64,000 nucleotides of DNA from Zeimonas arvi. GTDB taxonomy: Bacteria > Pseudomonadota > Gammaproteobacteria > Burkholderiales > Burkholderiaceae_E. Positions 1 to 64,000 of this stretch are shown one piece after another (within the stretch, counting starts at the first letter, position 1; every line of letters begins with the position of its first letter). A program made the position numbers and the translations under genes. The stretch covers positions 1-64,000 of the forward strand of contig NZ_VDUY01000007.1 of the NCBI RefSeq assembly GCF_008039575.1, written 5' to 3'. The notes beneath the pieces were generated by a model. It did no database searches and was not told where the DNA came from. It saw only the letters and a program-made list of their open reading frames with translations.

Positions 1-91
1 ACCCGGCGGCCAGCGTCGCGGTGGCCGTCGCGCCGGCCGCCGGGGGAGCGGCCCGAACGGCGGCGGCCCGGACGGAGGGGCGGGCGCCTGA
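1..91 (+). CDS. rluB: C-terminal tail of RluB (23S rRNA pseudouridine synthase), partial
   Basis: Only the last 29 codons lie in the window, reading from base 2 to the TGA at 89–91. The tail is Gly/Arg/Pro-rich (PGGQRRGGRRAGRRGSG and onward). Such disordered basic tails are usual at the C terminus of betaproteobacterial RluB, which makes pseudouridine 2605 of 23S rRNA. The position just before rimP–nusA–infB fits the common scpB–rluB–rimP order. No catalytic part is visible, so the name rests on tail composition and context. Confidence 0.55.
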   Translation, partial: PGGQRRGGRRAGRRGSGPNGGGPDGGAGA

Positions 92-134
92 GCGCCGGCC
101 TTTGCGGCCGGGGGCGTCGTGCGCGGCAAGGGCG

Positions 135-164
135 TTGTCCTGCGGGTACGAGTCGGGCTATAAT
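135..164 (+). promoter_or_regulatory. Sigma-70 promoter of the rimP leader
   Basis: A perfect TATAAT lies at 159–164 with TTGTCC at 135–140, an 18-bp spacer away. This is one of the clearest promoters in the window. Predicted transcription start is about 171, 260 nt before rimP. Confidence 0.7.
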
Positions 165-170
165 GTTTGA

Positions 171-346
171 CTTGATGAAAACCGCCTGACCGGCGGATCG
201 GCGGCGAGCGCAATCGTCGGGCCGGCAGGCGTTTTCGGCTTGCCCGATGTCCGGGGCGCCGAGTCCGGAGCCGGTAGACGGATCCGGGATCGCGGATCGG
301 TCGGCGTGCTCAAAGAAAAATGGGCTCCAGCAGCCCATTTTTTTTT
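171..346 (+). ncRNA. Terminator-containing leader of the rimP–nusA–infB operon (putative attenuator)
   Basis: Between the promoter and rimP lies about 175 nt without a convincing gene, ending in an intrinsic terminator at 316–346. A transcript from about 171 would stop there unless antiterminated. A bioinformatically defined 'rimP leader' with the same layout is known upstream of rimP in Pseudomonas. Here the call rests on layout alone, since I could not test sequence homology. NusA encoded downstream promotes termination, so autogenous control is plausible. A separate small RNA is the alternative. Confidence 0.55.
316..346 (+). terminator. Intrinsic terminator in the rimP leader
   Basis: The stem ATGGGCT/AGCCCAT with loop CCAGC is extended by four A–T pairs (316–319 with 339–342) and followed by more T to 346. 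The 5' A-run means it could also work on the other strand. Confidence 0.85.
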
Positions 347-429
347 ACCGCGCGAGTTCGTTCCGGGTTGCCGGAGTCCGGGGTTCCAGGGCGGAACGCG
401 CCTGCGGGCGCGGTGTGTGTGTGCGCCGG

Positions 430-1080
430 ATGGCGCTGGAGTTGGCGCGAAAAGTGTCGGGTCGTCTTTCCACAGTGCAGGCAATCGTCGAACGGGCCGT
501 GGCCGGAATGGGCTACGAGCCGGTCGATGTCGAGCAGGCGCAGCAGGGGCTGCTGCGCGTGTACATCGACGCGCCTGCCGGGATCACGATCGACGATTGC
601 GAAAAGGTCAGCCGGCAACTGTCGCACCTGCTCACCGTCGAGAACGTCGACTATGCCCGTCTCGAGGTCTCCTCGCCCGGGCTCGACCGGCCGCTGAAGA
701 AGCCCGCCGACTTCGAGCGATTCGCCGGCGAACGGGCCACCATCAGGCTGCGCCTGCCCTTCCAGGGCCGGCGCAACTTCGAGGGCCTGATCACCGTCGA
801 GCCCGAGGGCCGGTTCGGGCTCGAGCTGGTCGAGCCCGAGCCCGCAACCAGGGGCACGGCGGGCAGGCGGGGCGGAAAGGCCGGAGGCAAGGGTGGCAGG
901 AAGTCGAACGCGAAGTCGTCGGGCAAGGTCCCGGCGGATGTGGCCGACCAGGGCGGGAATGTCGCCGAACAGGTAGCGCCGGAGGCGCGCGAGGAAACCG
1001 CGCCGCTTCCGGCAAGAAAACTCGTCTTTTCGCTCGACGAGATCGAGCGGGCACGGCTGGTGCCGGATTACAGGTTCTAG
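430..1080 (+). CDS. rimP: Ribosome maturation factor RimP
   Basis: Cytoplasmic 30S assembly factor, first gene of the rimP–nusA–infB operon. The family signature [12 protein letters not shown] is present, preceded by the [11 protein letters not shown] stretch. I chose ATG 430 (216 aa) because it leaves about 15–20 residues before the first helix, as in other RimPs. The frame is open upstream to 247 but that part runs through the terminator. The protein is longer than the roughly 150-aa E. coli form. The extra length is a Gly/Lys/Ala-rich, probably disordered insert (about residues 138–190) inside the C-terminal SH3-like domain, before the final [17 protein letters not shown]. Confidence 0.93.
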
Positions 1081-1090
1081 GAGAGGCTGA

Positions 1091-2581
1091 ATGAGCCGCG
1101 AAGTATTGTTGCTGGTCGACGCGCTGGCGCGCGAGAAGAACGTGGGCCGCGAGGTCGTGTTCGGCGCGCTCGAGAGCGCCCTGGCCTCGGCCACGAAGAA
1201 GCGCTTCAAGGAAGACAGCGACGTGCGCGTCTCGATCGACCGGATGACCGGCGACTACGAGGCCTTCCGGCGCTGGCTGGTCGTCCCCGACGGCGAGCTC
1301 GAGGATCACGACATCCAGATCATCCTGACCGAAGCGCGCAAACAGGTGTCCGACGCGCAGGTGGGCGACTACATCGAGGAAGAGCTCGAGCCGGTCGAGC
1401 TGGGCCGAATCGGCGCCCAGGCCGCCAAGCAGGTCATCCTGCAGAAGATCCGCGACGCCGAGCGCGAGCAGATCATCGACGACTTCCTGGCGCGGGGCGA
1501 GCCGATCCTCTCCGGCACGGTCAAGCGCGTCGATCGCGAAGGCGCGATCATCGAGTCCGGCAAGGTCGAGGCGCGGCTGCCTCGCGACCAGATGATCCCG
1601 AAGGAGAACCTGCGGGTCAGCGACCGCGTCCGTGCCTACGTGGACCGCGTCAACCGCGAGGGCCGGGGGCCGCAGCTGTTCCTGTCGCGCACCTCGCCCG
1701 AGTTCATCAAGCACCTGTTCGCCAACGAGGTTCCCGAGATCGAGCAGGGCCTGCTCGAGATCAAGGCGGCGGCCCGCGACCCCGGCGTGCGCGCCAAGAT
1801 CGCGGTGCACTCCAACGACCGTCGCGTCGACCCGATCGGCACCTGCGTGGGCGTTCGCGGCTCGCGCGTGCAGGCGGTCACCGGCGAGCTGGGCGGCGAG
1901 CGCGTCGACATCGTGCTGTGGTCCGAGGACCCTGCGCAGTTCGTGATCGGCGCGCTGGCGCCGGCCAACGTGTCCTCCATCGTCGTCGACGAGGACAAGC
2001 ACAGCATGGACGTGGTCGTCGACGAGGACAACCTCGCGCTGGCGATCGGCACCGGCGGACGCAACGTGCGGCTGGCTTCCGAGCTTACCGGCTGGCAGAT
2101 CAACATCATGTCGGCCGAGGAGTCGCAGGCGAAGTCCGAGGCCGAGCAGCAGATGATCCGCGAGCTGTTCATGCACAAGCTCGACGTGGACCAGGACGTG
2201 GCCGACATCCTGATCGAAGAAGGCTTCACCACGGTCGAGGAAGTCGCCTACGTGCCGATCAACGAAATGCTCGAGATCGAGGCCTTCGACGAGGACACGG
2301 TGAACGAGCTGCGCGATCGCGCCCGCAACGTGCTGCTCACCGAGGCGATCGCGACCGAGGAGAAGATCGGCACCACGTCCGAGGACCTGCTGAGCCTCGA
2401 GGGCATGGACCGGGACCTCGCCGCCAGGCTGGCGGATGCCGGCGTGCACACGCGCGACGAGCTGGCCGAGCTGGCGGTGGACGAGCTGACCGAAGCGACC
2501 GGCATCGACGAAGAGCGCGCGAAGGACCTGATCATGAAGGCCCGGGCGCACTGGTTCGAGGACGAGCAGCAGCAGGCCTGA
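1091..2581 (+). CDS. nusA: Transcription termination/antitermination factor NusA
   Basis: RNA-polymerase-binding elongation, pausing and antitermination factor, 496 aa, full length for proteobacteria. It begins [18 protein letters not shown] (N-terminal RNAP-binding domain), followed by an S1 domain (about 130–200), two KH domains (about 200–345) and two C-terminal acidic repeats (about 350–490, with [20 protein letters not shown] as the second-repeat helix-hairpin motif). The ATG is 10 nt after rimP with GGAGAGG just upstream, so the genes are co-transcribed. Its presence makes control at the leader terminator (316–346) plausible. Confidence 0.97.
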
Positions 2582-2668
2582 GCGGGCGCGGCGATTCGAG
2601 GCGAAGGTCGAGGTTAATGCGGGCCCGAGGGCGCGCAGACAAGCCAGAGCAGTCTGGAAAGGAAGAGC

Positions 2669-5539
<2,871 letters not shown>

Positions 5540-5556
5540 GCGTTGCGGGCATCGTC

Positions 5557-5934
5557 ATGAGCAGGCATCAGCCAGGCGGAAGCGGTCGCTCGGTCAGGGT
5601 GGCGGAACAGGTCCACCACGAACTGGCCGAGCTCATCCGCGCCGAGGTCAAGGACCCGCGGGTCGGGATGGTCACGCTGACTGGCGTCGAACTCACGCCG
5701 GACTACGCGTACGCCACCGTCTACTTCACCGTCCTGCCCGACGATCCGGCCACGGTGGCCAGCACCAGGGCCGGGCTCGAGCGGGCGGCTGGCTTCCTGC
5801 GCGGCCAGCTGGGCCGGCGGGTGCGCATCCACACCACCCCGGAGTTGCGCTTCGTGCACGACCAGTCGACGGCCCATGGCATGGAAATGTCGAAGCTGAT
5901 CGACGAGGCGGTGAGGCGGCAGGCGGACGACTGA
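5557..5934 (+). CDS. rbfA: 30S ribosome-binding factor RbfA
   Basis: Small KH-fold factor (125 aa) that matures the 5' end of 16S rRNA and is needed for cold growth. Family features are RVAEQVHHELAELI, the KDPRVGMVTLTGVELTPD segment and the C-terminal TPELRFVHDQS. Start ATG 5557 gives MSRHQPGGSGRS, the usual short basic lead-in. The open frame continues upstream into infB, which is not used. It lies 17 nt after infB and before truB in the standard operon. Confidence 0.95.
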   Translation: MSRHQPGGSGRSVRVAEQVHHELAELIRAEVKDPRVGMVTLTGVELTPDYAYATVYFTVLPDDPATVASTRAGLERAAGFLRGQLGRRVRIHTTPELRFVHDQSTAHGMEMSKLIDEAVRRQADD

Positions 5935-5947
5935 AGCAGGCGGGAAG

Positions 5948-6946
5948 GTGAACCAGGCAAGACGGCCGCCTCGCGAGCGCGTCGACGGCATCCTGCTGCT
6001 CGACAAGCCTCGGGGCCTGAGCTCGAACGACGCGCTGATGCGCGCGCGCAGGCTGCTCAACGCCCTGAAGGCAGGGCACGGCGGCACGCTCGATCCGATG
6101 GCGAGCGGCCTGCTGCCGCTCATGTTCGGCGAGGCCACCAAGTTCGCCGGCGACGCCCTGGATGCCGACAAGGCCTACCTGGCCGAGCTCACGCTGGGCA
6201 TCACCACCGATACCGGCGATGCCGAGGGCCAGGTGCGCGAGCGCCGGCCGGCGGCGGTTTCCGAAGCCGCCTTCCGGTCCGCCTGCGCGGCCTTCGTGGG
6301 GCCGATCGACCAGGTGCCGCCGATGCACTCGGCGCTCAAGCGCGAGGGCAAGCCGCTCTACGAGTACGCGCGCGCCGGCATCGAGCTCGAGCGCGAGGCC
6401 CGGCGCGTGATCGTCCACCGCATCGACGTCGTCGACTGCGCGCTCGACGCCGAGCCGCCGCGCGCCACCGTCCGGGTGGCCTGCAGCAAGGGCACCTACA
6501 TCCGGGTGCTGGCCGAGGACATCGGCGAGCGGCTCGGCTGCGGCGCGCACCTGAGCATGCTCAGGCGCGAGCGGGTGGGGGCGCTGTCGCTGGACGCGGC
6601 CATCGGCCTCGACGCTCTCGAGGCGCTCGAGCTTGCGCAACGGCGGGCTCGGCTGGCGCCGGTCGACGCGCTGCTCGCCGAGCTGCCCAGGGTCGATCTC
6701 GATGCCTCGGCCGCCGCGCGATTCCGCAATGGCCAGCGGCTGCCGGCCGCCGCGCTCGGCGAAGCCGCAGCCAGGGCGCTCGACCGGGCCGCGGGCGCCG
6801 CGCCCGATGCCGCTCCGGGGCGCGTGCGCGTCTATGCCGACACCCGGCTGCTCGGGCTCGCCTTGTGGCGCAACCGGGTGCTCGCGCCGTTGCGGCTGGT
6901 CGCGATCGAGTCGGGCGCCGAGCCCGTCCCGGACCCGGCCGCGTAG
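5948..6946 (+). CDS. truB: tRNA pseudouridine(55) synthase TruB
   Basis: Makes pseudouridine 55 in the T-loop of tRNAs; 332 aa. It contains the TruB motif [14 protein letters not shown] with the catalytic Asp, [17 protein letters not shown], and the [21 protein letters not shown] segment, followed by a PUA-like C-terminal region ([15 protein letters not shown]-type end). The start is GTG 5948, since no ATG lies before the conserved [11 protein letters not shown]. It is 13 nt after rbfA. A 30-residue Ala-rich stretch (about 255–290) lengthens the C-terminal domain. Confidence 0.95.
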
Positions 6947-7034
6947 TCGCGCCGCAATGCTCGCCGGGCATCCTCCCGGCATCCCCAGACAGCGGTCGAC
7001 GGGCGCCCGGCGCCCGATCGGCCATCCCGACGCA

Positions 7035-7057
7035 GGGCCCCGGCATTTGCCGGGCCC
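7035..7057 (+). other. GC-rich hairpin in the typA 5' region
   Basis: An inverted repeat (GGGCC CCGGC ATTT GCCGG GCCC with a small bulge) lies 30–53 nt before typA. It lacks a T-run. It could be a weak or Rho-assisted end for the truB operon or a 5'-UTR structure of typA. Confidence 0.35.
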
Positions 7058-7087
7058 GCCGTTCGATTCCAGTACCAGGACCCAGAC

Positions 7088-8959
7088 ATGACCCAGGCCA
7101 TTCGCAACATCGCGATCATCGCGCACGTCGATCACGGCAAGACCTCGCTGGTCGACCAGCTCCTTCGCCAGTCCGGCACCTTCCGCGCCCACCAGCAGGT
7201 CACCGAGCGTGTGATGGACAGCAACGACCTCGAGCGCGAGCGCGGCATCACCATCCTCGCCAAGAACTGCGCGGTCGAGTACGAGGGCACCCGGATCAAC
7301 GTCGTCGACACCCCGGGTCACGCCGACTTCGGGGGCGAGGTCGAGCGGGCGCTGTCGATGGTCGACGGCGTCCTGCTGCTGGTCGACGCGGTCGAGGGAC
7401 CGATGCCGCAGACCCGATTCGTGACCCGCAAGGCGCTCGCGCTGGGACTCAAGCCCATCGTGGTCGTCAACAAGATCGACCGGCCGGGCGCGCGTCCTGA
7501 CTGGGTGGTGAGCCAGACCTTCGACCTGTTCGACAAGCTGGGCGCCACCGAGGAGCAGCTCGACTTCCCGGTCGTCTACGCGTCGGCGATCAACGGCGTG
7601 GCCGTCGCCGAGCTGAAGGATCTGCCGGAAGGCGACCTGGCGGCCCTCGGCGCCGCCGGCACCCTGACGATGAAGCCGCTGTTCGAGGCGATCCTGCGGC
7701 ACGTGCCCAAGCGCGAGGACGACACCGAGGGCCCGCTTCAGTTCCAGATCTCGGCGCTCGACTACTCGAGCTACGTCGGGAAGATCGGCATCGGCCGCGT
7801 CGCGCGCGGCCGCGTGCGCACCGGCCAGCAGGTCACCGTCCATTACGGCGACCCGGCCGAGACCGGCGTGGCGCCGATCAACGCGAAGATCAACCAGGTG
7901 TTGCGCTTCCGCGGCCTGGAACGCGTGGTGGTCGACGAGGCCGAGGCGGGGGACATCGTCGCGATCACCGGCATCGAACAGCTCGACATCGGCTCCACCG
8001 TCTGCGATCCGGCGGTGCCCGACGTGCTGCCGGTGCTCAAGGTCGACGAACCCACGATGACGATGGAGTTCCTGGTGAACACCTCGCCGATGGCCGGCCG
8101 CGAAGGCAAGTTCGTGACCAGCCGCCAGATCCGCGAGCGCCTCGAGCGCGAGCTCAAGGCCAACGTGGCGCTGCGTGTGGAGTTCACCGCCGACTCGGAC
8201 ACCTTCATCGTGTCGGGCCGCGGCGAGCTGCACCTGACCATCCTGCTCGAGAACATGCGCCGCGAGGGCTACGAGATGGCGGTCTCGCGGCCCAAGCCGA
8301 AGATCCGCACGGTGAACGGCGTGCGCGAGGAGCCCTACGAACTGCTCACGATGGATCTCGAGGAATCGCACCAGGGCTCGGTCATGGAACTGCTCGGCCG
8401 TCGCAAGGGCGAGCTGCAGAACATGGAGCCGGACGGCAAGGGCCGGGTGCGCCTCGAGTACCGGGTGCCGGCGCGGGGGCTGATCGGCTTCCACAACGAG
8501 TTCCTGAACCTGACCCGCGGCACCGGCATCATGAGCCACGTGTTCGACGCCTACGGTGCCTGGGCCGGCGAGATCGAGGACCGCCGCAACGGCGTGCTGA
8601 TCTCGCAGGACGACGGCGACGCGGTGGCCTACGCGCTGTGGAAGCTGCAGGAGCGCGGCCGCATGTTCGTCAAGCCGGGCGACCCGCTGTACGAGGGCAT
8701 GATCATCGGCATCCACACCCGGGACAACGACCTGGTGGTCAACCCGGTCAAGGAGAAGAAGCTGACCAACGTGCGCGCCTCGGGCAAGGACGAGGCGATC
8801 GTGCTGACGCCGCCGATCCAGCTGACGCTCGAGAAGGCCGTCGAGTTCATCGGCGACGACGAGCTGGTCGAGCTCACGCCCAAGAGCATCCGCCTGCGCA
8901 AGCGCTTCCTCAAGGAGCACGAGCGCAAGCGCGCGTCGCGCGAGGCCGACGCCGCCTGA
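7088..8959 (+). CDS. typA: Translational GTPase TypA/BipA
   Basis: Ribosome-binding GTPase related to EF-G, involved in late 50S assembly and cold/stress growth; 623 aa, normal size. G motifs are [29 protein letters not shown] and [10 protein letters not shown]. The C-terminal half carries the TypA-specific [20 protein letters not shown] and [23 protein letters not shown] 7088 follows GGACCCAGAC. A 141-bp gap with a hairpin separates it from truB, so it probably has its own promoter. Confidence 0.97.
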
Positions 8960-9036
8960 GCGCGCGCCCGGCGCGCCGGGGGAGCCGCATGTCGGGGCCG
9001 GCGCTCGCGCGCCGGCGCCCGTGCGATGATCGGCGC

Positions 9037-10182
9037 ATGGATCCATTGCGCCGGCTCGCCGACCGCTTCGCCCGCCTGCTCTCGGGCAGCGGGCCGCTCG
9101 CGGCCGGTCGTGGCTTTGCCAGTGGCGTGCTGGCGCTCGCGCTGGCGGGCCTCGCGCTGCTCGCAGTGCTGGCCTTTCATTTCCCCGAGTACCTGACCAC
9201 GCCCGAGTTGCGGCGGCGCTACCCGGTCGAACTCCTGCGCCAGTTCCTGCTCGCCGCCCTGGTGCTGGCGGGCAGCGTGTCGCTGGTCAATGCGACGCTG
9301 GGGCGCACCCGCTGGCTCAACGCGTCGGCTTTCGCGATCGTGGTGCTGGCGGTGGCGCTCGGCGGGCACCGGGTGCCGGTGGGGGACTTCGCCGACGGCA
9401 CGCCCTACCTGGGCGTCGACTGGTTCGTGCTGGATCTGCTCGGCTCGGCGCTGGTCTTCGTGCTGCTCGAGAAGCTGTCGCCGCTGCGCCCGGGCCAGCC
9501 GGTCTTCCGGGCCGACTGGCAGACCGACCTCGGCTACTTCGCCGTCAACCACCTGGCGGTGGGCCTGCTGCTGCTGGTCACGAACGCGCTGGTCCACGCC
9601 TTCTTCGGCTGGGCCTCGTACCCGCCGCTGCAGCAGGCGGTGCGTTCGCTGCCCGGCTGGGTCGAGTTGCCGCTGCTGATGCTGGTCGCCGACCTGGCGC
9701 AGTACTGGCTGCATCGCGCCTGGCACCGGGTGCCGGCGCTCTGGCGGATCCATGCGGTGCACCACAGCATCGACACGCTGGACTGGCTGGCCGGCTCGCG
9801 GATGCACCTGCTCGACATGCTGGCCACCCGGGTCGCGGTGCTGGGCATGGTATTCGTGCTCGGCTTCTCGCGCTGGGCGATCGACCTGTACATCGTCATC
9901 GTGGCCTTCCACGCGGTGCTCAATCATGCGAACGTCCGCCTGCCCTGGGGGCCGCTGCGCCATGTCCTGGTCACGCCGGAGTTCCACCACTGGCACCATG
10001 CGTCGGACCGGCAGGCGCTGGACCGCAACTTCGCCGCGCATTTTCCCTTCCTCGACCGGCTGTTCGGCACGCTGCATCGCGCGCCGGGCGAGCTGCCGGC
10101 GCGCTACGGGGTGCTCGGCGAGACACTGCCGCGGGGCTTCCTGCGGCAGCAGTGGCATCCGTTCCGGCGTCCTACTCCTTGA
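9037..10182 (+). CDS. Sterol desaturase / fatty-acid hydroxylase superfamily membrane protein
   Basis: Putative membrane-bound di-iron hydroxylase or desaturase, 381 aa. Several hydrophobic helices (about 30–50, 65–85, 95–110, 125–145, 165–190, 210–225, 265–295) surround the three histidine clusters expected for the family: HRAWH (226–230), HAVHHS (239–243) and HHWHH (317–321). The substrate cannot be told; bacterial relatives act on carotenoids, sterol-like lipids or ether lipids. Start ATG 9037 is inside a longer open frame that overlaps typA. The 3' end overlaps the converging thioesterase gene by 11 bp. Confidence 0.82.
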   Translation: MDPLRRLADRFARLLSGSGPLAAGRGFASGVLALALAGLALLAVLAFHFPEYLTTPELRRRYPVELLRQFLLAALVLAGSVSLVNATLGRTRWLNASAFAIVVLAVALGGHRVPVGDFADGTPYLGVDWFVLDLLGSALVFVLLEKLSPLRPGQPVFRADWQTDLGYFAVNHLAVGLLLLVTNALVHAFFGWASYPPLQQAVRSLPGWVELPLLMLVADLAQYWLHRAWHRVPALWRIHAVHHSIDTLDWLAGSRMHLLDMLATRVAVLGMVFVLGFSRWAIDLYIVIVAFHAVLNHANVRLPWGPLRHVLVTPEFHHWHHASDRQALDRNFAAHFPFLDRLFGTLHRAPGELPARYGVLGETLPRGFLRQQWHPFRRPTP

Positions 10183-10993
10183 ACCAGACCACCTGCTGGG
10201 TCGTGGCCAGCAGCCTGCCGTCGGGGGTCCAGACCCGGGCCTCCTGGTCGAAGAAGCCGCGATGGATGGTGTTGGTGCGCGCCACGCCCTGCAGCGGCGT
10301 CGCGCCGATCGCGGCCAGTTCGTCGGCGGCGGCGTGGAAGTAGACGTTCAGCGTGACCGTGCCGATCGGCGTGCGCCGCGGGCGCCGGGCGAAGATCCAG
10401 GGGCGGAAGGCGTCGCACAGCGAGGCGAGGCCGGGGAAGTCGAGCGGCCGGGCCGGAACGTCGGTCAGCCAGCCCCGGGACTCGCCGGCTTCCAGGTCGT
10501 CGACGGTCCGGCGCTCGTAGCGTTCCGACCAGGGCGCATGGGTCGAGCTGCGCAGGGCGGCGATCGACTCGCGGGCCGGCAGCGCGGGCTGCCGCGCCTC
10601 GGTGTGATCCCAGGTGTCGCGCCGGGTGCCGAAGACCGCGGTCGCGGTCGTCGGGACTTCGCCCTCCGGGCCCTGCCGCATCTCGGCGAGCCAGTGCTGC
10701 GTCGAGCGGCTGGTGCGGATCTCGCGGGTCGCGATCTCGAACTCGCCGTCGCTCACCGGACCCGCGTAGTTCACCGTGAGCGCGACCGGATCGCCGAGCC
10801 GCTCCGGGCGCTGCAGCAGCGCCTGCAGCATCACCGCGGCGGTGATCCCGCCATAGGGGCCGACCATGTTCCGGTAGGCCTCGGTCGTGCGGCCGGCGAA
10901 GCGGCCATCGCCGAGGGCGGCCAGGCGGATCGCGACGTCGAAAGGGTGGATCGTGCCAGGAGGGGCGGTCTCGTGCGGGGCGGAATCGGACAT
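10172..10993 (-). CDS. Acyl-CoA thioesterase, double hot-dog (TesB-like) family
   Basis: 273-aa protein with two hot-dog repeats. The N-terminal half has the AYRNMVGPYGGITAAVMLQA helix typical of TesB-like (4HBT_3) enzymes. The C-terminal half has GTVTLNVYFHAAADEL and ends with GFFDQEARVWTPDGRLLATTQQ, the TesB-type end. It is expected to hydrolyse acyl-CoAs in the cytoplasm. Start ATG 10993 (MSDSAPHETAPPG) is preferred to an upstream ATG at 11164, which would add a non-conserved basic stretch overlapping the divergent patatin gene. Confidence 0.82.
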   Translation of the reverse strand: MSDSAPHETAPPGTIHPFDVAIRLAALGDGRFAGRTTEAYRNMVGPYGGITAAVMLQALLQRPERLGDPVALTVNYAGPVSDGEFEIATREIRTSRSTQHWLAEMRQGPEGEVPTTATAVFGTRRDTWDHTEARQPALPARESIAALRSSTHAPWSERYERRTVDDLEAGESRGWLTDVPARPLDFPGLASLCDAFRPWIFARRPRRTPIGTVTLNVYFHAAADELAAIGATPLQGVARTNTIHRGFFDQEARVWTPDGRLLATTQQVVWFKE

Positions 10994-11139
10994 CGTCGGC
11001 AGGCCGGAGGGCGGATGGAAGAGGGCGTTGCGCCGGAGCGCTTCGATGGTAGCCGACCCTGCCTTTCGTCGCGGCGGCGCGTGCGCGTGTCGCCACGGCC
11101 GGGCGCCAACCGTTCGCGCCGTGATAACGTCGCGCTTCG

Positions 11140-12204
11140 ATGAGCGGATCTGCGGACAGTCCACGACGCAACGGCACCGGCCCGGCGCGCGACAAGGCCC
11201 CGGCTGGCGGGGCGCGAGGCCGGAATTCTCACCCGACGGTCAACCTCGGCCTGCAGGGCGGTGGCTCGCACGGCGCTTTCACCTGGGGCGTGCTCGACCG
11301 GCTGCTCGAGGACGGCCGGCTCGATTTCGAGGGGCTCTCGGGCGCCAGCGCCGGCGCGATGAACGCGGTCGTGATGGCGCAGGGCTGGATGGACGGCGGG
11401 CGCGACGGCGCGCGCGAGGCGCTCGAGCGATTCTGGCGCTCGGTGGGCGGCGGCTCGGGAATCTTCGGCACGGAGATGCTCGGCGCCTGGGCCGACCTGC
11501 TGATGCGCACCTTCTCGCCCTATCACCTGAACCCGGCCAACCTGAACCCGCTGCGCGGGATTCTCGACACCCAGGTCGACTTCGAGCGACTGCGCGAGGA
11601 AAGTCCGTTCCGGCTGTTCGTGTCGGCGACCAACGTGCGGACCAGCCACGTGAGGGTGTTCGCCACGCAGGAGATGTCGGTCGACGTGCTGCTCGCTTCG
11701 TCCTGCCTGCCCACCGTGTTCCACGCGGTGACGATCGACGGCGAGGGCTACTGGGACGGCGGCTACCTGGCCGATCCGCCGCTCTTTCCCTTCTTCTACG
11801 AGTGCCGGTCGCGCGACCTGCTGGTGATCATGGTCAATCCGCTGGCGCGCGATCGGGTGCCCCGCAATCCGGGCGAGATCCTGGACCGGCTCAACGAGAT
11901 CACCTTCAACGCCTCGCTGATCTCGGAGATGCGGGCGATCGCCTTCGTCCAGAAGCTGCTTGGCGAGGGCTGGCTCAAGCCCGAGTTCGAGTCGATGCTG
12001 CGCAACGTGCTGGTGCACGCGGTGCGCGCGGAGGGGCTCGCGGGCCTGGGCAGCGAGTCCAAGTTCACCACCGCCACGCCCTTCCTGCTCGACCTGCGCG
12101 AGCGAGGGCGCGAAGCGGCCGGCGCCTGGCTCGCGGAGAACTTCCAGCACGTCGGCAAGCGCTCGTCGGTGGACGTCCGGCGCACCTTCCTGTCGCCGAC
12201 TTGA
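11140..12204 (+). CDS. Patatin-like phospholipase family protein
   Basis: 354-aa predicted lipid acyl hydrolase with a Ser–Asp dyad. The glycine-rich oxyanion loop GLQGGGSHGAF, nucleophile elbow GASAG (Ser70) and catalytic WDGG (Asp206) are all present, so it should be active. There is no signal peptide, so it is probably cytoplasmic. Related short patatins in Burkholderiales often lie near polyhydroxybutyrate genes, but no such genes are here. Transcription is divergent from the thioesterase, with 146 bp between the starts. Confidence 0.87.
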   Translation: MSGSADSPRRNGTGPARDKAPAGGARGRNSHPTVNLGLQGGGSHGAFTWGVLDRLLEDGRLDFEGLSGASAGAMNAVVMAQGWMDGGRDGAREALERFWRSVGGGSGIFGTEMLGAWADLLMRTFSPYHLNPANLNPLRGILDTQVDFERLREESPFRLFVSATNVRTSHVRVFATQEMSVDVLLASSCLPTVFHAVTIDGEGYWDGGYLADPPLFPFFYECRSRDLLVIMVNPLARDRVPRNPGEILDRLNEITFNASLISEMRAIAFVQKLLGEGWLKPEFESMLRNVLVHAVRAEGLAGLGSESKFTTATPFLLDLRERGREAAGAWLAENFQHVGKRSSVDVRRTFLSPT

Positions 12205-12374
12205 TTCGGAAATACAACAGTCGGCGGGCGTGAGGCTTCTCTCGTCGGTCCGGATGTTGGCGGCGCACCGAAGAAGCGTCATGCTCTGCGACTGTGGAGA
12301 AACGGCTCGCAAAGCCTCTCGGGGCGGGCGTTTTCGAAGCGAAGCAGGCTTTCACAATCACTGGAGGATCGAGC

Positions 12375-12833
12375 ATGGCGACTGCCAGCAAGGCTGCGAA
12401 GAAACCCGCCGCGAAAGCACCGGCGAAGAAGCCGGCCGCCAAAGCGGCTGCCAAGGCCCCCGCGAAGAAGGCGGCGGCCAAGGCACCGGCGAAGAAACCC
12501 GCGGCGAAGGCGCCGGCCAAGAAGGCCGCGGCCAAGGCCCCGGCGAAGAAGGCGGCGGCGAAGGCCCCCGCGAAGAAGGCGGCGCGCAAGCCCAATGCCG
12601 CCTTCATGAAGGCGATGACGCCCAGCGCCGACCTGGCCGCGATCGTCGGCAGCAAGCCGCTGCCGCGCACCGAGGTCGTCAAGAAGATGTGGGAGTACAT
12701 CAAGAAGAACAATCTTCAGGACGCCAAGAACAAGCGGGCGATCAACGCCGACGACAAGCTGAAGAAGGTCTTCGGCAAGCCGCAGGTGACGATGTTCGAG
12801 ATGACCGGCCTGGTCGGCAAGCACCTGTCGTAA
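12375..12833 (+). CDS. SWIB/MDM2-domain protein with histone H1-like N-terminal tail
   Basis: 152 aa. Residues 1–72 are an almost pure Lys/Ala/Pro repeat (units like KKPAAKAPA) resembling histone H1 and bacterial H1-like DNA compaction proteins. Residues about 73–152 form a SWIB domain (MTPSADLAAIVGSKPLPR, WEYIKKNNLQDAKNKRAI, MFEMTGLVGKHLS). It probably binds DNA and shapes the nucleoid. SD GGAGG lies 7 nt before ATG 12375, and a bidirectional terminator follows. The repeat DNA (about 12400–12590) could vary in copy number between strains. Confidence 0.88.
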   Translation: MATASKAAKKPAAKAPAKKPAAKAAAKAPAKKAAAKAPAKKPAAKAPAKKAAAKAPAKKAAAKAPAKKAARKPNAAFMKAMTPSADLAAIVGSKPLPRTEVVKKMWEYIKKNNLQDAKNKRAINADDKLKKVFGKPQVTMFEMTGLVGKHLS

Positions 12834-12883
12834 GCCGGAAGCCAGCGGCGCGCGGCCCCCGGGCGGCGCGCCGGTGTGCAGAG

Positions 12884-12909
12884 AAAGGGGCAGCCTCGGC
12901 TGCCCCTTT
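12884..12909. terminator. Bidirectional intrinsic terminator between SWIB gene and lysR
   Basis: An 11-bp stem, AAAGGGGCAGC/GCTGCCCCTTT, with a 4-nt loop sits between two converging genes. The A-run on one side and T-run on the other suit termination in both directions, though the T-run is short. Confidence 0.75.
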
Positions 12910-12937
12910 CGCATGTCCGGGTCCCGGCGCAGGCGGT

Positions 12938-13843
12938 TCAGCCGCGCCAGTAAGCGGCGTTGCCGTAGGTGTTCTTCAGGTGGTCGATCAGCATCCGCAC
13001 GCGCAGCGGCAGGTGCCGGCGCTGCGGGAAGACCGCGTGGATGGCGTTGTCGGGCGCGGCGAAGGCGTCGAGCACGGTGACCAGCCTGCCGGCCTTGAGG
13101 TCCTCGCCCACCTCCCACATCGACCGCCAGGCCAGGCCGCGCCCGGCGACCGCCCAGTCGCGCAGCACCGCGCCGTCGTTGCAGGCCATGGCGCCCTGCA
13201 CCCGCATCGACACCAACTGGCCGTCGATGACGAACTGCCAGCCGCGCGCCTGGTTGCCGTAGGTGCCGAAGGTCAGGCAGTCGTGCGCGGCCAGATCTTT
13301 CGGCGCGGACGGCGTGCCGCGCCGCGCCACGTAGCCGGGACTGGCGACCACGACCCGGCGATTGTCGGCGAGCTTCAGCCCCACCAGGCTGGAGTCGTCG
13401 AGCGCGCCGATCCGGATCGCCAGGTCGATCCCCTCGTTGACGATGTCGGTGAGGCGGTCGGTCAGGTCCAGCGAGACGGTGACATCGGGGTGCGAGTCCA
13501 GGAAGGCGGGCAGCAGCGGTGCGACGTGCGCGCGGCCGAAGCCGGCCGGCGCGGTCACGCGCAGGTGGCCGCTGGCCTTGACGCCGCCCAGCGACACCGA
13601 GGCCTCGGCGTTCTGGAAGTCGTTCAGGATCCGCTGGCTGTCCTCGAGGAAGGCGCTGCCCTCGAAGGTGAGGGTGATCCTGCGCGTGGTGCGCACCAGC
13701 AGCTTCACGCCCAGGCGCTCCTCGAGCGCATCGATGCGCCGGCCGATCACCGCCGGCGCGACGCCCTCGGCTTGCGCGGCGGCCGACAGGCTGCCGCGGG
13801 TGGCAACGGCCACGAAAGTCTCCAGTTGCTTGAAGCGGTCCAT
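12938..13843 (-). CDS. LysR-family transcriptional regulator
   Basis: 301 aa. The N-terminal winged helix-turn-helix is MDRFKQLETFVAVATRGSLS with AAQAEGVAPAVIGRRIDALE. A periplasmic-binding-type effector domain follows (about 92–295), including GHLRVTAPAGFGRAHVAPLL, which places it in the CrgA/DsdC-like group. The putative target is unclear: the divergent neighbour 83 bp away is a small membrane-protein/OGFr pair, and LysR proteins often control the divergent unit. The effector is unknown. Confidence 0.9.
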   Translation of the reverse strand: MDRFKQLETFVAVATRGSLSAAAQAEGVAPAVIGRRIDALEERLGVKLLVRTTRRITLTFEGSAFLEDSQRILNDFQNAEASVSLGGVKASGHLRVTAPAGFGRAHVAPLLPAFLDSHPDVTVSLDLTDRLTDIVNEGIDLAIRIGALDDSSLVGLKLADNRRVVVASPGYVARRGTPSAPKDLAAHDCLTFGTYGNQARGWQFVIDGQLVSMRVQGAMACNDGAVLRDWAVAGRGLAWRSMWEVGEDLKAGRLVTVLDAFAAPDNAIHAVFPQRRHLPLRVRMLIDHLKNTYGNAAYWRG

Positions 13844-13926
13844 GCCGCGATTATCGCCTCTGGCGCGAGAGCGGCGAGCTCACTACACTCGGTGCGCGAC
13901 GCGCCACCCACGGACATTCGGAACGG

Positions 13927-14154
13927 ATGAAGGATTCGCAGCTGGCGCAGACTGCCCCCTCGGTCTGGCGACGCCTGTTCCTGCTGCTCGCCTGCGTGGC
14001 GGGCGGGCTCGTCGTCGGATTCGCCGGGCTGCGCGCGACCGGGAGCAGCGCCTGGTTCCTGGCGGTGCCGGCGTTCGTTGCGGCCGGCTGGCTTCGGGTG
14101 GCCGATCCGGATCAATGCGCGCCCTGCCGCGGGCCGGAGGCGCGGCGTCGATGA
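13927..14154 (+). CDS. Small hypothetical membrane protein
   Basis: 75 aa, unrecognised. Two hydrophobic segments (about 16–36 LFLLLACVAGGLVVGFAGL and 43–57 AWFLAVPAFVAAGWL) precede a Cys-containing, Arg-rich tail (DQCAPCRGPEARRR). Its TGA overlaps the ATG of the next gene (ATGA), a sign of translational coupling, which supports it as a real gene. The tail CxxC could bind a metal but this is not established. Confidence 0.5.
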   Translation: MKDSQLAQTAPSVWRRLFLLLACVAGGLVVGFAGLRATGSSAWFLAVPAFVAAGWLRVADPDQCAPCRGPEARRR

Positions 14155-14663
14155 AGCCGCTGCTCGCCTTCTACCGGGGCGCCGGCCGCGATCACCGGGG
14201 CCGCATGCTCGACGAGATCCTGCGCCACGACGACGACTGGCTCGAGCACACCCATGACTTCGTGCAGTGGCTCTTCCCGCTGCGCGAGCCGAGCGGCGTG
14301 AATCCGTTCGCGCCGCTGGTCGACGACGAGATCCGCGACGCCTTCGACGCCGACGCGGCCCTGCGCGCGAGCCTGCTGGCGAGTCTGGACCGGATGCTGG
14401 CCTTCTACGGGCTGGTGCGCAGCGCGGACGGCATCGTGAAATCGCCCGACTGGCCCGAGCGCAAGCGCAACTGGTTCCTCGCCAGCACCCACAACGACCT
14501 GCGAATCACCCGCATTCTCAAGAGCCTGTCCCTGCTGGGCCTGCGCGAGTGGGCCGAGCGCCTGCTCGGCTGCCTCGAGACGCTGCGGGTGGCCGAACCC
14601 GACTGCGGGATCGGCGCAACCGCCTTCGGCTACTGGCGCGACGCGCTGCGCCGTCCTTCCTGA
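14151..14663 (+). CDS. Opioid-growth-factor-receptor (OGFr)-domain protein
   Basis: 170 aa. The sequence from FYRGAGRDHRGRMLDEIL through the DDWLEHTHDFVQWLFPLREPS motif, and NWFLASTHNDLRITRILKSL further on, is the conserved region named after the animal OGF receptor. It also occurs in many proteobacteria, where its function is unknown. In bacteria it is a soluble, mostly helical protein. It overlaps the preceding small membrane-protein gene by 4 nt and lies 6 nt before the GGCT-like gene, so the four genes 13927–15592 probably form one operon. Confidence 0.75.
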   Translation: MKPLLAFYRGAGRDHRGRMLDEILRHDDDWLEHTHDFVQWLFPLREPSGVNPFAPLVDDEIRDAFDADAALRASLLASLDRMLAFYGLVRSADGIVKSPDWPERKRNWFLASTHNDLRITRILKSLSLLGLREWAERLLGCLETLRVAEPDCGIGATAFGYWRDALRRPS

Positions 14664-14669
14664 ACGACC

Positions 14670-15185
14670 ATGCCCGAGCTCGTCTTCGTCTACGGCACCC
14701 TGAAGCAAGGGTTTCCGAATTTCCACCTCAACCGAGGGCGCCGCGTGCCCGGCGAGTTCGTGACGCGCGAGGCCTACCCGCTTTACGTGGTCGGCGACAT
14801 CCGGGTGCCCTGGCTGGTCGACCGGCCGGGCTCGGGGCACCGGGTGGCCGGCGAGTTGTACCGGGTGGACGCCGACGCGCTCGCGCTGATGGACGCGCTC
14901 GAGCAGGTCGACGAACCCGGGTGGTATCGTCGGGCGGCGATCGAGGTCGAAGGGCGCCCGGCGCCCGGCGGGGAAGCCGTGAAGGCCTTCGTCTACTTCG
15001 GCTGCGCGGAGCGGCTGGACCGCATCGTCGTGCACGCGGGGCCGATCGCCGAGTACACCGAGGTCCTCGCCCGCAGTTACCGGGATGGCGACTTCCGGGC
15101 GGAAGCCGGACTCGACCGCAACCGGCCCCACCGAGACCCCGCCCACCTGAAGCAAAAAGGGAGCAAGGCATGGCGATCCGGATAG
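14670..15185 (+). CDS. Gamma-glutamylcyclotransferase-like (AIG2/GGACT) protein
   Basis: 171 aa with the family start MPELVFVYGTLKQGFPN (the YGTL loop binds the gamma-glutamyl moiety), the VAGELYRVDADALALMDALE segment with the likely catalytic Glu in the ALEQVDEPGWYRR region, and a C-terminal extension of about 40 basic residues. Family members release 5-oxoproline from gamma-glutamyl amines or dipeptides. The actual substrate is unknown. It overlaps the next gene by 16 nt. Confidence 0.78.
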   Translation: MPELVFVYGTLKQGFPNFHLNRGRRVPGEFVTREAYPLYVVGDIRVPWLVDRPGSGHRVAGELYRVDADALALMDALEQVDEPGWYRRAAIEVEGRPAPGGEAVKAFVYFGCAERLDRIVVHAGPIAEYTEVLARSYRDGDFRAEAGLDRNRPHRDPAHLKQKGSKAWRSG

Positions 15186-15592
15186 TCAGGCTCGGCGCGC
15201 CGCGGGCGCCCGGCGAAGGCCTGCGCATCGGCACCGTGCGCAGGCCGCCGCGCGGCGTCCCCAAGGCCGAGTTCGCGTCGCGCGACTTCTACGACGTCTG
15301 GTTCCCGAATCTGTCGCCCAGCGCCGAGCTGGTGGCCGAGGCGCTTCACGCGCGAGACGATCGCCAGTGGGCGGCCTTTCGCCGCAAGTTCCGCGCGGAG
15401 ATGAACCGGCCGGAGCCGAGCCGTGAACTGGACCTGCTCGCGGCCTTGTCCGGTCAGGCGAACTTCGCGATCGGCTGCTACTGCGAGGACGAGGCCCGCT
15501 GCCATCGCTCGGTGCTGCGCGAGCTGCTGGCCGAGCGCGGCGCGCGCATCGAGGACGAACCCGGAGGTGGCGTTGCCGGGCAGGACGAATGA
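15170..15592 (+). CDS. DUF488 family protein
   Basis: 140 aa of the DUF488 (COG3189-type) family of unknown function. Recognisable parts are IGTVRRPPRGVPKAEFASRD, FYDVWFPNLSPS, FRRKFRAEMNRPE and the Cys motif FAIGCYCEDEARCHRSVLRE. The conserved cysteines may form a metal or redox site. Start ATG 15170 has AAAGGGAGCAAGG before it and lies inside the end of the GGCT-like gene, which indicates coupled translation. Confidence 0.72.
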   Translation: MAIRIVRLGAPRAPGEGLRIGTVRRPPRGVPKAEFASRDFYDVWFPNLSPSAELVAEALHARDDRQWAAFRRKFRAEMNRPEPSRELDLLAALSGQANFAIGCYCEDEARCHRSVLRELLAERGARIEDEPGGGVAGQDE

Positions 15593-15673
15593 TCGCGGCA
15601 GCGAGGCGACGAAGGCGGCGGCCCGGCCAGGGTGGCCACAAGGTGAAGGAGACGACGTGAAGAGGCAGAAGGC

Positions 15674-16063
15674 ATGGCGAGACGACTGATCAGCTCCGGG
15701 TCGACCTTCGAGCAGGAGATCGGCTATTCGCGCGCGGTCGTCGACGGCGACTGGGTGTTCGTGTCGGGCACCACCGGCTTCGACTACGGCACGATGACCA
15801 TCTCCGGCGACGTGGTCGAACAGGCCGAGCAGTGCCTGAAGAACATCGAGGCGGCATTGCGCGAGGCGGGCGCCGCGATGCGCGACATCGTGCGGGTCGT
15901 CTACGTGCTGCCGCACGCGGCCGACTTCCCGGCCTGCTGGCCGGTGCTCAGGGAACGGTTCGGCGACATCCGGCCGGTCGCGATGATGATCTCGGCCGGA
16001 CTGGCCGATCCGCGGATGAAGATCGAGATCGAGGTCACCGCCCGCCGGCAGGCAGGCGCCTGA
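15674..16063 (+). CDS. RidA/YjgF-YER057c-UK114 family protein
   Basis: 129 aa. It has the trimeric RidA fold signature (YSRAVVDGDWVFVSGTTGFD, QAEQCLKNIEAALREAGAAM) but ends RPVAMMISAGLADPRMKIEIEVTARR. The catalytic-type Arg of true imine deaminases (usually RSCV.. or R-x-xV) is not obvious, so it may belong to a non-deaminase Rid subgroup. Gap of 81 bp after the DUF488 gene; its end nearly meets the converging YitT gene. Confidence 0.82.
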   Translation: MARRLISSGSTFEQEIGYSRAVVDGDWVFVSGTTGFDYGTMTISGDVVEQAEQCLKNIEAALREAGAAMRDIVRVVYVLPHAADFPACWPVLRERFGDIRPVAMMISAGLADPRMKIEIEVTARRQAGA

Positions 16064-16066
16064 GCC

Positions 16067-16732
16067 CTACATGCCTACGTAGCGCCCCGGCCGGTGGTTG
16101 ATCGCCAGGGTGAGGTTCAGCGTGAGGGCTCCCACCAGCGAGATCGCCACGATCGCCGGCGGGATCGCCAGCAGCGAGAGGAGCAGCACCGCGGCATCGA
16201 GCCCCAGTTGCGTCCAGCCGGCACGCCAGCCCAGGCGCTCCTGCAGGTAGAGCGCCAGCACGTTGAAACCGCCCAGGCTGCCGCGATGCCGGAACAGGAT
16301 CAGCAGGCCTACGCCGACCAGCAGTCCGCCCACCGGTGCCGCGTAGCCGGGGCTCGCGCTGCCCAGGTCCAGCAGCGGGCGCTGCAACTCGCTGACCGCC
16401 GACAGCAGGGTGACCGCCGCGACCGTCTTCAGCGTGAATCGCCAGCCCATCCGGAAGACCGCGAGCAGGAAGAAGGGCAGGTTCACCAGGAGGAAGGCCG
16501 GGCCGAATCCGAGCGAGGTCCGGTAGGACAGCAGCAAGGCCAGCCCGGCGGTGCCGCCGGTCATCAGCCCGGCGTTCTCGAACAGGGCCACGCCGAGCGC
16601 GACGAGGACCGTGGCGGAAACGAAGGCGATCGCGTCCTCGATCGCCGTGTGGCGCAGCGAGTCGGGAGCCGGACCCAGGCCGGGACCGGCGGCAGGGGTC
16701 GGGGGCGGGGCAGGGCGAGGGGCGGGATTCAT
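16067..16732 (-). CDS. YitT family membrane protein
   Basis: 221 aa, with a Pro/Ala-rich soluble N terminus (1–30) and about five transmembrane helices. The conserved stretches ALFENAGLMTGGTAGLALLL, GFGPAFLLVNLPFFLLA and RHRGSLGGFNVLALYLQERL are those of the YitT/DUF161 family. Function is unknown; the C-terminal cytosolic domain of longer YitT proteins is missing, which is typical of the short proteobacterial forms. Convergent with the RidA-like gene, 3 bp apart. Confidence 0.8.
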   Translation of the reverse strand: MNPAPRPAPPPTPAAGPGLGPAPDSLRHTAIEDAIAFVSATVLVALGVALFENAGLMTGGTAGLALLLSYRTSLGFGPAFLLVNLPFFLLAVFRMGWRFTLKTVAAVTLLSAVSELQRPLLDLGSASPGYAAPVGGLLVGVGLLILFRHRGSLGGFNVLALYLQERLGWRAGWTQLGLDAAVLLLSLLAIPPAIVAISLVGALTLNLTLAINHRPGRYVGM

Positions 16733-16878
16733 CGTTCCGGGCGGGGAGCCTTCCGGATTCTGTCACGGCACGCGTGGCGACGGCCCCTGCCTTTCGCGCG
16801 GGCGCTTGATCGTGGTCTATGCTCGACGCATGGCCGGAGCACCGCTCCGAAGCGCGAACCCCTTGCGGGACATTCACG

Positions 16879-17166
16879 ATGGACCAACGACCCAAGGCAG
16901 TGCCCACGGTGCAGGTATCGAACGAGCGGGTGCAGGTGACCGAATGGCGCTTCGCGCCCGGCGCCGAGACCGGCTGGCATCGGCACGAGATGGATTACGT
17001 GGTCGTGCCGATCACCGACGGCCGGCTGCTGCTCGAGACGCGCGACGGCAACCTGGAGGCCGAACTGACGCTCGGTCGAAGCTACGCCCGCTCGGTCGGC
17101 GTGGAGCACAACGTGGTCAACGCCAGCCCGCACGAAGTCGCATTCGTCGAGATCGAGGTCCGCTGA
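16879..17166 (+). CDS. Small cupin-domain protein
   Basis: 95-aa single cupin. Motif 1 is seen as GAETGWHRHEMDYVVVPITD (metal ligands His-x-His and Glu) and motif 2 as the GVEHNVVNASPHEVAFVEIE region with its own His. This is the form of small cytosolic cupins of unknown substrate. ATG 16879 has GGGA 8 nt upstream; an in-frame ATG at 16819 would add 20 non-conserved residues. It diverges from the YitT gene. Confidence 0.78.
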   Translation: MDQRPKAVPTVQVSNERVQVTEWRFAPGAETGWHRHEMDYVVVPITDGRLLLETRDGNLEAELTLGRSYARSVGVEHNVVNASPHEVAFVEIEVR

Positions 17167-17531
17167 CGCGGACGGGGCGCGCGAGCGGGCGTCACTCCGC
17201 CGCCGGAGCCGACCTGGGCGTGCCCCTGCGCTGCTTCGTCGTTTCGGATCGTCTTCGCGGGCAGGGGGCCGGTCATGCCTCCGATCGCGACGGCGCTCGC
17301 GTTTCTGTGGCGCGAATCGCTGGCCGAGCTGCCATTTCTGCACCTTTGCCGGTCTCGATGCGACTCGCCATCTGTACGAGAAGCACCGTCTCTTCCTCGC
17401 CGATCAGCGTCGCAGCGCGCAACAGGAGGGGCGAGGTCTCGGAGCCGGGCTTCGAGCGCGATCTACTGGCCTGGTGACGCCTCGTCCGTCTTCGGCGACA
17501 ATGCCCCGCCATCCTGCCTGACCCACGCGAG
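17167..17531. other. Region without a confident gene; possible gene relic
   Basis: No start-to-stop frame here looks like a normal gene. A frame at about 17303–17428 (+), without a start codon, reads FCGANRWPSCHFC and then LYEKHRLFLADQRR, with two CxxC-like pairs, and has visibly lower third-position GC than its neighbours. It may be the remains of a decayed small gene or chance. No terminator with a T-run is present. Confidence 0.25.
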
Positions 17532-17786
17532 ATGAAACGCGCCGCGATCGAAAGGGCACGCACCCTTGCCACCTGGAAGCGTCACCTGAGCCTGCACGCG
17601 CCGGCCGGACTCGCCTGCCGCTGCGAACAGCAGCCGGGGCGCTTTCGCAAGGGCGAGCGAGCCGGCGGCTGCGGGCGGCCCCGCTGCCGGCTCTGTCACG
17701 GCGACAAGCTGGCCGGTCTTCCGCGCCCCGGACTGCGCAGGGCGCTCGCGGCCGCACGGGAAGGTCTTCGCGAGCTTGCCGAATGA
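17532..17786 (+). CDS. Small conserved Cys-rich protein of unknown function
   Basis: 84 aa. It has a basic N-terminal helix (ERARTLATWKRHL), then CRCEQQPGRFRKGERAGGCG followed by GRPRCRLCHGDKL, a C-x-C ... C-x(5)-C-x(2)-C-H arrangement that looks like a metal-binding knuckle. I recall similar short proteins with an RFRKGxRxxGCG..RCxLCH core in other proteobacteria, none characterised. Its TGA overlaps the ATG of the sodium symporter gene (ATGA), so the two are probably translated together. Confidence 0.62.
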   Translation: MKRAAIERARTLATWKRHLSLHAPAGLACRCEQQPGRFRKGERAGGCGRPRCRLCHGDKLAGLPRPGLRRALAAAREGLRELAE

Positions 17787-19147
17787 CCGGCCGCGGCGAG
17801 AGCTGGTCCGGGCGCGTCGGCTTCATCCTGGCCACGATCGGCTCCGCGGTCGGCATCGGCAGCGTCTGGAAGTTCCCCTACGAAGTCGGCGCCAACGGCG
17901 GCAGCGCCTTCCTGCTGTTCTACCTGATCGGCCTGGTGGCGATCGTCGTGCCGCTGATGCTCGCCGAGTTCGCGATCGGCCGGCGCGGGCGCGGCGATTC
18001 CTCGGTCAGCATCGCCCTGGTGGCGCGCCAGGCCGGGGCAGGGCGCGCATGGACCTTGGTCGGGGTGTTCGGCGTGCTCACCGGTTTCCTGATCCTGAGC
18101 TTCTACTCGGTGATCGGGGGCTGGACGCTCGGCTACGCGATCCAGATGGCGCACGACGGTCTGCCCGGCGCCGATCCGGCGGCGGTGGCCGGGCGATTCG
18201 AGCGCTTCCTGTCCTCGCCCGGCAGGCTGGCCTTCCTGCACGCGCTGTTCATGGGGGCCACCCTCTTCGTGGTGGCGCGCGGCATCAGCGGCGGCATCGA
18301 GTGCGCGGCAAAGGTGCTGATGCCGCTGCTCGCCGTCCTGATGCTGGGGTTGGCCGGCTGGGCGATGCTGCAGGGCGACGTCCGCGCCACCATCGAGTTC
18401 CTGTTCCGGCTCGACACCTCGTACCTGAACGCCGGCACCGCGCTCGAGGCGCTCGGGCTCGGCTTCTTCTCGATCGGCGTGGGCCTCGGGCTGATGATCA
18501 CCTACGCGGCGTACAGCGGCGCGGAGATCAGCCTGACCGAGGTGACGGTCGTTTCGGTCGCGGCCGACACGGCGATTTCCTTTCTCGCCGGCTTCGCGGT
18601 CTTCCCGATCGTGTTCGCCTACGGGCTGGATCCGGCCAGCGGCCCCGGCCTGGTCTTCGTGACGCTGCCGCTGGCCTTCGCCCAGATGCCCTTCGGCACG
18701 CTGGCGGCCTGGACCTTCTTCGTGCTGCTCTTCGTGGCGGCGCTGGCTTCGGCGATCTCGCTGCTCGAGCTGGTGGTGGCGCTGCTGGTGCGGCGCGCCG
18801 GCATGCGCCGACCGGCGGCCGCGCTGCTTGCCGCCGGCGCCTGCTACCTGATGGGCTTGGCCACCGTGTTCTCCTTCAATCTGTGGGCGCAGTGGCGTCC
18901 GCTGGCGGGCGTGGCGGGTCTCGCCGATGCGAGCTTCTTCGACCTGCTGGACCAGCTGACCTCCAAGCTGATGCTGCCGATCGGCGGGATGCTGATCTCG
19001 ATCTTCGCCGGCTGGGTGATGCCGCGCGAGCTGCTGGCCGCGGAGCTGGGGCTCGGCCCGCGCGCCGGCGCGGCGCTGGCACTCCTGCTGAGATTCGTCG
19101 TGCCCGCGGGAATCGGCGCGGCCACCCTGTTCGCGCTGCGGGGCTGA
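17783..19147 (+). CDS. Sodium-dependent neurotransmitter-symporter-family (NSS/SNF) transporter
   Basis: 454-aa inner-membrane Na+-coupled symporter, probably for amino acids. TM1 carries the unwound Na+/substrate motif (ILATIGSAVGIGSVWKFPYE, versus AVGLGNxWRFPY in the family). Further hallmarks are NGGSAFLLFYLIGL, the TM6 region FSIGVGLGLMITYAAYSG, and about eleven to twelve helices overall. The Arg of WRFPY is Lys here. It is translationally coupled to the small Cys-rich gene before it, and 4 nt separate it from the next gene. Confidence 0.9.
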   Translation: MTGRGESWSGRVGFILATIGSAVGIGSVWKFPYEVGANGGSAFLLFYLIGLVAIVVPLMLAEFAIGRRGRGDSSVSIALVARQAGAGRAWTLVGVFGVLTGFLILSFYSVIGGWTLGYAIQMAHDGLPGADPAAVAGRFERFLSSPGRLAFLHALFMGATLFVVARGISGGIECAAKVLMPLLAVLMLGLAGWAMLQGDVRATIEFLFRLDTSYLNAGTALEALGLGFFSIGVGLGLMITYAAYSGAEISLTEVTVVSVAADTAISFLAGFAVFPIVFAYGLDPASGPGLVFVTLPLAFAQMPFGTLAAWTFFVLLFVAALASAISLLELVVALLVRRAGMRRPAAALLAAGACYLMGLATVFSFNLWAQWRPLAGVAGLADASFFDLLDQLTSKLMLPIGGMLISIFAGWVMPRELLAAELGLGPRAGAALALLLRFVVPAGIGAATLFALRG

Positions 19148-19151
19148 AACC

Positions 19152-19502
19152 ATGGGCTGGCTCGCGACCAAGTACCTGCTGACCGCCGCGGTTGTCGTCG
19201 CGGTGTCCGAGCTGGCGCGACGCAGCGACCGGATCGGGGCGCTGGTGGCTTCGCTGCCGCTGGTCACCCTGCTCGCCCTGGTCTGGCTTCACGTCGAGCG
19301 CCAGCCCGACGAGAAACTCGCGAATCACGCCTGGTATACGTTCTGGTACGTGATCCCCACGCTGCCGATGTTCCTCGTCTTCCCGCTGCTGCTGCCACGC
19401 ATCGGCTTCTGGCCCACACTGCTGGCCTGTGTGGCGCTCACGATCGGCTGCTTCGCCGCCTTCGGCCTGCTGGTCCGCCGTTTCGGGATCGAACTGTTTT
19501 GA
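19152..19502 (+). CDS. DUF3147-type small membrane protein
   Basis: 116 aa with four predicted helices (about 5–20, 27–46, 65–84, 90–110). The sequence MGWLATKYLLTAAVVVAVSE and SDRIGALVASLPLVTLLALV matches my memory of the DUF3147 family, whose role is unknown. It starts 4 nt after the NSS transporter and precedes the SMP-30 gene by 13 nt, so it is probably in the same operon. Confidence 0.68.
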   Translation: MGWLATKYLLTAAVVVAVSELARRSDRIGALVASLPLVTLLALVWLHVERQPDEKLANHAWYTFWYVIPTLPMFLVFPLLLPRIGFWPTLLACVALTIGCFAAFGLLVRRFGIELF

Positions 19503-19515
19503 GGAGACTTTTCTG

Positions 19516-20445
19516 ATGAAGATTCGCGAGCTCGCATCCGGCCTCCTGTTTCCCGAAGGGCCGGTGGCCATGGACGACGGTTCGGTGCTGCTGGTGGAGA
19601 TCGGGCGCGGCACGCTCACCCGCGTGAGCGCGGGCGGCAAGGTGTCGGTGGCGGCCGATCTGGGCGGAGGCCCCAACGGCGCGGCGATCGGTCCCGACGG
19701 CGCGGTCTACGTCTGCAACAACGGCGGCTTCCGTTTCCACACCGAGGCCGACGGCTGCTTCAGGCCGGTCGCGCAGGCCGACGATTACTCCGGCGGCCGG
19801 ATCGAGCGGGTGAACCTGGCCACCGGCCGCGCCGAGCGGGTGCTCGACGCGGTGGACGGCGTGCCCTTGCGCGGTCCGAACGATCTGGTCTTCGACGCGC
19901 AGGGCGGGCTCTGGTTCACCGACCTCGGCAAGGTCCGCGAGCGCGAGATGGACCGCGGCGGGGTCTTCTTCACCCGCCCCGAGGGCAGCGGCGCGGTGGC
20001 CGTCGCGCGCCCCGCGATGACGCCCAACGGCATCGCGTTGTCGCCGGACGGCAAGACCGTCTACTACGCCGAGACCGAGGGGGCCCGGCTGTGGGCCTTC
20101 GACATCACCGGGCCGGGCCAGGTGCGGCGCGACCCCTGGCCGTCGCCGCACGGCGGCCGCCTGGTCGCGGCGGCGCCTGGCGGGCACTACCAGCGCTTCG
20201 ATTCGATGGCGGTCGACGCCTTCGGCAACGTCTGCGTGGCCACGCTGCTGCACGGCGGGATCACGGTGATCTCGCCCGACGGCAGCCTGGCCACCCACGT
20301 GCCGCTGCCCGACCGCTATACGACCAACCTGTGCTTCGGCGGCAGGGACATGCGCACCGTTTACGTGACCCTGTCCGGCGTCGGCAAGCTGATCGCGATC
20401 GACGACTGGCCGGTGCCGGGGTTGCGACTGAACTTCAACGCCTGA
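19516..20445 (+). CDS. SMP-30/gluconolactonase/LRE family protein
   Basis: 309-aa six-bladed beta-propeller of the lactonase type. Blade motifs are LLFPEGPVAMDDGSVLLVEI (metal-binding Glu), GPNGAAIGPDGAVYVCNNGG, RGPNDLVFDAQGGLWFTDLG (metal-binding Asn/Asp) and MTPNGIALSPDGKTVYYAET. It should hydrolyse a sugar or organic lactone with a bound divalent metal. No signal peptide is seen. SD GAGGAG precedes ATG 19516. An EthD-family gene follows, suggesting a small catabolic unit. Confidence 0.88.
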   Translation: MKIRELASGLLFPEGPVAMDDGSVLLVEIGRGTLTRVSAGGKVSVAADLGGGPNGAAIGPDGAVYVCNNGGFRFHTEADGCFRPVAQADDYSGGRIERVNLATGRAERVLDAVDGVPLRGPNDLVFDAQGGLWFTDLGKVREREMDRGGVFFTRPEGSGAVAVARPAMTPNGIALSPDGKTVYYAETEGARLWAFDITGPGQVRRDPWPSPHGGRLVAAAPGGHYQRFDSMAVDAFGNVCVATLLHGGITVISPDGSLATHVPLPDRYTTNLCFGGRDMRTVYVTLSGVGKLIAIDDWPVPGLRLNFNA

Positions 20446-20510
20446 GCCGCGCCAGCGGCGACTGTCCATCAGCCGCGGCAAGCGGCCATCCGCCCGAGGA
20501 GGTGCCTTCG

Positions 20511-20831
20511 ATGATCAGGGTATCGGTGCTGTATCCGCGCACGGAAGGCGCGGGCTTCGACATGGACTACTACCGCAACAGCCACATGCCGATGGTGCTG
20601 CGGCGGGTGGGCGACGCCTGCAAGGGCGCCGCCATCGACGAGGGGCTCGCCGGCGGCATGCCGGGCGAGCCCGCCCCCTTTGTGGCGGTCGCGCACATGA
20701 TGTTCGACTCGGTCGAGGCCTTCGCCGCGGCCTTCACGCCGCATGCGCGGGAGATCATGGCCGACGTGGCGAACTACACCGCGATCCGGCCGATGGTGCA
20801 GATCGCCACGGTTCGCACGCTGACGCCCTGA
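20511..20831 (+). CDS. EthD family protein
   Basis: 106 aa. The pattern RVSVLYPRTEGAGFDMDYYR followed by NSHMPMVLRRVGD is the EthD ferredoxin-like fold (dimeric alpha-beta barrel), where 'D..YY...H.P' is the family mark. EthD was first found with ethyl-tert-butyl-ether degradation; most members have unknown roles in catabolic operons. SD GAGGAGG lies before ATG 20511. It is 65 bp after the SMP-30 gene. Confidence 0.82.
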   Translation: MIRVSVLYPRTEGAGFDMDYYRNSHMPMVLRRVGDACKGAAIDEGLAGGMPGEPAPFVAVAHMMFDSVEAFAAAFTPHAREIMADVANYTAIRPMVQIATVRTLTP

Positions 20832-20859
20832 GCCGGTCGTCGGCGTCCGGTCCGCCGGG

Positions 20860-21759
20860 TCAGGCCGCCGGGCGCGTGTCGCTGGCCAGCAGGTCGATCA
20901 GCTCGGGCACCGCGGCGCCGCCCAGGCCGGCGGCGACCGCGCCTTCCAGCGTCTGGCGGATGCCTTGCGCGGTGGCCATGCTCGCGCCCATCTCGCCGGC
21001 CATCGTCGTGTAGTAGCCGATGTCCTTCAGGGCGTTGGAAATGGAGAAGCGGAAGGCCGCGATCTCCTTCGACTCGATGTAGGGCCGCAGGCGCTCCAGC
21101 ACCACGCCGCCGCCGCCGCCCTTGGCCAGGACCTCCATGAACACGTGCGGATCCACGTCCGCGCGCTGCGCGCAGGCAGCCGCCTCGGCCAGCACCGCCG
21201 AGAAGCCCAGCGACACGTAGTTGTGCAGCAGCTTCATCCGGTGGCCTGCGCCGACCGGCCCCGCGTGCACGATGTTCTCGGCGAAGCAGGCCAACAGCGG
21301 GCGGATCTCGGCGAACAGCGCCGCCTCGCCGCCCACCAGCACGTTCAGCCGGCCTTCCGCGGCTTCCTTCGGGGTGCGGGTCATCGGCGCGTCGATGAAG
21401 CGGCCGCCGGCCTTCGCGACCGCGTCGGCGATCTTCAGCGTGGAGGAGGGGATCGCGGTCGAGCAGTCCACGATGAGGGTGCCCGGCCGCAGCGACGCGA
21501 GCAGGCCGCCGGCCTTGAACAGGACGCTCTCGACCTCGGGCGAGCCGGTCACGCACAGGATCACCACGTCGGACTCGGCGGCGAGCGCGGCGATCGCGGG
21601 CATGGGCCGCGCGCCCGCCGCGACCAGCGCATCGACCGGCTGGTTGCCCGGATGCTCGAGGAAAGCCAACGGATGGCCGTGCTTCACGATGTTGCTGGCG
21701 ATGCCGTGGCCCATCATCCCGATGCCGATCATGCCGATCCGCCTGGTGGCTGCGTTCAT
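20860..21759 (-). CDS. NAD(P)-dependent beta-hydroxyacid dehydrogenase (3-hydroxyisobutyrate dehydrogenase-like)
   Basis: 299-aa cytosolic oxidoreductase. The N-terminal Rossmann motif is IGMIGIGMMGHGIASNIVKH (GxGxMG). The substrate-site segment reads FIDAPMTRTPKEAAEGRLNV where the family has D-A-P-V-S-G-G, and the catalytic Lys lies in GAGHRMKLLHNYVSLGF. The change of the usual SGG to TRT suggests a substrate other than 3-hydroxyisobutyrate. Start ATG 21759. The converging EthD/SMP-30 genes and diverging LysE gene give no firm pathway. Confidence 0.85.
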   Translation of the reverse strand: MNAATRRIGMIGIGMMGHGIASNIVKHGHPLAFLEHPGNQPVDALVAAGARPMPAIAALAAESDVVILCVTGSPEVESVLFKAGGLLASLRPGTLIVDCSTAIPSSTLKIADAVAKAGGRFIDAPMTRTPKEAAEGRLNVLVGGEAALFAEIRPLLACFAENIVHAGPVGAGHRMKLLHNYVSLGFSAVLAEAAACAQRADVDPHVFMEVLAKGGGGGVVLERLRPYIESKEIAAFRFSISNALKDIGYYTTMAGEMGASMATAQGIRQTLEGAVAAGLGGAAVPELIDLLASDTRPAA

Positions 21760-21910
21760 TTCCGGGTCTCTCCCTTGGCGCTGTCGTGTTGGGCGCGCCG
21801 GCGGCCGGCGCCGCGCGCGAAGTCCGCACTTTAACGCCGCTGGAACGGCCGCACCGGCCACGCACCCGCTTCGCGCGATAATCCGGGCTCGTCCCCGCCT
21901 GCGTGCCCCG

Positions 21911-22534
21911 ATGCCCGTCGAGACCCTGTCCGCCTTCTTCGCCGCCTCCGTTCTGCTCGGCCTGTCGCCGGGACCGGACAACCTCTTCGTGATGATGCAA
22001 TCGGCCATGCACGGGCGGGCGGCCGGCCTGCGCGTGGTGCTGGGCCTGTGCACCGGCCTGCTCGTGCACACGGCGGCGGTCGCGGCTGGGCTCGCGGCGG
22101 TGTTCGCGGCCTCGGAGATCGCCTTCCAGGCCCTGAAGGCGGCGGGCGCGCTCTACCTGCTCTGGCTCGCCTGGCAGGCCTTCCGCGCTCCGGTCGATGC
22201 GCCCGCCGACGGCCGCGCGCCGCGGCTCGCCGGCTGGGCGCTCTACCGGCGCGGCGTGCTGATGAACCTGACCAATCCCAAGGTCTCGATCTTCTTCCTG
22301 GCCTTCCTGCCGCAGTTCGCCGATCCGGCGCGCGGGCCGCTGGCCGCGCAGATCGTGCTGCTCGGCGCGGTCTTCATCTTGGCCACGCTGCTCGTGTTCG
22401 GCGCCATCGCCTGGTTCGCCGGCTCGCTGGGCGGCTGGTTCGGGCGCTCGCGGGCCGCGCGCCGGGCCTTGAACCTGGCCGCCGGCACCGTGTTCGCCGC
22501 GCTCGCGGCCAGGCTTGCCTTCGTGCAGCGCTGA
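21911..22534 (+). CDS. LysE/RhtB family exporter
   Basis: 207-aa inner-membrane protein with six predicted helices. It has the family's N-terminal motif SPGPDNLFVMMQSAMHGRAA with GLRVVLGLCTGLLVHT, and the mid-protein RRGVLMNLTNPKVSIFFLAF. Members export amino acids such as homoserine, threonine or lysine; the substrate cannot be read from sequence. Start ATG 21911 gives a normal length. Confidence 0.88.
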   Translation: MPVETLSAFFAASVLLGLSPGPDNLFVMMQSAMHGRAAGLRVVLGLCTGLLVHTAAVAAGLAAVFAASEIAFQALKAAGALYLLWLAWQAFRAPVDAPADGRAPRLAGWALYRRGVLMNLTNPKVSIFFLAFLPQFADPARGPLAAQIVLLGAVFILATLLVFGAIAWFAGSLGGWFGRSRAARRALNLAAGTVFAALAARLAFVQR

Positions 22535-22575
22535 GTCTGGCGTGACCCTCGATCCCCAGCCCGACGGAGGCCCGC

Positions 22576-23922
22576 TTGTCCGCCGAAGCCCCCCGCATGG
22601 CGCCGATCGCCAGCCGGCAGCGCGTCTACGAAGTGCTCACCGGCGAGGACCAGGGGCGCGTGTGCAAGGACATTCCGGATTCGGCCTGTCGCGAGCAGCC
22701 GCGCAATTTCCTCACCCATGTGCTGAGCCTTGCGGCCACCAAGACCGCCGACGGGCTGGCCGACCCCAAGCTGGTGCTCGCCTGGCTGCTCGGCGCGACC
22801 GGCGCGCCCGCCTTCATGACCGGCCTGCTGGTGCCGATCCGCGAAGCGGGCGCCTTGCTGCCGCAGCTCGTGATCGCCGCGTCGATCCGCTCGCTGCCGG
22901 TGCGCAAGTGGGTCTGGGCGATCGGAAGCATCGTGCAGGGCGCGGCGGCGATCGGCGTGGGCCTGGCCGCCTTGCTGCTCCAGGGCGCCGCGGCCGGCTG
23001 GACGATCCTGGGCCTCCTGCTGATGCTGGCGCTGGCGCGAAGCGGCTGCTCGATCGCGCACAAGGACGTGCTGGGCAAGACGGTGTCGAAGTCCACGCGG
23101 GGCACGGTGACCGGCACGGCGGGCACCGCCTCCGCGATCGTGCTGCTGGGCTTCGGGATGCTGCTGGGCACCGGGCTGCTCGAGCGCTCGGTCGGCGTGA
23201 TCGCGATCGCGCTGGGCGTGGCCGGCCTGCTCTGGATCGGTGCGGGGCTGCTGTTCGCTTCGCTGGCCGAAGCGCCGGGCGCGACCGAGGGGGGCGGCAA
23301 CCCGCTCGCGGTGGCCGTCGCGCAGTTCGGGCTGCTGCGCCGCGATCCGCAACTCGCGCGATTCGTCGCGGTCCGCGGCCTGCTGCTCGCCACGACTTTG
23401 GCGCCGCCCTTCCTGGTGGCCATGGAGGGGCGCCGCGCCGGGATGCAGGCGGTGGGGCTGGGCGCCTTCGTGATCGCCTCCGCCCTCGCGGCGATCTCCA
23501 GCAGCTACGTGTGGGGCCGCCTGTCCGACGTGTCGAGCCGGCGGGTCATCATCATCGCGGGGCTGATCGGCGCCGCCGCGCTGCTGGCCGCGGCGGCGGT
23601 CGGCTCGGGGCTGGGCGAGCCGGTCGGGCTGAGCGTGGCGTCGCCGTTCGCGCTGCCGGTGCTGGTGTTCGCGCTGTCGATCGCCGAGCAGGGCATCCGC
23701 CTGGGTCGCACCACCCATGTCGTCGACATGGCCGACCCGGCGCGGCGCGGGGCCTACACGGCGTTGTCGAACACCATCACAGGCCTGCTGACGCTCGGTG
23801 CTGGCGCGTTCGGCCTGCTCGCGCACCGGACGGGGGAAGTGCCGCTGCTGCTGCTGTTCGCCGCGCTGGCGATTCTCGCGGTCTGGCTTGCGCACGGTCT
23901 CGAGGAAGTCCAGCAGGATTGA
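22576..23922 (+). CDS. Major facilitator superfamily transporter
   Basis: 448 aa with about ten to twelve hydrophobic segments. It lacks most classic MFS motifs but has RLSDVSSRRVIIIAGL, a version of the loop 2–3/8–9 motif. The first 45 residues are soluble and unusual (RVYEVLTGEDQGRVCKDIPD). I placed the start at TTG 22576, with GGAGG 6 nt upstream; ATG 22597 is the alternative and has a weaker ribosome site. The substrate is unknown. It converges on the LysR gene at 24007. Confidence 0.75.
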   Translation: MSAEAPRMAPIASRQRVYEVLTGEDQGRVCKDIPDSACREQPRNFLTHVLSLAATKTADGLADPKLVLAWLLGATGAPAFMTGLLVPIREAGALLPQLVIAASIRSLPVRKWVWAIGSIVQGAAAIGVGLAALLLQGAAAGWTILGLLLMLALARSGCSIAHKDVLGKTVSKSTRGTVTGTAGTASAIVLLGFGMLLGTGLLERSVGVIAIALGVAGLLWIGAGLLFASLAEAPGATEGGGNPLAVAVAQFGLLRRDPQLARFVAVRGLLLATTLAPPFLVAMEGRRAGMQAVGLGAFVIASALAAISSSYVWGRLSDVSSRRVIIIAGLIGAAALLAAAAVGSGLGEPVGLSVASPFALPVLVFALSIAEQGIRLGRTTHVVDMADPARRGAYTALSNTITGLLTLGAGAFGLLAHRTGEVPLLLLFAALAILAVWLAHGLEEVQQD

Positions 23923-24006
23923 ACCGGTCGCCCCGGCGGGTTCGACCCCCCGGGCGGATCGGCCTTGCGCGGGTGGACCGGTTTCGCCTGGGTGCCTCGG
24001 CCTCGG

Positions 24007-25002
24007 CTAGGCGGGCCGGTCTCGGCCAGCCGGCACGGGTGCGCCCGGGGCAGCGTGGCCGAGCTGCCCGGCGCGGGTGCGCAGCGACTCGGCCAGCAGC
24101 GCGGCGGCTGGCGTGGGGCGCGACCGGCGCCGGGTCACCAGCCCCAGCGTGCCGGCGTCGTCGCCCAGACGGAAGGGGAGCAAGCGAACGAAGCCCGCGC
24201 CCGCGTAATGGCGTGCCACGTCGCGCGACAGCGCGGCGAGCATGTCGGTCTCACGGGCAACGGTCACGGCCAGCAGCGTCGAGGCCGATTCCACGACGCG
24301 GACCGGCACGTCCAGCCCGGCCGAACGAAAGGCGGCGTCGATCCTGATGCGCAGCGGGCTGGCCGGCGGCGGCAGGATCCAGGCGAGCTCGGCCAGGCGC
24401 CGAAGGGTGAGTCGCCGCGCTGCGCCGAGCGGGTGATCGGGGCGGACGACGACATCGATCGGCTCGGGGCCCAGTGGCTCGAAGGCGAGCAGGTCGGTGT
24501 CGCTTCCCGAGGGGATCTGCCCGACCACGAAGTCGAGCTCGCCCCGGGCCAGCATGGGCACGAGGGTGGCGCTCGTTTCGGCGAGCACCGAGATCGCGAC
24601 GCGCGGGTGGCGGCGCAGCAGATCGGCGACCGCGGGCGCGGTCAGGCGGGGAATCGATCCGACCACCGCGCCGATCGCGACCTTCCCTTGCACGCCGAGG
24701 GCCGAGAGGGCGAGCGACTCGCGAGCGGCCGAGATCTCGCCCAGCGCGGCCTGGGCGTGGCGGATCATGATCCGGCCGTATTCGGTCGGGCGCAGCCCGC
24801 GCGCGCCGCGCTCGAACAGTTCCAGCCCGAGCAGGGCCTCGAGTTGGGCGAGCAGCTTGGTGGTGGCCGGCTGGGTGACGGACAGGGCCTCGGCGGCCCG
24901 CCGAAGGCTGCCGTGCTCCTCGAGCGCTTGCAGCAGCAGGAGGTGGCTCATCCGGAGCTGACGGCGCAGCTTCCACTCGGGGGGCAACTGGGGGAGGCTC
25001 AC
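24007..25002 (-). CDS. LysR-family regulator of the divergent TctC–PdxA2 unit
   Basis: 331 aa. The helix-turn-helix is at residues 17–75 (LLLLQALEEHGSLRRAAEAL, SVTQPATTKLLAQLEALLG), followed by an effector domain (about 105–310). It resembles the GbpR/CbbR-like group with an N-terminal extension of about 15 residues. The gene diverges from tctC with 138 bp between starts, and a perfect inverted repeat at 25020–25033 lies in that gap. Control of the divergent operon is inferred from this layout. Confidence 0.87.
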   Translation of the reverse strand: MSLPQLPPEWKLRRQLRMSHLLLLQALEEHGSLRRAAEALSVTQPATTKLLAQLEALLGLELFERGARGLRPTEYGRIMIRHAQAALGEISAARESLALSALGVQGKVAIGAVVGSIPRLTAPAVADLLRRHPRVAISVLAETSATLVPMLARGELDFVVGQIPSGSDTDLLAFEPLGPEPIDVVVRPDHPLGAARRLTLRRLAELAWILPPPASPLRIRIDAAFRSAGLDVPVRVVESASTLLAVTVARETDMLAALSRDVARHYAGAGFVRLLPFRLGDDAGTLGLVTRRRSRPTPAAALLAESLRTRAGQLGHAAPGAPVPAGRDRPA

Positions 25003-25019
25003 CTGGGCATTCCCTTGAG

Positions 25020-25033
25020 TGATAGGTCTATCA
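25020..25033. promoter_or_regulatory. Candidate LysR operator (TGATAG-GT-CTATCA)
   Basis: A perfect 6-bp inverted repeat with a 2-bp centre lies between the divergent lysR and tctC starts. It contains T-N11-A, the loose LysR-type recognition pattern, and a half-site-like TATCAG repeats at 25039–25044. A possible -10 (TTATAC, 25051–25056) follows for tctC. Confidence 0.55.
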
Positions 25034-25140
25034 GAACATATCAGTGGAGGTTATACAAAGCCTGTCCTAGGATCCGATTCGTGCCGCCCGCCCGCGACCT
25101 GCCGGGCGATGCCGAATCCGATGACCGACAGGAGACCTCG

Positions 25141-26151
25141 ATGAGCCTGAATCCGCTTCGCCGGCAACTGGTCCGCACATCGACTGCGGCCGCCGCCCTG
25201 GTCACCCTGTGCGCCTTGGGCGCGGTGGCCGTTCCCGTCGCGTCGGCGCAGGATTGGCCCGCCCGGCCCGTCAGGATCATGGTCGGCGCCTCGGCCGGCG
25301 GCGGCACCGACGTGATCGCCCGGCTCTTCGCCGAGAAGCTCTCCGAGTCGACCCGGCAGAGCTTCGTGGTCGAGAACCGGCCCGGCGCGTCCAACACGAT
25401 CGCCGCCGACCTCACGGCCAAGGCGCCCGCCGACGGCCACACGCTGCTGGTCGCCACGAACACCGGCCAGGCGATCGCGCCGCACCTGCTCAAGCTCGCC
25501 TATGACCCCCTGGCCAGCCTGGAGCCGATCGGCCTGATCGTCGTGGTGCCCAACGTGCTGCTGGTCAACCCGGCGGTTCCTGCAAGCGACGTCCGCAACC
25601 TGGTCGCGCTGATGAAGGCGTCGCCAGGCGGCTTCCGCTACGCGTCCTCCGGGGTCGGCAGCACGCAGCACCTGGCCGGAGAGGCCTTCGATCTCGCCGC
25701 GGGCACGCGCGCCACGCACGTGCCCTACAAGGGCAGCAGCCAGGCGCACGTGGACCTGATCGGCGGGCAGGTGCAGATGATGTTCGACACCACCTCGTCG
25801 TCCATGCCGCACATCAAGTCGGGCAAGCTGAGGGCGCTGGCAGTGATGTCGCCGCAGCGCTCGCCCGAGCTGCCCGACGTGCCGACGCTGGCCGAGGCCG
25901 GCCTGCCCGGCGTCGAGATGACGACCTGGTACGGAATGTTCGCCACCGGTGGCACGCCGCCGGCCGTGCTCGCGAAGCTGCGCGCCGAGTTCGAGCGTGC
26001 CATGGCCCTGCCCGAGGTGGCCGCCAGGCTGCGCTCGCTGGGCGGCGAGCCCGGCACGCTCGACGTCGAAGGCTTCGCGGCCTTCAATCGCGCCGAGTTC
26101 GAGCGCTTCGGCAAGCTGATCCGCGACGCGGGCGTGAAGGTGGAGAAATGA
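25141..26151 (+). CDS. Bug-family (TctC-type) periplasmic solute-binding protein
   Basis: 336 aa. A signal peptide (basic LRRQLVR, hydrophobic core about 14–32, cleavage near ASA-Q at 36) precedes the Bug fold: PVRIMVGASAGGGTDVIARL, NRPGASNTIAADLTAKAPAD and HVPYKGSSQAHVDLIGGQVQ. These receptors bind carboxylic acids or small organics for tripartite tricarboxylate transporters, but no tctA/tctB is in the window, as is common for Bug proteins in Burkholderiales. It overlaps pdxA2 by 4 nt (ATGA), so its ligand is likely the precursor of the PdxA2 substrate. Confidence 0.88.
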   Translation: MSLNPLRRQLVRTSTAAAALVTLCALGAVAVPVASAQDWPARPVRIMVGASAGGGTDVIARLFAEKLSESTRQSFVVENRPGASNTIAADLTAKAPADGHTLLVATNTGQAIAPHLLKLAYDPLASLEPIGLIVVVPNVLLVNPAVPASDVRNLVALMKASPGGFRYASSGVGSTQHLAGEAFDLAAGTRATHVPYKGSSQAHVDLIGGQVQMMFDTTSSSMPHIKSGKLRALAVMSPQRSPELPDVPTLAEAGLPGVEMTTWYGMFATGGTPPAVLAKLRAEFERAMALPEVAARLRSLGGEPGTLDVEGFAAFNRAEFERFGKLIRDAGVKVEK

Positions 26152-27128
26152 ACGCTGCCTGGCGCGCCAGGATAGGCGTGCTCACCGGCGATCCGGCCGG
26201 CATCGGCCCCGAGTTGCTCGCGAAGCTGCTCGCCGATCCGGCGTCGACCGCATCGGCCGACCTCGTCCTGCTGGGCGATCCCCGGGTGCTGGCGCAGGGC
26301 GGCGCCGTGACGGGCGTTACGCTGCCCGAGATCCCGGTTCTCGCGCCGATCGAGATGCCTGGCGAGGGCTGGCAGCCCGGCGCGATGAGCCGCGCCTGCG
26401 GCGATTACGTGCTCGCCTGCCTGCGCGCCGCGGCCGACGCGGTGCGCGCCGGGCAGATCGACGGCGTGCTGTTCGCGCCGCTGAACAAGGGCGCGATGCG
26501 ACTGGCGGGACTCGAGCACGAGGACGAGATGCGGCTGCTGCAGGCGCTGCTCGGCGTGGAGGGCTTCGTCTGCGAGTTCAACGTCACGGGCAGCCTCTGG
26601 ACCTCGCGGGTGACCTCGCACATGCCCCTGAAGGACGTCGCCGCGTCGATCACCGCCGACGGCGTTCGCGACGCCGTGCGGATCATCGACCGCAGCCTGC
26701 GCGACGCTGGCCTGGGGAGGCCCCGTATCGGCATTGCGGCGCTCAACCCGCACGCCGGCGACGGCGGCACCATGGGGCGAGAGGAAATCGACATCATCGG
26801 ACCCGCGGTCGAGTCGGTGCGGAGCGAGGGCATCGACGCCCGCGGCCCGATGCCGGCCGACACGATCTTCGTGGGCGCGCGCCGCGGCGACTACGACGCG
26901 GTGGTATCGATGTACCACGACCAGGGCCAGATCGCGATGAAGCTGATGGGCTTCGAGTCCGGCGTGACCGTGCTCGGCGGCCTGCCGGTGCCGTTCACGA
27001 CCTGCGCGAGCGGGACGGCCTTCGACATCGTCGGCAAGGGGGTCGCCAACGCGGAGGGCCTGAGGCAGGCGCTCGCAATCAACGTGCGGATGGCGAGCGC
27101 GAAGCGGGCGGCGCCGGCGCGCGGCTGA
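26148..27128 (+). CDS. PdxA family dehydrogenase (PdxA2-like)
   Basis: 326 aa, NAD- and metal-dependent oxidative decarboxylase fold. TGDPAGIGPELLAKLL opens the domain, and the three metal-binding His are in TSHMPLKD, NPHAGDGGTMGREE and MYHDQGQIAMKLMGF. True PdxA works in pyridoxal-phosphate synthesis. This copy is coupled to a Bug receptor and a LysR gene, which points to the PdxA2 branch that oxidises 4-phospho-sugar acids (4-phospho-D-threonate/erythronate) in catabolism. The kinase partner expected for that route (DUF1537) is not nearby, so the substrate is open. Confidence 0.82.
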   Translation: MNAAWRARIGVLTGDPAGIGPELLAKLLADPASTASADLVLLGDPRVLAQGGAVTGVTLPEIPVLAPIEMPGEGWQPGAMSRACGDYVLACLRAAADAVRAGQIDGVLFAPLNKGAMRLAGLEHEDEMRLLQALLGVEGFVCEFNVTGSLWTSRVTSHMPLKDVAASITADGVRDAVRIIDRSLRDAGLGRPRIGIAALNPHAGDGGTMGREEIDIIGPAVESVRSEGIDARGPMPADTIFVGARRGDYDAVVSMYHDQGQIAMKLMGFESGVTVLGGLPVPFTTCASGTAFDIVGKGVANAEGLRQALAINVRMASAKRAAPARG

Positions 27129-27186
27129 GCGGGGCTCGGCGCGCCGCCGTGGCGGGCGAGGCGACCTCGGTTACCATCGCAATCGA

Positions 27187-27216
27187 ATCGCGGGCCTCGG
27201 GCCCGCGATCCTTTTT
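27187..27216 (+). terminator. Intrinsic terminator after pdxA2
   Basis: A 10-bp GC-rich perfect stem (ATCGCGGGCC/GGCCCGCGAT, 3-nt loop) is followed by CC and five T, 58 bp after pdxA2 and before benE. It separates the catabolic unit from the transporter. Confidence 0.85.
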
Positions 27217-27250
27217 GCATGGCGCCCCGCGTCGACCCCGAATCCCGCCC

Positions 27251-28453
27251 GTGAGCCCCTTCGCATCCGTGAATCACCCGAGAAGCTTCTGGCGCGACCT
27301 GTCGATGCCGGCGATCGTGGCCGGCTTCGTCACCGTGCTGGTCGGCTTCACCAGCTCGGCGGTGATCGTGTTCGAGGCGGCGCGCGCGCTGGGCGCCAAC
27401 GAGGCGCAGATCGCCTCGTGGATGTGGGCGCTGGGCCTCGGGATGGGGCTGACCTGCATCGTGCCGTCGCTGCGCTGGCGGGTGCCGGTGGTCACGGCCT
27501 GGTCCACGCCGGGCGCCGCGATGCTGATCACCGGCGCGGCCGGTGTGCCGCTGGATCAGGCGATCGGCGCCTTCATCGTGTCGGCGGTACTGATCGCAGT
27601 GAGCGGATTCTCGGGCTGGTTCGAGCGGGCGATGAACCGGATCCCGATCGCCCTGGCCTCGGCGATGCTGGCCGGCGTCCTGCTTCGCTTCGGGATCGAG
27701 GCCTTCGCGTCGATGCAGACCCGTTTCGGGCTGGTGTTCGCGATGTTCGCGGCCTGGCTGCTGGGCCGCAGGCTCTGGCCGCGCTACGCGGTGGTGCTCG
27801 CGCTGGCGGTCGGCGTGGCGATCGCGGCGCTGGGCGGCGACCTGCGCACCGGCGCGCTGCGCCTGGAAATGGCGGCGCCGGTCTGGACCACGCCTTCGCT
27901 GTCGCTGGCGGCGATCGTCGGCATCGCGCTGCCGCTCTATGTCGTCACGATGGCCTCGCAGAACATGCCGGGCGTGGCGGTGATCCGCGCGTCGGGCTAC
28001 ACGGTGCCGATCTCGCCGGTGATCGGCTGGACTGGCGTGGCCACGTTGCTGCTGGCGCCCTTCGGCGGCTACGCGCTGAACCTGGCGGCGATCACCGCCG
28101 CGATCTGCATGGGGCCGGAAGCCCACGAGGATCGCTCGCGCCGCTACGTGGCCTCGGTCGCAGCCGGCTGCTTCTACCTGCTGATCGGGCTGTTCGGCGC
28201 CACCGTGACCGCGGTGTTCGCCGCTTTCCCCAGGGAACTGATCATGGCCATCGCCGGCCTGGCGCTGCTCGGGACGATCGGCAACGGGCTGGCCGCGGCG
28301 GTCGCCGACGAGCGCCAGCGCGAGCCGGCCCTCGTCACCTTCCTGGTCACCGCCTCGGGCCTCACGCTGGCCGGGATCGGCTCGGCCTTCTGGGGGCTGG
28401 TGGCCGGCCTGCTCACGCTGCTGGTGCTGACGCTGCGCAGGCGCGGCGCGTGA
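27251..28453 (+). CDS. benE: BenE family benzoate/aromatic-acid transporter
   Basis: 400-aa inner-membrane protein with about twelve helices. BenE landmarks are MPAIVAGFVTVLVGFTSSAV, SWMWALGLGMGLTCI, AWSTPGAAML and MASQNMPGVAVIRASGY. It likely imports benzoate or a related acid with H+. I used GTG 27251; the frame stays open upstream only through the terminator. ATG 27305 is a shorter alternative that would cut the N terminus to the first helix. No benzoate catabolic genes are in the window, so the substrate is inferred from family alone. Confidence 0.85.
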   Translation: MSPFASVNHPRSFWRDLSMPAIVAGFVTVLVGFTSSAVIVFEAARALGANEAQIASWMWALGLGMGLTCIVPSLRWRVPVVTAWSTPGAAMLITGAAGVPLDQAIGAFIVSAVLIAVSGFSGWFERAMNRIPIALASAMLAGVLLRFGIEAFASMQTRFGLVFAMFAAWLLGRRLWPRYAVVLALAVGVAIAALGGDLRTGALRLEMAAPVWTTPSLSLAAIVGIALPLYVVTMASQNMPGVAVIRASGYTVPISPVIGWTGVATLLLAPFGGYALNLAAITAAICMGPEAHEDRSRRYVASVAAGCFYLLIGLFGATVTAVFAAFPRELIMAIAGLALLGTIGNGLAAAVADERQREPALVTFLVTASGLTLAGIGSAFWGLVAGLLTLLVLTLRRRGA

Positions 28454-28487
28454 GCGCCGCAGAGCCCGACTTCAACAGGATTCCGCC

Positions 28488-29723
28488 ATGACCGCCACGC
28501 AACACGTCAATCCTGCGCCCGCCCTGCTGGCGCCCGAACTGCTGCCGGCCGAGTCGCCCGAGGCGCTCGGCCTGTCGTCGCGCGCGCTGGCCCGCGCGGG
28601 CGACGCGCTGCGCGCCGAGATCGCGCGCGGGCGCCTGCCTGGCGCGGTCGCGCTGATCGCCCGTCATGGTCGCGTCGGCTGGTTCGAGGCCTTCGGGCGG
28701 CTCGGGCCCGACGCCGACACGCCGATGACGCGCGACGCGATCTTCCGCATCTACTCGATGACCAAGCCGCTCGTGTCGCTGGCGGCGATGATGCTGGTGG
28801 AGGAGGGCAGGCTGATGCTCGACGACCCGCTCGAGCGCCACCTGCCCGAGTTCGCCGCGCAGATGGTGGGCCGCCCCGACGCGGCGGCGCCCGACGGCCT
28901 GCGGCGCGAGCCGCTGCCGCGGCCGATCACGCTGCAGGATCTGCTGCGCCACACCTCGGGGATGACCTACGAGTTCCTGGGCGACGATGCGGTGCACCGG
29001 GCCTATCAGCAGGCGAAGCTGAGCGACCCGCGCCGCACGAATGCGCAGCTCTGCGCCGTGCTGGCAGGCCTGCCGCTGCTGCACGCACCGGGCGAGCGCT
29101 GGGGGTATGGCCGCTCCACCGACGTGCTGGGGCGAGTGATCGAGGTCGTCTCGGGCGTCCCGCTCGGCGAATTCCTGCGCGAGCGGATCCTGGGCCCGCT
29201 GGGGATGGTGGACACTGCCTTCCACGTCGCGCCCGGCCAGCATCACCGGATCGCCGAGCCGTACCCGGTGGACCCGGACACCGGCGAAGCGGTTCGCCTG
29301 CTCGACCCGCGGAGCCGGCCCGCGCTCGAGATGGGCGGCGGCGGACTGATGTCCACCGCGGCCGACTACCTGCGCTTCCTGCAGATGATGCTCGACGGCG
29401 GACGGTCCGGCGATCGCCGCCTGGTGAGCCGCAAGACGGTCGAGCTGATGACCGCTGACCACCTTGGCGGCATCGCGGCCGACTCGCCGCTGCTCCCGGC
29501 CGGCCACGGCTTCGGGCTCGGCTTCGCGGTGCGCAAGCAGGCGGGGCTGGCGACGGCGCCTGGTTCGGTCGGCCAGTATTTCTGGGGCGGCATCGCGGCC
29601 ACGACCTTCTGGGTGGACCCGAAGGAAGGCATGGCCGCGATCCTTCTCGCGCAGGCGCCCGGTCGCCGGGACTATCTCCGGCAACTGTTCCGGGCGCTGG
29701 CCTACGCGGCGATCGACGATTAG
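28488..29723 (+). CDS. Serine hydrolase of the beta-lactamase (class C-like)/EstB esterase family
   Basis: 411 aa. The nucleophile motif SMTK (Ser90–Lys93, SxxK) is preceded by AIFRIY. The Tyr motif is WGYGRSTDVLG, where class C enzymes have YSN. The KTG/HTG box is replaced by QYFWGGIAATTFWVD. This pattern matches EstB-like esterases of Burkholderia rather than true beta-lactamases. There is no signal peptide, so it is probably cytoplasmic. It ends where the converging tctC gene ends (overlapping stops). Confidence 0.87.
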   Translation: MTATQHVNPAPALLAPELLPAESPEALGLSSRALARAGDALRAEIARGRLPGAVALIARHGRVGWFEAFGRLGPDADTPMTRDAIFRIYSMTKPLVSLAAMMLVEEGRLMLDDPLERHLPEFAAQMVGRPDAAAPDGLRREPLPRPITLQDLLRHTSGMTYEFLGDDAVHRAYQQAKLSDPRRTNAQLCAVLAGLPLLHAPGERWGYGRSTDVLGRVIEVVSGVPLGEFLRERILGPLGMVDTAFHVAPGQHHRIAEPYPVDPDTGEAVRLLDPRSRPALEMGGGGLMSTAADYLRFLQMMLDGGRSGDRRLVSRKTVELMTADHLGGIAADSPLLPAGHGFGLGFAVRKQAGLATAPGSVGQYFWGGIAATTFWVDPKEGMAAILLAQAPGRRDYLRQLFRALAYAAIDD

Positions 29724-30715
29724 GAGTCGGCGCGAAAGCCGATCGACTTGACGATGGGGCCCCATCGGTCGTGGTCGGCGCGCAGCATCGCACCGAGCTC
29801 CTCGGGCGTCGAGGAAGCGGCCTCGAGCCCCATCACGGCCAGGCCATCGATGACCGGCTTGGTGGCCAGCGCCGCGCGCAGCGCCGTGTTCGTGCGATCG
29901 ACGATGTTCTTCGGTGTCTTGCCGGGCGCGAAGAAGCCGAACCACTCCCGGAACTGCAGGTCGGTGAGACCCTGCTCGGCATAGGTCGGCACCTCGGGCG
30001 CGAAGCGCGAGCGATTGGGCGCGGACGTGGCGAGCAGGCGGCACTTGCCGGCCGCGACGTGCTGCGTGAACTCGCCGACCGGGCCCGAGACCGCCGCGAT
30101 CTGGCCGCCGATCATGTCGAGGATCGCCGGCTGCGTGCCGCGGAAGGCCACATGACGCAGGTCGATGCCGCCAGCGCGACCGACCAGCACGCCGAGGAAA
30201 TGCGGCACCGAGCCCGAAGCCGGCGAGCCGAAGTTCGCCTTGGCAGGATTCGCCTTGCACCAGGCGAAGAAGTCCTGCATCGACCTGACCGAGTCGGGCA
30301 CCATCGGGCCGACCGCGAAGCCGAACTCGAAGGTGCAGGCCAGGCTGATCGGGGTGACGTCGGTGAACGGGTCGTAGGGCAGCTTGCTGTAGATGTGCGG
30401 ATAGATCATCAGCATCGACGCGGGCGTCTGCACGATGGTCGAGCCGTCGGCAGGCGCGCTGCGCATCAGGTCGATCGCGATCTGACCGCCCGCGCCGGCC
30501 TTGTTCTCGACCACGGCCGAACGTGCATGGCTGCCGTTCAGGGCCTCGGCGACGCGCCGGCACAGCGTGTCGGAGGTGCCGCCGGGGGTGAAGCCGGTGA
30601 CGATGCGCAGCGTGTCGACCGCGTATTGTTGCGACAGCGCGATCGAGGGCAGGGCGGCGAGTGCGGAGCCGGCCGCGGCGGTCTCCAGGAAACGGCGGCG
30701 ATCGAAACGGGACAT
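29720..30715 (-). CDS. Second Bug-family (TctC-type) solute-binding protein
   Basis: 331 aa with a twin-arginine-type signal (MSRFDRRRFLETAAAGSAL, RR before FL), unlike the Sec-type signal of the copy at 25141. Core segments are LRIVTGFTPGGTSDTLCRRV, NKAGAGGQIAIDLMRSAPAD, GSPASGSVPHFLG and FRGTQPAILDMIGGQIAAVS. It is an orphan with no TctAB partner or linked pathway gene. Start ATG 30715. The ligand is unknown. Confidence 0.87.
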   Translation of the reverse strand: MSRFDRRRFLETAAAGSALAALPSIALSQQYAVDTLRIVTGFTPGGTSDTLCRRVAEALNGSHARSAVVENKAGAGGQIAIDLMRSAPADGSTIVQTPASMLMIYPHIYSKLPYDPFTDVTPISLACTFEFGFAVGPMVPDSVRSMQDFFAWCKANPAKANFGSPASGSVPHFLGVLVGRAGGIDLRHVAFRGTQPAILDMIGGQIAAVSGPVGEFTQHVAAGKCRLLATSAPNRSRFAPEVPTYAEQGLTDLQFREWFGFFAPGKTPKNIVDRTNTALRAALATKPVIDGLAVMGLEAASSTPEELGAMLRADHDRWGPIVKSIGFRADS

Positions 30716-30840
30716 TCGGGTTCTCCTCGTGGGTCTTCGTGGGGTTGCGTGAGCAATCGGGCGCCCGCGATCTGCGCGCGGGTCGCCGGGGCAAGCTTGC
30801 GGTCGGCCTCGGGGGCGGAGGCCGACCGCAATCCGGGTCG

Positions 30841-32007
30841 TCAGAGCGCCGAGAGCCTTTCGAGCGCGAGCTTCAGCGTCTCTTCCTTCTTGGCGAAGCA
30901 GAAGCGCACCACGCCGTTCTCGACCGGTTGCTCGTAGAAGGCCGACAGCGGGATCGCCGCCACGCCGATCTCGGTGGTCAGCCACTTGGCGAAGTCGGCC
31001 TCGGGCATGTCGGAGATCGCGCTGTAGTCGACCAGCTGGAAGAAGGTGCCCTCGGACGGCAGCAGGCGGAAGCGGGTGTTCGCCAGGCCCTCGCGGAACA
31101 GGTCGCGCTTGCGCTGGTAGAAGGCCGGCAGCTGAAGGTAGCGCGAAGGCTCGCGCATGTACTCGGCCAGGCCGTGCTGCACCGGCGTGCTGACGGTGAA
31201 CACGTTGAACTGGTGGACTTTTCGGAACTCGGCGGTCAGCGGGGCCGGGGCCGCGCAGTAGGCGACCTTCCAGCCGGTCACGTGGAAGGTCTTGCCGAAG
31301 GACGAGATCACGAAGCTGCGCGAGGCCAGCGCCGGATAGCGGCAAGCCGACTGGTGCGGCTCGCCGTCGTAGACCATGTGCTCGTAGACCTCGTCGGAGA
31401 TCACGAACAGGTTCGCGTCGACCGCGATGGATTCCAGCTCGCGCATGTCGGCGTCGCGCAGGATCATGCCGCTCGGGTTGTGCGGCGAATTGACCATGAT
31501 CGCGCGGGTGCGCGGCGTGACCGCCGCGCGCACCCTGTCCCAGGGCACCCGGTACTCGGTGCTCATCGGCACCGCCACCACCTTGCCGCCGATCAGCTCG
31601 ATGTTGGGGATGTAGCTGTCGTAGACCGGCTCGAGCACGATCACCTCGTCGCCCGGCCGCACGATGGCCAGCAGCGCGGTGAAGATGGCCTGGGTGGCGC
31701 CGGCCGTGATCGTGATCTCGTCGTTCCAGTCGTAGCGGGCGCCATAGATCGCCGCGATCTTGTCGGCGACTACCTGGCGCAGCGCGGGGATGCCGGCCAT
31801 CGGCGGGTACTGGTTGAGGCCCTTGCGCATCGCGTCGGCCACCGCGTCGACCAGCAGCGGGTCGCAGTCGAAATCGGGGAAACCCTGACCGAGGTTGACG
31901 GCGCCGCGCTCGGTGGCCAGCGCCGACATCACGGTGAAGATCGTCGTGCCCACCTTGGGCATCCTGGTTTCGATCGACGGGGGCGTGAAGGTCTGCGGTG
32001 CGTTCAT
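30841..32007 (-). CDS. ybdL: PLP-dependent methionine aminotransferase (YbdL type)
   Basis: 388-aa fold-type I aminotransferase. NSPHNPSG and SDEVYEHMVYDG contact PLP. The Schiff-base Lys is in SSFGKTFHVTGWKVAYCAAP. The C-terminal segments FRLLPSEGTFFQLVDYSAIS and GVAAIPLSAFYEQP strongly resemble E. coli YbdL, which prefers methionine and aromatic amino acids and acts late in methionine salvage. No other salvage gene is linked. Start ATG 32007 gives MNAPQTFTPPSIETRMPKVG. Confidence 0.87.
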   Translation of the reverse strand: MNAPQTFTPPSIETRMPKVGTTIFTVMSALATERGAVNLGQGFPDFDCDPLLVDAVADAMRKGLNQYPPMAGIPALRQVVADKIAAIYGARYDWNDEITITAGATQAIFTALLAIVRPGDEVIVLEPVYDSYIPNIELIGGKVVAVPMSTEYRVPWDRVRAAVTPRTRAIMVNSPHNPSGMILRDADMRELESIAVDANLFVISDEVYEHMVYDGEPHQSACRYPALASRSFVISSFGKTFHVTGWKVAYCAAPAPLTAEFRKVHQFNVFTVSTPVQHGLAEYMREPSRYLQLPAFYQRKRDLFREGLANTRFRLLPSEGTFFQLVDYSAISDMPEADFAKWLTTEIGVAAIPLSAFYEQPVENGVVRFCFAKKEETLKLALERLSAL

Positions 32008-32033
32008 GATGGTCCTGCTCGGGAGACGCGGGA

Positions 32034-32519
32034 TTATAGGTGGTCGGCGTCGAGCCCTCGCGGCGACGCCCCGCCCGGCGCCCGGGCGAGCGCATCCTGC
32101 CAGGAGGGGTCCTCGGGCCGAACGATCGCGAGCCCGTGCCAGCGCCGGGCCCGGCGGGCCAGTTTCAGCAGCGCCTTGTCGCGGGTGACCAGGAAGCCTG
32201 CGCCCGCCGCGAGCGCGAGCTCGACGAACTTGCGGTCGTCCGGGTCGCGGCACAGCGGCACTTGCGGTGGCAACGGGCCGGCCTGGCCCGGGCCGACCAG
32301 GGTGGCGTGCCGGTCGAAGCGGCTCGCGATCGCGGTCCGCGCCGCCTGGTCCAGCCCGAATCGGGGGCGGGCGATCACCGCCAGCCACTCGGCGCGGGTG
32401 GATTCGGTGGCCAGCAGCGCGATCGCGCCCGCCTCGGCTGCACGGCCGAGCTCGCGGGCCGACGGGTCGTCGAAGACCAGCCAGTCCAGCCAGGCATTCG
32501 TGTCGAGCACCGCTTTCAT
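32034..32519 (-). CDS. PIN-domain (putative ribonuclease/toxin, COG1569-type) protein
   Basis: 161 aa. The PIN acidic residues are visible: Asp in MKAVLDTNAWLDWLVFDDP, Glu in LLATESTRAEWLAV, and Asp/Asp in CRDPDDRKFVELALAAGAGF and LVTRDKALL. It should be a Mg2+-dependent RNase. COG1569 proteins are annotated as toxins, but there is no antitoxin-sized gene on either side (yaaA diverges 38 bp away, an aminotransferase follows 26 bp later), so it is an orphan and may be a processing nuclease. Confidence 0.78.
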   Translation of the reverse strand: MKAVLDTNAWLDWLVFDDPSARELGRAAEAGAIALLATESTRAEWLAVIARPRFGLDQAARTAIASRFDRHATLVGPGQAGPLPPQVPLCRDPDDRKFVELALAAGAGFLVTRDKALLKLARRARRWHGLAIVRPEDPSWQDALARAPGGASPRGLDADHL

Positions 32520-32557
32520 GACATCATCCGGCCGCCCGACGACACCCTCGACGCCCG

Positions 32558-33331
32558 ATGCTGATCGTTCTGTCCCCTGCCAAGACCCTCGACTACGACA
32601 CCCCTGCCACCACGAGCCGGCGCACCCTGCCGGCCTTCCTCGACGACTCGCGCGTGCTCGTCGAGCGGATGCGCGAGTTCGATCCGCCGGCGCTGGCCGA
32701 GCTGATGTCGGTCAGCGACACGCTGGCCGCGCTGAACGTGGCGCGCTTCGCGCAGTGGGAGCTGCCGCTCGAGCCGGGCAGGGCGAAGCAGGCGGTGCTG
32801 GCTTTCGCCGGCGACGTCTACGACGGGCTGGACGCGAAGTCGCTGGACCGCAAGGCGCTCGACTGGACGCAGAAGCACGTGCGGATCCTGTCGGGCCTGT
32901 ACGGCCTGTTGCGGCCGTTCGACCTGATGCTGCCCTACCGGCTCGAGATGGGCACGCGCGTGACGAATCCGCGAGGGCGCGACCTGTATGCCTTCTGGGG
33001 CGAGCGGCTGGCGCAGGTGCTGTCCCGCGAGCTCGATCGGCATGCGCAACCGGTGCTGGTGAACCTGGCCTCGGACGAGTACTTCAAGGCGGTGGCCCGG
33101 AAGGCGCTGCGGCATCCAGTGGTGCAGCCCGTGTTCCAGGAGCGGCGGGGCGGCGCCTGGAAGATCGTCAGCTTCTCGGCCAAGCGGGCGCGCGGCGCGA
33201 TGACGCGCTTCGCGATCGACGAGCGGGTCGACGATCCCGAGGGCCTGAAGGCCTTCGACCGCGACGGCTATCGTTTCGACGCGGAGGCTTCCGACGAGAC
33301 GCGCTGGTATTTCCGCCGCGAGGCGGCCTGA
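32558..33331 (+). CDS. yaaA: Peroxide stress protein YaaA
   Basis: 257 aa, full length. MLIVLSPAKTLDYDTPATTS is the family's N terminus, with LMSVSDTLAALNVARF, GDVYDGLDAKSLDRKALDW, the HVRILSGLYGLLRPFDLMLP block and LVNLASDEYFKAVARKAL. In E. coli it lowers free intracellular iron and protects DNA under H2O2 stress, acting in the cytoplasm. It diverges from the PIN gene within 38 bp; no OxyR-type site is evident there. Confidence 0.94.
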   Translation: MLIVLSPAKTLDYDTPATTSRRTLPAFLDDSRVLVERMREFDPPALAELMSVSDTLAALNVARFAQWELPLEPGRAKQAVLAFAGDVYDGLDAKSLDRKALDWTQKHVRILSGLYGLLRPFDLMLPYRLEMGTRVTNPRGRDLYAFWGERLAQVLSRELDRHAQPVLVNLASDEYFKAVARKALRHPVVQPVFQERRGGAWKIVSFSAKRARGAMTRFAIDERVDDPEGLKAFDRDGYRFDAEASDETRWYFRREAA

Positions 33332-33339
33332 GGGCAGGC

Positions 33340-34359
33340 TCACCGGACGATCGTCGGCTCGGGCTCGAGCTCGACGCCGAAACGCTCGCGCACCGAATCG
33401 CGGATGCGCTCGGCCAGCGCCAGCAGCTGCGCGCCGGTGGCGGCGCCGTGATTGACCAGCACCAGCGCGTGCCGGTCGTGGACGCCGGCGTCGCCTTCGC
33501 GGAATCCCTTCCAGCCGCAGCGATCGATCAGCCAGCCGGCCGACAGCTTGACGCCCGGCGACCGATCGTCGTCCGCCGGGTAGCGCGGCATGTCGGGGTG
33601 GCGCCGCGCCAACGCGTCGGCCTGCGCTGCATCGACGACCGGGTTCCGGAAGAAGCTGCCGGCGTTGCCCAGCACGACCGGGTCGGGCAGCTTGCGCCGG
33701 CGAATCGCGATCACCGCCGCGGCCACCGCGCCGGCGTCCCGGGCCCCGGCCAGCTCGGCTCGCAACTCGCCGTAGTCCAACCGGGGTTCGAAGCGGCGCG
33801 AGAGCCGGAAGCGAACCGAGAGAACGATCCAGTGCGCCCCTTCCGGGTGCTTGAAGATGCTGTCGCGGTAGCCGAATCGGCAGTCGCCGGCGAGCAGGCG
33901 CCGGCGCTCGCCGCTGCGTCGGTCCACCGCCTCGAGCGAGTCGAAGCGTTCGCGCATCTCCACGCCGTAGGCGCCGATGTTCTGGATCGGGCTCGCGCCC
34001 ACGGTGCCGGGAATCAGGGACAGGTTCTCCAGGCCGCTGAGCCCCTGGTCGAGGCTCCAGCAGACGAAGTCGTGCCAGTTCTCGCCGGCGGCGGCCTCGA
34101 CGATCGCGGCGTGGCCTTCGTCGAACACGATCCTTCGGCCGCGCAGCGCGATCCGCAGCACGGTGCCCTCGAAGTCGGCGGCCAGGAGCAGGTTGCTGCC
34201 TCCGCCCAGGACCAGCGCGCGCGGCGCCCTTGCGATCAGCGCCAGCGCCGCGTCGAGGTCGGCGGGGTCGTCGAGGGTGATCAGACGGGCCGCCCGGGCG
34301 GCTACGCCGAAGCTGTTCAGCGCCTTCAGCGACGCCGGCTCGTCGATTCGGAGGGCCAT
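33340..34359 (-). CDS. murB: UDP-N-acetylenolpyruvoylglucosamine reductase MurB
   Basis: 339-aa FAD enzyme of peptidoglycan precursor synthesis (type I MurB, as in E. coli). FAD-binding parts are [37 protein letters not shown] and [20 protein letters not shown] with GAYGVEM. The catalytic Ser is in [12 protein letters not shown], and [13 protein letters not shown] is a C-terminal mark. Start ATG 34359. It follows scpA by 10 nt and is probably co-transcribed from DUF3460. Confidence 0.95.
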
Positions 34360-34369
34360 CTGCCGCGCG

Positions 34370-35194
34370 TCAGCTCGGCAGGTAGGCGAGCCGGACGTAG
34401 ATCGGGGCAAAGGCCTCGGCCTGCGTGATCTCGATCAGCGATTCGCGCGCCAGCTCCAGCAGCGCGATGAAGGTGACGACCACGACGGCCTGGCCCCGCT
34501 CCAGGTCGAAGAGCTCCTCGAACTCGGCGAACCGCCGGTCCTGCAGCTTGCGCAGCACCACGGTCATGTACTCGCGCACCGACAGCTCCTCGCGACTGAT
34601 CCGGTGATGCTGGACCAGCCGCGCCCGGCGCAGGATGTCGGCCCAGGCGCTCTTCAGGTCCGGCACGGTGACCTCGGGCAGGCGCGCCTCGACCGTGTGG
34701 TCGATCCAGACCTGGGCAGGCAGGAAGTCGCGGCCGAGTTGCGGGATCCGGTCCAGTTCCTGCGCGGCGAGCTTGATGCGCTCGTACTCGATCAGGCGGC
34801 GCGCCAGTTCGGCGCGCGGATCATCGACCTCTTCGCCGCTGTCGGCCTTGCGCACCGGCAGCAGCATCCGCGACTTGATGTCGATCAGCATCGCGGCCAT
34901 CAGCAGGTATTCGGCCGCGAGCTCGAGGTTGTGGCTGCGCAGCTCCTCGACGTAGGCGAGGTACTGGCGCGTGACCTCGGCCATCGGGATGTCGAGGATG
35001 TTGAAGTTCTGCTTGCGGATCAGGTAGAGCAGGACGTCCAGCGGCCCTTCGAAGGCCTCGAGGAAGATCTCGAGCGCGTCGGGCGGGATGTACAGATCCT
35101 GCGGCAGCTTGACCATCGGCTCGCCGTAAAGCCGGGCGACGACCTTGAGCTCGAGCTGCTCGGGGCCGTCGTCGGTGGCGGGGGATTCGATCAC
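34370..35194 (-). CDS. scpA: Segregation and condensation protein ScpA
   Basis: 274-aa kleisin of the SMC–ScpAB condensin. [20 protein letters not shown] and [20 protein letters not shown] form the N-terminal SMC-binding part, the [10 protein letters not shown] region lies mid-protein, and a winged-helix C terminus ends [11 protein letters not shown] 25-residue N-terminal extension precedes the core. Its partner scpB is expected beside rluB upstream of base 1, at least 34 kb away, so the two subunits are encoded separately. Confidence 0.93.
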
Positions 35195-35207
35195 GGGGCC
35201 GGGAGGC

Positions 35208-35390
35208 TCAGGTTTCCGGCTGGTAGACGTAGGGCTTCTGCGGCACCCGGGCCTCGCGCGCCTGGCGGGCGACCTCCGGATCCTGCGGGCGGTCCCACAG
35301 CAGCGCGCGTCCCTTGCGCTGCGATTCCTCGAGCGCAGGATTGCGTTCCTTCAGCTCGCGCAGGAAGCGGGTGGTGTCGGATTCGTACAT
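35208..35390 (-). CDS. DUF3460 family small protein
   Basis: 60 aa: MYESDTTRFLRELKERNPAL, then RKGRALLWDRPQD and a Tyr/Pro-rich end. This is the short DUF3460 family, found mainly in betaproteobacteria, commonly next to scpA or panC, and of unknown function. It starts at ATG 35390 and ends 13 nt before scpA, so it leads the DUF3460–scpA–murB operon. Confidence 0.83.
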   Translation of the reverse strand: MYESDTTRFLRELKERNPALEESQRKGRALLWDRPQDPEVARQAREARVPQKPYVYQPET

Positions 35391-35483
35391 GGCAGCCTGG
35401 CCTCCGGCTCTGCGGATTGTCGTAGCTCGCCATTTTAGTCGATCGCAGCCGATCGCCCGCCGCAGCCGCTTCGGGCGATACTT

Positions 35484-35520
35484 CGGCCAGCCGGCCAACC
35501 GGCCAACCGGCCAACCGGCC
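35484..35520 (+). repeat. Short tandem repeat of an octamer (CCGGCCAA)
   Basis: Three exact CCGGCCAA units at 35491–35514 are flanked by partial units on both sides (about 4.5 copies in all). The tract sits in the 176-bp gap between the divergent DUF3460 and BamE-like genes, about 50–80 bp before the latter, where copy-number change could alter promoter spacing. Confidence 0.75.
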
Positions 35521-35566
35521 CCGGCCGCCGGGCTGCGCGCAGGCATCGACGACGGAGCAGAGAACG

Positions 35567-36061
35567 ATGAGGAAGTGGCTGATGATCGGCTGGCTGTGCA
35601 CGATGATGGGCGCGCTGGGCGCCTGCGACTGGATCGCTTCCAAGGAGCTGAAACCCGGTGAATCCACCGTCGACGACGTCCGGCGCCTGATGGGCGCGCC
35701 CGACACGATCCGCGAGCAGACAGACGGCGGCAAGCTCTACGAGTATCCGCGCGGGCCGCAGGGTGCCCAGACCTGGATGGTGCGCATCGACGCCAATGGC
35801 CGCTACCAGGGCATGAGCGATGCGCTGGCCGAGGCCAACCTGGCGAAGGTCAAGCCCGGAATGACCCGCGACGAGGTGCGGCTGCTGCTGGGTCGGCCCG
35901 GCGAGACCGGCCGGATGGCCGGCGCACAGGGGCCGGTCATGACCTGGCGGGTGCAGGCCGGGCACGGCGTGACCGAGATGTTCCACGTCGAGCTCGGGCC
36001 CGACGACCGGGTGGTGAAGGTGGACCGCTCGCCGGATCCTCAGACGGTCAACACGCGCTGA
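35567..36061 (+). CDS. Lipoprotein with two BamE/SmpA-like modules
   Basis: 164 aa. The N-terminal signal has a lipobox (MMGALGAC, Cys20), so the mature protein is anchored in a membrane, probably the outer one. Two repeats of the BamE/OmlA motif follow: LKPGESTVDDVRRLMGAPD (about 28–46) and VKPGMTRDEVRLLLGRPGE (about 94–112). Genuine BamE has one such module, so this is a relative and not BamE itself. SD GGAG lies before ATG 35567. It converges with the SulP gene, 9 bp apart. Confidence 0.78.
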   Translation: MRKWLMIGWLCTMMGALGACDWIASKELKPGESTVDDVRRLMGAPDTIREQTDGGKLYEYPRGPQGAQTWMVRIDANGRYQGMSDALAEANLAKVKPGMTRDEVRLLLGRPGETGRMAGAQGPVMTWRVQAGHGVTEMFHVELGPDDRVVKVDRSPDPQTVNTR

Positions 36062-36070
36062 GCGCGGAAG

Positions 36071-37732
36071 TCATCGCGCGCTGAGCGCGGCCAGGGCCTC
36101 GTCGAGCGCCTCGAACACCGCATCGGGGCCGAGCTCTTCCAGGAAGCCCGAGCGCCGCAGCAGCGACAGCGGCTGCGGGTTCGGCTCGGCGATCACCAGC
36201 CGCCCGCCGCGCCGCACGAGCATCCGGTGCAGGCTCTCGAGCGCGTCCAGCCCGGTGGTGTCCAGGTTGATCACCTTGTCCATCTCGAGCACCACCACCT
36301 CGTGCGGGCGGGCCGGGTCGAGCAGTTGCTCGAGCTTGGTCACCGAGCCGAAGAACAGCGAGCCGAACACCCGGTAGGCGACGATGCTGCGGCCGTCGGG
36401 CGTGTGCGCGTAGTCGGCCGGCAGCGCGATCTCCTCCACACGGGTCAGCGACGAGATCCGGAAAATGAACATCAGGCTGGCCAGCACGAGGCCGATCTCG
36501 ACCGCCACCGTGACGTCGAAGATCACGGTCAGCAGGAAGGTGGCCAGCAGCACCGTGCGGTAGTTGTTCGAGAACTGGCGCAACCGGGCGAACTCCTTCC
36601 AGTCGCCCATGTTCCAGGCCACGAACAGCAGGATCGCCGCCAGCGAGCCCAGCGGAATGCTGGCCGCCAGAGGCGCCAGCGCCAGCACGATCAGCAGCAG
36701 GGTGCCGGCGTGGACGATGCCGGCGATCGGCGTGCGGCCGCCGGAGCGGATGTTGGTCACCGTGCGCGCCACCGTGCCGGTGGCTGCGATGCCGCCGAAG
36801 AAGGGCGCCACGAAGTTCGCCACGCCCTGCGCCATCAGCTCCTGGTTGGGATCGTGGCGGTCGCCGGTGATGCTGTCGGCGACCCGCGCGCAGAGCAGCG
36901 ATTCGATGGCGCCCAGCAGCGCGATCGACAGCGTGGGCATGACCAGGTTCTGGGCGGAGGGCCAGTCGAATGCCGGCAGCTGGAAGCTCGGCAGCCCCTG
37001 TGGAATGCCGCCGAAACGCGAGCCGATCGTTTCGACCTGAAGGCCGCCGAGCGCCACGGCCACGGTTCCGAGCGCCAGGACCACGATCGTTCCGGGCACC
37101 CGGGCCATCCAGCGTTTCCAGCCCCGTTCGCTGGGCTTGTAGGACTTGGGCCAGAGCACGACGATCAGCAGCGATGCCGCGCCCAGCGCGAGCGCGGTCC
37201 AGTTGACCGTGTCGAGCGCCCTCCAGATCGCGCCGACCTGCGAGAAGGAGTTGGCCGGCATCTTGGCGATGTCCAGCCCCAGGAAGTCCTTGACCTGCTG
37301 CAGGGCGATGATGACCGCGATGCCGTTCGTGAAGCCGATCACGATCGACACCGGAATGAAGCGGATCAGGTTGCCCAGCCGCAGCGCGCCCATCGCGAAC
37401 AGCAGGATGCCGGCCATGAAGGTCGAGATCAGCAGGTTCGCCACGCCATAGCGCTCGACGATCGCGTACAGCACCACGACGAAGGCGCCGGCCGGCCCGC
37501 CGATCTGCACCCTCGAACCGCCCAGGAGCGAGATCAGGAAGCCCGCGATGATCGCGGTGAAGATTCCCTGCTCGGGCTTGACGCCGCTTGCGATGCCGAA
37601 GGCCATGGCCAGCGGCAGGGCGACCACGCCCACCGTGATGCCCGCCGACACATCGGCACGCAGGTCGTCGCGCGTGTAGCCGCGAAGGCTGTCGACGATC
37701 CTGGGCCGGAACCGGAGGGCAGGGAGGCTCAC
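36071..37732 (-). CDS. SulP family anion transporter with STAS domain
   Basis: 553 aa, inner membrane. SLC26/SulP landmarks are [60 protein letters not shown] and [21 protein letters not shown] cytosolic STAS domain occupies about 425–553 ([20 protein letters not shown]). Substrate could be sulfate, bicarbonate or a dicarboxylate. The start is GTG 37732, overlapping the metG stop as GTGA, so it is translated by coupling after metG, an unusual pairing. Confidence 0.87.
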
Positions 37733-39894
37733 TTCACTTTCATGCCCGGTTGCGCGCCTTCGTGGACATCCAGCAGGAACAGCCCCGGGCCTTTCGCCGG
37801 ATCGTCCCAGCCTGCCGACAACACCATGCCCTCGGACAGGCCGAATTTCATCCTGCGTGGCGCCAGGTTGGCGACCACGACCGTGTAGCGGCCGACCAGT
37901 TGCTCGGGCGCATAGGCCGATCGGATGCCCGAGAAGACGTTTCGGGTGCGCTCCTCGCCGACGTCGAGCGTGAGGCGAAGCAGCTTGTCGGAGCCCTCGA
38001 CGGCTTCGCAGGCGACGATCTTCGCGATCCGCATGTCGACCTTGCCGAAGTCGTCGATCGAGATCGTGCCCTCCGGCACGCTCGCTGCGGCGGCCTTCTT
38101 CGCGCCGGCGGAGTCGTTCGCTGCCGCGGCCTTGTCGGCTGCGGCCTTCCCGCCCTTGGCCTTGTCGTTGCCCGCCGGCGCGGCCTCGGGCAGGTCGAAC
38201 AGCGCATCGAGCTGCTTCGGATCGACCCGGGTCATCAGGTGCTGGTAGGGCTCGATGGCGTGGCCTTCGGGCAGGGGCTTGCCGATCGCCGACCAGTCGG
38301 CGGCGGGCAGGCGCAGCATGGTTGCGACCCGCCGTGCCGTGGCCGGCAGGATGGGCGCGAGCAGCAGCGCCAGGTCGGCGAAGGCGCGCAGCGCGGTGGC
38401 GCACACCGTGTGCAGCTCGGCGGCGCGGGCCGGATCCTTGGCCAGCTCCCAGGGCTTGCGCGCGTCGACGTACTCGTTGACCCGGTCGGCGTAGGCCATG
38501 ACCTCGCGGATCGCCTTGCCGTAGTCGCGACCGTCGTACAGCGCTGCGACCGCGTCGGCGCCGGCCCAGCCGGCGGAAAAGGCCGCATGCGCGTCGGCGT
38601 CGACCGGCCCGAGCCGGCCGTCGAAGCGCTTGGTGACGAAGCCGGCGCAACGGCTCGCGATGTTGATCAGCTTGCCGACCAGGTCGGCATTGACCCGCGC
38701 GACGAAGTCGTCGGGATTGAAGTCGACGTCTTCGACCCGGCTGTTCAGCTTGGCCGCGAGGTAGTAGCGCAGCCACTCGGGATTCATGCCGAGCTCGAGA
38801 TAACGCAGCGGCGAGATGCCGGTGCCGCGGCTCTTGCTCATCTTCTCGCCGCTCACGGTGATGAAGCCATGCACGTTGACCCGGTCCGGCGCCTTGCGGC
38901 CGGCGAAGTGCAGCATGGCCGGCCAGAAGAGCACGTGGAAGTAGATGATGTCCTTGCCGATGAAGTGGACCTGCTCGAGCGAGGGATCGGCCATCAGCGC
39001 GTCGAAGTCGGCGCCGGTCTTCGCGCACCAAGCCTTCAGCGACGCCAGGTAGCCGATCGGCGCGTCGAGCCAGACGTAGAAGTACTTGCCGGGCGCATCG
39101 GGGATCTCGATGCCGAAGTAGGGTGCATCGCGCGAGATGTCCCAGTCGGCGAGCTTGCCGCCGCCGACCGTCGCGCCGCGGGGCTCGTCGGGCGCGGCGC
39201 CTTCGCCCAGCCACTCCTGGGCCTTGGCGAGGACCTCGGGCTGCAGTCGCGGCTGGCCATGCCGGTCGTTCGAGCGGGTCCACTGCTGAAGGAAGGCCAC
39301 GCAGCGGGGATCGGACAGCCGGAAGAAGTAGTGGTCGGACGAGCGCAGCTCGGGCGTGGCGCCGGTCAGCGCCGAGAACGGGTTCTTCAGGTCGGTGGGC
39401 GTGTAGACGGCGCCGCAGGCCTCGCAGGAATCGCCGTACTGCTCCTTCGCGCCGCACTTCGGGCACTCGCCCTTGATGTAGCGGTCGGGCAGGAACATGC
39501 CCTTGACCGGGTCGAAGAACTGCTCGACCGAGCGCACGTCGATCAGGCCCTGGTCGCGCAGGCCGCGGTAGATGGACTGGGACAGCTCGGTGTTCTCGGG
39601 CGAGTCGGTGCTGTGCCAGTGGTCGAAGGCGATGTGGAAGCCGTCGAGATACTGGCGGCGCCCGGCGGCGATGCCGGCCACGAATTCCTGGGGGGTCTTT
39701 CCGGCTTTCTCGGCGGCGATCATGATCGGCGCGCCGTGGGCGTCGTCGGCGCAGACGAAACGCACCGTGGCGCCGCGCATCCGCTGGAACCTCACCCAGA
39801 TGTCGGCCTGGATGTACTCCATGATGTGGCCGATGTGGAAAGCGCCGTTGGCGTACGGCAGGGCGGTGGTGACGAACAGGTTGCGCGGGTTCAT
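37729..39894 (-). CDS. metG: Methionyl-tRNA synthetase
   Basis: 721-aa class I synthetase. The HIGH motif is in [20 protein letters not shown], the zinc knuckle [20 protein letters not shown], and the KMSKS motif is [12 protein letters not shown]. An Ala/Lys-rich linker (about 565–610) leads to the C-terminal Trbp111-like tRNA-binding dimerisation domain ([20 protein letters not shown] to the end). Start ATG 39894. It diverges from ubiU across 159 bp that also hold the FNR-type box. Confidence 0.96.
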
Positions 39895-39945
39895 CCGCGA
39901 AATCTTAGCAAACGGGACCGAAGGCCCGGCGCCCGCGACGCAGGT

Positions 39946-39959
39946 TTCATCCAGATCAA
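39946..39959 (+). promoter_or_regulatory. FNR/Anr-type box upstream of ubiUVT
   Basis: TTCATCCAGATCAA matches nine of ten specified bases of the consensus TTGAT-N4-ATCAA. It lies 95 bp before the ubiU ATG and 52 bp before the divergent metG ATG. UbiUVT are the oxygen-independent ubiquinone genes, so anaerobic activation is expected. A class II layout would put the start near 39994. Confidence 0.6.
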
Positions 39960-40053
39960 GTTTTCGGTTCGCCGGACTGCATCGATCAGGCCGGGGCCGC
40001 CATCCGCCGGGGCTAGCCTGCCCTTTTCCAATCGTGCTGGAGGAGGCAAGCGA

Positions 40054-41064
40054 ATGACCACCCTGCGCAAGCCGGACCTCGTCTGCCCGGCGGGCAGCCT
40101 GACCGCCCTGAAGGCTGCGGTCGACAATGGCGCGGACGCGGTGTACTGCGGGTTTCGCGATTCGACCAACGCCCGAAACTTCAAGGGGCTGAACTTCGAC
40201 CGGCCCACGCTCACCGAGGGTCTGCGCTACGCTCGCGCCCGCGACGCCGAGGTCCTGGTCGCGATCAACACCTACGCGCAGGCCGGTCGGATTCCGGAAT
40301 GGCACGCGGCGGTCGACGCCGCCGCCGAGCTGGGCGTGGATGGGCTGATCGTGGCCGACATCGGGCTGCTCGCCTACGCCCGCGAGCGGCATCCCGGTCT
40401 GCGGCTGCACCTGTCGGTGCAGGGCTCGGCCACCAATCACGAGGCGATCGAGTTCTGCCGGCGGGAGTTCGGCATCCAGCGGGCAGTCCTGCCCCGTGTC
40501 CTGACCCTGGCGCAGGTGGAGCAGCTGATCCGGCACACCGAGGTCGAGATCGAGGTCTTCGGCTTCGGCAGTCTGTGCGTGATGAACGAGGGTCGATGCT
40601 GGCTGTCCTCGCACGCCACCGGCGAGTCGCCGAACACCCACGGCGTGTGCTCGCCCGCGCCCTACGTGCGCTGGGAGGACGGCCCCGACGGCATGTCGGC
40701 GCGCCTGAACGGCATCCTGATCGACCGCTACGGGGCCGACGAGAAGGCCGGCTACCCGACGCTGTGCAAGGGCCGCTTCGAAGTGCAGGGCCGTATCGAC
40801 TACGCGCTCGAGGAACCGACCAGCCTGAACGTGCTGTCGGTGCTCGACGAGCTGCTGCGCATTGGCGTGGCGGCGATCAAGGTCGAGGGCCGCCAGCGCA
40901 GCCCGGCCTACGTGGCCCAGGTCACCCGCACGCTGCGCGCGGCGATCGACGCCGCGGCCGCCGATGCGCGCTACCAGGCGAAGCCGCAGTGGCAGGCGGA
41001 ACTCTCGAAACTGTCCGAGGGCCAGCAGGTGACCCTCGGCGCCTACAGCCGGCCCTGGAGGTGA
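40054..41064 (+). CDS. ubiU: Oxygen-independent ubiquinone biosynthesis protein UbiU (peptidase U32 family)
   Basis: 336 aa. With UbiV it forms a 4Fe-4S complex that hydroxylates ubiquinone precursors without O2, using prephenate as the hydroxyl donor. Four cysteines at 175, 182, 199 and 238 ([36 protein letters not shown]) have the spacing of the E. coli UbiU cluster ligands. SD AGGAGG precedes ATG 40054. It is the first gene of ubiU–ubiV–ubiT (5-nt gap, then ATGA overlap). Confidence 0.92.
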
Positions 41065-41069
41065 GCGCG

Positions 41070-42005
41070 ATGCAGGAAACGATGAACCCGCCGGCGCCGG
41101 CCGCCCCGGGCGCGCGGCCCGCCGTCAGGCTTTCGCTGGGGCCGCTGCTGTACTACTGGTCCCGCCAGGAGGTGCTCGACTTCTACGCGTCGATCGCCGA
41201 CTCGCCGGTCGAGATCGTCTACCTGGGCGAGGTCGTCTGCTCGCGTCGGCACCAGATGCGGCTCGACGACTGGATCGGCCTGGCGCGCGACCTGCGCGAA
41301 GCTGGCAAGGAAGTCGTGCTGTCGAGCCAGGCCCTGCTCGAGGGCGAGGCCGACCTGCGCCGGCTGCACAACCTGATCGAGCACGGCGACTTCCCGGTCG
41401 AGGCCAACGACCTCGGCGCGGTCGCGCTGGTCGCCCGGCGCGTGCCCTTCGTGGCCGGCCCGCACCTGAACGTCTACAACGAGGATGCGCTGCGCTGCTA
41501 CGCCGGCCTCGGCGCCGTGCGCTGGGTGCCACCGCTCGAGATGTCCGGCAAGGTGATCGCCGCATTGCACGCGAGCCGCCCCGAAGGGATGCAGACTGAA
41601 CTGTTCGCCTTCGGCCGGATGCCGCTGGCGCTGTCCGCGCGCTGCTTCACCGCGCGCCACTACGGCCTCAGGAAGGACAGCTGCGAGTACCGCTGCCTCG
41701 ACCACCCGGACGGCATCACGCTGTCCACCCGCGAGGGGCAGGAGTTCCTCGCGATCAACGGCATCCAGACGCAGTCCGCGCAGCGCTTCATGCTTCTCGA
41801 CGAGATGCCGGCAATCGCGGCTGAGCGGCTCGACGCCGTGCGCATCAGCCCGCAGTCGCGGCATACGCCTGCCGTCGTGGCGGCCTTCGACGCCGCTCGC
41901 CGTGGCGAGACCGTGACGGCGGACCCGGCCTGGAGCCCGGAGGGCTTCTGCAATGGCTACTGGCATGGCCGGGCCGGCATCGAGCTGGCCAGGAGGGCGG
42001 CATGA
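41070..42005 (+). CDS. ubiV: Oxygen-independent ubiquinone biosynthesis protein UbiV
   Basis: 311 aa, partner of UbiU. The family start [20 protein letters not shown] follows an about 18-residue Pro/Ala-rich lead. Cluster cysteines are Cys57 ([10 protein letters not shown]), Cys192, Cys205 and Cys209 ([22 protein letters not shown]), matching the C-x(n)-C-x12-C-x3-C pattern of E. coli UbiV. Located directly after ubiU and overlapping ubiT. Confidence 0.92.
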
Positions 42006-42439
42006 TCGAGATTCCCGCCTTCTCGCTGCCTTCGCCCTTCGCGTCGCTGGGGCGGCGGCTGCCGCAGTGGCCGCACGGTCTGGCGTTGTCCATCGCACTG
42101 AACCAGGCCTTGCGCAAGGGGCTGCTCGCACTCGACGAGATCGACGCGCTCGAGGGGCTGCCGGTGCGGATCCGCGTGATCGACGCCGGCGCGTCGGCCG
42201 ATGTGGTGCTGCGCGGCGGTCGCTTCCGGGCGGCGCCGGCGCGCGGCGAGGCCGCGCTCACCTTGTCGGCGACCGTATCGGCCTTCCTTCAGATGCTCAC
42301 GCGACAGGAAGATCCCGACACGCTCTTCTTCCATCGCCGGCTTGCGATCGAGGGCGACACCGAGCTGGGCCTGCTGGTCAAGAACCTGCTCGACCGGATC
42401 GAGTTGCCGGCCGCGCTGCTCGGTCGTCAAAGCCCATGA
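42002..42439 (+). CDS. ubiT: Ubiquinone accessory SCP2-domain protein UbiT
   Basis: 145-aa SCP2 lipid-binding domain protein ([60 protein letters not shown]). UbiT is the anaerobic counterpart of UbiJ and binds the prenylated intermediates. The ATG overlaps the ubiV stop (ATGA), so the three proteins are coupled. Confidence 0.9.
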
Positions 42440-42523
42440 GCGGTTCATGTGAATCGGCGGGCCTGCCGGCAGCCTTGCGCCGAAGGGGCTAAACTCCGCG
42501 CGATTCCAGAGGAGTTCCAGTCC

Positions 42524-43612
42524 ATGTCGCTCACCGATGCCGACGTCCGCGCGGCGCTGTCCCAGATCGTCGATCCCAACACCGGCAAGGACCTGGTGGC
42601 CGGCAAGTCCGCGCGGAACGTCCGCGTGGACGGCACGGACATCAGCGTCGACGTGGAGCTCGGCTATCCGGCGAAGAGCCAGATCGACCCGATCCGCCGC
42701 GAAGTCATCGCGAAGCTGCGTGCGCTGCCCGGTGCGGCCAACGTCAGTGCCAACGTCTACCAGAAGATCGCGGCGCACGCGGTGCAGCGCGGCGTGAAGA
42801 CGCTGCCCAGCGTGAAGAACATCATCGCGATCGCCTCGGGCAAGGGGGGCGTGGGCAAGAGCACGACCGCGGTCAACCTGGCCCTGGCGCTGGCGGCCGA
42901 GGGCGCCAGCGTGGGCATGCTCGACGCCGACATCTACGGCCCGTCGCAGCCGACGATGCTGGGTATCACCGGCCGGCCCGAGTCGCGCGACGGCAAGAGC
43001 CTGGAGCCGATGGTGGGCCACGGCATCCAGGCCAGCTCGATCGGTTTCATGATCGATCCCGACACGCCGATGGTGTGGCGAGGCCCGATGGTCACCCAGG
43101 CGCTCGAGCAGTTGCTGCGCGACACGAACTGGCGTGACCTGGATTACCTGATCATCGACATGCCGCCGGGCACCGGCGACATCCACCTGACACTCGCGCA
43201 GAAGATCCCGGTCACCGGCGCGGTCATCGTGACCACGCCGCAGGACATTGCGCTGCTCGACGCGCGCAAGGGGCTGAAGATGTTCGAGAAGGTCGGGATC
43301 CCGATCCTGGGCATCGTCGAGAACATGGCGATCCACGTCTGCTCGAACTGCGGACACGCCGAGCACATCTTCGGTCAGGGCGGCGGCGAGCGGATGGCAA
43401 AGGAGTACGACGTCGAGTACCTGGGCGGGCTGCCGCTGGACATCCGGATCCGCGAGCAGGCCGATTCCGGGCGCCCGACCGTGGTGGCCGACCCCGACGG
43501 CGAGGTCGCGGCGATCTATCGCCAGATCGCCCGGCGCATCGCGGTCCGGATCGCCGACAAGGCGCGCGACATGAGCCTCAAGTTCCCGTCGATCGTGGTG
43601 CAGAACACCTGA
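42524..43612 (+). CDS. apbC: Iron-sulfur cluster carrier ApbC/Mrp
   Basis: 362-aa P-loop ATPase. The N-terminal MIP18/DUF59 domain covers about 1–85. The deviant Walker A is SGKGGVGKSTTAVNLALALA, with DADIYGPSQPTMLG, the Walker B region YLIIDMPPGTGDIHLTL, and the Fe–S-binding CxxC of HVCSNCGHAEHIFG. It carries and transfers Fe–S clusters. SD GAGGAG precedes ATG 42524. It usually lies beside metG; here ubiUVT sits between. Confidence 0.95.
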   Translation: MSLTDADVRAALSQIVDPNTGKDLVAGKSARNVRVDGTDISVDVELGYPAKSQIDPIRREVIAKLRALPGAANVSANVYQKIAAHAVQRGVKTLPSVKNIIAIASGKGGVGKSTTAVNLALALAAEGASVGMLDADIYGPSQPTMLGITGRPESRDGKSLEPMVGHGIQASSIGFMIDPDTPMVWRGPMVTQALEQLLRDTNWRDLDYLIIDMPPGTGDIHLTLAQKIPVTGAVIVTTPQDIALLDARKGLKMFEKVGIPILGIVENMAIHVCSNCGHAEHIFGQGGGERMAKEYDVEYLGGLPLDIRIREQADSGRPTVVADPDGEVAAIYRQIARRIAVRIADKARDMSLKFPSIVVQNT

Positions 43613-43956
43613 TCGGCTTGCCGCACGGACGGCCCGCCGCGCAGCAGGGCCGACTTGCACCGCAGCAAAGTTCCGCTTTCCCGCGAACCGCGATCTTTGC
43701 CTGCGTTGCGTCCCGCTTTTGTCAGAATTCTCCCGGTTCCGGCGATGTTCAAGTGGCCGCGACCGGCGTAGGATTTCTTCGTAAGGGCCCGCACCCGCGC
43801 GGGCCCGCCGAAGCGATAGAGAGCGACTTCATCGGTTGTCTCCGCCTCGCCGGACGAAGGAAGGCTCCCCGCCGACCGACGTCCGGTTTTTTTTGCCCTC
43901 CTGCACCACTGGAAGCGGACCCAGCCCCGTCGCAGCGGCGACCGCTGGACGAGACC
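43613..43956 (+). other. Structured leader between apbC and the FecCD permease
   Basis: About 345 bp without a convincing gene. It holds a long imperfect hairpin (CTTCG taa GGGCCCGC ... GCGGGCCC gc CGAAG, about 43777–43813), then the strong terminator at 43850–43894. Sequence CCGGCG at 43739 or 43762 could pair with CGCCGG at 43848, covering the terminator's 5' arm, so a two-state attenuator or riboswitch is possible. No known riboswitch consensus was recognised by eye. Confidence 0.45.
43850..43894 (+). terminator. Intrinsic terminator before the FecCD permease genes
   Basis: Stem CCGGACG (43850–43856) with CGTCCGG (43880–43886), a 23-nt loop and a run of eight T (43887–43894). It either ends apbC transcription about 240 nt downstream or acts as an attenuator of the transporter operon. 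Confidence 0.7.
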
Positions 43957-44049
43957 ATGGTCGATCTGTTCGAATGGCTTCATCACCACAGGCCCTCGAA
44001 CGCTGCCATGCGCGAGCTGCTCGCCTCCGCGCGGATGCGCGATCGATGA
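43957..44049 (+). CDS. Possible 30-codon upstream ORF coupled to the permease gene
   Basis: ATG 43957 opens MVDLFEWLHHHRPSNAAMRE and ends RMRDR with its TGA overlapping the permease ATG (ATGA). Three adjacent His codons (CAT CAC CAC) and several Arg codons stand out. It lies after the terminator. Coupled start/stop overlap suggests it may be translated to help start the permease; a chance frame is as likely. The frame is also open upstream, without an alternative convincing start. Confidence 0.3.
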   Translation: MVDLFEWLHHHRPSNAAMRELLASARMRDR

Positions 44050-45053
44050 GGTACTCCTACCCCGTACTGCTGGCCGGTCTCGCGCTCGCGCTGCTCGTTG
44101 CCGGCCTGATCGCGCTCGGAAGCGGCAGCTTCCCCTTGCCCCTGGTCGACGTGCTGCGTCTGCTCGCCGCGCAGCTCGGCGCGCCGCCGCCCGATCTTCC
44201 GGCAAGCGCCGAAACCGTGCTCTGGCAGATCCGCGGCCCCAGGGTGCTGGCCGCGCTCGCCGTGGGGGCGGCGCTTGCCGCGTCGGGTACCGCGCTGCAG
44301 TCGGTCTTCCGCAACCCGCTTGCCGCACCCGACCTGCTCGGCGTCTCGGCTGGCTCGGCGGTCGGCGCGGTGCTGGGCATCTTCCTGGGCTGGGCGATCT
44401 GGGCGATCCAGGCCGCCGCCTTCGTCGGCGGGCTGGCCGCGGTGGCGGTCGTCTACGCGATCGGCACCGCGCTGCCGCTGCGCGATCGCACGCTGAGCCT
44501 GGTGCTGGTGGGCATCGCTGTGGGCAGCATGCTCGGCTCCGTGGTGGCCCTGGTGAAGACGCTCGCCGATCCCTACACGCAGTTGCCGGCGATCACCTTC
44601 TGGCTGCTGGGCAGCTTCGCCTCGATCGGGCAGGCGGACCTCGCCGGCCTGGCGCTGTGCGCGATCGCGGGCCTGATTCCGCTGCTGCTGATGCGCTGGC
44701 GGGCCGACGCGCTGATGCTCTCCGACGACGAGGTTCGTGCGCTGGGGGTCGGGTTGCCGCTCCTGCGCCTGTCGCTGGTGGTGGGCGCGACCTTGCTGAC
44801 CGCGGCGACGGTGGCGGCGGCCGGGATCATCGGCTGGATCGGCCTGGTGGTGCCCCACGCCGCGCGCCTGCTCGTGGGCGCGTCGTTCCCGCGGCTGCTG
44901 CCGGTGGCGATGTTGCTGGGCGCGCTGCTGATGCTGGTGATCGACACCGTGGGCCGCAGCATCGGCCAGGCGGAGCTGCCGCCCGGCGTGCTCACCGCCC
45001 TGATCGGCGCGCCGGTGCTTTTCGTCCTGATGCTTCGCCGCCGCGATGACTGA
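44046..45053 (+). CDS. FecCD/BtuC-family ABC transporter permease
   Basis: 335-aa inner-membrane permease with about ten helices. FecCD motifs are RGPRVLAALAVGAALAASGT, FRNPLAAPDLLGVSAGSAVG, ITFWLLGSFASIG, and the ATPase-coupling GIIGWIGLVVPHAARLL. Family substrates are Fe-siderophores, haem, cobalamin or, for MolB, molybdate. The neighbouring molybdenum hydroxylase operon favours molybdate/tungstate here by context only. No binding-protein gene lies in this cluster. ATG 44046 overlaps the small upstream ORF; the next gene overlaps by 8 nt. Confidence 0.88.
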   Translation: MRYSYPVLLAGLALALLVAGLIALGSGSFPLPLVDVLRLLAAQLGAPPPDLPASAETVLWQIRGPRVLAALAVGAALAASGTALQSVFRNPLAAPDLLGVSAGSAVGAVLGIFLGWAIWAIQAAAFVGGLAAVAVVYAIGTALPLRDRTLSLVLVGIAVGSMLGSVVALVKTLADPYTQLPAITFWLLGSFASIGQADLAGLALCAIAGLIPLLLMRWRADALMLSDDEVRALGVGLPLLRLSLVVGATLLTAATVAAAGIIGWIGLVVPHAARLLVGASFPRLLPVAMLLGALLMLVIDTVGRSIGQAELPPGVLTALIGAPVLFVLMLRRRDD

Positions 45054-45852
45054 ACTGCTGCGAGCCACCGGGCTGCGCTTCGGCTACCGCGGGCGTGCGC
45101 TGGCCAGGCCGGTCGATTTCGCGTTGCGCGCCGGCGAGGTGCTGGTCGTGCTGGGACCGAACGGCTCGGGCAAGAGCACCTTGTTCCGCACGCTTGCGGG
45201 GGCGGTCCCGCCGATCGAAGGCGAGGTGCGCTGGAGCGTCCGGCCGCTCGGCGCGATGTCCCCGCGCGAGCTGGCCGGCGAGCTGGCGTGGGTCCCGCAG
45301 CAGCCGGCCACCGCCTTCGATCTCGACGTCCACCGCTACGTGATGCTCGGACGGCTCGGCCGCCTGCCGCTGGGGGCGGGCCCTGGCGCCGAGGACCGCC
45401 AGGCAGTCGACCGCGCGCTGGCCCGCATGGGGTTGGAGCGCTTTCGTGATCGGCCCTTGTCCAGGATGTCGGGCGGCGAGCGGCAGCTGGCCGCGATCGC
45501 CCGGGCGCTGGCCCAGCAGGCGCGCACGCTGATCCTCGACGAGCCCGCCGGCAGCCTGGACTTCGGCAACCAGGGCAGGGTGCTCGACATGTTGTCGGCG
45601 CTGGCTGCCGAGGGCCTGGGCATCGTCTATTCGACCCACGACCCGAACCACGCCCTGCGCTGCGGCACGCAGGCGCTGCTGTACCTGCCTGCCGGCGAGC
45701 TGGCTTTCGGCACGGTCGGCGACATGGTCCGCGCCGACCGTCTCTCCGATGCCTACGGGGTGAAGATCGAGGCCGCGCGCACCGCCGACGGCCGCACCGT
45801 GTACACCCTGGCCGGGCCTCAGCCGGCCGCGGGCGAGCGACTGTCTGCCTGA
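45046..45852 (+). CDS. ABC transporter ATP-binding protein, partner of the FecCD permease
   Basis: 268-aa ATPase. Walker A is GPNGSGKST (about 37–45), Q-loop in AWVPQQPATAFDL, signature LSRMSGGERQLAAIARALAQ, Walker B LILDEPAGSLDFGN, and switch His in STHDPNHALRCG. This matches the FhuC/BtuD/MolC class that pairs with FecCD permeases. It overlaps the permease by 8 nt, and its 3' end overlaps the converging XdhC-like gene by 34 bp. Confidence 0.9.
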   Translation: MTELLRATGLRFGYRGRALARPVDFALRAGEVLVVLGPNGSGKSTLFRTLAGAVPPIEGEVRWSVRPLGAMSPRELAGELAWVPQQPATAFDLDVHRYVMLGRLGRLPLGAGPGAEDRQAVDRALARMGLERFRDRPLSRMSGGERQLAAIARALAQQARTLILDEPAGSLDFGNQGRVLDMLSALAAEGLGIVYSTHDPNHALRCGTQALLYLPAGELAFGTVGDMVRADRLSDAYGVKIEAARTADGRTVYTLAGPQPAAGERLSA

Positions 45853-46811
45853 ACGGCCTTCTTCTGGGTCGGCGCGACGCCGTTCTTCACCGACACGATT
45901 TCGGCGAGGATGGCCACCGCGATCTCGGCCGGCGTGTGGCTGCCGATGTGCAGGCCGATCGGCCCGTGCAGCCGCGCGATCTCGTCCGCGCTCAGGTCGA
46001 ACATCGCGAGCCGCTCGCGCCGCGCCTCGTTGTTGCGCCGGGAACCCAGGGCGCCGATGTAGAAGGCCGGCGACTTGAGCGCCTCGAGCAGCGCCATGTC
46101 GTCGAGCTTCGGGTCGTGGGTGAGCGCCACGATCGCGGTGTTGGCATCCGGTTTGAACTCGACCACCACGTCGTCGGGCATGCCGGGCAGCCAGCAGACG
46201 TCGGGAATGGCCAGCGTGGTGTAGTACTCCTCGCGCGGATCGCAGACGTAGACCTGGAAGTCGAGCGCCTTGGCCATCTCGGCCAGCACCCGCGACAGCT
46301 GGCCGGCGCCGATCATCAGCAGCCGGTAGCGCGGCCCGAACACCTGGCGCGCCTTCCTGCCGTCGAAGCTGAAGGCCTCGCCGCGCACCGCGGGCTCGAG
46401 CGCGGCCTGCCCGGTGTCGAGATCGAGCGTGCGCGCGACGAGCTCCTGCCGCCCGGTGCGCTCGAGGACCTGGCCGATCCAGCCGGCATCGAGGAGCGGT
46501 TCCTGCAGCAGGCGCAGCGTGCCGCCGCAGGGCAGGCCGAAGCGCGCGGCCTCTTCCTTGCTCACGCCGTAGACGACCAGCGACGGCCGGTCGACCCGCT
46601 CGCCGGTGCGCACGCGGTGGATCAGGTCGTCTTCCACGCAGCCACCGGACACCGAGCCGACCACCAGGCCGTCGTCGCGCAGCGCCAGCAGGGCACCGGG
46701 CGGGCGCGGCGCCGAGCCCCAGGTCTCGATGACGGTGACCAGCCACACACCGCGACCGGCGGCGCGCCAGTCGCGCGCGTGTTCGAGGACTTCGCGATCC
46801 AGGCTGTCCAT
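45819..46811 (-). CDS. XdhC/CoxI family molybdoenzyme maturation protein
   Basis: 330 aa. The N-terminal XdhC domain has VTVIETWGSAPRPPGALLAL and GSVSGGCVEDD; GLPCGGTLRLL carries a conserved Cys. The C-terminal Rossmann domain has RLLMIGAGQLSRVLAEMAKA and ALGSRRNNEARRERL. XdhC proteins bind and sulfurate the molybdenum cofactor before insertion into xanthine or CO dehydrogenase-type enzymes. It is the last gene of the coxSLMDEG operon and corresponds to CoxF/CoxI of carboxydotrophs. Confidence 0.87.
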   Translation of the reverse strand: MDSLDREVLEHARDWRAAGRGVWLVTVIETWGSAPRPPGALLALRDDGLVVGSVSGGCVEDDLIHRVRTGERVDRPSLVVYGVSKEEAARFGLPCGGTLRLLQEPLLDAGWIGQVLERTGRQELVARTLDLDTGQAALEPAVRGEAFSFDGRKARQVFGPRYRLLMIGAGQLSRVLAEMAKALDFQVYVCDPREEYYTTLAIPDVCWLPGMPDDVVVEFKPDANTAIVALTHDPKLDDMALLEALKSPAFYIGALGSRRNNEARRERLAMFDLSADEIARLHGPIGLHIGSHTPAEIAVAILAEIVSVKNGVAPTQKKAVQADSRSPAAG

Positions 46812-46821
46812 GTCGATCTCC

Positions 46822-47394
46822 TCAGGCGAACAGGTAGGCGAGCACGACGATGACCAGCGCCGCGACGATCGCCCAGACCAGCCACGGCTTGCCAGCGGCG
46901 CCGGCCGGCGCCGCTGCCGGTGCCGCGGACTGGGCGGCGGGCGCCTCCGCCTCGGGCGGCGCCAGCCGCTCGGTGAACGCCGAGAAGAAGTCCTCGGCGA
47001 TCTTGGCGGCGGCGCTGTCGATCAGCCGCGAGCCGACCTGTGCAAGCTTACCCCCGACCTGGGCCTTTGCGGTGTAGGCGAGCAGGGTGCCGGCGCCGTC
47101 TGGGCTGAGCTTGACGTCGGCCGTGCCCTTGCCGAAGCCGGCCACGCCGCCCTGGCCTTCGAAGGCGATCGTGTACGAGTCCATCGGCACGATGTTCTGC
47201 AGTTCGAGCTTGCCCTTGAACCGGGCGTTCACCGGGCCGATGCGCACCGCCATCGTCGACTGGAACTGGTTGTCGCCGGTGCGCTCGAGCGACTCGCAGC
47301 CGGCGATGCACTGCTTGAGCACCTCCGGGTCGTTGAGCGCCGCCCAGGTGGCCTCGACCGAGGCCGGAATGAGTCGTTCTCCCTGAAGGTTCAT
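46822..47394 (-). CDS. coxG: CoxG-like SRPBCC protein with C-terminal membrane anchor
   Basis: 190 aa. Residues 1–145 are a CoxG/SRPBCC lipid-binding-type fold (MNLQGERLIPASVEATWAAL, VLKQCIAGCESLERTGDNQF, VGGKLAQVGSRLIDSAAAKI). A Pro/Ala-rich linker and a final hydrophobic helix (about 172–190) follow. CoxG is linked with anchoring CO dehydrogenase to the membrane. The ATG overlaps the coxE stop by 4 nt. Confidence 0.87.
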   Translation of the reverse strand: MNLQGERLIPASVEATWAALNDPEVLKQCIAGCESLERTGDNQFQSTMAVRIGPVNARFKGKLELQNIVPMDSYTIAFEGQGGVAGFGKGTADVKLSPDGAGTLLAYTAKAQVGGKLAQVGSRLIDSAAAKIAEDFFSAFTERLAPPEAEAPAAQSAAPAAAPAGAAGKPWLVWAIVAALVIVVLAYLFA

Positions 47395-48595
47395 GTCGGA
47401 TGTCCTTTGATCGGGTTTCGTTTGGCGGGATCGGCCAGCGCCCGCGCGAGGTCCGAGAGGCTTTCCAGATTGTGCACCGGCAGCATCCGGTCGACGTGCG
47501 GCAGGATCGCCCTCACGCCGGCAGCGCGCGGCTCGAAGCCTTCGTAGCGCAGCAGCGGGTTCAGCCAGACCACTTCGCGGGCGAAGCGAGCCAGCCGCGC
47601 GGCCTCGTCGCCCAGGGCGCCGTGCTCGTCGCGATCGAGCCCGTCGGTGACCAGCAGCAGCGCCGCGTTGCCGGTCAGCAACCGGCGGGCCCACTGTCGA
47701 TTGAATGCTGCCAGATTCGTCGCGATCCGGGTGCCCCCGTGCCAGTCCTGCACCAGGGCGTCGGCGCGCTCGATCGCCACGTCGGGGTCGCGGTGGCGCA
47801 GGCAGCGGGTGATGTCGGTGAGCCGCGTGCCGAACACCAGCGTGTGGACGCGGTGGTGATGCTGGGTCAGGCCGTAGGCATAGTGCAGGAAGGCCCGCGC
47901 ATAGCGGTCCATCGAGCCGGAGATGTCGATCAGGATGACCAGCGGCGGCGGCACCAGGCGGGGCGCCGAGCGGGGCAGGGCGATCGTGTCGGGCGTGCGC
48001 ACCGCGCGGCGCAGGGCGCGGCGCAGGTCCAGGCGCCCGCGCGGCGACGGCGCGCGCCGGCGCGTGCGCACCGGGCGAACCGGCAGCGGCACCGTTTCGG
48101 CCAGCCGGCGAGCGATCGCGAACTCGCTGGCCGACATCGATTCGAAGTCGGCGCGCTGCAGCCGCTCGCGATCGGAGAAGCTGACCAGCGCGTCGATCGT
48201 CTGCTTGTCCTCGGGCGACGGCCCCTGCGGCGGCGGCGCCTGCGGGGCCTTGGGCGACAGCGCCTCCTCGACCCGGCGCGGGCGCTGCGGCGGCTTGTTG
48301 GCGCCGGGGCGGCCGGTGACGCGCGGCAGCAGCAGGTACATCAGCTTCTCGAGCAGCTTCGGATCGCGCCAGAAGGCGTCGAAAGCCGCGTCGAACACGG
48401 GCTGCTGCTCGTGCCGGGCCAGCATCACCGCGCTGAGCGCGGCGTGGATGTCGTCGCGGCGATCGAGCCCGACGAGCTCGACCGCCTCGATCGCGGCCAG
48501 GATGCGGTCGGGCCCCACCGGCACCCCGGCTGCGCGCAGGACCCGGGCGAAGTGGACGATGTTGTCGGCGACGCGCCCGCCGGCGACCCCGCCGT

Positions 48596-48599
<4 letters not shown>
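47391..48599 (-). CDS. coxE: CoxE-like von Willebrand factor A domain protein
   Basis: 402 aa. The N-terminal helical part is followed by a Pro/Arg-rich linker (about 95–140), then a VWA domain with MIDAS motif PLVILIDISGSMDRYARAFL and LLLVTDGLDRDEHG. With the MoxR ATPase CoxD it assembles the bimetallic site of CO-dehydrogenase-type enzymes. The start is GTG 48599, overlapping the coxD stop (GTGA). Confidence 0.88.
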
Positions 48600-49528
<929 letters not shown>

Positions 49529-49533
49529 CGCGA

Positions 49534-50328
49534 TCAGCCCGCCAGCGCCTTCTCGACGGCCCGGCGTGCCATCACCGTGACCATCGCCGCCCGGTATTCG
49601 GCCGAGCCGTGCAGGTCGCTGTTGCATCCGGCCGGGTCGATCCTGGCGCCGGCGATCGCCTCGGGTCGGAAGTCGCGCGCGAGCGCCTGCTCCATCTCGG
49701 GCACGCGGAACACGTGCGAACGCACGCCTGTGACCGCCACGCGCACGCCGCCGGCGCCCTGGCTGACCATCACGCCGACCATCGCGAAGCGCGACGCGGG
49801 CTGCTTGAACTTCACGTAGGCCGCGCGTTGCGGGACCGTGAAGCTCACCGAGACGATCAGCTCGCCGGGCTCGAGCGCCGTGGTGAACAGGTCGGTGAAG
49901 AAGTCGTCGCCCGCGATCGAGCGGCGATCGGTCTTGACCGTGGCGCCCAGCCCGAGCACGGCGGCCGGGTAGCAGGCCGCCGGGTCGGCATTGGCGATCG
50001 AGCCGCCGATCGTGCCCATGTTGCGCACCATCTGGTCGCCGATGCCGCCGGCGAGATCCGCCAGCGCCGGGATCGCCTCGCGCACGACCTGCGAGCGCGC
50101 GACCTCGGCGTGGCGGGACATGGCGCCGATGACGACCGACGAGCCGCTGCGCTCGATGCCGGTCAGGCCCTTGATGCCCGACAGGTCCACGAGCGTGCTG
50201 GCCGAGGCGAGCCGCAGCTTCATCGACTGCACGAGGCTCTGGCCGCCGGCCAGGTAGCGGGCGTCTCCGCCGCCCGCGGCGACGGCCTGTCCGACGTCTG
50301 CCGGACGCTGGTATTCGAAATCGTACAT
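49534..50328 (-). CDS. coxM: FAD-binding medium subunit of a CO-dehydrogenase-type molybdenum hydroxylase
   Basis: 264 aa. MYDFEYQRPADVGQAVAAGG begins the VAO/PCMH-type FAD domain. The two FAD pyrophosphate loops are YLAGGQSLVQSMKLRL and MVRNMGTIGGSIANADPAAC. The C-terminal CO_deh_flav_C domain covers about 175–264. It relays electrons from the Fe–S subunit to quinone or another acceptor. It lies 24 nt after coxL. Confidence 0.92.
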   Translation of the reverse strand: MYDFEYQRPADVGQAVAAGGGDARYLAGGQSLVQSMKLRLASASTLVDLSGIKGLTGIERSGSSVVIGAMSRHAEVARSQVVREAIPALADLAGGIGDQMVRNMGTIGGSIANADPAACYPAAVLGLGATVKTDRRSIAGDDFFTDLFTTALEPGELIVSVSFTVPQRAAYVKFKQPASRFAMVGVMVSQGAGGVRVAVTGVRSHVFRVPEMEQALARDFRPEAIAGARIDPAGCNSDLHGSAEYRAAMVTVMARRAVEKALAG

Positions 50329-50352
50329 GTGCTGTCTCCTGGTCCGGGTTGC

Positions 50353-52710
50353 TCAGGCCATCTTGTTGGCAATGCGCCAGACGCGTTCGGCGGTGGCCGG
50401 CATCGGCACGCTGTCCACGCCCAGTGCGTCGGTGAGCGCGTTGATGAAGGCCGGCGGCGAGCCGATCGCGCCTGCCTCGCCGCAGCCCTTGACGCCCAGC
50501 GGGTTGTGCGTGCAGGGCGTGACGTGCGTGTCGATCGTGAAGCTCGGCAGGTCGTCGGCCCGAGGCATCGCGTAGTCCATGTACGAGCCGGTGAGCAACT
50601 GACCCGATTCGGCATCGTAGGCGCAGCCTTCGAGCATCGCCTGGCCCAGGCCCTGGGCCAGGCCGCCATGCACCTGGCCCTCGACGATCATCGGGTTGAC
50701 CACGTTGCCGAAGTCGTCGACCGCGACGAACTGGATGACCTTCGTGCGCCCGGTCTCCGGATCGACCTCGACCTCGCACACGTAGGAGCCGGCCGGATAC
50801 GTGAAGTTGGTCGGATCGTAGAAGGCGTTCTCGTTCAGGCCGGGCTCGAGCTTGTCGAGCGGGTAGTTGTGCGGGACGTAGGCGGTCAGCGCGACCTGGG
50901 CGAACGGTACCTTGCGGTCGGTGCCGGCCACCTTGAACTCGCCGTTCTCGAATTCGATGTCGCTGTCCGAGGCCTCGAGCAGGTGGGCCGCGATCTTGCG
51001 CCCCTTGGCGATGACCTTGTCGACCGCCTTGACGATCGCGGTGCCGCCGACCGACAGCGAACGGCTGCCATAGGTGCCCATGCCGAAGGGCACGCGGCCG
51101 GTGTCGCCGTGGACGATCTCGACGTTCTCGACCGGGATGCCGAGCTTGCCGGCCACCACCTGCGCGAAGGTGGTCTCGTGACCCTGGCCGTGGCTGTGCG
51201 AGCCGGTGAAGACCGTGACCGTGCCGGTCGGGTGCACGCGGACCTCGCCCGCCTCGAACAGGCCGGCACGGGCGCCAAGCGCGCCGGCGATGTTCGACGG
51301 CGCCAGGCCGCAGGCCTCGATGTAGCAGGAGTAGCCGAGGCCGCGCAGCTTGCCGCGCTTGGCCGCCTCGGCCTTGCGGGCCGGGAATCCGGCGACGTCG
51401 GCGAGCTTCATCGCCTTGTCGAGCGTGGCCGCGTAGTCGCCGGTGTCGTAGGTGAGCCCCACCGGCGTGGCGTAGGGGAACTGGGTGATGAAGTTGCGCC
51501 GGCGGATCTCGGTCGGGTCGATCTTCATCTCGCGGGCGCACTGCTCGACCAACCGCTCCACGACGTAGGTGGCTTCGGGCCGCCCGGCGCCGCGGTAGGC
51601 GTCGACCGGGGCGGTGTTGGTGAACACCGCCTTGACCTCGGCGTAGATCGCAGGCGTCCGGTACTGGCCGGCCAGCAGCGTGGCATAGAGGATGGTGGGC
51701 ACCGAGGACGCGAAGGTGGACAGGTAGGCGCCCAGGTTGGCGATCGTCTTGACCCGCATGCCCATGAACTGGCCCTGCGCGTCCATCGCCATTTCGGCGG
51801 TGGTCACGTGGTCGCGCCCGTGCGCGTCGGTCAGGAAGGACTCGGAGCGCTCGGCGGTCCACTTGATCGGTCGGCCCACGCGCTTGGAGGCCCAGACCAG
51901 CGCGGTTTCCTCGGCGTACAGGAAGATCTTCGAGCCGAAGCCGCCGCCGACGTCGGGGGCGATCACCCGCACCTTCGACTCCGGCAGGCCCAGAACGAAG
52001 GCGCTCATCAGCAGGCGCTCGACGTGCGGGTTCTGGTTGGCCACGTACAGCGTGTAGCTGTCGTCGTGGCGGGTGTAGACCGCGTTGGCCGCGCGCGGCT
52101 CCATCGCGTTCGGGATCAGCCGGTTGTTGACCAGGTCGATCCGCGTGACGTGGGCGGCCTTGGCGAAGGCGGCGTCGACGGCGGCCTTGTCGCCGTGGCC
52201 CCAGTCGTAGCAGACGTTGTCCGGCACGTCGTCGTGGACCGCGGCCGGCGCGCCGTCGGCGCCGGCCGGATCGACCACCGCGGCCAGCGGCTCGTAGTCG
52301 ACCTCGATCATTTCGGCCGCGTCCTTGGCCTGCAGGGCCGTCTCGGCCACCACCAGCGCGACCTGGTCGCCGACGTGGCGGACCTTGTCCTGGGCCAGCA
52401 CCGGGTGAGGGGGCTCCTTCATCGGGCTGCCGTCCTTGCTGTGGATCAGCCAGCCGCAGGGCAGGCCGCCGACCTTGGCCTCGGCCAGGTCGGCGCCGGT
52501 GAAGATCGCCACGACGCCGGGCGCCTCCCTGGCGTGCGACAGGTCGATCGACTTGATCCGCGCGTGCGCATGGGGCGAGCGCAGGAACACGCCGTAGGTC
52601 TGGCCGGGCATCACCACGTCGTCGGTGTACTGCCCGGTACCGGTCAGGAAACGCTGGTCTTCGCGCCGCAGCAGGGACTTGCCGATCGGCGAACTGGACA
52701 TGTCGGTCAT
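50353..52710 (-). CDS. coxL: Large molybdopterin subunit, form II CO-dehydrogenase-like
   Basis: 785 aa with the full xanthine-oxidase-family aldehyde/Mo domains (about 18–130 and 150–770). MCD-binding segments include [32 protein letters not shown] and the catalytic Glu745 in [12 protein letters not shown]. The active-site loop reads AYRGAGR (371–377), the form II signature; proven CO oxidisers (form I) have AYxCSFR with the Cu-binding Cys. So CO oxidation is possible but not assured, and another small substrate is quite likely. Confidence 0.9.
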
Positions 52711-52726
52711 GGTCGTTCTCCTGGCG

Positions 52727-53188
<462 letters not shown>

Positions 53189-53309
53189 CTGGGTCTCCTC
53201 TTCGGATCGTTTTCTCGCCGGCGCGGCCGGCGCAATGCCGGATGAATCATCGCATCTTCGCGCGGGCGCCGAAAGATTTGCCCCCGGCCGACCCGGTAGA
53301 ATTCCGGTC

Positions 53310-53876
53310 ATGACAATCAAGGCCGACAAGTGGATCCGCCGGATGGCGGCGCAGCACAAGATGATCGAACCCTTCGAGCCGGGCCAGGTGCGCCAGGTCG
53401 AGGGACGCAAGATCGTCTCCTATGGCACCTCGAGCTACGGCTACGACGTGCGCTGCGCCGACGAATTCAAGATCTTCACCAACATCAATTCCACGATCGT
53501 CGACCCCAAGGCATTCGACGAGAAGTCCTTCGTCGATTTCAAGGGGCCGGTCTGCATCATTCCGCCCAATTCCTTCGCGCTGGCCCGCACGGTGGAGTAC
53601 TTCCGGATCCCCCGCAGCGTGCTGACCGTGTGCCTGGGCAAGTCCACCTACGCCCGCTGCGGGATCATCGTCAACGTGACGCCGCTCGAGCCGGAATGGG
53701 AGGGGCATGTCACGCTGGAGTTTTCCAACACCACCCCGCTGCCCGCCAAGATCTACGCCGGCGAGGGCTGCGCGCAGATGCTGTTCCTCGAGTCGGACGA
53801 GGTCTGCGAAACCTCGTACGCCGACCGCGGAGGGAAATACCAGGGGCAGACCGGGGTGACGCTGCCGCGCACCTGA
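53310..53876 (+). CDS. dcd: dCTP deaminase
   Basis: 188 aa, full length. It deaminates dCTP to dUTP for dTMP synthesis. [20 protein letters not shown] is the usual N terminus, with [20 protein letters not shown], the substrate loop [20 protein letters not shown] (with the catalytic Glu in [13 protein letters not shown]) and [14 protein letters not shown] at the end. In relatives I recall dcd close to apbC; here about 9.7 kb of transporter and cox genes lie between. Confidence 0.95.
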
Positions 53877-53923
53877 GTCCCGGCGGGTCCTTGGCCGCCG
53901 GCGGCGTCTTGCGCGGGGCCTTG

Positions 53924-53952
53924 TTGCGACACGTTCGCAAAGCCGATATATT
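53924..53952 (+). promoter_or_regulatory. Promoter of the leuA leader
   Basis: TTGCGA (53924–53929), a 17-bp spacer and TATATT (53947–53952) form a good sigma-70 promoter. The predicted start is at or within 1–2 nt of the leader-peptide ATG at 53960, so the leader message may be leaderless. Confidence 0.65.
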
Positions 53953-53959
53953 GCAGTGC

Positions 53960-54076
53960 ATGGCGACCGTCTCGGCTCCCTTCCTCTCGATGCTTTTCCC
54001 GGTTTCCGGCAATCGGAAGCCCGGCAGCCTGCGCGCGCCAGCCGCGCTCGGCCTGCTACTGCGCCTAGCGCGCTGA
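53960..54076 (+). CDS. Leucine leader peptide of leuA (38 codons)
   Basis: Encodes [20 protein letters not shown], ending LGLLLRLAR. The last ten codons hold five Leu, two as CTA, which is rare in this GC-rich genome. Ribosome stalling at such codons under Leu-tRNA shortage is the classic sensor for leucine attenuation. No T-run terminator follows; instead a C-rich, G-poor stretch (54077–54100) suggests Rho-dependent termination. An internal ATG at 53990 (28 codons) is an alternative start. Neither has a clear SD. Confidence 0.65.
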
Positions 54077-54156
54077 CACCCCCCTTTCCCCCATCCCCCG
54101 AGCAGTACCCTGTCTCCCGTCCACGAGGCGGGCGGCGCAGCATAGGAGCATCTTCC

Positions 54157-55707
54157 ATGGCCGACAAACTCATCATTTTCGATACGACCTTGCGCGACGG
54201 CGAGCAGAGTCCCGGCGCCTCGATGACCAAGGAAGAGAAGCTGCGCATCGCCAAGCAACTGGAGAAGCTGCGCGTCGACGTGATCGAGGCCGGCTTTGCC
54301 GCGTCGTCGAACGGCGACTTCGAGGCGGTCCGGGCGATCGCCGACGCGATCACGGAGTCCACCGTCTGCTCGCTGGCCCGGGCCAACGACCGCGACATCG
54401 CACGGGCGGCCGAGGCGCTCAAGGGGGCGAAGTCGGCGCGCATCCACACCTTCATCGCCACCTCGGCGCTCCACATGGAGAAGAAGCTGCGGATGACGCC
54501 CGAGCAGGTCCACGAACAGATCCGCCAGGCGGTGCGCTACGCGCGCAACTTCACCGACAACGTCGAGTTCTCGCCCGAAGACGGCAGCCGCTCCGACATG
54601 GACTTCCTGTGCCGCGTGCTCGAGACGGCCATCGACGAGGGCGCGCGCACGATCAACATCGCCGACACCGTCGGCTACGGCGTGCCCGAGCTGTTCGGCA
54701 ATCTGGTGCTCACCCTGCGCAACCGGATCCCGAACTCGGACAAGGCGGTCTGGTCGGTTCACTGCCACAACGACCTGGGCATGGCGGTCGCCAACTCGCT
54801 GGCCGGCGTGATGATCGGCGGCGCGCGCCAGGTGGAGTGCACGGTCAACGGGCTGGGCGAGCGGGCCGGCAACACCTCGCTCGAAGAGGTGGTCATGGCC
54901 GTCAGGACCCGCCGCGACTACTTCGACCTCGAGGTGGGCGTCGACACCACGCAGATCGTGCCCGCCTCCAAGCTGGTTTCCAGCATCACCGGCTTCCCGG
55001 TCCAGCCGAACAAGGCGGTGGTGGGGGCGAACGCCTTTGCGCATGCCTCCGGCATCCACCAGGACGGCGTGCTGAAGAACCGGGACACCTACGAGATCAT
55101 GCGCGCCGAAGACGTGGGCTGGAGCGCGAACAAGATCGTGCTGGGCAAGCTGTCGGGCCGCAACGCGTTCAAGCAGCGGCTGAAGGAGCTCGGCATCGAG
55201 CTCGAGAGCGAGCAGGAAGTCAACGAGGCCTTCCAGCGTTTCAAGGACCTGGCCGACCGCAAGGCCGAAATCTTCGACGAGGACATCCACGCGCTGGTGT
55301 CCGAGCAGGCAGCCCACCACGAGGCCGACGAGCGCTACCAGCTGGTGTCGATGGCGCAGTCGTCGGAGACCGGCGAGCGGCCGCACGCGCGGATCACGAT
55401 GACCGTCGACGGCGGCGAGACCACCTCCGAGGCCGAGGGCAACGGCCCGGTCGACGCGACCTTCAAGGCGATCGAGTCGAAGGTGGCCAGCGGCGCCGAG
55501 CTGATGCTCTACTCGGTCAACGCGATCACCACCGGCACCGAGTCGCAGGGCGAGGTCACCGTTCGGCTGGCCAAGGCGGGCCGGATCGTCAACGGCGTGG
55601 GCGCCGATCCCGACATCATCGTGGCTTCGGCCAAGGCCTACCTGAGCGCCCTGAACCGCCTGCAGTCGAGCAACGTGCGGGTGGATCCGCAGCGCGGTGG
55701 AGTCTGA
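54157..55707 (+). CDS. leuA: 2-isopropylmalate synthase
   Basis: 516-aa first enzyme of leucine synthesis (type 1 LeuA). The DRE-TIM barrel start is [20 protein letters not shown], with metal ligands in [17 protein letters not shown] (HxHxD-type) and [20 protein letters not shown]. The C-terminal regulatory domain (about 390–516) binds leucine for feedback. SD GGAG precedes ATG 54157. It sits behind a Leu-codon leader peptide and its own promoter. Confidence 0.96.
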
Positions 55708-55711
55708 AGCG

Positions 55712-57070
55712 GTGCGTGTACCGGAGTCGCGGCGCCCGTCACCCTGGGACCGTCGCCGGCCGCTGAAGGCGGCCGCGCTCTTCGTCGCGGTGCTCGGACT
55801 GGGCGTCGGCGCCGGGCAAGCCGGGCGCGCGCTCGCCCAGACGCCGGCGACGCCCATCGCCGCGCCGGCTGGCGAGCCCATCCGTCTTGGCCTGATCGAA
55901 GGCTTCTCGGGGCCCTTCGCCAATGCCGGCGACGCCGTCTGGCGCAACATCCTGTTCGCGGTCGAGCGGGTCAATTCGCGCGGCGGCGTGCGGGTCGGCG
56001 GGGCGTCGCGGCCGCTCGAACTGGTCCGTCTGGACAGCAAGGGCCAGGCCGAGGAGGCGCTGGTCATGCTGCGCCGGGCGGCCGACCTGGGCATGCCTTT
56101 CGTGCTGCAGGGGAACAGCTCCACGGTCGCGGGGGCGCTGGCCGAGGCGCTCGAGCGGCACAACGATCGCGAGCCCGGCAACCGCATGCTGTTCCTGAAC
56201 TACTCGGCGGTCGATCCGGTGCTCACCGACGAGCGTTGCAGCTTCTGGCATTTCCGCTTCGACGCGCACGCGGGGATGCGGATGCGTGCATTGGCCGACG
56301 CGCTCGCCGCCAACCCCCGGGTCAAGCGCGTCTACCTGCTGAACCAGGACTACAGTTTCGGCCGCCAGGTGGCGAAGCTGGCCCGCGAGATGATCGGCGC
56401 CCGGCGGCCCGACATCGCGTTCGTGGGCGACGAACTGCACCCGCTTGGGCGGATCAAGGATTTCGTGCCCTACGCGGCCAAGATCCGTGCCGCCGGCGCG
56501 GACGCGGTGCTCACCGGAAACTGGGGCAACGACCTGACCCTGCTGGTGCGCGCGGCCCGGGAAGTCGGTCTGGACGCCGACTTCTACACCTTCTACGGAA
56601 ACGGGCTCGGCGCCCCGGCGGCGATCGGGGAGGCCGGCGTGGACCGGGTGCGCGCGGTGGCCGAATGGCACCCGAATGCCGGGATCGCGCCTGCGCAGCG
56701 GATCTACGAGGCTTTCCGCGCGGCGTTGCGCGACCCGCGAGACGACTACTTCAACATGCGTCACGTGGTCATGATCGAGATGCTGGCGGCGGCGATCGAG
56801 GCGGCCGGATCGACCGAGGCGGCCGCGGTGGCCAGGGCGCTCGAGGGGCGTACCCATCGGGGCGAGCCCTACGAGGCCACGATGCGGGCCGATGATCACC
56901 AGATCCTGACACCGTTGACGGTATCGGTCATGCGTCGGGCCGGCCCCACGGCAGGGAAGGGCGCGCCGACCTTCGACCTGGAGGCCAGCGGCTTCGGTTT
57001 CGCGACCGAGCGGCGCTTCGAGGCTGCCGATACCGCAATGCCGCATCGGTGCGCGATGCGCCGGTACTGA
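55712..57070 (+). CDS. ABC-type branched-chain amino-acid-like receptor (periplasmic, orphan)
   Basis: 452 aa. A basic N terminus ([11 protein letters not shown]), hydrophobic core and ALAQT cleavage site precede a type I periplasmic-binding fold: [60 protein letters not shown]. The Livk-type ligand is unknown, and no permease or ATPase genes are linked. I chose GTG 55712 because GGAG lies 9 nt upstream; an earlier in-frame GTG at 55697 would overlap the leuA stop. Confidence 0.82.
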
Positions 57071-57082
57071 GGCGAAAACTGC

Positions 57083-57088
57083 TATACT
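57083..57088 (+). promoter_or_regulatory. -10 element of the rpsO promoter
   Basis: TATACT (five of six matches) in CTGCTATACTCTC, giving a start near 57095 and an 80-nt 5' UTR before rpsO. No good -35 was found. The UTR length fits S15 autoregulation known in other proteobacteria. Confidence 0.5.
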
Positions 57089-57176
57089 CTCAAGGCTTTA
57101 CCCAAGCAGCACCCAGGCACGGCGTCGCATCCCGGCTTCGCCGCAAGTGATTCATCGATTCAATCAGGGGAAATTC

Positions 57177-57446
57177 ATGGCTGTCGCCAACATCGACAAG
57201 GCGAAGATCGTCGCCGACTACCAGCGCAGCACCTCCGACACCGGTTCGCCCGAGGTCCAGGTCGCTCTGCTCACCGCCCGCATCGTCGAGCTGACCGATC
57301 ACTTCAAGGCGCACGCGAAAGACCACCACTCGCGTCGCGGCCTGCTTCGCATGGTCAGCCGTCGTCGCAAGCTGCTCGACTATCTCAAGCGCACCAACGC
57401 CGACAGCTACAAGGCACTAATCGGCCGACTCGGGCTGCGCGGCTGA
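57177..57446 (+). CDS. rpsO: 30S ribosomal protein S15
   Basis: 89 aa, exact family length. It binds the central domain of 16S rRNA. Typical stretches are [40 protein letters not shown] and the [19 protein letters not shown] end. The start is ATG 57177; the frame is open a little upstream to 57147. A strong terminator follows, then pnp, the usual rpsO–pnp pair. Confidence 0.97.
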
Positions 57447-57460
57447 ACCAGGCGCCAGGA

Positions 57461-57488
57461 AACCCGCAAGGAATCTTGCGGGTTTTTT
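57461..57488 (+). terminator. Intrinsic terminator between rpsO and pnp
   Basis: A perfect 10-bp stem AACCCGCAAG/CTTGCGGGTT, a GAAT loop and a T-run to 57488. pnp is thus reached by read-through or a separate promoter. Confidence 0.92.
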
Positions 57489-57560
57489 GTTTGTGGGGTT
57501 GCCGAAGAGGCGAACCGCGCCGCCGGCTGATCGCGCGGGCAATGCTCAAAAGGAACGCAA

Positions 57561-59687
<2,127 letters not shown>

Positions 59688-59891
59688 TCCGGGGTCGGCG
59701 CGTCCTGGCGAGGCGCCGGCTCCCTTTGGTTGCTCCGCGCACCCGGGCCGGCGCGAGGCCGCTGCCTCGCCGGGCAGGGTGCTGCCTCCCCGCTGCGCGG
59801 GGCTTGCTTCGCCCACCTCGGGCTTCCGCATCCGCCCAGTAAGGGGCTTCGCCCCGACGAGCAGGGGCCGCGGAATTCCTTGCGGTGGCGC

Positions 59892-61553
59892 TCAGCCGAT
59901 CAGCTGCCAGTGTTCGCCTTCGAGCTCTGCCAGGCCGTCGTCGCGAAGCTTGAGCAGGTGGGCACTCAGCGACCGCTTGGCCACCGGCCGGATCACGGGA
60001 TCCACGTCGTCGTAGGCGGTCATCACCAGTTCGTCGACCGTGACCGGCTTTCCAGCCGCGCTCAGCGCGTCGATGACCTTGGCTTCGCGCCCCATTCGAT
60101 GCGCGATCAGCCGTGCGACCTCCCGCCTGCCTCGCGAGATCACGTGCCCGTGCGCCGGCAGGATGAAGTCGAAGGGTTCGGTGGCCAACCGGTGCAGCTG
60201 CGCAACGTAGTCGCGCATGTCGCCGTCGGGCGGCGTGATCACGGTGGTCGAGCCGCTCAGGATGTGGTCGCCCGAGAAGAGCAGGCCGTCTTCTTCGAGC
60301 AGCAGGCAGATGTGGTTGGACACGTGCCCCGGCGTGTGCAAGACCCGCAGCGTGGAGTCGCCGACCCGCAGGCACTCGCCGTCTTCCAGCGTGCGCTCGG
60401 GCACGAAGGCCCATTGCGGATCGAAGTCCGGCCCCGTCGGGCGGCCGAGGATGGGCGCGCCGGTCAGGGCCTTCAGCGGCGCCGCACCCGGCGCGTGGTC
60501 GGGATGCGCGTGAGTGCAGACGATGGCTTTCAGGCCGCCGCCCACGATGGCCGCGATCCGCTCGATGTGGGCGGGCTCGTCGGGCCCGGGGTCGATGACC
60601 AGGTAGTCGCCCGGCTCGCCGATGATGTAGGTGTTCGTGCCGGGGCCGGTCATGCGCCCGGGATTCGGGGCGGTGAGCCGCTGCACGTGGCGCAGGAGCG
60701 GCACCGCGCGCTCGTGCTGCCAGTCGAGCGCGTGGACGATCTGACCGTCGGGGCTCACCAGTTCGAGCTCGCCGAAGGGCAGTTCGTCCTCGCTGAAGCG
60801 GGTCACATCCCCCCGCAGCAGGCCCGCGCGCGGGCACGAGAGCCAGTTGCCGGGATTCTCCTCGCAGTGACGCAGCAGGGCTTCGACGCTCTCGTACCGG
60901 GTCAGCGCGCGCAGCGTGCGGATCGTGGGAAAGATCATGTCGAATCCGCCGCGCTCGTGTCGCTCGAGCGCGTTTCGTGGCAACACCCAGGTCGGCTCGA
61001 ACTGCTCGCCCTCGTCGGCGACCGGGTGTTGCCCCTCGGGCATTCGCGCCACGAAGAACTGCGTGTCGAAGCGCTTGGGCATGTCGCGGTCGGTGACCCA
61101 GCGGCTGAGCCAGTACACCTCGTCGATCGCGAGCGCCAGGCCCTCGGCGGCCACGCGATCGTAGAAGCCGCCGTCGTCGTGGCGGGACATCCGGGCCGCG
61201 ACCTCGGCCAGGTCGACGCCAGTGCGCGCGGGGCGCGCGAGGAGCACGCCGAGTTCCTCGAAGGCCTCGCGCACCGCGGCGGTGGCGAAGTCGAGCAGGT
61301 CGGGCGACTGGTCGATGCGCGAGGCGATGACTGCCCGTGCAGCCGGCGAGCCATCGAGCGGATCGACGACACCGCCGGGGAACACGAAGGCGCCCGGCGC
61401 GAAGCTCGCCTTCGCGGAACGACGGGTCATCAGCACTTCGGGACCCTGCGGGCCGTCGCGCATCAGCAGGATGGTGGCAGCCGGGCGTGTGGCGACCGGG
61501 TCGCGCCAGTCGCGCAGGAACTTCTCGCGGCGAACGCGGCTCTCGGGCGTCAT
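59892..61553 (-). CDS. NUDIX hydrolase – metallo-beta-lactamase fusion protein
   Basis: 553 aa. The N-terminal NUDIX domain (about 20–215) has the box split by a long insert, FVFPGGVVDP then REAFEELGVLL (95–105), as in NUDT8/19-like CoA-type NUDIX enzymes. The C-terminal MBL domain (about 285–480) has the metal motif THAHPDHAPG (HxHxDH, 348–353), LHTPGHVSNHICLL and FSGDHIL, like LACTB2 endonucleases, and ends in a winged-helix-like region. The ATG overlaps the stop of the upstream His-rich gene (ATGA). The substrate is unknown. Confidence 0.85.
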   Translation of the reverse strand: MTPESRVRREKFLRDWRDPVATRPAATILLMRDGPQGPEVLMTRRSAKASFAPGAFVFPGGVVDPLDGSPAARAVIASRIDQSPDLLDFATAAVREAFEELGVLLARPARTGVDLAEVAARMSRHDDGGFYDRVAAEGLALAIDEVYWLSRWVTDRDMPKRFDTQFFVARMPEGQHPVADEGEQFEPTWVLPRNALERHERGGFDMIFPTIRTLRALTRYESVEALLRHCEENPGNWLSCPRAGLLRGDVTRFSEDELPFGELELVSPDGQIVHALDWQHERAVPLLRHVQRLTAPNPGRMTGPGTNTYIIGEPGDYLVIDPGPDEPAHIERIAAIVGGGLKAIVCTHAHPDHAPGAAPLKALTGAPILGRPTGPDFDPQWAFVPERTLEDGECLRVGDSTLRVLHTPGHVSNHICLLLEEDGLLFSGDHILSGSTTVITPPDGDMRDYVAQLHRLATEPFDFILPAHGHVISRGRREVARLIAHRMGREAKVIDALSAAGKPVTVDELVMTAYDDVDPVIRPVAKRSLSAHLLKLRDDGLAELEGEHWQLIG

Positions 61554-62860
61554 GCTCCTGCTCCTTGCGCGGGCGCCTCGCCCGGCAGCCCGGCGAGGCG
61601 GGCCGGGGGAGAGAAGCGCTCGCCGTAGCGCTCGGCGAGTTTGAGCGATCGAGCGGCGAATAGTGATGCGCCGACGCGGTCGGCATAGGCGATCGCGCCA
61701 CCCGAGGCCTCGGGAAATCCGACGCCGAGGATGGACGACAGGTTGGCGTCGGCCGCCGAGGCGACCACACCTTCCTCGAGGCAGCGCATCGACTCGAGCG
61801 CAAGGCGATAGAGCAGGCGATCCCGGACGTCCTCGGCGGGAATGGAGACGCGGCGCCGCTCGAAGACCTTGAGTCCGGACCAGAGCTCGGGCGGTTCGCC
61901 TTCCGCGTAGTCGTAGAAGCCTCGCCCGGCCTGGCGCCCCATCCGGTTGAAGCCGTGGGCCATCTTCTCGAGGACGTAGATCGCCTCCTCGGTCATTCCG
62001 TGCGGCTGCACAGTGGGCGCGGAATCGTGAACGTGATCGTGCGCGTGGCCGTGCCCGGGGCAGTGCGCATGCCGATGCGCGTGGTCGTGCTCACACGCGT
62101 GGTCCTCGCCGTGCCCATGTGCGTGATCGTGTGCATGCGAGTGATCGTGCCCATGTCCATGCCCATGCTGATGTCCATGCTCATGTCCATGATCGGTTTG
62201 CGTGCCGTGCAGAAGCCGATCGGCTTCCGCGAGTGACATCGCGTCCATCATGGCGAGCGGGCCCGTCTCCATGCCGGCTTCGATCGCGCTGGATTCGATC
62301 AGCGATGCGGGAACACCTTCGCCGAGCAGCGCGAGTCCCTCGTTCGCATAACAGCGTGCAAGTCGCCTCGCATGGCAACCCGCCGTGTCGGCCACCAGGA
62401 TGGTTCGGACTCTGGCCTGCGCAAGGAGATTGCGCAGCGTTTCGATGTGCGCGGGCGCGCCGCCGCCGACGACCTCCGCCAGGCGCAGCGGCCCGGTTCC
62501 TGCGCAGATCGAGAGACCGATCAGCCGTCCGGGTTCGTGAAGCGCCCTGGCGAGCGGCGCAACGGGGTCGTTGCCCGCGATCGCGACCATCGGGACAGAC
62601 CGGGGCAGGTCGTGTTCGAGGCGGTGAAGGGACTCGGCGCGCCGAGATGCCGGGCAGCCCGATGCTTCGACGAGAATGTCCGCGTCGGCGCGAGCCTCGG
62701 CCTTCGATTCGGAGGGGATGCGTTGCACCGTTGCGCCCGCGTCGACCAGGCGATCGAGGAGGCGCGCGGCGACGGGATCGTCCCCGATCGCGACGATCGT
62801 CGCAGAGCCGCGGGAAGGCGCGGCCGGTTGCCCAGACGAGGCTGCGCGAGGAGTGTTCAT
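61550..62860 (-). CDS. 3-hydroxyacyl-CoA-dehydrogenase-like protein with histidine-rich insert, probable pseudoenzyme
   Basis: 436 aa. Residues 20–160 resemble the NAD domain but the GxGxxG loop is lost (IVAIGDDPVAA). By comparison with FadB, the catalytic His is Ser117 (RLIGLSICAGTGP), the paired Glu is kept (Glu129) and the Asn of FVNR is gone (TAGCHARRLARC). Residues 224–278 hold 25 His, alternating with Gly/Asp/Ala. The C-terminal 3HCDH domain is well kept (AGRGFYDY, MRCLEEGVVASAADANLSSI, GVGFPEASGGAIAYADRVG). It probably binds metal ions and no longer acts as a dehydrogenase. Start ATG 62860. Confidence 0.75.
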   Translation of the reverse strand: MNTPRAASSGQPAAPSRGSATIVAIGDDPVAARLLDRLVDAGATVQRIPSESKAEARADADILVEASGCPASRRAESLHRLEHDLPRSVPMVAIAGNDPVAPLARALHEPGRLIGLSICAGTGPLRLAEVVGGGAPAHIETLRNLLAQARVRTILVADTAGCHARRLARCYANEGLALLGEGVPASLIESSAIEAGMETGPLAMMDAMSLAEADRLLHGTQTDHGHEHGHQHGHGHGHDHSHAHDHAHGHGEDHACEHDHAHRHAHCPGHGHAHDHVHDSAPTVQPHGMTEEAIYVLEKMAHGFNRMGRQAGRGFYDYAEGEPPELWSGLKVFERRRVSIPAEDVRDRLLYRLALESMRCLEEGVVASAADANLSSILGVGFPEASGGAIAYADRVGASLFAARSLKLAERYGERFSPPARLAGLPGEAPAQGAGA

Positions 62861-62946
62861 CGTTGGTATCCGGATACGGCGCGGTAGCGCCATGCAATCC
62901 GGAATCATAACGCCGCCGGAACGCCCCCCGGCGTGCCCGGCCGTCT

Positions 62947-64000
62947 TCAGACCGAAAGGATGCTGCGCCGACCGGTGATGCCGTTGCGGCGCCTCGCGGG
63001 CGGCGCGTGGTGGCCCAAGACCTCGATCACCTGGGTGTCCTGAACCAGGCTCATCCCGTGCTCGGCATGCAGAAGGCGCTCGCGGTCGACGGGCCGGCAC
63101 AAACCGAAGCCCTGCGCGTAATCGACGTTCAGGTCCATGAGCGTGCGCACGATCTCGGCGTTCTCGGCCCATTCGGCCACGCAGGCCATGCCGATCTCGT
63201 GGGACAGGTCGACGATGGCGCGCGTGATTGCGTGGTTCGCGGGGTTCAGGTTCACATCCCGAATGAAGCTGCCGTCGATCTTCACGAAATCCCCGGGCAA
63301 TTCCTTCAGGTAGCTGAATGACGTGTAGCCGGCACCGAAGTCGTCGAGCGCCACCCGGGCGCCGAAGGATTTCACCCTGTCGACGAAGCGGCGCGTCGTT
63401 TTCAGGTCGTACAGCGCCACGCTCTCGGTGATCTCGAAGCAGACGCGTTGCGTGGCGTCGGGATGATTGCGAATGAGCGCGATCGTGTCCTGCAGGAACT
63501 TCTCGTCGTTCAGCGACGCGCCACTGAGGTTGATCGTGCAAAAGCCCAACCGCTCGCGATGGTCCGGATTCTCGTCGAGCCACTCGAGAGTGGAGCGCAG
63601 CACCCAGCGATCGATCTGGCTCATCAGGCCGTTGCGCTCGGCGGCGGCGATGAACCGGCCGGGCGGCACCACCGCACCGGCACCATCGCGCATGCGCACC
63701 AGCACCTCGTAGGAGAGGCTGGCATACGGGGTCCGCAACGACACGATGGGCTGCAGCTGCGTGAAGAAGTTCTCCACCGGCAGTCGCTCGCGCATGTTCG
63801 CCACGAGCTTGATCTCGTCGAGGTAGGTCGTGAGCTCCGAGCTGCGCGAGCCCAGGGCGACCACCGTGGAGCCACCCGCCTTCTTCGCCTCGGCGCAGGC
63901 GCGGTCCGAGGCGGTGAGCGCGTCGCGCGGGGTCATCTCGGGCGCAAGCTGGATGACGCCGATGCTCGCCGCGACACTGAATGCCTTGTCCTGATGCTGG
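62947..64000 (-). CDS. GGDEF–EAL cyclic-di-GMP protein, 5' end outside window
   Basis: Partial: about 351 codons to the stop. The first residues are the end of a GGDEF domain (FSVAASIGVIQL then SDRACAEAKKAGG). A complete EAL domain follows (about 45–300 of the visible part): SYEVLVRM (EVL in place of EAL), INLSGASLNDEKF, FEITESVA, VALDDFGAGYTSFSYLKELP and VKIDGSFIRD. The metal and catalytic residues appear intact, so phosphodiesterase activity is likely. A short Arg-rich tail ends at the stop. Confidence 0.87.
   Translation of the reverse strand, partial: QHQDKAFSVAASIGVIQLAPEMTPRDALTASDRACAEAKKAGGSTVVALGSRSSELTTYLDEIKLVANMRERLPVENFFTQLQPIVSLRTPYASLSYEVLVRMRDGAGAVVPPGRFIAAAERNGLMSQIDRWVLRSTLEWLDENPDHRERLGFCTINLSGASLNDEKFLQDTIALIRNHPDATQRVCFEITESVALYDLKTTRRFVDRVKSFGARVALDDFGAGYTSFSYLKELPGDFVKIDGSFIRDVNLNPANHAITRAIVDLSHEIGMACVAEWAENAEIVRTLMDLNVDYAQGFGLCRPVDRERLLHAEHGMSLVQDTQVIEVLGHHAPPARRRNGITGRRSILSV

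Follow-up and report, generated by a model that had tools for sequence, protein, structure and literature searches.

The locus and its dehydrogenase-like gene

The window (the whole stretch of DNA that was analysed, 64,000 nucleotides) carries a gene with a 3-hydroxyacyl-CoA dehydrogenase C-terminal domain (3HCDH) in a gene order that is common to full-length and reduced forms of this gene: a 7TM-GGDEF-EAL gene, the 3HCDH gene and a gene for a NUDIX and metallo-β-lactamase-fold (NUDIX-MBL) hydrolase, with PNPase and rpsO on the other strand. The features of the locus are listed below.

57561–59687, plus strand: conserved locus marker of the neighbour cluster, which from its sequence we take to be PNPase
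59892–61553, minus strand: NUDIX + metallo-β-lactamase-fold hydrolase (Pfam Lactamase_B, BLACT_WH, NUDIX)
61550–62860, minus strand: reduced FadB/FadJ-type α-subunit ortholog with a His loop (436 aa; Pfam 3HCDH, ortholog by locus)
61592–61837, minus strand: second helical 3HCDH-like half, residues ~342–423 (homology and predicted structure)
61955–61957, minus strand: H302, quartet residue 4 (53/53 family rows; 38/38 in the family, 1/17 outside)
61967–61969, minus strand: E298, quartet residue 3 (53/53 family rows; 38/38 in the family, 2/17 outside)
62027–62191, minus strand: His-rich tract, residues 224–278, 25 His in 55, predicted disordered
62207–62209, minus strand: H218, quartet residue 2 (53/53 family rows; 38/38 in the family, 0/17 outside)
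62219–62221, minus strand: D214, quartet residue 1 (53/53 family rows; 38/38 in the family, 0/17 outside)
62372–62806, minus strand: degenerate NAD-binding/catalytic domain, residues ~19–163 (alignment)
62510–62512, minus strand: Ser117 replacing the catalytic His (alignment with 7 intact relatives)
62904–62909, minus strand: TATGAT, promoter -10-like box, 44–49 bases upstream of the ATG
62947–64000, minus strand: 3' part of the upstream 7TM-GGDEF-EAL gene, which continues beyond the window end

The ATG of the hydrolase overlaps the stop of the window gene by 4 bases (ATGA). This overlap is found at the window and 8 others of the 20 measurable loci in the reduced list, some with alternative starts, and at 2 of 21 loci in the full-length list. 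Of the 15 genomes examined, 14 have the NUDIX-MBL gene; the exception is a Lautropia-like genome (G033) which kept the reduced gene. The hydrolase gene also adjoins enzymes without the tract. The part of the neighbourhood that was annotated has no recognisable gene for metal transport or regulation next to the 3HCDH gene. A 12-base palindrome just upstream of the window gene, GTATCCGGATAC, was dropped as a candidate element because it is missing from the upstream stretches of 9 relatives.

The original prediction described a kept C-terminal 3HCDH fold without NAD-binding glycines and with Ser117 in place of the catalytic His, and these three points hold. The C-terminal domain matches PF00725 with 38.1 bits (Pfam cut-off 22.1), while the NCBIfam FadJ/FadB models align only partially, with scores far below their cut-offs. 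In the alignment with 7 intact relatives, the GAGMMG motif (NAD GxGxxG) and the SNTSTLPI segment are missing from the window protein and the catalytic His column is Ser117, with Glu129 retained from what we presume to be the catalytic His-Glu pair. A conserved Asn had also been counted as lost; HADH has Asn at this place, but the column is Ser in 7 of 7 intact relatives and Arg in the window protein, and it was rejected as a sign of inactivity. Searching Pfam, 3HCDH_N gave no match in the window protein at E up to 10 (200 bits in the full-length relative L009), and no enoyl-CoA-hydratase (ECH) match was found in it, as opposed to L009 and L015, which have one. The predicted structure has a mean pLDDT of 83.5 and a pTM of 0.82, and the degenerate domain is still predicted as ordered α/β. 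Other 3HCDH genes remain in the genome, including a FadB-like 716-aa frame on contig 2.

The nearest known system is the α subunit of the FadB/FadJ-type trifunctional enzyme, whose C-terminal 3HCDH region is homologous (best PDB matches mycobacterial FadB 4b3h, phmmer E 5.8e-37, and the 7o1l family, 3.3e-37). Unlike that subunit, the window protein has no hydratase domain, NAD site, catalytic His or thiolase partner, and a His loop and a quartet of conserved residues are added.

The histidine-rich tract and the flanking quartet

The tract was placed exactly to the base by the original prediction, and its unbroken frame is also borne out, with zero internal stops in the 436 codons. Elsewhere in the protein only 8 of 381 residues are His, so that the binomial chance of the tract is about 2e-27. 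Its codon use was said to be normal and is not: GGC makes up 2 of 9 Gly codons in the tract versus 100 of 132 in the three neighbouring genes used for comparison (p 0.002). The same trend is family-wide, with 190 of 517 Gly codons being GGC inside the tracts of 40 genes versus 769 of 1290 outside. Mixed codons in the tracts argue against a recent expansion of DNA repeats, and together with the open frame and the binomial value they led us to reject an origin by chance or frameshift. In the predicted structure the tract has a low-confidence pLDDT of ~45–52 and lies between two predicted helices.

We searched 61 genomes (the window's own and related ones) at a threshold of 1e-5. Matches occur in 47 of them, many being ordinary FadB genes. 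When the best 30 places were translated, most proved to encode hydratase-dehydrogenases of full length in which the same position holds a His-rich linker. We also scanned a collection of 84,980 species with an alignment query and used the best 80 of 109 relatives (79 loci); the same type of scan with the window protein alone as query gave no match. Among these best 80 of 109 relatives, the linker could be measured in 76 of 79 loci, leaving 3 not measurable: 44 of the 76 have 10–62 His within a linker of 46–177 aa, and 32 have 0–3 His within 17–36 aa. Three of those 32 short-linker loci (L073, L076, L078) are tract-less members of the window's family. Across the order, 23 of 300 genomes have a match at 1e-45 or better, and all 16 of the 23 matches outside the family have linkers of 17–28 aa with 0–2 His.

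The 44 tract-bearing loci are labelled mostly as Burkholderiales, Burkholderiaceae or Betaproteobacteria, including Lautropia, Quisquiliibacterium and Limnobacter. A few labels seem wrong, among them 'Actinomycetes' (L060) and 'Thiocapsa' (L101), both of which share the gene order.

Many tract-bearing enzymes keep intact catalytic motifs and carry the insert at the same place as the window protein. Two earlier statements therefore fall: that no such tract is known inside the 3HCDH fold (at least 10 His are found in the linker of 44 of 76 loci among the best 80 of 109 relatives, many of them intact), and that the insert accompanies degeneracy or is unique to the degenerate protein, because full-length FadB/FadJ-type enzymes with intact motifs have it at the same locus. 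Both kinds of homologue exist, as the tract is widespread in the family and 3 of 28 full-length rows (G032, G062, G064) have zero His in it. His counts are 23–81 in 25 of 25 reduced rows and 0–62 in the 28 full-length rows; tract-less reduced rows number 0 of 25.

The tract is framed by four residues, D214xxxH218 and E298xxxH302, which are invariant in all 53 family rows (28 full-length, 25 reduced). A second alignment has them in 38 of 38 family members, including three without a tract, and there the outside relatives number 17. Each pair is spaced i/i+4 on one of the two helices that flank the tract, and both helices are present in the predicted structure. The quartet can exist without the tract, since the tract-less G032, G062 and G064 keep it. 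We propose a putative metal site at this position, and as far as our searches of the open-licence literature show, a metal-ligand-like quartet in the 3HCDH fold appears to be undescribed.

Compared with enzymes outside the family, the best conserved part is the first-helix region NEGxALLGEG. Together with the survival of the helical C-terminal domain, this would agree with a subunit that has a structural role or binds CoA and that, for example, dimerises with or regulates another FadB, or presents acyl-CoA to the NUDIX hydrolase, the tract being incidental. Some NUDIX enzymes cleave CoA, the neighbour combines NUDIX and metallo-β-lactamase domains, and the FadB-like 716-aa frame would be a possible partner. 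However, the quartet and the tract are specific to the family and no reduced row is without a tract, and we consider such a subunit unlikely.

Graded reduction and selection at one locus

At a threshold of 1e-30 the gene was found in 46 of 53 family genomes, each at least 90% complete. By frame length and motifs, 22 are full-length, 21 are reduced and 3 are cut by contig ends (G018, G069, G074). The reduction is graded. Full-length family members contain ECH_1, 3HCDH_N and 3HCDH (Pfam), and G021 (L015) has ECH_1 and 3HCDH without 3HCDH_N. G022 (L035) has a weakened hydratase match (54 bits versus ~100) and likewise no 3HCDH_N match in Pfam, and L075 has a truncated 3HCDH_N (40.6 bits, profile positions 66–180). 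In the window protein and G003 the hydratase is gone and a degenerate NAD domain is left (3HCDH_N at E 0.0027 in G003, below the cut-off), and in G001, G033, L098 and L118 the sole Pfam match is 3HCDH. Other reduced orthologs have just 14–73 residues ahead of the first helix; in genus g15, for example, the rows with G handles have frames of 274–358 residues, of which 14–59 precede it. A degenerate hydratase seen by eye at the N-terminus of G072/L118 was dropped, as it has no Pfam support.

A dedicated thiolase gene is located upstream of the full-length genes. Its ortholog (75–100% identity) is present in 22 of 22 full-length genomes, which are not independent points, and in the cut G074. Among the reduced genomes, which are likewise not independent, it occurs in 1 of 21, namely G021, which keeps the hydratase domain; it is missing in the other 20 and in the cut G018. 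In 8 of these reduced genomes, other thiolases reach no more than 49% identity or fall below threshold. The best thiolases of the window genome (G000) are 38–44% identical to the dedicated one, and no thiolase motif was found within the window or to ~16 kb upstream. Among the 7 family genomes that lack the 3HCDH gene, the thiolase is present in one (G030).

Because full-length and reduced forms share the gene order and the tract position, the window gene is the positional ortholog of the FadB/FadJ-type α subunit, and it has lost the hydratase domain and NAD site as well as the dedicated thiolase. With the first and last of these gone and the NAD/catalytic domain degenerate, the window protein is unlikely to work as a FadB/FadJ-type enzyme.

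We estimated dN/dS for the flanks of the tract; some pairs are close to saturation at synonymous sites, and one pair (L039–L045) was left out as one of its genes is cut. In 7 reduced pairs, including window–G003, 13 of 14 values are 0.05–0.25 and one is 0.44 (G078–G031), and 4 full-length pairs have values of 0.00–0.12. Ratios for the tract were not used because the alignment inside it is arbitrary. By these comparisons, the reduced copies are under purifying selection and are constrained less than the full-length enzymes.

The degenerate domain is conserved between the window protein and G003 at 71 of 162 residues, with dN/dS 0.41. This conservation, the predicted order of the domain and the retained Glu129 are what one might expect if the protein were still an active dehydrogenase that uses an unusual residue for catalysis. 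Against it, the NAD glycines, the catalytic His, SNTSTLPI and the thiolase partner are gone and other reduced orthologs retain 14–73 residues ahead of the first helix, which makes this explanation very improbable.

The upstream 110 bases contain a TATGAT or TATCAT box in 15 of 15 reduced loci with a set start, five of which are close kin. It is also found in 14 of 20 loci in the 'full' list, in which three genomes are repeated and the NAD-less L044 (G021, counted as reduced in the trees) is included. The chance level of TAT[GC]AT is 1.0% of random 110-mers from the reduced loci. For G031 (L040), whose start is unsettled, no such box occurs in the upstream stretch inspected.

The linker-free gene tree (69 rows, 196 columns; L019 of G005 scored full despite a broken frame) places 24 of 25 reduced rows in one clade (98/97), with G021 apart. 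Joining G072 to three full-length rows from its genus in one clade is narrowly rejected (AU p 0.048). These results speak for few origins of reduction or for long-branch attraction, the latter because several reduced rows are long. With the remaining reduced rows left out, the closest proteins to G072 are the full-length ones from its genus, and the window protein, G003 and G001 likewise come out closest to those of theirs, in each case with support that is not strong. The PNPase tree (40 rows), used as a species proxy, has the reduced rows scattered, with 5 changes of which at least 3 are forced by well-supported branches; in it the cut G016 (L045, at a contig start) was scored reduced and lies inside a reduced clade, and the cut G074 (L082) was scored full and lies inside a full-length clade. 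There may have been one reduction or several; if lost domains never return, G021 and the window protein together would require at least two. Branch lengths are far beyond those of a young pseudogene in 12 of 13 rows.

These data also bear on the idea that the tract is tolerated low-complexity sequence in an exposed loop and the reduced gene a slowly decaying relic with no metal function. A variable tract length, its absence from three full-length members, its predicted disorder and the faster evolution of the reduced flanks would fit such decay. A relic is hard to reconcile with a reduced gene kept in 21 of 53 family genomes on branches of this length, with open frames, dN/dS mostly 0.05–0.25, an invariant quartet, a kept promoter-like box and zero reduced rows without the tract. 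We judge decay rather unlikely.

A possible metal-binding role of the retained module

The explanation that we favour, with moderate confidence, is a pseudoenzyme which the cells retain to bind metal, as a buffer, store or donor. By locus the gene corresponds to an α subunit of the FadB/FadJ-type β-oxidation complex, which in this family has a His-rich loop inserted between a pair of helices in the C-terminal domain. The hydratase domain and the dedicated thiolase are gone and the NAD/catalytic domain is degenerate; the helical scaffold, the His loop and the adjacent invariant quartet are retained under purifying selection. The flexible loop may bind several divalent ions (Zn, Ni, Co or Cu), and there may be a defined site at its base. 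In the cytosol the protein may buffer or store metal or pass it on, and the adjoining NUDIX-MBL hydrolase, which overlaps in the window, would be the best candidate client. The metallo-β-lactamase fold usually needs metal, and this hydrolase is the first client to test because of the ATGA overlap and the usual metal dependence of its fold.

The "metal store or chaperone" of the original prediction fits best as a role, with the tract kept in 25 of 25 reduced rows, purifying selection, and catalytic residues and thiolase gone; the metal binding itself is the part that we infer. For the metal-gated acyl-CoA sensor that was also suggested there, our results gave no pointer. On the side of metal stand the tract position and gene order shared with intact enzymes, the co-loss of the thiolase, the tract in all reduced rows and its mixed codons, the low flank dN/dS, the family-specific quartet and the TAT[GC]AT box. 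On the other side, tract length varies widely (46–177 aa in the 44 loci among the best 80 of 109 relatives), three full-length members lack the tract, the flanks change faster in the reduced than in the full-length forms, the hydrolase also lies beside tract-less enzymes and the G033 stub has no hydrolase.

A wider reading, which we regard as possible but doubtful, is a new metal-handling pseudoenzyme family, in which an α subunit gained a structured metal site (DxxxH/ExxxH) and a His antenna loop, and several lineages discarded the remaining complex and kept the metal module as a buffer or hydrolase donor. If so, the full-length relatives would hold metal in addition to breaking down fatty acids. 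The locus is of interest because related species have intact, partly reduced and fully reduced forms of the gene at the same place, so that an enzyme is seen to give up its chemistry and to keep an added His-rich loop. The purpose of the His tract is directly testable, and full-length proteins without the tract and reduced ones with it serve as natural controls.

With 25 His in 55 residues the tract is rich in metal ligands, as in a metal store or metallochaperone, and tracts of this kind are known from other metal proteins, just as the fold of the scaffold is a known one. Its H-x-H-x pattern presumably resembles those of Hpn, HypB, UreE and ZIP loops, and the scaffold differs from theirs. In Pfam no HypB, CobW or ZIP core homology was found in the window protein; the best was Zip, E 0.34 on the tract and below the cut-off. 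In the open-licence papers searched, we did not find the combination of tract and scaffold, the quartet or the graded reduction at one locus in print. The only experimental precedent that we found in this literature is Legionella Lpg1596, an ECH-3HCDH protein which binds Ni-NTA resin without a His stretch (PMC12211046). It is alike in domain type and binds immobilised Ni2+, the comparison being by description and not by sequence. Lpg1596 has 672 aa with 16 His, and the authors of that study point to six surface His (PMC12211046).

Glycine codon choice in the His-rich tract

Glycine is encoded by GGC at 190 of 517 positions within the His-rich tracts of 40 genes (the window gene, with its tract at 62027-62191, and 39 homologues), as against 769 of 1290 outside the tracts. 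GGC is the commonest glycine choice in the rest of these genes and is avoided inside the tracts, and the synonymous glycine codons look as if they were varied to hold the repeat stable.

Upstream sequence and a conserved neighbour gene

Three features were located upstream.

62904-62909, TAT[GC]AT box, conserved in the window and 14 other reduced loci
62870-62881, perfect 12-base palindrome GTATCCGGATAC, close 5' of the window-gene start
L057:6087-7001, gene of neighbour cluster C8, upstream of the EAL gene (7TM-GGDEF-EAL), kept in 29 loci

The box lies 34-96 bases 5' of the start in these 15 loci, and is also common to many full-length relatives; judging from this motif, the gene seems to have a promoter of its own. 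The palindrome was not found in the upstream stretches of the 9 relatives compared. The cluster C8 gene, which matches no Pfam family at E 0.001, appears to be a GNAT-type acyltransferase.

Full-length members and irregular records

The members from genomes G032, G062 and G064 (L056, L137, L139) are full-length with a linker of 32-36 aa lacking His, and all four quartet residues on the flanking helices (D214, H218, E298, H302 in the window gene) are kept in the same genomes at loci L073, L076 and L078. These members are natural controls for the tract.

As read in the assembly, another full-length relative (L019 / L086, genome G005) has a frame break close to where the NAD domain ends, which is either an assembly error or a real break. 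The record titles of L060, L101 and L096 ("Actinomycetes", "Thiocapsa" and "Bordetella parapertussis") are at odds with the sequence and gene order typical of the family, and these are probably misassigned bins.
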